Shown here piece by piece: positions 1 to 32,866 of a stretch of DNA of 32,866 bases. The notes beneath the pieces are model-generated. The model was not told the origin of the DNA. It made no database searches and saw only the letters and a program-made list of their open reading frames with translations. Every line of letters starts with the position of its first letter. Within the stretch, counting starts at the first letter, position 1. Made by a program: the position numbers and the translations under genes. The DNA is taken from IMG/VR virus record IMGVR_UViG_3300032316_000256, positions 1 through 32,866 of that record; one strand, given 5' to 3'. This DNA is from a virus.

Positions 1-987
1 AATTTTAACACCGTTGATAAAAGCATCTACAGAAAATGTTTTTTCGCCTGCGATAGTTTGCGTTCCTGTGGTAATTAAACCTCTAGCAGTAGCAGAAGCA
101 CTTGGAATGTTAAAAGTATGCGTAGCAGTAGCACTTGCAATGTTAAAGTCCGTTCCGCTAGTACCAACCGCAAAGAACTGCACCTGAGCATTCAAGCCAT
201 TTAACGAAGTCAATCCAGTTGTAAATGTGGTAATAATCTGACACAGGTGAGGGCCCTCTGTATGCAAAGTAATCGTTCTACCGCTATGCGTTACATAGTA
301 ACGAACCGCAAGCCTATCAGTCAAAGCAAGCACAGTAGTAGGTACTGCAAGCGAAGAGAAATAAGGCGTTATATTTGTACCAAAAGCAATTAATTCAGGG
401 ATTGCACTACTACTAGCAATCAAAGTAGCAGTACCTCCTGCATTAATTTTGTAAAGTTCAACGTAAAACGAAGGCGAGCCTCCACCACTTGACGCACTAA
501 AGTAACTTTCAAAGTTCCAGTTGCCTCCAGGAATCTCTAGCAAGTTAGGATCTCCTGCATCAGTAATAAACGAAGCAATGTACCCATTAGCAGCTATTGT
601 AAAGTCAGTACCTGCTCCCAAAATGGGAACTTTATTCATCTCTAAATAAGCAACACCTCCAATAGTCCCTTGGCTTACTGATCCATTTAAGTAGTAGCTA
701 ACAGATGACCCTCCACCGCTAGACTCAGGGAAGTCAGCCAATGTTCCGTCTCCTCTGACATACTGAGCAACAGTACCTGCACCTGTAACTGCAATCGTTC
801 CGTTGCTAGTCAATGGGCTATTGGCAACTGCAAACGCAGAAGGCATAGTAAGCCCTACCGAGTTTAAAGAAGTACCTGGAGGGTTAACAGGAGGTAAGGT
901 CTCACCAACCTGAACACCTGGGCTACTAGGAGATACACCTGTTCTTACTTTCTTCGCTGAGAAAAACTTACCTGATACATCTGTCAT
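1..987 (-). CDS. Tail fibre protein, N-terminal part (runs off the window)
   Basis: The frame opens with ATG at 987 and stays open to base 1, giving 329 codons and no stop, so only the N-terminal part is present. The sequence is rich in Gly, Ser, Thr and Ala. It carries short motifs common in tail fibres of Bacteroidota phages, such as GDGTLADF near residue 87 and TFNIPSASATARGLI near residue 300. These suggest a trimeric beta-structured fibre at the tail tip that contacts the host surface. The start overlaps the stop of the upstream tail-tip gene (TAATG-type overlap at 987-991), so the two are probably co-translated. The C-terminal part at 30994-32866 on the same strand may be the rest of this gene if the map is circular. 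The specific receptor cannot be told. Confidence 0.75.
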   Translation of the reverse strand, partial: MTDVSGKFFSAKKVRTGVSPSSPGVQVGETLPPVNPPGTSLNSVGLTMPSAFAVANSPLTSNGTIAVTGAGTVAQYVRGDGTLADFPESSGGGSSVSYYLNGSVSQGTIGGVAYLEMNKVPILGAGTDFTIAANGYIASFITDAGDPNLLEIPGGNWNFESYFSASSGGGSPSFYVELYKINAGGTATLIASSSAIPELIAFGTNITPYFSSLAVPTTVLALTDRLAVRYYVTHSGRTITLHTEGPHLCQIITTFTTGLTSLNGLNAQVQFFAVGTSGTDFNIASATATHTFNIPSASATARGLITTGTQTIAGEKTFSVDAFINGVKI

Positions 988-988
988 A

Positions 989-3211
989 TTAACTTCCTAT
1001 TTCGCCTAATCTTGCTAATTCTAATCTCCAACTATTTGCCATTAAATCTACATCCATTGCGACTACCATCCAATAATGTCCATCGTATTCGATGTTTTGA
1101 TATGGCTTAATCTCCAATGGATTTGCAGCATTCCTAGGCAATGTCAATATCAATCTAGGGTTTTGTCTGCCCTTAATATTTGCTAACTCCTGAAGGAATA
1201 TCTGAATCAAAGGTACTGACTCGACACCATCCCTAGACCAAGCCTGAGAATTTGGATTGCCATATCCAGGTAGGTCGAGCCGTATAGCACTACTTGAGTT
1301 TTCCGTGTCGACATCACCGATGTTAAACTTGACATCTTCGTAGACGTTTGAGTATGATTCATCTGTTACAAATTTTTCTGATATTTCCTCTGTCGCAAAG
1401 GCATCGTTTTCTTCGATTTTAAGCGACATATTTCTATACCCTACCGTGTACCTATCTACCGAAGCAGAGTTCGTTGTAATGACCTGATATAGCCTTATAA
1501 TCACATTCCCATCTTCAGGTACAACTACATTAGTAATGTCTAGCTTATTCCAAGCATATAATGATCCCATTGGAAACTGCATCACTGTAAAAGTTGGTAA
1601 CCAAGTAAAGGTTTCTACACCATCAAAAGACAAATAACTATTCCCGATGTTAACCATAACACCTGCATTTGTATTTGGTCTTGGTAGCTCTCCAGAAAAT
1701 CTAGGTTCAAATAAAAACTCAAGCTGAAAGCTCAAAGTATTCGCTAGGTCTTGAGCAATCGGAATACCAGTAAATACTCTTGTAGAGTCAAGTTCTATAA
1801 ATGATATATTAATATCTGCTGTTCCGCTTACAGAACTAGTTCCCCATATCTTAGCGTATTCTCCTAAAGCATCAGAAACATATTGAATCAATGCAGGATT
1901 GATTCCCGTAGGATACGATCCAGGCTGCCCGCTAGGAATTGACCTAACATAGTTCCATAGCCTTAATTGATAGAGTCCTGGGTATGCACTACCTGGTAAG
2001 TTAAACTCCCAAGAATCAACAGTAAATGGCTCCTCGTAAATACCTCCACGAGAAGAGTAGTCTAACACACCAAGCTGTAAAGTCCCTGTAAACTCAGTGT
2101 AAACAGGTCTACCAGTTCTTTGTCCTCCTGTAAACTTGCAGGATACATCCATACCTGGTGTTATTGTCGTAATACCTTCTCTTGTAGCGTCTGTATCGTA
2201 GTTAAATAGCCTGTAAGAATCCTTAGTCAATTCAGGCAAAGAGATAATATAAAACTCATTTCTCCACAAGAAAACCCTGCAAAGAAATGGCTTTAGCAAT
2301 GATTCTAAGAAATCAGAAATGTAAACAGATGAGTTTTCAATAATTCCATTACTTGATAGGTACAAAGGTATCTCACCATCTGTAAATACAGCATTAGCAG
2401 GAATCAATAGCTGTTCAAATACCCCATCATTAGTATCAAGCCTAGTCTCGTAAATTTCACAAGCAATATTGATTGGTCTTAAAACAGGGAATGTTTGACT
2501 TAACGCTCCAAAGAATCCTCCAATAAATGTGTTGCCAGAGAATCCATCAAAGTATTGCTCATTCACTCTCTTGGAGTCAAATGAGTTTAATCCATCAGAA
2601 GCGGTAAACTCCATCACTTCTTTGATTGATACTTCATTAATAGTAACAGTAGAATTGTTTATGTATCCTTCCCAAAACAAAACACCTTCGATAAGCACTT
2701 TAACCTGCCATTTTCTATATCCTCCTTCAAGTATTTCAAAGTACTCGTCACGATTACCTACAAGACCAAAGTTAAAGTATGACCTTACTATTGGATCAAT
2801 CTCATCTTGACCAAAGTTTCCCCAGCGGAATGAAAAGCCTGCACTGTCTTTTTGTGTTGCAGAACCAACATAGCCAAACTCATAAATCTCTACTCTGATT
2901 AGCTGATTGGACTGATCCTCAGTTTCAGTAAAGTACTTTAACTCATAAGCTGTATCAACAGGTGCAAATGTTCCAGTAGCGGTAACTCTGAGCTTTACAT
3001 CCCTTGATGGCATCGTAAATGTCCAAGGGTTAGTAAAAGAGCTTAAAAAACCGTTGTTGATGTTGTAGTTACTAAAAGTAAACCCAGAGCCAAATGTTGC
3101 AGCAATGGTCATTGAAATACCTTCCTCATAGGATGGTAAAGGAGCAACACCATTAACTGTGATTGAACCAGTGCCTCCAGTTAGTCCCCAAATAAATCTG
3201 TATTCTGCCAT
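989..3211 (-). CDS. Tail-tip / baseplate protein (Dit/Tal-like position)
   Basis: A 740-residue protein lies just after the tape measure gene in the reading direction, the usual place for distal-tail and tail-tip proteins. Residues 1-80 resemble bacterial surface beta-repeats: a glycine-rich strand pattern ending in FTMPSRDVKL, close to the common 'FTMPANDVTV' theme, so this could be a carbohydrate- or surface-binding head. Residues about 85-210 are a compact beta domain with RVEIYEFGY and WQVKVLIEGVLFWEGYI. The rest is mixed beta with several aromatic stretches. No enzyme motif was found. Start ATG at 3211 is preceded by TATTTTTG four bases upstream, a motif shared with other late genes. Assignment rests on position, size and composition; the exact tail role is inferred. 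Confidence 0.65.
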   Translation of the reverse strand: MAEYRFIWGLTGGTGSITVNGVAPLPSYEEGISMTIAATFGSGFTFSNYNINNGFLSSFTNPWTFTMPSRDVKLRVTATGTFAPVDTAYELKYFTETEDQSNQLIRVEIYEFGYVGSATQKDSAGFSFRWGNFGQDEIDPIVRSYFNFGLVGNRDEYFEILEGGYRKWQVKVLIEGVLFWEGYINNSTVTINEVSIKEVMEFTASDGLNSFDSKRVNEQYFDGFSGNTFIGGFFGALSQTFPVLRPINIACEIYETRLDTNDGVFEQLLIPANAVFTDGEIPLYLSSNGIIENSSVYISDFLESLLKPFLCRVFLWRNEFYIISLPELTKDSYRLFNYDTDATREGITTITPGMDVSCKFTGGQRTGRPVYTEFTGTLQLGVLDYSSRGGIYEEPFTVDSWEFNLPGSAYPGLYQLRLWNYVRSIPSGQPGSYPTGINPALIQYVSDALGEYAKIWGTSSVSGTADINISFIELDSTRVFTGIPIAQDLANTLSFQLEFLFEPRFSGELPRPNTNAGVMVNIGNSYLSFDGVETFTWLPTFTVMQFPMGSLYAWNKLDITNVVVPEDGNVIIRLYQVITTNSASVDRYTVGYRNMSLKIEENDAFATEEISEKFVTDESYSNVYEDVKFNIGDVDTENSSSAIRLDLPGYGNPNSQAWSRDGVESVPLIQIFLQELANIKGRQNPRLILTLPRNAANPLEIKPYQNIEYDGHYWMVVAMDVDLMANSWRLELARLGEIGS

Positions 3212-3244
3212 TGGTCAAAAATACAAAAAAAAATAGGTATTATC

Positions 3245-3275
3245 TTGACTTATATTTAGTCTAATGCTAGATTTG
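3245..3275 (+). promoter_or_regulatory. Bacteroidota-type promoter for the plus-strand cassette gene
   Basis: TTG at 3245-3247 is followed by 20 bases and then TAGATTTG at 3268-3275, an exact match to the Bacteroidota -7 consensus TAnnTTTG with the expected spacing. The predicted start of transcription falls at about 3280-3283, at the ATG of the small gene, so the message would be leaderless or nearly so. It points against the surrounding late operon. Confidence 0.6.
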
Positions 3276-3282
3276 TCTCGAC

Positions 3283-3453
3283 ATGAACAGGACATTGAAA
3301 GAATCATCAGATATTATAGCTAAGTGCATCGCTGAAATCAGGACAAATCCTGAGAACATCACCGATGAGCTAATTGAGAAAAGTTGCATTAAGTACGATG
3401 TCGATGAGGATCGCATCCGAAAAATAGCACTACTCAGAAAAAGAGTTTCATAG
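3283..3453 (+). CDS. Small plus-strand protein of unknown function (cassette gene)
   Basis: The 56-residue frame runs from ATG 3283 to TAG 3451-3453. It is the only plausible plus-strand gene inside the minus-strand late module. It has its own consensus promoter upstream and a rho-independent terminator downstream. The product is charged and mostly helical by composition. Its second half (ITDELIEKSCIKYDVDEDR followed by a basic tail) reads like two helices with a turn, which would fit a small helix-turn-helix or a protein-binding peptide. No family was recognised. Its isolation, orientation and private signals resemble a 'moron', a gene expressed independently of the lytic programme. A stable host-directed or regulatory role is an inference only. 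Confidence 0.6.
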   Translation: MNRTLKESSDIIAKCIAEIRTNPENITDELIEKSCIKYDVDEDRIRKIALLRKRVS

Positions 3454-3482
3454 TAGTTATTTTGGGTTAAATGTTAGCAAAG

Positions 3483-3511
3483 ACCTAGGTTTCTGACCTA
3501 GGTTTTTTTTT
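3483..3511 (+). terminator. Rho-independent terminator after the plus-strand cassette gene
   Basis: Two copies of the self-complementary octamer ACCTAGGT (3483-3490 and 3496-3503) flank a five-base loop and are followed by eight T residues on the plus strand. The T run overlaps the stop codon of the convergent tape measure gene. On the minus strand the hairpin lacks a good T run, so it should mainly end plus-strand transcripts. Confidence 0.75.
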
Positions 3512-5372
3512 ATCTTATGTTTCTTCTAATTTGAGCCTGCTCAACAAAGAATAGCAAATCATCTGGTCCTTTGAGCATTACTTCAACTCCGTACATTCCA
3601 GAGTTTACTGATGCACCAGAATAATCCATTGATGGAACTTGAGGCACAATTACTCCGTTGGTATTTGGTACAAACAACTCTGGTCGTTTCTCACCAACAA
3701 TATAAGCTCTGCCCTTAGATACAGGGCCACCAAATTCTCTTCTGTTTGTGTAAGTAGATCCTGATCCTGCTGATGGTGAACCTCCTCCACTACTTGCTCT
3801 ACCAAAAGCAGAACTGACTAATGCAACAGCACCTGCAATAAATACAGGTAGTAATGCTAAACCAACTGGTCCTAAACCCTTAGCTGCCTCTGTTGATGAA
3901 ACAATAACATTTCCAGTAGCTAATTTAAGATTAGATGCATTTTCCGCCTCTTGAGCTGCCTTTGTGGTTGCTGCTTTTTGTAGTATTGCTCCAATAATCT
4001 TAGGAGTTGCAGAAAGTAAAGTAGTAACAAATCCTCTTAATGCTCTGTCTCCAATGTTTAATGATCCAGCAATTCCTGCACCCAAAGAACTAAATGCATC
4101 AACAATAACTCCAATTTGATCTTGAATAATTGGAGTTTCTTCTTCTAACTTTTGAGTTAAATCACCTAATGGTCTTTCTGTTATAATTCCTTGTTCTTTT
4201 ACTTTATTAAGTTCGGCATTAATAAATTCTTGACCAGTAGTTCCAACTTTACCACCTTCTAGCAATCTTTGCCTTTGCTTTAGTAAGGCTTCAACATCAC
4301 CTGATCTAGGTAGACCAATAGATGGTAAGCTACTTAACTCTTCAAAACTTCTTTTTAATTCTTTATTATCCTGTATTACTGTTTTTGTGCTTTGATTATA
4401 AAAGGATAATTGATCATTTACCTGTTCTAATATTCCTTTATATAAACCTATTTCTTCAGTAGCTAATGATTTTTCTAATTCAATATTTGAATTAGCAAAA
4501 GCTCTAGTAGCAGTTGAAATTTGTTCAGTAAGAAATCCTTCAAGTAACTCAAGCTCTCCTTTTCTTAGTTTATTTATTTTACCAGATAAAGCATCAACCA
4601 CTTGACCTGCTGTTTTAAATGCAGGAACATCAACTAATCTACCTCCAAGATTTTCTGTTTTAAGTAGTCCAACTTCTTTTAGTAACTTATTTAATAAACC
4701 TTGAGCTAATAGTCCATTGGTATCTTTTAAAGACTCGTTAAAATCTTCTTGAGCCTTTGTTAATTCATCAACTTCTTTTTTAGTATCAAATACACCTAAT
4801 TGATATGCTGTAAATGCAGCGGTAACAGCTGATATGCCTAAAACAATCAAATTTGATTTAGTTAATAAACTACCAAAAAATGTGCTTAAAGCAGAGCTTG
4901 TGCTGCCAGTAGTAACTCTTAAAGCAGATAGCTGTTCTGCAAATTGCTGAATGTTGTTTCCTACACCAATAATTCCAAAAGGAGCATCTTGAATAATTCT
5001 GTTAAATGCAATAGCTGAACCATTTGCTGCTCCTGCTGATACTCTAAATTTATTAAAAGATTGAACTGAAGTATCGGCAAAAGATTTACCTAAGGAATTT
5101 AGCCTAGATAATTCAATATTGGTTTGCTCAAGTTCAGCATTAAACTTTGCAATTTGCTGTTCATTAGTTGCTTGACTTAAAGAAACTTTTAATGCTTTAG
5201 CTTTAGCAGTCAACTGCTCAATCAAACCAATTTTTCTACGGAATCCTACATTGGATTTTTCAGAATCCGCAGCAGTTTCAGATTCAAATGATTTTAGACT
5301 TGCCTTCGCCTTGTTAAGGGCTGATTGCAAATCCTTTATGTCGGCAGTTAATCTTATTTGAAGCTCATTCAT
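3510..5372 (-). CDS. Tail tape measure protein
   Basis: This is a 620-residue protein. The N-terminal 100 residues are a heptad-like coiled coil rich in Lys, Glu, Gln and Leu. Hydrophobic segments lie at about 168-193 and 502-527, as expected for a tape measure that may contact membrane on DNA entry. The C-terminal region has a Gly/Ser-rich linker followed by GRAYIVGEKRPELFVPN, the common tape measure end motif. It sits directly after the frameshifted chaperone genes, the standard order in siphoviruses. Its length predicts a tail of roughly 90-100 nm using about 1.5 angstrom per residue. ATG 5372 is preceded by TATTTTTG four bases upstream. Its stop overlaps the T run of the opposing terminator. 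Confidence 0.9.
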   Translation of the reverse strand: MNELQIRLTADIKDLQSALNKAKASLKSFESETAADSEKSNVGFRRKIGLIEQLTAKAKALKVSLSQATNEQQIAKFNAELEQTNIELSRLNSLGKSFADTSVQSFNKFRVSAGAANGSAIAFNRIIQDAPFGIIGVGNNIQQFAEQLSALRVTTGSTSSALSTFFGSLLTKSNLIVLGISAVTAAFTAYQLGVFDTKKEVDELTKAQEDFNESLKDTNGLLAQGLLNKLLKEVGLLKTENLGGRLVDVPAFKTAGQVVDALSGKINKLRKGELELLEGFLTEQISTATRAFANSNIELEKSLATEEIGLYKGILEQVNDQLSFYNQSTKTVIQDNKELKRSFEELSSLPSIGLPRSGDVEALLKQRQRLLEGGKVGTTGQEFINAELNKVKEQGIITERPLGDLTQKLEEETPIIQDQIGVIVDAFSSLGAGIAGSLNIGDRALRGFVTTLLSATPKIIGAILQKAATTKAAQEAENASNLKLATGNVIVSSTEAAKGLGPVGLALLPVFIAGAVALVSSAFGRASSGGGSPSAGSGSTYTNRREFGGPVSKGRAYIVGEKRPELFVPNTNGVIVPQVPSMDYSGASVNSGMYGVEVMLKGPDDLLFFVEQAQIRRNIR

Positions 5373-5384
5373 ATTTCAAAAATA

Positions 5385-6079
5385 CTAATTTTTAGCCATC
5401 TTATCTAAGAAGGCTTGTCTACGAGCTTTAATCATCTCTGGATTGAATTTCTTTTCACCCTGATCAGTAGGCAATGGGAAATACTGCTGAATAGATTTGT
5501 TAGGACTTTTCTTTGGAATAGAAGTATAAACCTGATATGCTACAAGTCTATACTTTTCCCATTCTCTTGACTGACTTACCTGGTAACCACGCATAGCCAA
5601 GATAGTCTCAGCAAAAGTCATTTGATAAAAATTTCGAGGAAGTATTCCTAGTTCACCAAAACATTGTTGGCAAACGTCAATCCAGGTTATTTTTTTTTTT
5701 CTAACACAGGATCACTAACTGATTCTAATTCATTAATTGCAGGTAAGTCAACTCCCATAGAGGTCCAAAAAGTTTGCCATACAGAATAAATATCACCTTC
5801 ATTAATATCTGCAATCCACTCACCAACCTGCTCCACAGTTACAGATTCCTCAAATCCTACAACATAATCATTTCCAATTATTCCTGCGTAAATCAATGTC
5901 TTAACAAGAAGAAAATGATTCTTCTCATTAAGCTTCATGATTCGATTTAACAAGTCCTCAGTCTCAAAATTAGCCTGCTCACCCTTGTAGATAATCTTGG
6001 CTAACTCAATAGCCGAAAAATTGTTAAAGCGTAAAACTCTCTCTTTACCGCCTATGCTTAGTTTTATTATTCCTGTCAT
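5385..6079 (-). CDS. Tail assembly chaperone GT fusion made by -1 frameshift
   Basis: The T part has an ATG at 5621, but its frame is already open from 5690, so there are 23 coding residues between the end of G and that ATG. Slipping back one base on the 11-A run at 5690-5700 joins all 130 residues of G to ITWIDVCQQCFGELG and on to the stop at 5385, giving 231 residues. The sequence just after the join (TWIDVCQQCFGELGILP) is a typical start for a T domain, and MRGYQ and REWEKYR follow. This is the lambda G/GT arrangement: the minor fusion binds tape measure and major tail protein during tail assembly. An independent T product from ATG 5621 (78 residues) is possible but less likely. Confidence 0.75.
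5687..6079 (-). CDS. Tail assembly chaperone G
   Basis: The 130-residue unshifted product runs from ATG 6079 and ends in EKKK followed by TAA. It begins with a beta segment (IIKLSIGGKERVLRFNN) and continues with helices, a form usual for G-type tail chaperones. It lies between the major tail protein and the tape measure. The gene is separated from the major tail gene by a terminator, so it is presumably made at a lower level by read-through. The end of the gene is the slippery site used to make GT. Confidence 0.8.
   Translation of the reverse strand: MTGIIKLSIGGKERVLRFNNFSAIELAKIIYKGEQANFETEDLLNRIMKLNEKNHFLLVKTLIYAGIIGNDYVVGFEESVTVEQVGEWIADINEGDIYSVWQTFWTSMGVDLPAINELESVSDPVLEKKK
5690..5700 (-). 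promoter_or_regulatory. Slippery run of 11 A (minus strand), -1 frameshift site
   Basis: On the minus strand the last codons of G read GAA AAA AAA AAA TAA. Any A AAA AAA heptamer within the run allows a -1 slip, and codons from 5690 onward then continue in the T frame. A run this long could also cause polymerase slippage, so some of the shift might be transcriptional. No pseudoknot was worked out. Confidence 0.75.
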
Positions 6080-6109
6080 GGCACTAATTTAGTAATAAAT
6101 GTAACAAGC

Positions 6110-6140
6110 AAAAAAAAAAGCCTCTAAAAAAAGAGGCCTT
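6110..6140 (-). terminator. Terminator after the major tail protein gene
   Basis: On the minus strand GCCTCT (6137-6132 when complemented) pairs with AGAGGC (down to 6120) across a loop of six T, followed by ten T from 6119 to 6110. It separates the abundant major tail transcript from the chaperone genes. Confidence 0.8.
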
Positions 6141-6169
6141 TTAACTAAACACAAACACGAAAACAGAAA

Positions 6170-6604
6170 TTATGATGGAATAGCGTCATCAATAGGTCCA
6201 GAACCAGTGATTGTTACAGAGTATGTCTGATACTCAGGAGCAGTAGCAGTCTCATCAAACTGAGAGATAAATCCTTGACCATATCTGATGTAAGAGTTAT
6301 CAAGTGATTGAAACTTAAATTTCTTGGTTGTTCTTGCGACCACAATATCAAAAATTCCTTCAGCAGAGATTTCACTTCCTCCTGGAGCAGTGTTTACATC
6401 GCCTTCAAAAGACATAGTCCAAGAAGCAGTGGAAGGAAGGTTTTGTACAAAATCACCAGTACAATCATTGTTAATTTCTGTTGCACCAACAGAGATTGAA
6501 AGAGATTTGGAAGAAGTACAAACTGCCAATTTCCAGGAAGGAGTTGAAGTCAAAGAGCTGTCGATGTAAACTCCAATATTTTTACTAAATAATTCGTTAG
6601 CCAT
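6170..6604 (-). CDS. Major tail protein
   Basis: The 144-residue protein begins at ATG 6604 (MANELFSKNIGVYID); an upstream in-frame TTG at 6616 is less likely. Features typical of major tail tube proteins are the N-terminal strand, a central region with WTMSFEGDVNT and a beta-rich C-terminus ending in a TITGSGP segment. It lies between tail completion and tail chaperone genes. It has its own strong candidate promoter at 6626-6656 and a terminator after it, as expected for the most abundant tail protein. Length fits small Bacteroidota phage tube proteins. Confidence 0.8.
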   Translation of the reverse strand: MANELFSKNIGVYIDSSLTSTPSWKLAVCTSSKSLSISVGATEINNDCTGDFVQNLPSTASWTMSFEGDVNTAPGGSEISAEGIFDIVVARTTKKFKFQSLDNSYIRYGQGFISQFDETATAPEYQTYSVTITGSGPIDDAIPS

Positions 6605-6625
6605 AGTCTTTATCAATTATTATTT

Positions 6626-6656
6626 CAAAGGTATAGGATTTTTTTTTATTATCAAA
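6626..6656 (-). promoter_or_regulatory. Promoter upstream of the major tail protein
   Basis: On the minus strand TTTG (6656-6653) is followed by 19 bases and TACCTTTG (6633-6626), matching both Bacteroidota promoter elements. The start of transcription should fall near 6620, about 15 bases before ATG 6604. The -33 element overlaps the end of the upstream gene. Confidence 0.65.
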
Positions 6657-7071
6657 GTGGTACAACTATGTGAGAATATGTCCTAACATTTCTGTAAATC
6701 CAATACTCACTAGTTCTTAATTGAATGCTATCTGATGTTGCAAGGTTGGTATTTCCAATCTTCCAGCCGTAAGCTGTAATATTGATGTCTACTTTATTAG
6801 TTGGATTTATTATTGCCTCAATGTCCTCTGCAATATCCAATGCCTGATCCATTCCTGTTGGCCTGGTAAAGCCAGTTACAATGTCTAAGGTTACATCAGC
6901 GTTAAACTTCTTGCAACTTGTGTTTGCAATTTCAGAAGTAGTAATGCTAGAAATAATCACATAAGGATATGGGGCCATCTCTGGAATTGAGAATGCATCA
7001 TAAATTGGAACACCTATTTCTGGGTATAGTGCTTGAAAATAACCAGCTTTTAATGCTTTTGATAAATCCAT
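6652..7071 (-). CDS. Tail completion / tail terminator protein
   Basis: A 139-residue protein starts at ATG 7071 (MDLSKALKAGYF); an in-frame TTG two codons upstream is not needed. It has the layout of gp17/U-type tail completion proteins: an N-terminal helix, then 'PIYDAFSIPEMAPYPYVII', a strand with DVTLDIVTGF, and a later strand with IQLRTSEYWIYRNVRTYSH. Such proteins cap the tail tube and join it to the head. The place between the head completion genes and the major tail gene agrees. TATCTTTG lies three bases before the ATG. Confidence 0.65.
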   Translation of the reverse strand: MDLSKALKAGYFQALYPEIGVPIYDAFSIPEMAPYPYVIISSITTSEIANTSCKKFNADVTLDIVTGFTRPTGMDQALDIAEDIEAIINPTNKVDINITAYGWKIGNTNLATSDSIQLRTSEYWIYRNVRTYSHIVVPL

Positions 7072-7089
7072 ATTCAAAGATAAGGTTTT

Positions 7090-7893
7090 TTAACGATTTG
7101 TAAATCCAAACCTAGAACCCTCCTGCTTAAACGATAATCTACATCTGCAATTAATTGTATTGGTCATAGAAGCTCCTTGAGTTGAATCACCAGGATATGC
7201 CAACTGCTGACCATTGATAATAAAGTTGTCTTTGATTGGAATAAAGAACTTAGGGTCTGTAAACAAATGAGCATCTCTAGTCCTATCGTCACGGATTGCT
7301 TTCCAGGACTTCTGCCAATTTAATCCTGAGCTTTCTAGTGCAAGAAGTTGTGCTTTACTCATCGCATTGGTAACTTCAGTTCTTGCTATTGTGTTAGATC
7401 GTAACTCTAGGTCTACTTGTCTAATCAAGTCAGCTATCTGCTGATTGCTTAGTCCTTGACTTCTGCTTTTGCCAATTAACTCGTTTACTCTTTTTACTCC
7501 TGTCGATAGTACTTCAGCAATTCTAAAGCCTATGTAGGTACTAAGAAAGCCATCCATAAGCTTTCTCCAGAACGAAGTCATCTCATTTACATCCTGAGGT
7601 GCAAGAGTACTTGCAACCTCATCAAATATGTCTTTTGTCTGAATTTCTTGGTTGGTGATTGGCTTGACAAACTCATTCCAAGTTAATGTGCCCTCATCAT
7701 CCATTATAAGCTGATACATGGCTTGATACACCATAGATATACCTTGACCACTAACAGAGCCGATGTCTTGTCCTGACTCAAATAAACGGGCCATTTCATC
7801 ATACTGCTCATCCAATGCTCGGTTAATTAACCTAGCAAATCGTTTCTCAAAATAAGAATGTCTTGAAAGATATATTTTGTCAGTGTAGTTCAT
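7090..7893 (-). CDS. Mu gpF-like head morphogenesis protein
   Basis: The 267-residue protein has the C-terminal signature of the phage Mu F-like minor head family: ARTEVTNAMSKAQLLAL, then WKAIRDDRTRDAH, and a final NCRCRLSF with the cysteines. The N-terminal 150 residues are helical and less conserved. The family is thought to act inside the procapsid during head assembly. It usually sits next to the portal gene; here it lies after the connector genes, an unusual position. The start overlaps the stop of the small membrane protein upstream (ATGA). Confidence 0.8.
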   Translation of the reverse strand: MNYTDKIYLSRHSYFEKRFARLINRALDEQYDEMARLFESGQDIGSVSGQGISMVYQAMYQLIMDDEGTLTWNEFVKPITNQEIQTKDIFDEVASTLAPQDVNEMTSFWRKLMDGFLSTYIGFRIAEVLSTGVKRVNELIGKSRSQGLSNQQIADLIRQVDLELRSNTIARTEVTNAMSKAQLLALESSGLNWQKSWKAIRDDRTRDAHLFTDPKFFIPIKDNFIINGQQLAYPGDSTQGASMTNTINCRCRLSFKQEGSRFGFTNR

Positions 7894-8069
7894 TTAGAAC
7901 GATCATATATTTCTACTCCTCCCCAGAAAACTAAGAAGCAGAAAGATACTGATAAAAGATAAGCAAACGGCTTGTTGCACCATAGTGCAAACTCTAGGAT
8001 TCCAGAGCAAATTGAAAGGCACAGAAATGACAAAGCAATAATCTGTGCTAAATCCTTAAATTGTTTCAT
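7890..8069 (-). CDS. Small membrane protein within the head-tail operon
   Basis: A 59-residue protein starts at ATG 8069, overlapping the previous stop by ATGA, and ends overlapping the next ATG in the same way, so it is clearly a translated member of the operon. Two hydrophobic helices are visible, residues about 8-30 (IIALSFLCLSICSGILEFAL) and 35-52 (FAYLLSVSFCFLVFWGGV), with five cysteines or more in or next to them. A membrane protein is not part of known head-tail joining. No family was recognised. A holin-like or superinfection-related role is possible but not shown. Confidence 0.7.
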   Translation of the reverse strand: MKQFKDLAQIIALSFLCLSICSGILEFALWCNKPFAYLLSVSFCFLVFWGGVEIYDRSK

Positions 8070-8512
8070 TGTGTTTGTAGAAGTTTCTTAATATTAGCTA
8101 AAGTTTTTTCAAACTCCAACCTTGCGTTCTTATATAAATAGCTTCGAGATGGTAAAGGATAAAATGGGTCTTGAGTTCCTTTAAATTGACTAGCATATTC
8201 TACTAATCCGTATTGTTGTAAAAATGACTTATCTACCCTAGCTCCTGTTCCAAATTCAATAAAAGGAGCATAGTTTACATTATTGATACCACCAGCCTTT
8301 ACAATCCAGGTTAATCCATTGTTTGATACAACAGAACGAATTGTTCCTTTTAATGCCCCAGTATCAACGGGTACATCTCTTTGTGCGTCAGCTTCAGTTC
8401 TTTCTGCCCACCCTCTAACTTCTTTATAGATGCCAGCCTGTACCTGTTCGGAGTACTTGTCTAAATCTTGTAATAGAATGTTAATTCCGCTAACCTTAAC
8501 TTGGACTGCCAT
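8066..8512 (-). CDS. HK97 gp10-like head-tail completion protein
   Basis: The 148-residue protein from ATG 8512 shows the gp10 family hallmarks: VDTGALKGTIRS near residue 60 and YAPFIEFGTGA near residue 95. The family forms part of the tail-proximal neck. The reading frame is open for 15 codons upstream, but that stretch overlaps the upstream gene, so the internal ATG is preferred; overlap is then 17 bases. The end overlaps the membrane protein gene by ATGA. Confidence 0.85.
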   Translation of the reverse strand: MAVQVKVSGINILLQDLDKYSEQVQAGIYKEVRGWAERTEADAQRDVPVDTGALKGTIRSVVSNNGLTWIVKAGGINNVNYAPFIEFGTGARVDKSFLQQYGLVEYASQFKGTQDPFYPLPSRSYLYKNARLEFEKTLANIKKLLQTQ

Positions 8513-8840
8513 TTCTATTAGTTGTTTCCATTGCAGAGAATGCCTTGATAGTAACATACCTTCTCAATGGGTCAACCTTTGGTGCAAGAGAAGTAAAGTA
8601 AAATCCTCTCCACTCAATCTGGTCACCATTTTGAATGATAACAGAAGGGTTATAACGAATCACCACCTCAATCAAAGTGCCTAACTCTTGCTTTTGCACA
8701 ATAGTGTCTACGCTAGGGGTAATTTCCCTAACACTAGCACCCTTTGGCTCATAGTAAGTAGATACGGTATTAATCAAATTCCCAGTAACAGGATTTTGAG
8801 TCTCAATAGACCTTTTAAATACCACTTTTTCTCTCATCAT
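8496..8840 (-). CDS. Head-tail joining protein (head closure)
   Basis: A 114-residue all-beta protein matches the short 'head-tail joining' family (SPP1 gp16 / HK97-type stopper). Near residues 73-98 it has GDQIEWRGFYFTSL and then DPLRRYVTIKA, the usual C-terminal pattern. Such proteins close the connector after packaging. The ATG at 8840 overlaps the stop of the connector gene (ATGA). Confidence 0.75.
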   Translation of the reverse strand: MMREKVVFKRSIETQNPVTGNLINTVSTYYEPKGASVREITPSVDTIVQKQELGTLIEVVIRYNPSVIIQNGDQIEWRGFYFTSLAPKVDPLRRYVTIKAFSAMETTNRNGSPS

Positions 8841-9376
8841 GGGAATACTATTCTTCTGTATGGATTTACTAACAACTTAACCTCACTCAACAAATCAGGC
8901 TTAGAATTAGCCTCTCTGTATTCGTAGTAATGGTAGGCTTGACGATATATTGCTTGCTTAATTGCATCGTTTACCAAACTTGCATTGGTAACATAAGTAA
9001 TATTAATATCTTTTCCACCTTCTTTTAGCAAATCACCAAATAAATTGTAACCTGCGGTTGTAATTGAAGTAATAGGCCCGTAAGGCAATTTGTAGTTCTT
9101 AGGCAAATGCAAGGCAAGCAAATTGATTGTCCGTACACCCAAAGACTTCTGCATATACTGCTCAATGTTCTGTCTAGCTGACTTTAGAAACAATAGAATC
9201 AAGTTATCATCAGTATCAAAGTCGATTCTAGCGTAGTCCTTAAAGTCCTCTACATTGTAAGGCTCGACATAGCTTGACTCACTTGTGAACCTTATCTGAA
9301 GTCCTGTTGCACCTAAATATTCATATACTGGCAGTATATCGCCAAGCATATCTTCGTTGTATTCATATCCTGCCAT
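8837..9376 (-). CDS. Head-tail connector protein (gp6-like adaptor)
   Basis: The 179-residue protein carries the gp6/connector signature: VEDFKDYARIDFDTDDNLI followed by LLFLKSARQNIEQYMQKSLG, and a late helix with AIKQAIYRQAYHYYEYRE. These proteins form the adaptor ring beneath the portal. The gene follows the capsid terminator. TATCTTTG lies four bases before ATG 9376. Confidence 0.85.
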   Translation of the reverse strand: MAGYEYNEDMLGDILPVYEYLGATGLQIRFTSESSYVEPYNVEDFKDYARIDFDTDDNLILLFLKSARQNIEQYMQKSLGVRTINLLALHLPKNYKLPYGPITSITTAGYNLFGDLLKEGGKDINITYVTNASLVNDAIKQAIYRQAYHYYEYREANSKPDLLSEVKLLVNPYRRIVFP

Positions 9377-9390
9377 GACTCAAAGATAAT

Positions 9391-9418
9391 AAAAAAGCCT
9401 TGGAAAATATCCAAGGCT
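9391..9418 (-). terminator. Terminator after the major capsid gene
   Basis: AGCCTTGG and CCAAGGCT (9396-9403 and 9411-9418) form an eight-base stem with a seven-base loop. On the minus strand a run of five or six T follows immediately. It should limit transcription into the connector genes relative to the capsid gene. Confidence 0.85.
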
Positions 9419-9443
9419 CTTATTCTAAACTATTGACTTCTAA

Positions 9444-10622
9444 TTAAGAAGCCAAAGTTACCTTAATGAACGCATTGTCATAGAACACAGGAAGTGCAAC
9501 TCTCTCCTCAACACGAACCAAGATTACGTTCTTCTCAGCATCATCAGAGTTCTGATCGAAGAATCTAATTCTTGGAGCCTGGCGAGTCAACAACTGAGCT
9601 TGGTTCCAATCACCAACAATACCAGTTCCTTGAGAAAGGTAAGAGTTAGAGAATACTGGGATACCAACAACATTAAGTTGACCAGTCAAAGGATTAACAG
9701 TCACAACACCTGGGAAGTCATACTCACCAGAACCAGAAGCCTTACCCAACAAGATGTTTACATAATCTTGGTTAGACAATACGATTCCAGTTGGAGTGTG
9801 AAGGTTGTTCTTCAACTGACGCAAAGCAGCATCAATCAAGATTTCAATGCTTACAGTCTTAGAACCGTTGTAGTTTTCAGAGTTAGCAGCATCAAGAAGC
9901 AAACCTTGGATAAAGGTATCTTCCTTCTTCAACAATTCAGCACGACCTTTGTTCTGCAAGAATGAAGTCATCCAAGCCAAATCTTCGATCATAGATACAG
10001 GAACTCCTTTGATAAGACCTGCGATCCACTCGGCATCAGCCTGGTAAGTAGTGAACTTAGGCTCGATTTCAGGCTTAGCTACGTTAGCTCCACCTTGACC
10101 AGTTCCGTATGCCCAAGTGTTAGCTCCACCAACGGTAGCGTTTTCTTTAGGATACTTTACAAATTCACCAGACATTGTTCCTCCAGGGAGTACATTTCTG
10201 TAATGGAAAGACTCATACTTAACCAAGATTGGGTCTCTGAAGTCAGTTACAAAAGGCTCATAACCAGTGAAGTCAGAATAGTTGAAATCCTTCATGGTCA
10301 TTTCCATGCCCTTACCAGATTTTACATTCTTAACCATCTCAGCGTGGTTAGACTTCAAAGTCTCATGCAATGACCATCCGAAGTTCTTACGCTCAACTTT
10401 AGGAGCAGATTTCTCAGTGATGTCAGCAAGAGCCTTATCCATTTCCTTCTGGATGTCAGCATGCTTAGCCTGCATATCAGCAGTAAGCTTTTCCATTGCG
10501 TCTTTAACTTTGGTGTCAAAGCCAGTAACGTCTTTTTCTCTTTCAGTAGAGAAGTTTTTCTTTAGGGTTTGTAGCTCTTCAGCTAGGAAGTCCTGAACTT
10601 CCTTAATTTGCAATTCTGCCAT
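9444..10622 (-). CDS. Major capsid protein (HK97 fold)
   Basis: The 392-residue protein begins at ATG 10622 (MAELQIKEVQDFL); ten residues of upstream frame overlap the protease gene and are left out. Residues 1-75 are a highly charged coiled coil, the delta/scaffold domain normally removed by the prohead protease. The remainder has HK97-type features: the 'DPILVKYESFHYRNVLP' region near 130-146, a glycine-rich E-loop segment, and a C-terminal FFDQNSDDAEKNVILVRVEERVALPVF. The neighbouring protease gene and the terminator after it agree. The start overlaps the protease end by about 20 bases. Confidence 0.92.
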   Translation of the reverse strand: MAELQIKEVQDFLAEELQTLKKNFSTEREKDVTGFDTKVKDAMEKLTADMQAKHADIQKEMDKALADITEKSAPKVERKNFGWSLHETLKSNHAEMVKNVKSGKGMEMTMKDFNYSDFTGYEPFVTDFRDPILVKYESFHYRNVLPGGTMSGEFVKYPKENATVGGANTWAYGTGQGGANVAKPEIEPKFTTYQADAEWIAGLIKGVPVSMIEDLAWMTSFLQNKGRAELLKKEDTFIQGLLLDAANSENYNGSKTVSIEILIDAALRQLKNNLHTPTGIVLSNQDYVNILLGKASGSGEYDFPGVVTVNPLTGQLNVVGIPVFSNSYLSQGTGIVGDWNQAQLLTRQAPRIRFFDQNSDDAEKNVILVRVEERVALPVFYDNAFIKVTLAS

Positions 10623-11697
10623 GATTTCTAAATGTAGATTTAAGTGATTCAATTAATTTATTACTATCCAAATCGGCTTTAACCTCTTCTAAAGTAGCAG
10701 GAGCTGGCTTTAGAACTTCGTAAAGTGATTTAAGTCTTTCTTCTAGTTTGACAAGTGTCTCATCAGTTGCGTCAGATGTCTTCACAAACTTCTCAAGTCT
10801 GTCAAGGTATTCAAACGCATCGCTCTCAGATTTCAAGTCAATAAATGTAGTCTCAGGATTAGCTCCTAGAAACTGTACTGCTGATCCTTCGTACATAATA
10901 ACTTCTTTGATAACATTAGCTTTTCTAGTGCCATCAAAATATTGCTTGTCTTTAGGAACAGCAAATCCAAAGCTATGTTGGTTAATAAGTCCTGACTCTA
11001 CCATTTTCATGAAGTCAACACCTAAGCTATGAGTGCCAATTTTAGCCTCATATCTCAATCCACTCATATCCTCTTCCAAATTGGTAATCAAAGCAACAGA
11101 TTTCTTAGAGTCATGGTCTAGCAAATACTTTATTAGCTTTTTACCATTAGGGCCACGCTCTTGAATTGTCTTGGCAAATGCTCCTCTCTCGATGACATCT
11201 CCATCCAAATCTTTGTTACCAAACATTGCAAAATAGCCAGAAACAATTCCTTGTTTCATGTCCATATCTTGAAATCCTTGATTAATACCCTTAGTTAGAA
11301 AACCCATATTGCTCTGTTCTTTTATTTCACCTAATTCTCTCAGTTTACTTCTGCTCCATGTTAATGCAGCCTTTCCTCCCCAGGCATCGTACATCAAAAG
11401 TCCGCAGCCATCATCATAAGAGCTTGAAGATTGTAAATCAACTTCATGCCTGCTAAGATAGCTATACATCCGCTTGATTGTATCTACTGATACAGGCTCG
11501 CCATTTGCAAGCTGATTTGCTCTTTGCTTTCCAACAGGAGTGCCACATGGCCCCCAGCCGTTCTGCTCAACATATTTAAGAACCCTTTTAGCGTTATTTC
11601 TAACTGCTTGAGGATAATCTGAATAGCTTTTTTCCTGAATAGACATCAAATCAAAATCCTGATTCATACACAAAGATTGAAAAAAACTATCAAACAT
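10603..11697 (-). CDS. Prohead protease with an extra N-terminal domain
   Basis: The 364-residue protein is longer than usual prohead proteases (about 200). Residues 150-285 are the HK97 protease (family S78): YFAMFGNKDLDGDVIERGAF, YLLDHD with the likely catalytic His195, and NQHSFGF with Ser242. Residues about 25-120 form a separate domain (AVRNNAKRVLKYVEQNGWG, then CGTPVGKQRANQLANGEPVS and YDAWGGKAAL), a module seen in many phage structural proteins and likely involved in assembly or targeting. Residues 290-345 are a coiled coil. The protein should cut the capsid scaffold domain. Start is uncertain: Met1, Met11 and Met18 are all possible. Confidence 0.85.
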   Translation of the reverse strand: MFDSFFQSLCMNQDFDLMSIQEKSYSDYPQAVRNNAKRVLKYVEQNGWGPCGTPVGKQRANQLANGEPVSVDTIKRMYSYLSRHEVDLQSSSSYDDGCGLLMYDAWGGKAALTWSRSKLRELGEIKEQSNMGFLTKGINQGFQDMDMKQGIVSGYFAMFGNKDLDGDVIERGAFAKTIQERGPNGKKLIKYLLDHDSKKSVALITNLEEDMSGLRYEAKIGTHSLGVDFMKMVESGLINQHSFGFAVPKDKQYFDGTRKANVIKEVIMYEGSAVQFLGANPETTFIDLKSESDAFEYLDRLEKFVKTSDATDETLVKLEERLKSLYEVLKPAPATLEEVKADLDSNKLIESLKSTFRNHGRIAN

Positions 11698-11703
11698 ACA
11701 AAC

Positions 11704-12894
11704 TCATAGAAGGTGGCTAATATTTCTTCTTGTATCCTGTCCACTCTCAAACCGATAGTAGTGGAACAAGTATATACCCTTGGCGATACCAATGCGTAAC
11801 CTTTGTCTCATTATCTGCTTACAGAAATGGTAGTCAAAGAAATGTCCTTTAATCTGGATACCTCCTTCAGGAATACCACCTACTAGTTCCCAAGTCTTCT
11901 TACTAAACAGCATAAATAAGCCACCAATCACCTGGTTATGAAACATCACATTGCTTCCATGCTCGTTATACAAGTCAACTGCAATCTTCCTGTGATTCAT
12001 AATATCTGAGTCATCGGACTTCTGACCTCCTACCAACTGATAGTGTAAACCAAGTCTGTTAGTCATGCAACCAACCAAATCAAAGTCTCCTCTCTGGGCT
12101 ATATCCTCGCATTGCTGATATATCTTTTCATGATACATCGGTAGCGTATCAATGTCTCGTAGACAAATCCAATCATCGTCAGGCAGGCCACGAATCAAAT
12201 CGTTTATTGCCTTTCCTATATTCTTGTCCGATCTACCAGGGGTTATGTGATGCACCTGTACGCTCTTCTTAATCTCTACCTTTCCCTTGTGATGATTTAT
12301 AGTAACAAAGGTTGCCATAACATTATGTGGCTTAATATTCTCAGGTTTTAGCATACACATTTGCATCACATACGGAAATGCCAAATCATCTCTGCTTGTG
12401 TACTCCTGGACTATGTTCCATACACCATTCATCAGCCTATTCTGATTCTCATCACGATTAGACCGCACAAAAAAGTTAGTCTCTAGCAATCCTGCCTTAT
12501 CCTTGAACCTATTCTCCAAGTAAAACCTAAATTGCCTTTTGACTTGATCCTCATTTACCTTGCCTTGAGCTACTAACTCAGTAGACCTAGTATAAACATC
12601 TATGTGGGCACGATGGCTAAACCATATCGGAAAACTAGGTGGCTCATGCACAAACGAAATATTCGCATCAGCATAGCAAACTAAATCGTATTCTTTTAGA
12701 TATAAATGTGATAGAAGCTTATACTTTCTAGACTCCTTCTGTCTATCTGTAACACCGTTTACAACTCTTATCTGCCAACCATCAATCTTTAGCTCTGCAT
12801 TATCGGTAAATAACACAAAGTCCCACCCCTCATACTTAGGAGCAGGACTTACATCATCGTAGTCTCCAAACAAGACCGAATAAATTACTTTCAT
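11704..12894 (-). CDS. Two-domain glycosyltransferase
   Basis: The 396-residue protein starts at ATG 12894, overlapping the previous stop by ATGA. Residues 1-205 look like the DUF616/TOD1-type glycosyltransferase: VIYSVLFGDYDD at the start, FVLFTDN near 28, and YADANI near 74. Residues 215-396 look like a second, GT2-like domain with DWICLRDIDTLP (a DxD motif at 247-249 that would bind the metal and nucleotide sugar) and a later GGIQIKGHFFDYHFC. The order suggests two transfer steps in one chain. Target might be capsid or tail protein or host surface glycan; nothing here decides. It lies in the head operon between portal and protease. Confidence 0.75.
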   Translation of the reverse strand: MKVIYSVLFGDYDDVSPAPKYEGWDFVLFTDNAELKIDGWQIRVVNGVTDRQKESRKYKLLSHLYLKEYDLVCYADANISFVHEPPSFPIWFSHRAHIDVYTRSTELVAQGKVNEDQVKRQFRFYLENRFKDKAGLLETNFFVRSNRDENQNRLMNGVWNIVQEYTSRDDLAFPYVMQMCMLKPENIKPHNVMATFVTINHHKGKVEIKKSVQVHHITPGRSDKNIGKAINDLIRGLPDDDWICLRDIDTLPMYHEKIYQQCEDIAQRGDFDLVGCMTNRLGLHYQLVGGQKSDDSDIMNHRKIAVDLYNEHGSNVMFHNQVIGGLFMLFSKKTWELVGGIPEGGIQIKGHFFDYHFCKQIMRQRLRIGIAKGIYLFHYYRFESGQDTRRNISHLL

Positions 12895-13541
12895 CTTAAA
12901 TATCTCCAGGTTCGCTCCTCGTAAAAGTTGTGGTTCACATTTGAGCTTCCAAATCCGAATATACATTCTTCCTTGTCGGCCATAATACCAGGGAACTGCT
13001 CAGTCAAGTACTTGTCAAGCTTTATCTGCATCTTACTCAACTTAGCCTTTACCTTATCGGTATTAAACCAGTAGAACGATCCAGAGTAGTGAAACGGATA
13101 CGGAACATACGGAGGGCATGGCAATATCTTAGCACAAACGCCTGCAAACATCTTATCTCCCAACATAGGTGGTGTAGTCAAGTTCTTTCTATACAAGTGA
13201 CTAATCCAAATGTCTAACCCAGACCATTGTGGTCGAGTAACTCCCTTACAGTGTGCGTAGAATGTCATTCCACCATTTATCTCTACCAAAGAATCTAAGA
13301 AGTGCGTACACTCGCCAAACTTAGCATCGTTCTGCACAACTCTATACTCACAATCTTTTGGCAGCATATCTACAATAGGTGCCAAAGAATAGTTATCCTT
13401 GACAGCTATCTTTACAATCTTTTGCCCATCAAACACATTCCAATATTCCTGCAAGAACTTTAAGTTCAATACATGGAAATGGTTTAATGAACCATCGTAG
13501 TAAATAAAGTAGATTAAATTTTTTCTAACATCAGAGTCCAT
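12891..13541 (-). CDS. Putative glycosyltransferase-family protein
   Basis: The 216-residue protein begins at ATG 13541 (MDSDVRKNLIYFIYYDG); the frame is open 21 codons further, but that part lies inside the methyltransferase gene. It has an alternating beta-alpha pattern, a DAKFGECTHFLDSL segment, FYAHCKGVTRP near residue 115, and a FHYSGSFYWFNTDKV segment resembling acceptor-side regions of capsule or LPS glycosyltransferases. No DxD motif is clear. It sits between a methyltransferase and a glycosyltransferase with overlapping ends, so it probably works on the same glycan. Family assignment is tentative. Confidence 0.55.
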   Translation of the reverse strand: MDSDVRKNLIYFIYYDGSLNHFHVLNLKFLQEYWNVFDGQKIVKIAVKDNYSLAPIVDMLPKDCEYRVVQNDAKFGECTHFLDSLVEINGGMTFYAHCKGVTRPQWSGLDIWISHLYRKNLTTPPMLGDKMFAGVCAKILPCPPYVPYPFHYSGSFYWFNTDKVKAKLSKMQIKLDKYLTEQFPGIMADKEECIFGFGSSNVNHNFYEERTWRYLR

Positions 13542-14044
13542 GTAGTAGGGGTTGATGGTTTCTCTAATACCTTGTAGCCTAACACCTTCCAGAACGCAAT
13601 CCATTCGTCTTCCTGCTTGATGTTAATATGGCCCCACTCTGCATCATTCTCAGTAGTATGTGGAGTTGAGCTAAACAATATAACCTTAGGCTCAATGACA
13701 TCAATCGCATTCTTAATCTCCTGGTCGGTCATGTGCTCAGCTACTTCAATAAACAGCATCATCTCTGCTGCCTTCGGTCTAGCAATAACCTTCAACTCAC
13801 TATACTCTGCCTTGCAGTAATCTCTGTGACTCTTAAACACATCTAGTGCTAGAATCTCAAAGCCTTCCTGTCGCATCACTTCACTATACACTCCTGTGCC
13901 ACATCCGTAGTCAATAACACTCTTCGGGCTAAACTTTTTGCAGTAGTTAGCTACACTATTAGCCAACCCTACAAATAGCTCATTGTTCATTGTTAGGTTC
14001 AGAGTTTCAATCTCTGCCTTCAGAAATTCTTCTTCAGTTATCAT
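13514..14044 (-). CDS. SAM-dependent methyltransferase
   Basis: A 176-residue class I methyltransferase. Motif I is VIDYGCGTGVYSEVM at about 43-57, motif II has ILALDVF near 64-70, and the post-motif region has FIEVAEHM near 97-104, typical of the small-molecule or sugar methyltransferase group (methyltransf_23 type). No DNA-methylase catalytic motif (such as NPPY) is seen, so DNA is an unlikely substrate. It overlaps the neighbouring glycosyltransferase-like gene, suggesting joint action such as methyl capping of a sugar. Confidence 0.75.
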   Translation of the reverse strand: MITEEEFLKAEIETLNLTMNNELFVGLANSVANYCKKFSPKSVIDYGCGTGVYSEVMRQEGFEILALDVFKSHRDYCKAEYSELKVIARPKAAEMMLFIEVAEHMTDQEIKNAIDVIEPKVILFSSTPHTTENDAEWGHINIKQEDEWIAFWKVLGYKVLEKPSTPTTWTLMLEKI

Positions 14045-14059
14045 CGTGTTTATATTTAG

Positions 14060-14251
14060 TTATGGCATTACAGATAGCAGCTTTATAGTCTGCTCTATAA
14101 TATCCTTGGTACTCATTCCTTCCTTGAACTCAAATGTATAGTCCTGGGCCTTACACCAGCAAGTATACTCCTCACCCAACCTCTGAGCCTTGACAGTGAT
14201 AATCCCGTCAACTGCCTCGAAGTTCTTAGTCAAAATCTTGGTCTGTATCAT
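14060..14251 (-). CDS. Small protein of unknown function after portal
   Basis: The 63-residue protein starts at ATG 14251, overlapping the portal end by 26 bases; the frame continues upstream but inside the portal gene. It has a beta-rich middle (GIITVKAQRLGEEYTCWCKA) and a C-terminal helix (STKDIIEQTIKLL). No family was recognised. It is first in the stretch between portal and the methyltransferase. Confidence 0.5.
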   Translation of the reverse strand: MIQTKILTKNFEAVDGIITVKAQRLGEEYTCWCKAQDYTFEFKEGMSTKDIIEQTIKLLSVMP

Positions 14252-15644
14252 CTTCTTCTTCGATGTCTTGGTCTTGTCTAGGTACATTTCTACCACTCGG
14301 CACAGTCTCAACATCCAGGTCTCCACCTCTCATGTCAGACAGCGGCATATAGTTAGTAGGAACCAACACCTGAGTCTCATCGACAATCGTTCCGTATCCT
14401 AGTGCCTCACGGATCTCATCCTGGCTGAACACCATCGCCTGACGCATCCAATGTACCAACTCCTTCTTATCGCCTTCCAATTCAGGATATACATCGGTAT
14501 CAGACATTACAACTAGTGTGTTGTCTCCATACCATTGTCTAGCCATCTTAGTCCACACATCATCCATCTTTCTCAACAAAGGCAACACGCAGTTCGTAAT
14601 CACTCGTGTATCTCCAGTCTCACTGTTCGCCAATGTTCCCTGAGGACTCAACAACTGAGACGGGTATCCGTAGATGTTCGCAATCTGTCTCTCCAAGTCT
14701 TGGTTAAAGTTCAAGATACCCATGTCCACAGGACTTAATCCTATCTGCACCCACTTCAGGTCACTCGGAGTCACAACAATGTCTCCAGCGTTATGAGCCC
14801 CCATGTGGTTCTGTCTAAACGAATCGTTAATCGCAACCGCCTGTTCAGCAGTCAACTCACTCTGATCGCTGTGCCGTGCATTACCACTTACAATACCACT
14901 AGGCCCCATGTTCGCAAACAACGACCCCTGAGCTACATCAGCATATCGTTTCTGAGAAATAATATTTACACTTGATCTCAGTGGACTCAATCCCCAGAAT
15001 GTACTCTCATACCCTTCCCATTCAGAAACAGGGTTAAAGTACTTAAAGTGAGCTATCTGCTCATTCGGGATAACATTATCAAAGTTATATGTAATCGCAT
15101 ACCCTGCCAACGGCTGAGTACGTTCTCCTGACATCACAGGCTTAACAGTCGGACTCGGAACACTCCACAACTCAATCGGCTGCTTCGCTCTCACTCCTGC
15201 ACCAGGTACACTAGCGTACACTATCGCATTGCCAGTAATCAACAAATACCCTGCAACCTCTTCTCTCAACTGTCTACCCGTACTAGTCGGGTTCGGCATA
15301 TCCATCAACTGCAAGAACGGATGTGATTCAATCGACTCAAACGCTTTTACCCTCAACTTTGCCAACTCAGTAGCATTCTCCTTAGTCTTGAGGTATTTTC
15401 TCTTAGCGTAATACTTCTCTGCAAATCGCTTGTCCTTAATCTTATACAACATCGGAGTAGCATCCGCACTCTTCTCTACAATCTTAGAAACTACTGACTG
15501 AACAACAGGAATAGCTTTATATGCTTTATCAATGTAAATACCATCCTTTGCATCGTAAGGCATCCATACACCCTTAATATACTGCCATTGCAAAGCCACA
15601 GGTAAACCTGCCTCCTTAGTTCTAAACGCTTTCAGTAGATTCAT
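14226..15644 (-). CDS. Portal protein (HK97 type)
   Basis: The 472-residue protein matches the HK97/lambda-like portal family in length and motifs: the N-terminal helices, HPFLQLMDMPNP near 108, GNAIVYASVPG near 138, IAHFKYFNPVSEWEGYES with the wing and stem region, and ERQIANIYGYPSQLL near 328. The C-terminal 30 residues are acidic and low in complexity. The portal forms the dodecameric vertex that holds the packaging motor. It lies next to the large terminase in the usual order. Confidence 0.92.
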   Translation of the reverse strand: MNLLKAFRTKEAGLPVALQWQYIKGVWMPYDAKDGIYIDKAYKAIPVVQSVVSKIVEKSADATPMLYKIKDKRFAEKYYAKRKYLKTKENATELAKLRVKAFESIESHPFLQLMDMPNPTSTGRQLREEVAGYLLITGNAIVYASVPGAGVRAKQPIELWSVPSPTVKPVMSGERTQPLAGYAITYNFDNVIPNEQIAHFKYFNPVSEWEGYESTFWGLSPLRSSVNIISQKRYADVAQGSLFANMGPSGIVSGNARHSDQSELTAEQAVAINDSFRQNHMGAHNAGDIVVTPSDLKWVQIGLSPVDMGILNFNQDLERQIANIYGYPSQLLSPQGTLANSETGDTRVITNCVLPLLRKMDDVWTKMARQWYGDNTLVVMSDTDVYPELEGDKKELVHWMRQAMVFSQDEIREALGYGTIVDETQVLVPTNYMPLSDMRGGDLDVETVPSGRNVPRQDQDIEEEDDTDQDFD

Positions 15645-15676
15645 CTATATCTCACTTTTTTGTAAAAGTACTAATT

Positions 15677-16912
15677 TTACCTAAATAATTTTCCTTTTAT
15701 CAATACAAAGCCATCACTACGCTTTTTCACCATCAACTCAGTCAATCCCCATACCAACGCATCCACTCTATCGGGTGACTTTCCCTTATCTGGGTCGAAT
15801 GTAACCATCTGACTCTCCAACAGCGGAAACGACCCAACATGGTACACCTGACCCTTCTCATACAACGAATACACAGGCTCCGCTCGCACATACTTACCCT
15901 TGGTAGCCGACACTAGCTTAATCCTAGTAGTCGACCCTTGAGCCTTCAATACAGCCTCAACCATATCTCCACCCTGGTTCTTCTCAGCCACAATACAATC
16001 TGCGTTCCACCTAAACGCTGCGTCATTGGCAATCTTAGCCCAGTGGTTCGGTGAGTACTTCCCACTCAAATCCTCCAACACATACCCAAACCCTTCCTTA
16101 CACTTACCAACCACAATAATACCAGTCTCATCACTATTCATGTTCGCAGTCACCGCTGGATCAAGAGCAACAACAATCCGCTTCAAGTTCGGAGCCTCGT
16201 CAATCCTTGCCTTGCCAATGATACCTCTGTTCCACAACATTCCCTCAGCATCATCCAACCATGTCCCCATGAACAAGTGCTCATACCTAGCCCTATTCTC
16301 TCGCTTAGTCTTCTCAGCAGCCTGAACAAACGAATCACTAAGATTAATCTTGTTCTCTAAGTATGTCGTATGAATATACGTAGTATCCTTTCTCTTTTTC
16401 TTTACAAAGTCGTTATATATCCAGTGACTCTTGTAACTCGGGTTCATCACCAATATAACCCTGTTGTAGTTATCCTTAGCCCGTATTGATAAGTCCACTT
16501 TGTCGAATACGTCGGGATCGGTTAACTCCTCGGCTTCGTCAATTACCCAAGTTGACAAACCGGCAATCGATTTAAGATTTGCAGTGTTCACGCCTGAACT
16601 TGTTTTGATTCCCCGAAATAGTATTTTTGAGCCCGTCAATTTATTGATGATTTCGGATTGGGTCACCTCAAAATCATTTACTTTGCCCATTATTTCTATC
16701 TTATCTAGGAATTCAGGGATAATTGAAATAAAAGCGGAAACCAAGGTGTAACGGGTAAAAAGGATAACATGGCCTTTTTGGTAGGTTAAATTCAAAAGAA
16801 ATAACGCCAAAGTCCAACTTTTGCCCGATCCACGCCCGCCGGTTATTAAATAATAACGGGTATCCGGTTCCTCATAAAAAAGCGGTTTATAATCTTCTAG
16901 CAAGTTGATCAT
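15677..16912 (-). CDS. terL: Terminase large subunit
   Basis: The 411-residue protein has an N-terminal ATPase and a C-terminal nuclease. Walker A is GGRGSGKS at 25-32, Walker B is WVIDEAEE at 122-129, and the coupling region has VMNPSYKSHWIYNDF. The RNase H-like nuclease has VALDPAVT near 241, CIVAEKNQGGD, and RVDALVWGL near the end. Codon use changes sharply near codon 146: lysine is 9 AAA to 2 AAG before it and mostly AAG after it (roughly 24 to 4). This suggests that the N-terminal half was exchanged by recombination. ATG 16912 follows directly on the small terminase stop. Confidence 0.93.
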   Translation of the reverse strand: MINLLEDYKPLFYEEPDTRYYLITGGRGSGKSWTLALFLLNLTYQKGHVILFTRYTLVSAFISIIPEFLDKIEIMGKVNDFEVTQSEIINKLTGSKILFRGIKTSSGVNTANLKSIAGLSTWVIDEAEELTDPDVFDKVDLSIRAKDNYNRVILVMNPSYKSHWIYNDFVKKKRKDTTYIHTTYLENKINLSDSFVQAAEKTKRENRARYEHLFMGTWLDDAEGMLWNRGIIGKARIDEAPNLKRIVVALDPAVTANMNSDETGIIVVGKCKEGFGYVLEDLSGKYSPNHWAKIANDAAFRWNADCIVAEKNQGGDMVEAVLKAQGSTTRIKLVSATKGKYVRAEPVYSLYEKGQVYHVGSFPLLESQMVTFDPDKGKSPDRVDALVWGLTELMVKKRSDGFVLIKGKLFR

Positions 16913-17326
16913 TTAGAAAATGTATTTTGTATCCTGGTTATCCTGGTTATCCAGCAATGCCTGGTAATCCTTGCGGACCTGTATTTGAATAGCGTTCAAG
17001 TTCTGGTTATCCTGGTAGTCCGAGTCCTGGATATCCGAGTCGCTCACTACCTTTGCCGCCTCGATTGCAACTTGGCGACCGATCCACTGAATAGGCGGGG
17101 CTATTTTTTCCCCGTTGCTGGTAACGTCAATTTGTTGCTTTGGTAATCCAAACCGGTAGGATAACCAAAGTTTTATAGCGTTCGTGTCCCCTTGCTCACA
17201 TTTGTACAAAAGGGCTTTCCATATTTGATCGGGTACGCAAATAGCGTCCATCTGTTCTATCAATTTTATTTCCTGGATTTTCGGCGGCCTACCGGCTCCA
17301 GGGCGTGCGCCCCCATTTTTGCCCAT
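16913..17326 (-). CDS. terS: Terminase small subunit
   Basis: The 137-residue protein starts with GGARPGAGRPPK, the basic, hook-like opening common in small terminases, followed by a helical DNA-binding core (VPDQIWKALLYKCEQGDTNAIKLWL). It should recognise the packaging site and load DNA onto the large subunit. The C-terminal 45 residues hold repeated DNQD/DIQD units (residues about 97-135), encoded by imperfect repeats of CTGGTTATC on the plus strand at 16934-17040. Its codon use (AAA, GAA, GCC, CGG) matches the N-terminal half of terL and the adjacent plus-strand genes but not the rest of the window. Confidence 0.85.
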   Translation of the reverse strand: MGKNGGARPGAGRPPKIQEIKLIEQMDAICVPDQIWKALLYKCEQGDTNAIKLWLSYRFGLPKQQIDVTSNGEKIAPPIQWIGRQVAIEAAKVVSDSDIQDSDYQDNQNLNAIQIQVRKDYQALLDNQDNQDTKYIF

Positions 17327-17427
17327 GTCACTACAAAGTATTGTAAAACTGAAATAAAGTGATTATTCAGTCCTAAAGGTAAATTAAAAAAAATATACTT
17401 AATCATTAAAAATAATTAACAATTTAC

Positions 17428-17458
17428 TTGCAATCAATTAAAAACCTTTGTAATATTG
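17428..17458 (+). promoter_or_regulatory. Candidate early promoter
   Basis: TTG at 17428-17430 is followed by 20 bases and TAATATTG at 17451-17458, one mismatch from TAnnTTTG. It would start transcription near 17465, about 20 bases before the first plus-strand peptide. The stretch AAACCTTTGTAA at 17442-17453 recurs upstream of the primase gene at 21724-21735. The divergent minus-strand promoter for the terminase genes must also lie in 17327-17450 but no clear match was found. Confidence 0.45.
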
Positions 17459-17486
17459 CTTAATGTTTAACCCTAACTAATTAAAT

Positions 17487-17573
17487 ATGATCGACTTACT
17501 TATTATTTCAACCGGCACTATCTTGATTTTTGCCCTTACTTATTTGTTAACTCCTAAACAAAAAACAGCATGA
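17487..17573 (+). CDS. 28-residue membrane peptide
   Basis: ATG 17487 opens a 28-codon frame: a single hydrophobic helix (LLIISTGTILIFALTYLL) followed by a short basic tail. The stop overlaps the next ATG in an ATGA arrangement, and the gene is first after the candidate early promoter. These points favour translation although the peptide is tiny. No family can be assigned; single-helix phage peptides are known to act on host membrane enzymes or on superinfecting phage, but nothing here shows which. Confidence 0.5.
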   Translation: MIDLLIISTGTILIFALTYLLTPKQKTA

Positions 17574-17662
17574 AAAAAGCACTTAGTACTATTATCCTGG
17601 CAATTATCGCATTTTTGCCTATTTTCTTTCTAGGTTACCTATTGGGCCTTAAACTTATTTAA
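17570..17662 (+). CDS. 30-residue membrane peptide
   Basis: Thirty codons from ATG 17570, overlapping the previous stop, encode MKK followed by an almost wholly hydrophobic chain (residues 4-30) with a proline at 17 that would kink the helix. It could be a signal-anchored peptide. Its tight coupling to the preceding peptide suggests a pair with a joint role. A run of CACACA repeats follows at 17664-17690 as the leader of the next gene. Confidence 0.5.
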   Translation: MKKALSTIILAIIAFLPIFFLGYLLGLKLI

Positions 17663-17695
17663 TCAATACACACACACAAAAAACACACACACAAA

Positions 17696-18220
17696 ATGAG
17701 AACTGTATTTAATTCACACGCACAATTAGCGAACGTATTCGCAACACAAACACAATACGCCGGACGCACAAATTCAATGTTTTTTGAACGTGAAACGGCT
17801 TATTCCTACGGTAGGCACTATATCGCGGCAAAGTTTATGAATGCCGATAATGGCGAAAAAGTATGTTTCATTAACAAAAGTTACTATTCAAATAGTACTG
17901 CCAAACATTGCCAAAAATTATGGAACGCAATACCTGACGGGATCAAAGTTTTTCGCCTTTCCTTTGGGTCGTGGATCGATAGGGATAATTTACCCGAGTT
18001 AATTAAAAAAGAAGTTAGAGAAATTGAATTGCTTTTGAATAAGCAGTTAAACGCAAGGACTTATTTTCACTATGCATCCCAGGCGGTAGAACTATTTAAC
18101 GATGTGAACGAAATTTGTACGCTCTTTGGGTTGCAAAAAATTTATACTTGCGACTTCAAAAACTGGGTTGCGGCAATTAACAAGGCTACTGAAATAGAAC
18201 TAAAAAAGGTAAACAAATGA
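17696..18220 (+). CDS. Conserved phage protein of unknown function
   Basis: The 174-residue protein has SMFFERETAYSYGRHYIAAKF near residues 27-47. This theme (aromatic residues, then YSYG-H and an IA-K segment) occurs in a family of uncharacterised early phage proteins. A second part, residues 95-170, is helical with WVAAINKATEIELKK at the end. No catalytic motif was identified. It follows a CA-rich leader and overlaps the next gene by four bases. Codon use belongs to the AAA/GAA-rich block. Confidence 0.7.
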   Translation: MRTVFNSHAQLANVFATQTQYAGRTNSMFFERETAYSYGRHYIAAKFMNADNGEKVCFINKSYYSNSTAKHCQKLWNAIPDGIKVFRLSFGSWIDRDNLPELIKKEVREIELLLNKQLNARTYFHYASQAVELFNDVNEICTLFGLQKIYTCDFKNWVAAINKATEIELKKVNK

Positions 18221-18453
18221 AAAGGATAAACAACGACGTAAACGGTAACCCCAGGTATGTAGTACATTTTTACGACGTACTAACCGACTCAGAGTCTGAG
18301 GGGCTTAATATTTTAGAAAAGTTTGAATTTGCACTACAAAAGGCCCGAAAAGTAGGCGGTAAAATGTACCGTGGGAAAGACTTTGGGGGCGGTATTGTTT
18401 TTCAGTCCTATAATATCATTGAAACAATTAATAAAGCAAAGGGGGCTATTTAA
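18217..18453 (+). CDS. Small protein of unknown function
   Basis: A 78-residue protein starts at ATG 18217, overlapping the previous stop (ATGA). It has a strand-rich start (NPRYVVHFYDVL), a helix (ILEKFEFALQKARKVGGK) and a short strand end. No family recognised. The stop lies inside the stem of a terminator, so this is the last gene of the first early transcription unit unless there is read-through. Confidence 0.65.
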   Translation: MKRINNDVNGNPRYVVHFYDVLTDSESEGLNILEKFEFALQKARKVGGKMYRGKDFGGGIVFQSYNIIETINKAKGAI

Positions 18454-18464
18454 CCCCCTTTTTT
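18438..18464 (+). terminator. Terminator overlapping the end of the 78-residue gene
   Basis: AAAGGGGG (18438-18445) pairs with CCCCCTTT (18454-18461) across an eight-base loop and is followed by T residues to 18464. The stop codon TAA is in the loop. The next gene starts only 14 bases later, so the signal probably attenuates rather than stops expression. Confidence 0.75.
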
Positions 18465-18477
18465 AAACACTAACAAA

Positions 18478-18666
18478 ATGAATAAGCCGCTATTTTCAAT
18501 CCACTCAATTAAGGCCCTCGAGGCCCGTACATTTTCCGTATTTCGTGCAAATATTGAGAACACGCCCGAAAAATTAGAACTTGCAAAACAGTTGTACCCT
18601 AGCTCGGATTTTTACTTTGAATTTCATTTTACGCCTATTTCTTTAAAGGTAGTTTTCGGGGTTTAA
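18478..18666 (+). CDS. Small protein of unknown function
   Basis: A 62-residue protein from ATG 18478 with leader AACACTAACAAA. The sequence shows a possible helix (IENTPEKLELAKQLYP) between strands, and FYFEFHFTPISLKVVFGV at the end. No family recognised. It lies between two terminators and shares the codon habits of its upstream neighbours. Confidence 0.6.
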   Translation: MNKPLFSIHSIKALEARTFSVFRANIENTPEKLELAKQLYPSSDFYFEFHFTPISLKVVFGV

Positions 18667-18682
18667 TAACCCCCTTTTTTTT
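18658..18682 (+). terminator. Terminator after the 62-residue gene
   Basis: GGGGTT (18658-18663) pairs with AACCCC (18668-18673) across TAAT, then one C and eight T residues follow. The stop codon TAA lies in the hairpin. This is the stronger of the two early terminators and marks the right limit of the first early unit. Confidence 0.75.
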
Positions 18683-18837
18683 AAGCCTATTTTAAGCCCT
18701 TTTAAGCCCTCTAAATTTTCAATCATGTAAGGATACCAAAAAAAATATATCGCCCCGCTAAGGCCTTAAAAATGGCCTCCTTTGCCCTCATGGGTCAAGG
18801 TCTGACCGTGCCATCCAGGGCCACCTGGGGGTGGTGG

Positions 18838-18991
18838 TAGTGGAAAACATGGCCTAGTGGAAAACATGGCGGAAAAATAGCCATAGTGGAAAACAAAACC
18901 AGGTTTACCCCCTGGTGGAAAACAAAATTTTGCTGAGCCATAGTGTAAAACAAAACCATTCAGCCCAGAATATTACCCTTAGTGTAAAACA
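18838..18991 (+). repeat. Six iteron-like direct repeats, consensus TAGTGKAAAACA
   Basis: Copies start at 18838, 18855, 18884, 18913, 18941 and 18980. The first three are identical (TAGTGGAAAACA), the fourth has TGG in place of TAG, and the last two have T in place of the second G (TAGTGTAAAACA). Spacing is 17, 29, 29, 28 and 39 bases, with three consecutive steps of about 29. All lie in the same direction. Such arrays usually bind an initiator or regulator. A weak hairpin CCAGG/CCTGG lies between copies 3 and 4. Confidence 0.7.
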
Positions 18992-19012
18992 AAAATAAAT
19001 TTTACAATTCCC

Positions 19013-19044
19013 TTGCATTTGTTGTGCAGAGTCTTGTACATTAG
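19013..19044 (+). promoter_or_regulatory. Candidate promoter for the second early unit
   Basis: TTG at 19013-19015 and TACATTAG at 19037-19044 are separated by 21 bases. The -7 element has one mismatch to TAnnTTTG. It would produce a leader of about 20 bases before ATG 19072, ending in CACACACACA. Evidence is moderate at best. Confidence 0.35.
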
Positions 19045-19071
19045 CATCGTTAATCACTTAAACACACACAC

Positions 19072-19311
19072 ATGTTAACAGATCACCACTTTATTCTTGA
19101 GCAGTCTGGCTTTAGCTTGGAGCTCGAATCCTTCGCCAACGAAGGCATTGTCCTTGACCTTTACTTTGGTAACGGCAAGTCTCTCACCCTGGAGCTATAT
19201 GACGAGCTCAACGAGCGTTTTACAGACCACTATCGGGTCGTATGCTCAATCCTAGACCCTTTTATTGTTGAACAGTTAGAAGCCAATGTACGCCAATGCT
19301 TTACGAAATGA
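19072..19311 (+). CDS. Small protein of unknown function
   Basis: A 79-residue protein begins at ATG 19072 after a CA-repeat leader. It is acidic, with strand-like segments (IVLDLYFGNGKSLTLELYDEL) and a C-terminal helix. No family recognised. It opens the recombination and replication operon, and its stop overlaps the next ATG (ATGA). Confidence 0.65.
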   Translation: MLTDHHFILEQSGFSLELESFANEGIVLDLYFGNGKSLTLELYDELNERFTDHYRVVCSILDPFIVEQLEANVRQCFTK

Positions 19312-19484
19312 TGACCGCCACCGAGTACGGAGTACTACGTGGCTTTACCGAAAAATCTACACGTGTTCACCAGATCATCCGCTCTGGAGTCTGGCCTGAA
19401 GAATGGGTGTACCCTCCTAGAAAGCTAGGCAACCAATGGATCGTTTTTGTTAGTTCAACCTGGATCGGCAATGGTAGAGGATAG
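19308..19484 (+). CDS. Small helix-turn-helix-like protein
   Basis: The preferred start is ATG 19308, overlapping the previous TGA (ATG 19311 is equally possible), giving 58 residues; an ATG at 19296 would overlap more. The chain TATEYGVLRGFTEKSTRVHQI followed by an LGNQWIVF strand resembles the MerR/excisionase type of winged helix, in which a short helix-turn-helix is followed by a beta wing. It could regulate early genes or assist recombination. No integrase was seen, so a true excisionase role is doubtful. Confidence 0.55.
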   Translation: MMTATEYGVLRGFTEKSTRVHQIIRSGVWPEEWVYPPRKLGNQWIVFVSSTWIGNGRG

Positions 19485-19626
19485 AATCAACGAATGGATT
19501 AGTATAAACTACGGGGAGTTACCCGTTAGTGTAAAAAAAGAGATAGCTAAAACCTTTGAGCTTTACTGGGATCAGTTTACATTCTGGTATGCAGAAATTA
19601 AAACTAAACAGATACACAAAATATGA
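19471..19626 (+). CDS. 51-residue protein of unknown function
   Basis: ATG 19471 lies 14 bases before the previous stop and opens 51 codons. The product is helical and aromatic (FELYWDQFTFWYAEIK near residues 29-44). The stop TGA at 19624 overlaps the ATG of the next gene. Overlaps at both ends and phage-like codon use support a real gene. No family recognised. Confidence 0.6.
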   Translation: MVEDRINEWISINYGELPVSVKKEIAKTFELYWDQFTFWYAEIKTKQIHKI

Positions 19627-19793
19627 GAATGCAAGACGAAAATCCGATTATTGACGCTCTTTTAGAGCAAGGATACCACATAGAGGAAGTACGAGACATC
19701 ATCGTACACATACACGAGGAAATCAGGATGGGAACTGATATGGAGGAAATTTTTGACTTATATAACCTAGACACAGAATTAATCACACTATAA
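19623..19793 (+). CDS. 56-residue acidic protein of unknown function
   Basis: ATG 19623 overlaps the preceding stop. The product is strongly acidic and amphipathic (IIDALLEQGYHIEEVRDII, then EEIFDLYNLD), typical of small helical phage proteins. A frame on the opposite strand is a shadow. No family recognised. Confidence 0.6.
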   Translation: MRMQDENPIIDALLEQGYHIEEVRDIIVHIHEEIRMGTDMEEIFDLYNLDTELITL

Positions 19794-19794
19794 C

Positions 19795-19866
19795 ATGGAA
19801 GACCTAGTAAAGACCCTAGACCAATTAATTGGAGAGTTGTACATCATTAAAACACGCAAATCATGA
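19795..19866 (+). CDS. 23-residue peptide upstream of the ERF gene
   Basis: ATG 19795 opens 23 codons that end in TGA overlapping the ERF start (ATGA). The peptide has one amphipathic helix (LVKTLDQLIGELYIIK). It may be a real small protein or a leader that couples translation into the ERF gene; the sequence cannot separate these. Confidence 0.4.
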   Translation: MEDLVKTLDQLIGELYIIKTRKS

Positions 19867-20396
19867 AAGAACTTATTTTAATTCAAAACGAGCTAAAAGC
19901 TCCCAAGAGCCAATTCAATGCATTTGGCAAGTACAAGTATAGAAACTGCGAGGACATCCTGGAGGCTCTCAAGCCTTTGCTTCTAAAGTACGAATGCACC
20001 TTAACTATCGAGGATGAGGTTAAAGAGGTTGGTGGTATTGTATTCATAGAAAGTACGGTATCTATACAGATAGATAAAGAAGGCAGAACCGAAGGCAGAG
20101 CAGTTACAGCCCAGGCAGGTATCGACATCAACCGCAAGGGCATGGATGTTGCACAGTCGTTCGGAAGCAGCAGCTCGTATGCTCGAAAATATGCACTCTC
20201 TGGTCTCCTATTAATCGATGATACAAAAGACCCAGATTCAACCAACGATCATGGTGGTAAAAAAGAGGAGTTAACTCCAGCACATGTAAAGTGGCAAGGA
20301 GCAAAGGATTCTCTAGCCAATGGCAAGGTATCTATGGAGCAAATTAAGTCGGTTTATAATTTAACAGCACAAAACGAAAAACTATTATTATCATGA
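19863..20396 (+). CDS. ERF-family single-strand annealing protein
   Basis: The 177-residue protein has the ERF signature: FGKYKYRNCEDILEALKPLL at about 21-40, a conserved strand region, then SFGSSSSYARKYALSGLLLI near 100-119 and an acidic DDTKDPDS. ERF proteins form rings that anneal complementary single strands during phage recombination. The gene overlaps the exonuclease gene next to it by four bases, the classic annealing-protein/exonuclease pair. The C-terminal 50 residues are variable and may bind partner proteins. Confidence 0.9.
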   Translation: MKELILIQNELKAPKSQFNAFGKYKYRNCEDILEALKPLLLKYECTLTIEDEVKEVGGIVFIESTVSIQIDKEGRTEGRAVTAQAGIDINRKGMDVAQSFGSSSSYARKYALSGLLLIDDTKDPDSTNDHGGKKEELTPAHVKWQGAKDSLANGKVSMEQIKSVYNLTAQNEKLLLS

Positions 20397-20992
20397 ACTT
20401 TAAATGCAGAGCAAGTGCCCTTGGCCATTTGATGACCAACGCACGGAGTAAAACAGAAACTTTGTCTCAGACAACTAAGAGCTACCTGGAGGATTGGTAC
20501 AAGGAGCAGATTTATGGACTAAAGAAGCAGATCAAGAGTAAGTACATTCAGAAGGGATTGGCACTTGAGGATACGGCTATCGAGTTTTACTCGGTAGCTA
20601 TGGAGAAGGACTTTATGATTAAGAACCTGGATCACTTTGAGGATGATTTCTTTACAGGTACTCCAGATTGTTTTCACGATGGTATAGTCTATGACTTTAA
20701 AACCTCGTGGGACTGCTTTACTTTCCCTCTGTTTGACGATTCCCCTGACAGTGGGTACTTCTACCAACTTCAGGTTTACATGCACCTGACGGGCTTAAAA
20801 AAGGCCAAGTTAGTGTACACTCTCCAAGACACTCCAGAGTTCTTGACTTATGAGGAGCCTGTGAGCTATGCACACGTGGAAAATAAGTACAGAATCAAAG
20901 AGTTTGACATTGAGTATGACCCCCAGGTAATTGAGATGGCCAAGGCCAAGGTATTGGAGTGTAGAGAGTATTTAAACGGTATGGCGGTATGA
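20393..20992 (+). CDS. YqaJ-like recombinase exonuclease
   Basis: The 199-residue protein has PD-(D/E)XK nuclease motifs: KGLALEDTAIEFY (Glu59) near 54-66, GTPDCF with Asp92, VYDFKTS with Asp101 and Lys103, and YQLQVYMHLTG near 124-134. Such enzymes chew back one strand of double-stranded ends to give the substrate for ERF. It overlaps ERF upstream and the helix-turn-helix gene downstream. Confidence 0.85.
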   Translation: MNFKCRASALGHLMTNARSKTETLSQTTKSYLEDWYKEQIYGLKKQIKSKYIQKGLALEDTAIEFYSVAMEKDFMIKNLDHFEDDFFTGTPDCFHDGIVYDFKTSWDCFTFPLFDDSPDSGYFYQLQVYMHLTGLKKAKLVYTLQDTPEFLTYEEPVSYAHVENKYRIKEFDIEYDPQVIEMAKAKVLECREYLNGMAV

Positions 20993-21435
20993 CATCACTC
21001 ACCCAGGAACAGAAAGACGAGATCGCTAGGCTATATAAGCTAAAAGTACTAAATAAGAATATAGCTACTATAATGAACATTAGTAGACACCTAGTAAATA
21101 ATTATATATACAAGGACTATCTGCTGACAAACGAAAGAGCCAAGAACACCTGCTCTCACATGAACCACGCAGATGAGGTCATTGAATTATATAAGAAAGG
21201 TTTACCATATAAAGATATTATGCTTATGACTGGTGTAAAATACCATCACTTATGTGAAATTCTAAAGCTCACAGATCATAGGCGAGTAAAGTCTCTTAGT
21301 ATAAAAATAGTTAGACAAATAGAGCGTATGGTAGTGGAAAATCGGAGGACTTGTGACATAGCAAAAGAGCTAGATTTGGAGTACAATAGAGTCTCACATT
21401 GGGTGAGAAAAGCTAAGAAGGAGGGTGTACACTAG
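20989..21435 (+). CDS. Triple helix-turn-helix DNA-binding protein
   Basis: The 148-residue basic protein has three helix-turn-helix-like units, at about 5-42 (LTQEQKDEIARLYK ... NIATIMNISRHLVNNYI), 62-93 (EVIELYKKGLPYKDIMLMTG) and 104-140 (ADIAKELDL-type core, TCDIAKELDLEYNRVSHWVR). The pattern resembles resolvase or transposase-type HTH repeats. It is a candidate origin-binding or regulatory protein: its last codons lie in the first of a run of GTGTA repeats, so its own gene end is part of a likely binding region. No enzyme domain. Confidence 0.7.
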   Translation: MTSLTQEQKDEIARLYKLKVLNKNIATIMNISRHLVNNYIYKDYLLTNERAKNTCSHMNHADEVIELYKKGLPYKDIMLMTGVKYHHLCEILKLTDHRRVKSLSIKIVRQIERMVVENRRTCDIAKELDLEYNRVSHWVRKAKKEGVH

Positions 21436-21694
21436 TGTACACTAAGTGTACACCTAAGTGTAAACCAAAATCGGCCTCCATTGGCTCCAATCACAATAAG
21501 TGAACACTTTGAACACTTTTTGGCAAAAATGAAAAAAAATAAATTTTCACCTAGTCAAAAAAAATATATTCTAAAAAAAAGTGTAAACTTGTAAACCTAG
21601 GGCAAAAAACGGCCTAAAATCGGCCTAATTTGAACGGATTGGCACTTTAGGGGGGTTTACACTAGGTGTAAACCAAGTGTAAACTTGTGTACAC
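21425..21694. repeat. Cluster of GTGTAAAC/GTGTACAC repeats; candidate origin or operator
   Basis: Copies begin at 21425, 21434, 21445 and 21457 (about 10-12 bases apart, so on one helix face), then 21499, 21580, 21655 (inverted), 21666, 21676 and 21687. The tandem ones read AGTGTACAC or AGTGTAAAC. The pair at 21655-21673 forms a perfect inverted repeat GTTTACAC-TAG-GTGTAAAC. AAATCGGCCT also appears twice, near 21468 and 21617. The cluster starts inside the end of the HTH gene and ends about 50 bases before the primase gene. It shares the GTGTAAA core with the 18838-18991 repeats. Confidence 0.75.
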
Positions 21695-21744
21695 TTTTTT
21701 GCCCAAAACAGCCCTTTTTTTATAAACCTTTGTAAAACACGAAA
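21436..21744. other. Non-coding region upstream of the primase gene
   Basis: These 309 bases hold no gene. They contain the GTGTA repeats, AT-rich tracts at 21525-21580 with long A runs, a G run at 21651, and a candidate promoter before the primase. AT-rich DNA next to repeats is typical of phage origins, but direct evidence of replication start is lacking. Confidence 0.6.
21699..21732 (+). promoter_or_regulatory. Candidate promoter for the primase gene
   Basis: TTTTTTG ending at 21701 and TAAACCTTTG at 21723-21732 are about 21 bases apart. The second element departs from TAnnTTTG by two extra bases. The stretch AAACCTTTGTAA (21724-21735) is identical to that at 17442-17453, upstream of the first early genes, which favours a shared regulatory element. 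Confidence 0.35.
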
Positions 21745-23952
21745 ATGAACGTCACACTAGGAAGAGCAATTAATTTACTGAACTCAGGGTTCAGTGTAAT
21801 GCCCATATCGGAGGGTAAGAAGCCTTTGATTTTATGGAAGGAGTACCAGACAAAGAAGATAGAAAAGTCAGAATTAGAGAAGCTAGAACACAAGACCAAA
21901 GGGTATGGTATTATAACAGGTTATTATGATGTTGAATGTATAGATGTAGATTTAAAGGTATTCCCTACCATCCAAGATGGAAAGAAGTTTTGGAGTGACT
22001 TTATTTCTTTTATTTCAGATTATATTGATGACTTTAATAGAAAGTTTGTTATATATAAGACTATAAATTCGGGCTACCATATTATATACCGATGCTCTAA
22101 GGTCGAAGGCAATAGAAAGCTCGCAACACTAAAGGGACATTCTCAAGCCTTAATTGAAACCAGGGGCACAGGTGGGTATATATATATCTATGATAACCAG
22201 GTGTCGGACTTGTCTTACGAACAAATCCATGAGATTACAGAGGAAGAGAGAGACATTCTGTTTAGCCTATGTCGATATTTCCACTACGATGAAGCCAAGG
22301 TGGAAGTCAAGGTGGAAAATACAGAGTATAGCGGATTAACTCCTTGGGAGGATTACAACCAGAGGAACAGAGTGCTAGACTTAATTGCAAATGAGTTCAC
22401 CGCAGTAAAGCACCTGACGGATCGCATAGTAATTAGAAAAACTAATTCTAAGGATGCCTTGCACGGATTTATCTACAAGGATACAGGTCTCTGTTATCTC
22501 TTCACTACGGCCACGATTTACCCTCATGAGACACCTTTGACTCCGTTTAGTATCTACGCATACAAATACTTTAGTGGTGACTTCTCAGTAGCTGCTAAGG
22601 AGCTTTACAAGGAAGGCTATGGAGAGCGGAAAATCCGCAAGGTAGAGATTGAGAAAATTGAGATACCCCAGGAGGATTTGATATTTCCGATTGATGTCTT
22701 CCCAGAGTCATTGCAGAGTTATATTCTGTTAAACCAGAAAACACTTAATCATTCTATTGACTACATGGGATGTAGCTTACTTTGGCTTCTCTCGCTCTGC
22801 ATTGGTAACGCTTGCAAGGTAGAGGTAAAAACAGGATGGAGAGAGTCGGTCAACATCTGGATTGGATTGATAGGCAAGGCAGGTCTTGGTAAGACCCCTA
22901 GTATAAATGCCATTATCTTTCCGATTGCAAAGAAGAATAGCTTTGAAATTAAGCACTTCCAGAATGAGTACAAGAAGTACAAGGAGTACGAGCGTTTGAC
23001 TGCAAAGGAAAAGAAGGATGTGGAGGAAGTTAAGGAGCCTGTAAGAAAGCAGTTGATAGTAAATGACATTACTGTGGAGGCCTTAGCGGATTTGCATGAG
23101 GAAAATCAGGTAGGCATTGCGGTGTTTAAGGATGAGTTGAACGGATGGATTAAGGACATGAATAAGTATAAGCCTGGTTCTGATCTTGAGTTTTGGCTCT
23201 CCTGCTGGTCTAACCAAGCAGCGATTCTGACACGAAAGACTGCCAAGAGTAGCTTTGTGCAGAGCCCATTGATTCCTGTGCTTGGTGGAATACAGCCTGG
23301 TATATTTTCGCAGATTTCCACCATGGAAAACAAGGATAACGGATTCTTAGACCGATTGCTAGTCAGCTACCCTGATAAGGAGATTGAGCATTACAACAAG
23401 AACTCCATTGACCAAGAGATATTGGATTGGTATGAGGCTTACATTAGTCAGTTCTATAACCTAGTGAGAAACCAAGTATTGCAGTACAATAAGTTTGGCG
23501 AGATTGAGAGCAGAATCATTCGATTTGATAGCCAAGCAGATATTGAGTGGGAAAGGATATTCAACAACATCACAGACTTGCAGAACTCAGATGACATATC
23601 GGAATATGTGAAGTCGATGTTGAGTAAGCAGAAGGCTTATGTTCCTAGATTTGCTTTGCTGATTAATACATTGACTTCATTCGAGACTGGAAAGGACTTT
23701 GACTTTGTTACTAAGGAATCATTGCTGAAGGCGGAGAAGTTGAGCAATTACTTCATTGCTATGTCTAAGAAAATTAAGGTCAGTAGCTTGGAGTCCAATG
23801 AGCTTAGTGAAATTATTCGGTCTATGAAAAATGAGTCCATAGAAAAGAAAATTGATATGATTCATAAGACCATACCTGATTTTAACCGCTCTGAGTTAGC
23901 AGAGTTATTAAATGTTAGTAGAACCACTATTTATAAACACTTAAAGAAATGA
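21745..23952 (+). CDS. Primase-helicase (prim-pol plus DUF3987-type ATPase)
   Basis: The 735-residue protein has an N-terminal prim-pol (archaeo-eukaryotic primase) domain, about 10-175: CIDVDLK with Asp67 and Asp69, NSGYHIIYR with His112, and LIETRGTGGY. The C-terminal half is a DUF3987-like ATPase: Walker A GKAGLGKT near 377-384, a Walker B-like VFKDELNGW near 463, and the conserved WSNQAAILTRKT and PVLGGIQPGIF. A short helix-turn-helix (RSELAELLNVSRTTIYKHLKK) ends the chain. It should prime and unwind phage DNA. There is no phage DNA polymerase, so the host enzyme is presumably recruited. Lysine codons are mostly AAG. Confidence 0.85.
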   Translation: MNVTLGRAINLLNSGFSVMPISEGKKPLILWKEYQTKKIEKSELEKLEHKTKGYGIITGYYDVECIDVDLKVFPTIQDGKKFWSDFISFISDYIDDFNRKFVIYKTINSGYHIIYRCSKVEGNRKLATLKGHSQALIETRGTGGYIYIYDNQVSDLSYEQIHEITEEERDILFSLCRYFHYDEAKVEVKVENTEYSGLTPWEDYNQRNRVLDLIANEFTAVKHLTDRIVIRKTNSKDALHGFIYKDTGLCYLFTTATIYPHETPLTPFSIYAYKYFSGDFSVAAKELYKEGYGERKIRKVEIEKIEIPQEDLIFPIDVFPESLQSYILLNQKTLNHSIDYMGCSLLWLLSLCIGNACKVEVKTGWRESVNIWIGLIGKAGLGKTPSINAIIFPIAKKNSFEIKHFQNEYKKYKEYERLTAKEKKDVEEVKEPVRKQLIVNDITVEALADLHEENQVGIAVFKDELNGWIKDMNKYKPGSDLEFWLSCWSNQAAILTRKTAKSSFVQSPLIPVLGGIQPGIFSQISTMENKDNGFLDRLLVSYPDKEIEHYNKNSIDQEILDWYEAYISQFYNLVRNQVLQYNKFGEIESRIIRFDSQADIEWERIFNNITDLQNSDDISEYVKSMLSKQKAYVPRFALLINTLTSFETGKDFDFVTKESLLKAEKLSNYFIAMSKKIKVSSLESNELSEIIRSMKNESIEKKIDMIHKTIPDFNRSELAELLNVSRTTIYKHLKK

Positions 23953-23953
23953 T
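23934..23953 (+). repeat. Direct repeat, left copy (20 bp)
   Basis: TAAACACTTAAAGAAATGAT is identical to 24757-24776. This copy holds the last codons of the primase gene (KHLKK, stop) and the start of the PP-loop gene. The pair brackets the PP-loop gene with a spacing of 823 bases. Confidence 0.9.
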
Positions 23954-24752
23954 GACTATCAATAGTTTATCTGGAGGCAAAACATCTAGCTACATGGCTG
24001 TTCATTATCCTGCTGATTACGAAATATTTGCTTTGGTTAAAATTGAAGATATAAACTGCAAGCCTAAAGATCAGAGCATAGTAAAATATGCTTCTGAAAA
24101 GTTAGGACAGGATTTTATTGCTACGGCAGAAAGTGACCTAACCTTGTATGCTATGAGAGACCTTGAGCAGTTGATAGGAAAAGAAATCATTTGGGTAAGC
24201 GGAAGAACATTTGATGCTTTAAACAAAAAGAAAAAAGCAGTACCTAATAAGCAGTGGCGGTTTTGTACTACTGAGATGAAAATGCGACCAATATTTGATT
24301 GGTGGTATAAAAACATAGGGGAAAAGGTAAAAATGGGTGTTGGTTTTAGATACGATGAAAAAGAAAGAGCTGATAAGTTTAGTACAACTCTAAAAGGAAT
24401 AATCGGTCAAAAAAACAATCGTAATCAATGGAAAGAAATAGAATGGAGAGAAGGTTATTTCCCATTGATTGAAAACAAGATAACTCATTATCCTATTTAC
24501 CAATGGGCACAGAAAAGCGGTATTGTATTTCCTGAAGATAGTAATTGTGTTGGATGCTTTTGGAAACCAGTACAGCAACTAAGAAAGAATTGGGATGAAA
24601 ATACAGAAAAAATGCAATGGTTTGCTGATCAAGAAAAGATAGGAACTTGGAAGACAGACATTACTTATGAGCAAATAAAAACTATTGGTTTACAACAAGA
24701 CTTCTTCTTTGGAACTGGTAGTGGATGTCAAGCAGGATTTTGTACAGATTAA
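23949..24752 (+). CDS. PP-loop ATPase of the PAPS reductase-like family
   Basis: The 267-residue protein has SGGKTSS at 8-14, the PP-loop that binds ATP in adenylating enzymes. RFCTTEMKMRPI near 104-115 is the second conserved PAPS-reductase-like motif. Two cysteine pairs (Cys200/Cys203 and Cys260/Cys265) could hold a metal or Fe-S cluster. Known relatives activate sulfate or thiolate nucleic acids; the substrate here is unknown. The ATG overlaps the primase stop. A 20-bp direct repeat brackets the gene, and lysine codons (19 AAA, 10 AAG) differ from the primase (mostly AAG), so it looks like a recent insertion. DNA or RNA modification is one possibility. Confidence 0.8.
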   Translation: MMTINSLSGGKTSSYMAVHYPADYEIFALVKIEDINCKPKDQSIVKYASEKLGQDFIATAESDLTLYAMRDLEQLIGKEIIWVSGRTFDALNKKKKAVPNKQWRFCTTEMKMRPIFDWWYKNIGEKVKMGVGFRYDEKERADKFSTTLKGIIGQKNNRNQWKEIEWREGYFPLIENKITHYPIYQWAQKSGIVFPEDSNCVGCFWKPVQQLRKNWDENTEKMQWFADQEKIGTWKTDITYEQIKTIGLQQDFFFGTGSGCQAGFCTD

Positions 24753-24756
24753 TAAC

Positions 24757-24776
24757 TAAACACTTAAAGAAATGAT
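24757..24776 (+). repeat. Direct repeat, right copy (20 bp)
   Basis: It is identical to 23934-23953. Here it is non-coding except for the ATG of the next gene at 24772, and reads like a remnant of the primase end (AAACACTTAAAGAAATGA). Removing the unit from one repeat to the other would bring the next gene back to an ATGA overlap with the primase stop. Confidence 0.9.
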
Positions 24777-24972
24777 AATTAACGGAAAAGAGTTAGGGTC
24801 ATTTGAGATTGTTAGATACTCATTTGACCAAGTAAAAGGAGAGCCAAAGATTCTAATACATCAGATTAAGGCTCTTGATGTCAATGGTGCATACATAAAG
24901 TTTGCTAAGCTAGAATCGGTAATTCCATACCTATGTCAATATCCCATCACATTTAAAAACCTAGAACAATGA
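24772..24972 (+). CDS. Small protein of unknown function
   Basis: A 66-residue, beta-rich protein from ATG 24772, whose ATG lies in the right direct repeat. Segments such as GSFEIVRYSFDQVKGEPKIL look like paired strands. No family recognised. Before insertion of the PP-loop cassette it probably overlapped the primase stop. The end overlaps the next ATG. Confidence 0.6.
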   Translation: MIINGKELGSFEIVRYSFDQVKGEPKILIHQIKALDVNGAYIKFAKLESVIPYLCQYPITFKNLEQ

Positions 24973-25190
24973 TTGAAGCACTAGACGAAGTATCAGAAAT
25001 CCCATTTGAAGTATTCTGGGATAAGTACATGGAAGCAAGACCTGGAGACTATGATAAGACATACACCCAAGGAATATGGCTAAAGATGAGAGAAGAAAAT
25101 AGGTTACTTGCATTTGAATATATGTGCAGGTTTGGAACAGACTACAAGACTCCTGTATTGCATTTAGAGGCATTCGATCTACCATTCTGA
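24969..25190 (+). CDS. Small protein with SSB-like C-terminal tip
   Basis: A 73-residue helical, acidic protein from ATG 24969. It ends in HLEAFDLPF, close to the DLPF/DIPF tip with which single-strand binding proteins contact partner enzymes. No OB fold is visible, and the body (FEVFWDKYMEARPGDYDKTYTQ) is not recognised. It overlaps the VRR-NUC gene. A role in contacting replication proteins is inferred only from the tail. Confidence 0.5.
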   Translation: MIEALDEVSEIPFEVFWDKYMEARPGDYDKTYTQGIWLKMREENRLLAFEYMCRFGTDYKTPVLHLEAFDLPF

Positions 25191-25672
25191 TGAAACCACT
25201 TGACATTCTAAAACAACTCAAGCAAGAGTCGATGCTAGAATCTTATCCAAATGTGCCTAAGTATGCTATATCAACACCGAAGTATGATGATAAGACAGCC
25301 AATGGGCTTACCAAGTGCGTCAAAGAGTTCCTAGAGCTTAGTGGATACCAAGCAGAGCGGATCAACACGATGGGCAGACCAATAGACAACAGAAAGCAAG
25401 TGACCGATGTGATAGGCAGAACGAAGACCATCGGCTCTATGACCTGGGGCAAGTCAACAGCAACAAAAGGATCAGCAGATATTTCAGCCACAATCCTGGG
25501 CAGGTCGGTAAAAATAGAGGTAAAGATAGGCAGAGACAGGCAGTCGGAGGATCAAAAAATCTACCAGCAGGCAATAGAAAAGTCTGGAGGTCAGTACTGG
25601 ATAGTAAAAAACTTTGCTGACTTCTATGAAAAATATCAGAATTTTCTTTTATGCAATAAATCAATAAGTTAA
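25190..25672 (+). CDS. VRR-NUC domain nuclease
   Basis: The 160-residue protein begins at ATG 25190, overlapping the preceding stop; a frame open earlier is not used. Residues about 94-140 are the VRR-NUC nuclease core: KGSADISA with Asp97, VKIEVKIGRDRQSEDQ with Glu110 and Lys112, and a later YWIVKNFADFYE strand-helix. Such enzymes are structure-specific nucleases and may resolve branched DNA. The first 70 residues are a helical region (CVKEFLELSGYQAERIN). It sits in the replication/recombination operon. Confidence 0.8.
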   Translation: MKPLDILKQLKQESMLESYPNVPKYAISTPKYDDKTANGLTKCVKEFLELSGYQAERINTMGRPIDNRKQVTDVIGRTKTIGSMTWGKSTATKGSADISATILGRSVKIEVKIGRDRQSEDQKIYQQAIEKSGGQYWIVKNFADFYEKYQNFLLCNKSIS

Positions 25673-25704
25673 TATTACAAGACAAACCAAAAACAATTAA
25701 AAAA

Positions 25705-26016
25705 ATGGCAAATTTATCAGAAATCTTCCTAAAGCAGGAAACACTAGAAACCCTACTTACCACAGTTAAGGCAAAGGGTCTTAAAGGAGTCTCACTAACC
25801 ATCTCAATGAATGATGAGGCGAACGATTACGGACAGAATGTGCAGTCTTATGTCTCTCAAACTAAAGAGGACAGAGAGGCTAAAAAGCCTAAATTCTGGA
25901 CAGGCTCAGGCAAAGTATTTTGGTCTGATGGTAAGCCAGCAATGGCGGTAGAGAAAAAGCAAGCACATCAATCTAAACCTGAGTATGCCGAGAAAGAAAG
26001 CGGTCTGCCCTTCTGA
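25705..26016 (+). CDS. Conserved early phage protein with SSB-like C-terminus
   Basis: A 103-residue protein from ATG 25705 with N-terminal LSEIFLKQETLETLLTTV and a strand GLKGVSLTISMND. The rest is Lys/Ser rich and ends in ESGLPF, which resembles the SSB tip. It may be a DNA-binding accessory protein with a partner-recruiting tail. No OB fold could be assigned, so a true SSB is not claimed. Confidence 0.55.
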   Translation: MANLSEIFLKQETLETLLTTVKAKGLKGVSLTISMNDEANDYGQNVQSYVSQTKEDREAKKPKFWTGSGKVFWSDGKPAMAVEKKQAHQSKPEYAEKESGLPF

Positions 26017-26242
26017 TTTTGTTCTGAAGCGTAGGTTTATAAATAAGTTTAACGAATTTACAGAATGGCAAGACATCGGATATGGAGAGTTTCTCTCCAT
26101 TGAAGATGTCCAGGAGAAAATCAAGCTGTTGATTCAGAACTATAAGAATAAACACATGGAGGTACACTTTGAAATGAACGGCAAACTATTAGACTTTAAT
26201 GGAAATGAAATATCACATCCTATTAAATTTACACCGAAATGA
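25985..26242 (+). CDS. Small protein of unknown function
   Basis: An 85-residue protein from ATG 25985, which overlaps the previous gene by 32 bases. No later ATG is close, so this start is kept, though uncertain. It has a basic N-terminus (PRKKAVCPSDFVLKRRFINK) and helices in the middle. The stop overlaps the next ATG. No family recognised. Confidence 0.5.
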   Translation: MPRKKAVCPSDFVLKRRFINKFNEFTEWQDIGYGEFLSIEDVQEKIKLLIQNYKNKHMEVHFEMNGKLLDFNGNEISHPIKFTPK

Positions 26243-26406
26243 AAAGGCATCTGTTTCAGTTACTTAAATTTATAAATGTAGCCCTAGGTTTTATGACCTG
26301 CCTATATTTAACATCTAAGTCTCTAGGGATGTTTGCATTGGTACTTGCTATTTTCGTCACTTACTTAAACATCACTATTGATGAAATACTCAACGGAACA
26401 GATTAA
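26239..26406 (+). CDS. Small membrane protein
   Basis: The 55-residue protein from ATG 26239 overlaps the previous stop. Two hydrophobic segments are seen, about 7-25 (QLLKFINVALGFMTCLYL) and 30-46 (GMFALVLAIFVTYLNI). It ends in an acidic tail. Its last 26 bases overlap the next gene. No family recognised; small membrane proteins in early operons can affect host membrane functions, but nothing here defines a role. Confidence 0.55.
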   Translation: MKRHLFQLLKFINVALGFMTCLYLTSKSLGMFALVLAIFVTYLNITIDEILNGTD

Positions 26407-26611
26407 ACGAGCGGTACGATCCTGCGTTTTCTGTCAAAGAAACGGAATTAAGGCTGACCTGGACATGGAAGACCATACAGAAGCAGGAGAGATATTGTTT
26501 AACCACTTCAGCGGTATGGTAGAGCCTAGGCTTACCCAACTGCTTGAGAACCCTAGATATGTTATTAAGCTACAACTTATAACTAGACACTTACATCACA
26601 ACTACAAATGA
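26381..26611 (+). CDS. Small protein with CxxC motif, unknown function
   Basis: A 76-residue protein from ATG 26381 (a TTG codon at 26378 is ignored). It contains CVFCQRNG at about 15-22, a CxxC that might bind zinc with later histidines (HLHHNYK at the end). Helical otherwise. It overlaps the upstream membrane gene and the downstream gene. No family recognised. Confidence 0.55.
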   Translation: MKYSTEQIKRAVRSCVFCQRNGIKADLDMEDHTEAGEILFNHFSGMVEPRLTQLLENPRYVIKLQLITRHLHHNYK

Positions 26612-26799
26612 CCGTTTACAGACAGGAAACAGCATTAGAATTACTTACTGAAGAGAAAATACCATTGAATAGCATTGGATTCTTTGAAACTAAGGAAGGT
26701 TGGACTTACTGGTTTTATAACCAGAGAGTATTCGACATTGGAGTAGCTAAAACAGAAAAAGAAGCATTTGAAATTGCACTAAAAAATTACGGATTATGA
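26608..26799 (+). CDS. Small protein of unknown function
   Basis: A 63-residue protein from ATG 26608 with a helix (TALELLTEEKIPLNSIGF) and strands (GWTYWFYNQRVF) and a helix KEAFEIALKNYGL. It overlaps both neighbours by four bases, typical of this operon. No family recognised. Confidence 0.55.
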   Translation: MTVYRQETALELLTEEKIPLNSIGFFETKEGWTYWFYNQRVFDIGVAKTEKEAFEIALKNYGL

Positions 26800-26987
26800 T
26801 AAAATATAAATTTGAAGAATTAGACTTTTATGTCGATTCAGAATCAGGAAACTTGGTCATAGACTATGGAGAAAATGTAGCTGAAATAGAAAATCATATT
26901 GCTATTGAACTTATTGAAATATTAAGGCAAAAGCTATACTTGCACAGGGAACAGAAAGAAAGTGTAATTAAACGATTCTTTAAATAA
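26796..26987 (+). CDS. Small protein of unknown function
   Basis: A 63-residue protein from ATG 26796, with a strand-rich first half (FEELDFYVDSESGNLVIDYG) and a helix (IAIELIEILRQKLYLHREQK). Charged C-terminus. Overlaps the previous stop. No family recognised. Confidence 0.55.
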   Translation: MIKYKFEELDFYVDSESGNLVIDYGENVAEIENHIAIELIEILRQKLYLHREQKESVIKRFFK

Positions 26988-26988
26988 C

Positions 26989-27285
26989 ATGGAAGAAGCT
27001 CAAGTACTCAATCCCTTTGGATACCTATCAGCGACCAAGGTACTCGATGAAAACCGCAAACCTAGTAATTGGTGGATTGAGTACCTGGAGTTTAATGAAG
27101 TAGTAGCTGAAAACGAGTTCTATGTTCTGTTTGGAGATGGCTTACTGATTAAAAAAGGAAGGTCTAAGTTTACGACTAGCCAATACCTAAAAGGAGAGAA
27201 GTTTATCTCGTTCAAGCAATACTATGGAAAAGAAAACTTATTGGAAGACGATTGGGTTCTTGTTGTTGGGAATCTGCCTAGTTAA
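26989..27285 (+). CDS. Small protein of unknown function
   Basis: A 98-residue protein starts at ATG 26989, with one base between it and the preceding stop. Mixed alpha-beta: YLSATKVLDENRKPSNWWIE, then FYVLFGDGLLIKKGRSKF. No catalytic motif or family recognised. Low hydrophobicity suggests a soluble early protein. Confidence 0.55.
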   Translation: MEEAQVLNPFGYLSATKVLDENRKPSNWWIEYLEFNEVVAENEFYVLFGDGLLIKKGRSKFTTSQYLKGEKFISFKQYYGKENLLEDDWVLVVGNLPS

Positions 27286-27315
27286 GTGGTGGATTGAATT
27301 TTTAAAGATACACGC

Positions 27316-27582
27316 ATGACACCACCATTTGCAATCCAGGTAGAAGAAGTTTTAGAGCAGATTCATAAAATGCTTATTGATAAGAATCGTAAGTATGGCA
27401 ACTCTGCATTAGAGCCTCTAGGAGTATTTAGTCAGTTGTCCGCAAAGGAAGGACTACTGATCCGCATTGATGACAAGCTAAAGAGAATCAAAAACGGAAG
27501 CTTACAGAAAGATGATGAGGATGTGGTAAACGACTTAATTGGATACCTAGTACTGCTAAAAATTAGCGATAATGTAAAATAG
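27316..27582 (+). CDS. MazG/DUF1599-like protein (nucleotide-metabolism type)
   Basis: An 88-residue all-helical protein matches the compact MazG-like DUF1599 (Nmad1) pattern: DKNRKYGNS near 23-31, LIRIDDKLKRIKNGS near 49-63, and DEDVVNDLIGYLVLLK near 68-83. Related proteins bind or hydrolyse nucleotides, and DUF1599 has been linked to nucleotide modification. It could remove dNTP or modified nucleotide species during infection. The canonical EExxE residues of MazG are only partly visible, so activity is uncertain. Confidence 0.6.
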   Translation: MTPPFAIQVEEVLEQIHKMLIDKNRKYGNSALEPLGVFSQLSAKEGLLIRIDDKLKRIKNGSLQKDDEDVVNDLIGYLVLLKISDNVK

Positions 27583-27612
27583 GTTTTACAAAATCACCAT
27601 TAATTGTAAAAT

Positions 27613-27813
27613 ATGAGCCCTGATATAGCCAAATGCTGGGGGACAGATTGTCCCTACAAAGAAACTTGTTATCGCTACACTTCAGAGCCTAGCGATTGGC
27701 AAACCTATTTTTCTTTTCCTCCAATAAAAGATGGCAAATGCGATATGTATTGGGGAGACCTAGCAGAAGCTGTTTTTAATCAGCTTAAAGATATTGTAAA
27801 TGGTAAGGAGTAA
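27613..27813 (+). CDS. Small Cys-rich conserved phage protein
   Basis: A 66-residue protein from ATG 27613 with four cysteines in CWGTDCPYKETCYRYTS (residues 8-19) and one near residue 43. The pattern CxxxxCPxxxxCYRYT is widespread in small phage proteins and suggests zinc binding. It is last in the plus-strand operon, just before the convergent lysis genes. Confidence 0.7.
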   Translation: MSPDIAKCWGTDCPYKETCYRYTSEPSDWQTYFSFPPIKDGKCDMYWGDLAEAVFNQLKDIVNGKE

Positions 27814-27831
27814 TTCGGAATTTTGCCGAAT
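27813..27831. terminator. Weak hairpin between convergent operons
   Basis: ATTCGG and CCGAAT form a six-base stem with a seven-base loop right after the plus-strand stop. There is no T run on the plus strand, and the minus operon ends at 27873. It could be a bidirectional transcription stop, but support is weak. Confidence 0.3.
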
Positions 27832-27872
27832 AGCAACCTTTAAGTTTACAGATTGAGAACTTTTATTAACCT

Positions 27873-28409
27873 TTAGAATAACTTTTTAGACACTCCTATC
27901 TGGTGTACCTTCTGCAATGGTTGATACTGATACTCGAACAAATACTTGTTGTCCAAGTAGGAAACTTTTCCACTAGGCTGAAGTAAAGAATTAATCCCTG
28001 CGCCTAAATATATTCCCTTTGGTTTCTGTATAATTGTCCGAGTTTCTGTGTTGGTAATCGTGTTGGTTACCACAGGAATCTTAAATTCGTTCGTAGCGGT
28101 CATTTTAAGCACCTCTCCGAGGACTTCTCCGCTCAGATATGTATTACCATACTCGAAAGGTATAGTGGTCTTAAACAGGCTAATTTTAGGCTTAAAATCG
28201 ATTAGTACTGTATCCCTAAGAATTGTCTGTTTTATCCTTGTTTTAGGCACATAAATTGTGTCTGTGGAGGTCACATACAAAGTGTCCGTTTTTGTCACGG
28301 TTTCAAATTTGTAGACTGTCTCAATTTCAGGTCTAGGAAATACAACAAAGGTCAACACTGCTCCAATCAAAAAGGAGAGAATGGCTATTTTAATTCTTTG
28401 ATCCTCCAT
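27873..28409 (-). CDS. Membrane-anchored protein, possibly spanin-like or DUF6808-type
   Basis: The 178-residue protein is best started at ATG 28409 (MEDQRIKIAILSFLIG), because the frame further upstream runs inside the 50-residue gene at 28390-28542. Residues 6-24 are a membrane helix, followed by repeated Thr/Asp segments with DTLYVTSTDTIYVPKTR and a beta-rich C-terminal part. That fits a periplasmic or envelope-spanning domain anchored in the inner membrane. Its place in the lysis-like module suggests a spanin or lysis role, but family identity is not certain. It lies at the end of the minus-strand operon. Confidence 0.55.
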   Translation of the reverse strand: MEDQRIKIAILSFLIGAVLTFVVFPRPEIETVYKFETVTKTDTLYVTSTDTIYVPKTRIKQTILRDTVLIDFKPKISLFKTTIPFEYGNTYLSGEVLGEVLKMTATNEFKIPVVTNTITNTETRTIIQKPKGIYLGAGINSLLQPSGKVSYLDNKYLFEYQYQPLQKVHQIGVSKKLF

Positions 28410-28542
28410 TGGTGTATTGAAAATAGCAGACAGCAGCTCTTTGTTTACTTTCTGGAAACTCTCGCTCCATGATTGGGTCGACAATGCATCGTGAGATAAA
28501 CTCACTCTGTGTCTCGGCAGGTTTTGGCTTCGGTAGTGGCAT
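28390..28542 (-). CDS. Small conserved phage protein (MPLPKPK family)
   Basis: A 50-residue frame from ATG 28542 (overlapping the previous TAA) to TAA at 28390. The product begins MPLPKPKPAETQSEFISRC, continues VDPIMEREFPESKQRAAVCY and ends in a short polar tail. This sequence theme is common as a small phage protein or at the front of some prohead proteases. It is the true occupant of this stretch; the overlapping frame belongs to the membrane protein's shadow. Function is unknown. Confidence 0.75.
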   Translation of the reverse strand: MPLPKPKPAETQSEFISRCIVDPIMEREFPESKQRAAVCYFQYTNGGSKN

Positions 28543-28763
28543 TATTGTTCGATAAATAGGTTGTCTTGCTCTAATATCTTTCTTAACTCCTCACGGCACC
28601 ATTTATAAGCCTTGTAAGTGTCATCAGATAGTTCTTTGTACTTCATTTCAGAACGAAGCAGTTGGTCAAAGTCCCAAATGGCACTCTTGTAGTTATGACC
28701 ATTAAGAGCCGATTGAAAATCATCGTTTTCCTCTGGCAAGTTAAATTCTAATATTCCATTCAT
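28542..28763 (-). CDS. Small conserved phage protein
   Basis: A 73-residue protein from ATG 28763 with MNGILEFNLPEENDDFQSAL and SAIWDFDQLLRSEMKY, ending in an acidic helix (YKWCREELRKILEQD). A near-identical pattern (LEFNLPEE ... ALWEFDQ-LR) is widespread in phages of many hosts, with no known role. The ATG overlaps the stop of the peptidase gene and the stop overlaps the next ATG. Confidence 0.75.
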   Translation of the reverse strand: MNGILEFNLPEENDDFQSALNGHNYKSAIWDFDQLLRSEMKYKELSDDTYKAYKWCREELRKILEQDNLFIEQ

Positions 28764-29137
28764 ATTTTCCAGCGTGCTTTAGTACCTCGAATATCGTAGT
28801 GAACCCAGGTTCGGTAAATGCCCAAACCTCCTTCTTTTATTTTACCTTCCTTAATCAACAACTCAATAGCTTTTGCCACATCTTCGGGCTTCATTTTACC
28901 TACTTGTATATCAGCAGCCATACCAAGGACATGGAAGCTATTTAACGCTCCACCAATCTTTTTGTTATGCTCCTTGCTTCTAAATCCAGAAGTAATACGT
29001 ATAGATTGTCCCAAATGCTTACGTAAGACCTCCAAGTTCTTAGCCAACTCTGTCAAATTTTTAAGAACCTCACCGCTTGGATCAGTTCCATCAGCAGAGG
29101 CAAATTCTGAAAGGCTAAAGTTGGTAGAAAGTTTCAT
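28760..29137 (-). CDS. Peptidase M15 family endolysin (D-Ala-D-Ala carboxypeptidase type)
   Basis: A 125-residue compact M15 peptidase (M15_3-like). The zinc site is visible: SFHVLGMAADI with His69 and Asp76, and WVHYDIRG with His113 and Asp115. ITSGFRSKEHN precedes it. Such enzymes cleave peptide bonds in peptidoglycan and serve as phage endolysins. No signal peptide is visible, so a holin or the membrane proteins nearby would give access to the wall. It overlaps both the metallophosphoesterase gene and the next gene. Confidence 0.85.
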   Translation of the reverse strand: MKLSTNFSLSEFASADGTDPSGEVLKNLTELAKNLEVLRKHLGQSIRITSGFRSKEHNKKIGGALNSFHVLGMAADIQVGKMKPEDVAKAIELLIKEGKIKEGGLGIYRTWVHYDIRGTKARWKI

Positions 29138-29856
29138 AAATCCATCATTACATTAAAAGGCAATCTCCCATAATCTAAAGTTACACCCACACCAATCGCA
29201 GGTTTCTTTCCTGCCTTAGCATAAGCCATAGCGTAGCTTTCCTTATCAATTCCGCAACCAACTTGCTTGCCAAATATCTTAAAGTTCTTGCCCACTACAA
29301 AGTTAGTATAAGCTTCTGTATGTCGATGACCCTGGACTGTGCTAATTAAATCAGCCTTAGCCCTTGCAATCGCACTACCTTGCTCTCCATGCACATAAAG
29401 AGTATCATTTAGTATATACTCTTCGGTAAACTCCCATCCTGGTGTCTCTAGGACTTCCTTGTAGCTCTTAATCCACTTTTTAGATATGCCAGCAGTAAAT
29501 GCCTTACGCATTACTAACCTGTCATGGTTACCAATAATTACCACTGCATTAGGAAAAGCATCCCTCCACTTATGTATGCGTTCAATAGCAATATTAAGCT
29601 CATCAACTGCACTCATGCCATCAGGATCAGTCTCATGATAACTAGCATAGTGGTTGTCAATAACATCACCTAGAAAAACAATCTTTTCGCATTTGTATTT
29701 GTTCTTCTGCTCAATACAGAAATCAAGATAGTCATCTAGGCAAAAAGGCTCATGAAGGTCTCCGATTTCTAAGACACCTCCACCATTTTTTGAATTTCTA
29801 ACTCCTTTTATTATTTCCCACTCTTCTCTGTTTAATCTCGGTCTAAATTCTTCCAT
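29134..29856 (-). CDS. Calcineurin-like metallophosphoesterase
   Basis: The 240-residue protein has the five conserved blocks: GDLHEP (Asp33, His35), GDVIDNHY (Asp64), IGNHDR (Asn110, His111), YVHGE (His156), and QGHRHTE (His177, His179). The family hydrolyses phosphodiester or phosphomonoester bonds with two metals. It lies in the lysis module and overlaps the small membrane protein upstream (TAATG) and the peptidase downstream. Substrate unknown; nucleic acids, nucleotides or a host signalling phosphate are possible. Confidence 0.85.
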   Translation of the reverse strand: MEEFRPRLNREEWEIIKGVRNSKNGGGVLEIGDLHEPFCLDDYLDFCIEQKNKYKCEKIVFLGDVIDNHYASYHETDPDGMSAVDELNIAIERIHKWRDAFPNAVVIIGNHDRLVMRKAFTAGISKKWIKSYKEVLETPGWEFTEEYILNDTLYVHGEQGSAIARAKADLISTVQGHRHTEAYTNFVVGKNFKIFGKQVGCGIDKESYAMAYAKAGKKPAIGVGVTLDYGRLPFNVMMDL

Positions 29857-30011
29857 TATAGAATTAGGCTAGTGACAATAGTTTTAAGTAGGTCAAAGAA
29901 TGACCCAACGCTATGCTCTGGCAATAGAAATGCAGCAGTTGCACCTACTACAATTAAAAAAACCGCCCAAATTCCTAGACGGATGTATTTTGATTTATCT
30001 TCCTTGACCAC
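29856..30011 (-). CDS. Small membrane protein with GTG start
   Basis: The frame has no ATG; the likely start is GTG at 30011 and the stop at 29856-29858 overlaps the next ATG (TAATG). The 51-residue product is MVKEDKSKY followed by a membrane helix (GIWAVFLIVVGATAAFLL) and a second hydrophobic segment (FFDLLKTIVTSLIL). It overlaps the small basic protein upstream by 17 bases. It may be a lysis accessory or a holin/antiholin-like protein; the sequence cannot settle this. Confidence 0.6.
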   Translation of the reverse strand: MVKEDKSKYIRLGIWAVFLIVVGATAAFLLPEHSVGSFFDLLKTIVTSLIL

Positions 30012-30117
30012 GATACTTCTTTGGCTTTTGTTCGCTCTTAGAATATGCTTTCTTGGCTTTTCCGTTTCTTCGCTTACCGAATGAACTTGGTTTAGTTGCT
30101 TGTACCGCCTTAGCCAT
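29995..30117 (-). CDS. Small highly basic protein
   Basis: The 40-residue frame from ATG 30117 (overlapping the holin-candidate stop as TAATG) ends at TAA 29995. It has 12 Lys and 4 to 5 Arg among 40 residues and is Ser/Gly rich (SSFGKRRNGKAKKAYSKSE), so it would bind nucleic acid or acidic surface. No family recognised. Confidence 0.6.
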   Translation of the reverse strand: MAKAVQATKPSSFGKRRNGKAKKAYSKSEQKPKKYRGQGR

Positions 30118-30326
30118 TACTTCTTAAATACTTTGTTCCAAATGTCCTTGATGTCCTTGAAAAAAAACTCTGACTTCTTAATCTGCTCCCACAATTTTAT
30201 GACCATACCAAGAAATGTTAAAACTAGAATCAAGAATTTAAGGCTATCGTTCATGTCAATAATTGAGGCAAGCGTTCCGATTATTCCTAGGCCTAATACT
30301 TGTTCAAATGGTGGGATATGGCTCAT
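30117..30326 (-). CDS. Putative holin-like membrane protein
   Basis: The 69-residue protein from ATG 30326 (a TTG at 30353 could add nine residues) has two hydrophobic segments, VLGLGIIGTLASII and LKFLILVLTFLGMVIKLW, and a highly charged lysine-rich C-terminus. This layout of two membrane helices and a basic tail is common in phage holins. It lies in the same operon as the M15 peptidase. TATTTTTG at 30358-30351 may be the -7 element of a promoter for this lysis operon, but no -33 element was found. Confidence 0.6.
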   Translation of the reverse strand: MSHIPPFEQVLGLGIIGTLASIIDMNDSLKFLILVLTFLGMVIKLWEQIKKSEFFFKDIKDIWNKVFKK

Positions 30327-30375
30327 TACATTTATTATCAATTCGTTTACCAAAAATAAGGCATTTTAAGGCAAT

Positions 30376-30400
30376 AAAAAAAGGGCTAAAATTTAGCCCT
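30376..30400 (-). terminator. Terminator between tail-associated and lysis genes
   Basis: AGGGCTAAA and TTTAGCCCT (30382-30390 and 30392-30400) pair across one base, a nine-base stem that in practice folds with a slightly larger loop. On the minus strand it is followed by seven T (30382 down to 30376). It ends the small tail-associated genes before the lysis unit. Confidence 0.8.
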
Positions 30401-30410
30401 TGTCTTACCA

Positions 30411-30698
30411 TTACTTTTCTTTTAAAGCCTCGTAAAGAGGCCCTAAAACAAGCACAGTAAAGCCTTTAGCTTTGACCTTCTCTTTGATTAGGTCAGCATC
30501 GCTTTTGCCTAGTTCAATTTCGCCCTCAGAGTAATAAATTTTCTTGGCCAACTCGTAAATACGAATAGGGTCCTCCTTCTCTTCAGCGGAAAATAAAGCG
30601 TTGCCTACCATTTTAGACAAAAGCATTTCCTCGCCTTTCTCGTTTGTGATTTTGTTGCCCTCAATGTCAGTTAGGGCGATTGCTAGATTTACGTTCAT
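30411..30698 (-). CDS. Tail-associated small protein of unknown function
   Basis: A 95-residue protein from ATG 30698, overlapping the preceding stop (ATGA). It has MNVNLAIALTDIEGN, then helices and a last segment GFTVLVLGPLYEALKEK. Small alpha-helical proteins at this place beside the fibre gene occur in Bacteroidota phages and may be fibre assembly helpers, but this is inferred from place alone. Confidence 0.55.
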   Translation of the reverse strand: MNVNLAIALTDIEGNKITNEKGEEMLLSKMVGNALFSAEEKEDPIRIYELAKKIYYSEGEIELGKSDADLIKEKVKAKGFTVLVLGPLYEALKEK

Positions 30699-30976
30699 AT
30701 AAGTGTAAGGTTTAATTTTTCGGCAATATAATCATAAGCATAATCATTGCTTCCATTCCACTCAAGATATTCTTCTCCAATTAAAGAAATATTTCCTTCG
30801 GCAACTGACTGACCTACTGCGATTGGCATTGCTTCAGTTCCGTCTCCACCTGTCAAAAGTTGATAATAGAAAGTGCAAGCACTCTCAAGATTATCGTTTA
30901 CGATTGTTGCGTTTAGCAGACTAGCCTCTAGCTGTTCGCCATTTTTCCAGGCAGTTACTGGTTGGATTTTTTTCAT
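30695..30976 (-). CDS. Tail-associated small protein of unknown function
   Basis: A 93-residue protein from ATG 30976 with KKIQPVTAWKNGEQLEASLL and a mid region (ESACTFYYQLLTGGDGTEAMPI) rich in strands. It follows the fibre gene by 17 bases and overlaps the next gene. A fibre chaperone or a tail component is possible; no family recognised. Confidence 0.55.
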   Translation of the reverse strand: MKKIQPVTAWKNGEQLEASLLNATIVNDNLESACTFYYQLLTGGDGTEAMPIAVGQSVAEGNISLIGEEYLEWNGSNDYAYDYIAEKLNLTLI

Positions 30977-30993
30977 TTTATTTTTGTTTAAAG

Positions 30994-32866
30994 TTATGCA
31001 ATCATTAAAACGCCAGCCAAATTGTAAACGTCGCCGCTAGACAATCCAGCGGACGAGGTTGGCAAACCTACTATTCTTAGCCTACTTGAGCCGCTTGTTG
31101 TCGTTCCAATAAGCACGTTGCCTCCTGAGGTGATGCGCATTTTTTCTGTTGTGTTTGTATAAAAACGTACTGGAATGTCAATCTGAGAACCAATATCCAT
31201 TGATAAAGAATCTGCTGAAATAGTTGCTATAAATGTTGATACACTATTATTGTCAAAATCTATACTACTTGCATTATCAGAAGACCTACCAATTAATGCT
31301 ATTGAATTTCCATCTGAATTAGATTGAATAGTTAAACGACTATTTGCATTATCCGTTGTCCTTCCAATAAGCAAGTTTCCGCCGCTGGTTAAGGTCATCG
31401 GTTGGGTATAGCTTAGAGCTGCACCTGCTCCACTTGTATTATTAGAGGCAGTACTCCAAATGTGGTTTCCAGACAATTGAGTATATAAAGTGGAAAAACC
31501 ATTACCTATATATTTTTCACCGTCACCATCAAAATAGCCATTAAACCATATCTCAAGTCTTCCAGAATCACCGACAAACGATGAAGTTAATGTTTGATAA
31601 GCTTTTTTACCACTTGACCATGCACTCGGTGTTACTGCTAATCCAAGGTTACCGCTTGAATTGTTTATTAAATTGCTATTTCCAATCGTTGTACTTCCTG
31701 TAAACTTTGGTAAGTAGCCTGAATCTCCTGTTCCAGTCACAGGATTAGTCAAAGCGTTTTGCTTGCTATTAAATGTTGTCCAATCAGTACTTGACAAGAA
31801 ACCATTTTGAGAACCGCTTGCTTGCTGAATTGTAATATTTGGAGTAGCACCACCGCTTGAAAATAACGGACTTGATGCGGTTACTGAGGTAACAGTTCCA
31901 CCACTTGAGGGACTTGTATTTGTAATAGTAAAATTTGGATAAGTTCCACTAATAGAAATACCAGTGCTCGCAGTTAAAGAAACTACTTGGTCAGGTGCGG
32001 TGTTAGTAATAGTTAAAGTTCCGCTTGTAGTTATTGGACTTCCCGATATTGATATTCCAGTTCCAGCCGTTGCAGTTACAGAAGTAACTGTGCCAACATT
32101 AAAAGTTCTGTTTGCACTTAGGTCTTGAGTAGTTCCGTTAATGGTAATTGTTCTACCTACTGGAACATAAGTTGTAGAATCAACCGAACCATCGGCTTTT
32201 AAAAATTGTCCGCTTGTTCCTCCGCTTTTTATAAAACTGTTTGTAGTTAAATTACCAGCAAAAAAACCATTTCCATTTTCTAAAGAAATCCAAGCTTGCA
32301 AAGTATTGCTACCTCCTCCAATAAATCCAATAGAGTTTGCTGGTAATCCGCTTACTGCTGAATCAATTTGTCGATGATAAATTCCCCAGTTACTATCAAT
32401 AGTTGCTGAATCTAAATAAATCCAAGCATCCCTGTCGTTTGGAGGTGAATACAAATAAACATTGGAAGAAGGGTTAACAGTTGTATAGCTATTTAAAACC
32501 AAGCTATTAACTCCTCGGTATCTATTTGCAGTAATGTCACCGCTTAAACTTATACTCGTGCCATTTAAAGGTCCTGTTAAAGTCCCACCAGTCAAAGGCA
32601 AGTAACCGCTTAATGCACTTCCGTAATTAGGAATATTTAAAGTACTACCTACCAAAGTAGCCACGCCACTTGTTCCAGTTGTTGTAAGAGTTAAAGCGTT
32701 TTGCTTGCCATTAAACATACTCCAATCCGCACTGCTTAATGCTCCTCGATTTGTCGCGCTTGCCGTTGGAACGTTTAGCGTTATTACTGGCGTAGTTGTT
32801 CCGTTTGCAACCGTACTTGATAAATCCGTTCCTGTTGTCCCTAAAGTTAAAGCCGCAACGCTTGTA
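30994..32866 (-). CDS. Tail fibre protein, C-terminal part (runs in from beyond the window)
   Basis: The frame is open from the right edge to TAA at 30994 (624 codons); an internal ATG at 32718 is not the real start. The sequence is low-complexity with many VTSVTA, GTGISISGSP and FNGKQNAL repeats, then a distinctive C-terminal half (EIWFNGYFDGDGEKYIGNG, MRITSGGNVLIGTTTSGS) and a final GLPTSSAGLSSGDVYNLAG. These repeats are typical of Bacteroidota phage fibres. The N-terminal part may be the gene at 1-987. It forms a long trimeric host-binding fibre by inference. Confidence 0.8.
   Translation of the reverse strand, partial: TSVAALTLGTTGTDLSSTVANGTTTPVITLNVPTASATNRGALSSADWSMFNGKQNALTLTTTGTSGVATLVGSTLNIPNYGSALSGYLPLTGGTLTGPLNGTSISLSGDITANRYRGVNSLVLNSYTTVNPSSNVYLYSPPNDRDAWIYLDSATIDSNWGIYHRQIDSAVSGLPANSIGFIGGGSNTLQAWISLENGNGFFAGNLTTNSFIKSGGTSGQFLKADGSVDSTTYVPVGRTITINGTTQDLSANRTFNVGTVTSVTATAGTGISISGSPITTSGTLTITNTAPDQVVSLTASTGISISGTYPNFTITNTSPSSGGTVTSVTASSPLFSSGGATPNITIQQASGSQNGFLSSTDWTTFNSKQNALTNPVTGTGDSGYLPKFTGSTTIGNSNLINNSSGNLGLAVTPSAWSSGKKAYQTLTSSFVGDSGRLEIWFNGYFDGDGEKYIGNGFSTLYTQLSGNHIWSTASNNTSGAGAALSYTQPMTLTSGGNLLIGRTTDNANSRLTIQSNSDGNSIALIGRSSDNASSIDFDNNSVSTFIATISADSLSMDIGSQIDIPVRFYTNTTEKMRITSGGNVLIGTTTSGSSRLRIVGLPTSSAGLSSGDVYNLAGVLMIA

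Follow-up and report, generated by a model that had tools for sequence, protein, structure and literature searches.

An Exchange Slot Behind the Phage Primase Gene: An Optional PP-Loop Gene Followed by a Copy of the Primase End

Main Finding

The junction downstream of the primase gene is an exchange slot, at which a PP-loop gene is present, absent or replaced in related phages. The window analyzed here, i.e., the whole stretch of 32,866 nucleotides of IMG/VR virus record IMGVR_UViG_3300032316_000256, carries a filled form of this slot, in which the PP-loop gene is flanked exactly by two copies of a 20-bp direct repeat (TAAACACTTAAAGAAATGAT). A previous sequence-only reading had regarded this gene as a recently inserted, self-contained cassette. 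The insertion part of that reading was largely right, but instead of a single recent insertion that left a scar, the site is better described as a slot where exchange has gone on for long, and the gene-end copy there is conserved and probably functional. The best joint explanation, which we consider probable, is that a movable module carries the copied primase end both as recombination homology and as a leader.

The Repeat and Its Locus

Both repeat copies proved to be arranged as the sequence-only reading had claimed. The left copy comprises the last codons of the primase gene (..Y-K-H-L-K-K-stop), which overlap the PP-loop ORF at its ATGA, and the right copy consists of 15 non-coding bases and the ATGAT of a 66-aa ORF (g66), with TAAC as a spacer between the PP-loop stop codon and the right copy (Table 1). 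No further match was found in the window when up to three mismatches were allowed, and 0.01 matches would be expected by chance according to dinucleotide shuffles. The same two-copy arrangement was also detected in four contigs from different metagenomes (L002, L009, L016, and L081), and is therefore no assembly artefact.

Table 1. Features around the primase/PP-loop junction of the window.
Feature	Position	Strand	Matches (E-value)
Erf-like ssDNA-annealing protein, likely recombination engine	19863..20396	+	PHROG 155 (6.7e-37)
Phage exonuclease, RecE-like recombination partner	20393..20992	+	PHROG 5715 (1.5e-52); PHROG 434 (2.8e-10)
Primase-helicase (Prim-Pol + DUF3987), gene on the left; the left repeat copy is its 3' end	21745..23952	+	Pfam PF13148 (1.5e-54), PF09250 (1.1e-6)
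Left repeat copy (primase end + ATGAT of PP-loop ORF)	23934..23953	+	
PP-loop (PAPS reductase/SspD-like) ORF, 267 aa, optional cassette gene	23949..24752	+	PHROG 424 (3.1e-21); PADLOC SspD (8.4e-12)
TAAC spacer, PP-loop stop to right copy	24753..24756	+	
Right repeat copy, 15 non-coding bases + ATGAT; probable leader and recombination homology	24757..24776	+	
66-aa ORF (g66), no function assigned, itself optional in relatives	24772..24972	+	
73-aa ORF (g73), no function assigned; native gene beside the junction when g66 is absent	24969..25190	+	
159-aa ORF, weak Holliday junction resolvase/endonuclease matches	25193..25672	+	PHROG 824 (7.2e-5), PHROG 5702 (0.0044)

DNA relatives of this region were not found among isolated phages, nor were primase relatives in bacterial genomes. 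Rfam and tRNA searches gave no matches, and the Bacteroidetes promoter motif (TANNTTTG) was not enriched in the window. Elsewhere in the window, an intergenic array of imperfect repeats around CCATAGTGGAAAACAAAA (18842-18997), which has similar counterparts (TAGTGTAAAACAAAACCA) in relatives, is possibly an origin or a protein-binding array.

The Junction in Related Phages

Relatives were collected from IMG/VR as 80 close loci by primase and 80 loci by PP-loop protein, and the junction was compared among the 75 primase loci in which it was usable. Six slot states were observed between shared flanks: nothing inserted (39 rows), g66 (19), the PP-loop gene (6), the PP-loop gene plus g66 (3), a 180-aa gene (6), and a 212-aa gene with no assigned function (2). 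The PP-loop gene thus occurs at 9 of the 75 loci and is absent from 66, so that its constant presence in relatives, which had been named as an outcome against insertion, did not occur.

A collapsed, single-copy junction is present in 58 loci, where the sequence reads ...TAAACACTTAAAGAAATGAT... straight into g66 or g73 and the primase gene directly overlaps one of these genes, which is the ATGA overlap that had been predicted from collapsing the two repeats. Exactly one exact 20-mer was found at 39 of these 58 empty sites and two at none of them, the edge of the module being identical to the empty site of a recipient; two 20-mers were found at five of the nine filled sites, a small sample. The cleanest comparison for a gene-free backbone is L011, which has the backbone of the window (mostly 89-99% in the left flank and 90-99% in the right flank) and no PP-loop gene. 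This gene was also absent altogether from the 34-37 kb relatives L045 and L078, whose records may be fragments. The empty-site relatives support the proposal of a self-contained optional gene at an operon junction, with neither neighbour broken.

The 180-aa gene occupies the same slot (slot 1) in L013, L015, and L059-L062, and was termed HNH-like because CxxC...HH...CxxC residues were noticed on visual inspection; it had no Pfam matches. The right end of this gene in L060 and L062 carries ACTTAAAAAAATGA, its last codons copying their own primase end, unlike in L013, L059, and L061.

Movement of the Cassette

Slot content changed 27 times on a tree built on 1040 primase bases (minimum 5; mean after shuffling 32.6), and the presence of the PP-loop gene changed 8 times for the 9 filled rows; at any single branch, either gain or loss is possible. 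The slot PP-loops showed at least four context changes or separate placements on a tree of 97 PP-loop proteins; the tree bootstrap had not settled. Synonymous divergence (dS by NG86, with high values for the primase) was 2.7-5.4 times lower in the cassette than in the primase in the two filled pairs in which the primase was compared, the other filled loci being partly truncated. Values for the window and L009 were 0.24 for the PP-loop gene, 0.64 for the primase, and 0.43 for g73, and those for L002 and L016 were 0.07, 0.40, and 0.66, respectively. Among A-type cassette copies, dS was 0.24-0.39; in the pair measured, the backbone is older than the A-type cassette, which is nevertheless not newborn.

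In addition, the PP-loop allele of L002, L016, and L145 is an internal hybrid. Its first ~240 and last ~60 nt are 92-100% identical to the window, and its centre is about 60% identical to the window and mostly 80-87%, up to 97%, identical to L152, which shows that alleles are swapped inside a common shell. In L039 (7205-8005) and L094, the allele is interrupted by an in-frame TAA within its final third, and the PP-loop gene is therefore dispensable. The multiple tree placements, the hybrid allele, and the low cassette dS therefore indicate that the cassette circulates by recombination, whose engine is probably the phage's own Erf/exonuclease pair (19863-20992). The single recent insertion proposed previously does not agree with this diversity of placements, with alleles swapped inside a shell, or with the dS among A-type copies.

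Two further arguments concern the age of the gene at this site. Lysine codons had been cited as a sign of recent arrival, and the counts were right (AAA/AAG 19/10 in the PP-loop gene, 1/12 in the first 100 primase codons, and 12/60 in the whole primase gene), but undisturbed neighbours are also AAA-rich (9/10 in the Erf gene, 8/9 in the HTH gene, and 3/4 in the 66-aa gene); therefore, the contrast lies with the primase and not with the operon, and codon usage is a weak argument. Conversely, the PP-loop gene could be ancestral at the junction, the empty sites representing repeated deletions between the copies, with no insertion in the lineage of the window. Deletion between direct repeats would yield exactly the empty junction observed, and the TAATAAC tail is common to PP-loops of distant backbones, including L049; however, the cassette has a far lower dS than its flanks in both pairs measured, and the separate placements of the slot alleles imply that transfer into backbones occurred, which makes an ancestral gene quite improbable.

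The Right Copy and Its Tail

The right end of filled sites takes several forms. It reads TAATAAC-TAAACACTTAAAGAA in the window, L002, L009, L016, and L081, ...TAAACAATTTAAAGAA in L145, ...TATAAACTTAAAGAA in L039, TAAACACTTAAACAA directly at the PP-loop stop in L095, and ...TAAACAACCACAACA, with no recognisable copy of the primase end, in L049. Scores against the primase end were 15 for the window type, 11 for L145, 12 for L039, 13 for L095, and 7 for L049, and the 304 control leaders averaged 6.6, with 11 at the 99th percentile and 14 at most. The score of L049 was reached by 139 of the 304 control leaders, which is chance level against its own primase end. A right copy unlike the primase end, which the sequence-only reading had listed as evidence against itself, was therefore found in this one lineage.

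The right copy might instead be an independent leader of the TAAACAC...AA-ATG style, the primase end being leader-like as it leads the next gene. The control maximum is the Erf leader of L002, L007, and L009, 14 bases of which match the primase end, and TAAACAC-like sequence is frequent in leaders of the phage group of the window; therefore, part of the likeness may be convergent. The tail of L049, leader-like without a copy, and the conservation described below also agree with an independent leader. On the other hand, the 15 contiguous identical bases up to the start codon outscore all control leaders, and scores of 11-13 were obtained for four more right ends in slot 1, compared with the control mean and 99th percentile given above, so this explanation appears unlikely.

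The sequence TAATAAC (stop plus TAAC) follows 7 of 8 slot PP-loops and 0 of 89 elsewhere in the 97-protein tree set, and also follows the stop-bearing allele of L039 and L094; being confined to slot PP-loops, the tail therefore belongs to the slot. Five phages have an identical 19-nt tail despite 5-19 third-position differences among them over the first 80 PP-loop codons; the tail is more conserved than synonymous sites, and is thus under constraint rather than a decaying scar. Such conservation of the right copy points to a function, and it is proposed that the copy is conserved because it serves as a leader for the next gene. The simple insertion scar suggested previously is not consistent with this conservation, the variable form, or the L049 end.

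Several other properties of the copy were examined. Synonymous constraint at the primase end was not significant (diversity is low across the last 8 codons, but equally low values occur in 45 of 493 windows). The repeat region is unstructured, with MFE z-scores of 0.56 for the right copy and 0.49 for the left, i.e., it folds no better than shuffles. A collection-wide pattern scan for right copies on other genes gave only the known PP-loop cases and unrelated chance hits, and a 16-nt match to the right tail of L145, 3 kb downstream and away from any gene start, was judged to be chance. Since L049 has no copy, and HNH-like and X5 genes sit in the slot without a right copy, the copy is unnecessary for exchange.

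These right ends also bear on a transposon-like or site-specific element, of which the 20-bp repeat would be the target-site duplication or att core. The exact direct repeat, the compact unit, and a gene 3' end left intact as at att sites would fit such an element; however, the sole ORF of the cassette encodes the PP-loop protein, with no recombinase or transposase, convincing terminal inverted repeats are absent (those found are chance-like), right ends vary between filled sites, TAAC separates the stop codon from the repeat, and related PP-loop genes elsewhere lack such a repeat. An element of this kind is extremely improbable, and both a transposon with target-site duplication and an att core were rejected. 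The right copy is no fixed target-site duplication, given its spacer, variable form, absence in L049, and leader-like conservation. An integron-type gene cassette was also rejected, as the tail is unstructured and thus unlike a structured attC. A homing endonuclease-driven cassette would carry a nuclease gene, and the PP-loop protein is no nuclease by family or fold. Indirect help from the HNH-like ORF occupying the slot in 6 other rows is possible.

The PP-Loop Protein

The PP-loop protein has an SGGKTS loop and invariant cysteines (C106, C200, C203, C260, and C265), and matches PHROG 424 (PAPS reductase) and, over residues 69-194 only, the PADLOC SspD profile. An AF2 model with a mean pLDDT of 88.8 has the PAPS reductase (CysH)-type PP-loop fold at weak E-values, its best PDB matches being 1sur, 2goy, and 2o8v (3.5e-3 to 1.2e-2), i.e., PAPS/APS reductases, and also LarE. 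The nearest relative from an isolate is that of Cellulophaga phage phi19:3 (49%). The protein resembles phage PAPS-reductase-like and SspD/DndC-like PP-loop proteins in its loop, cysteines, PHROG family, and fold, but differs from them in having no Pfam or NCBIfam match at threshold and no solved-structure relative by sequence search. A role in sulfur transfer or DNA modification is plausible from these sequence and model features.

Proposed Mechanism and Origin of the Copy

We propose that exchange takes place at a slot that follows the primase gene within a conserved replication operon, and that the movable module would consist of the PP-loop ORF and the 19-nt tail, i.e., TAAC and the 15-nt copy of the primase 3' end. 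The module may be gained, lost, and swapped via recombination at short shared sequences, with the Erf/exonuclease pair as the candidate engine. The primase end plus ATGA would provide the left homology, and the copied primase end the right homology, which could pair with the primase end in all empty-site phages, regardless of the gene that comes next. If the two copies recombined with each other, the module would be lost and the intact ATGA overlap restored. Erf-type systems and mosaicism have been discussed previously, and Erf may act like Red-beta (PMC2327257); RecET joins 5-13 bp (cited in PMC2327257).

The copy may double as an A-rich, unstructured leader for translation of the next gene. 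Bacteroidetes have no Shine-Dalgarno signals, and initiation in Flavobacterium johnsoniae is tuned by mRNA structure and key upstream bases, e.g., A at -3 (PMC6847099); the base at -3 of the right-copy leader is G. Based on the leader style and the Cellulophaga phages among isolated relatives, our guess is that the host belongs to Bacteroidetes.

The copy itself might have arisen by a short-homology crossover. L092-type PP-loop genes, which are located elsewhere and are close to the PP-loop of L095, terminate in GATTAAACAAAAAT; the primase end at empty sites is TATAAACACTTAAAGAAATGA, and L095 reads GATTAAACACTTAAACAAATGA, in which a donor-type tail (GATTAAACA) is joined to CTTAAA(C)AAATGATTG. 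Comparison of these sequences suggests that L095 was joined at TAAACA, common to L092-type donors and the empty primase end, and that its left join lies at (A)ATGA. If both joins fell within one 20-base stretch of the recipient, but in opposite order, that stretch would be duplicated.

A broader idea, which is possible but still tentative, is that in this phage group the copy of the left neighbour's end at the 3' side of a transferable gene serves as leader and universal landing homology, allowing scarless, self-docking insertion into overlapping operons with no dedicated recombinase or structured site.

A Second Slot and Other Repeated Leaders

Another variable slot, the second, lies at the junction of g73 with the 159-aa gene; it holds a C5 methyltransferase, a GNAT acetyltransferase, or an N6/N4 methyltransferase; duplicated gene ends are absent from it. 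The C5 cytosine methyltransferase ORF in this slot (L005:7319-8503) overlaps, in many relatives, a 315-aa ORF in another frame (7482-8429), which has no Pfam match, was found in about 40 loci, and is possibly a real gene.

A 25-nt exact repeat (leader plus ATGGAAACGC) precedes two unrelated genes of 219 and 62 aa in L067 (129-153 and 872-896), so that here, too, a gene is bracketed by a copied leader; this junction hints that the copied-leader arrangement is wider than the primase slot. Shorter leader repeats before different genes were detected in L017 (513 and 1384) and L029 (975 and 1241). Runs of about 6-10 C (e.g., ACCCACCCCCCCCC) lie just upstream of genes in L029, L034, L041, L045, and L060, after g73, and before primase and Erf genes in some relatives; they are absent from the window's own junction. 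Tandem small paralogous ORFs of about 60-70 aa (MKKQTAVEWL...YYEETYG) were observed in L019 (3807-4250), L016 (584-802), and L049 (3874-4062), forming a row between the exonuclease and HTH genes with ATGA overlaps and near-identical ends.

Comparison with Known Systems and Implications

PeSL shuffling in T4-type phages (Arbiol 2010 and Comeau 2014, as cited in PMC4503421) reportedly involves short expression-control repeats between genes that double as recombination homology. The present repeat is similar in that a repeated control sequence would double as homology, but the T4 PeSL combines a promoter with a stem-loop terminator, whereas the repeat of the window has no stem-loop, is a gene end/leader, and is found at this one junction. 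Like phage morons and auxiliary genes, the PP-loop gene is an optional, dispensable single gene that occurs elsewhere in unrelated phages; unlike morons, it is fitted into an overlapping operon, and neither a promoter nor a terminator belonging to it was identified. The ultra-small mobile element of mycobacteriophages, MPME (PMC3029335), is also a small insert in one among near-identical phages, but its inverted repeats and identical sequence between copies do not apply to the PP-loop cassette. The boundary-sequence modular exchanges of mosaic phages (PMC3029335, PMC2327257) likewise involve swaps at short shared gene-border sequences, intact neighbours, and an annealing recombinase; here, however, the right boundary duplicates the coding end of the gene on the left, and a single population includes the empty, filled, and swapped states.

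The process is of a known kind and is unusually well resolved. Insertion of phage genes into tightly overlapping operons without breaking the neighbours is usually inferred from distant comparisons, whereas here natural phages that are closely related show a single junction in its empty, filled, swapped, and hybrid forms, resolved to the base, and the candidate recombination engine is encoded only a few kilobases from it. The dispute between boundary homology and illegitimate recombination becomes testable at one defined site.
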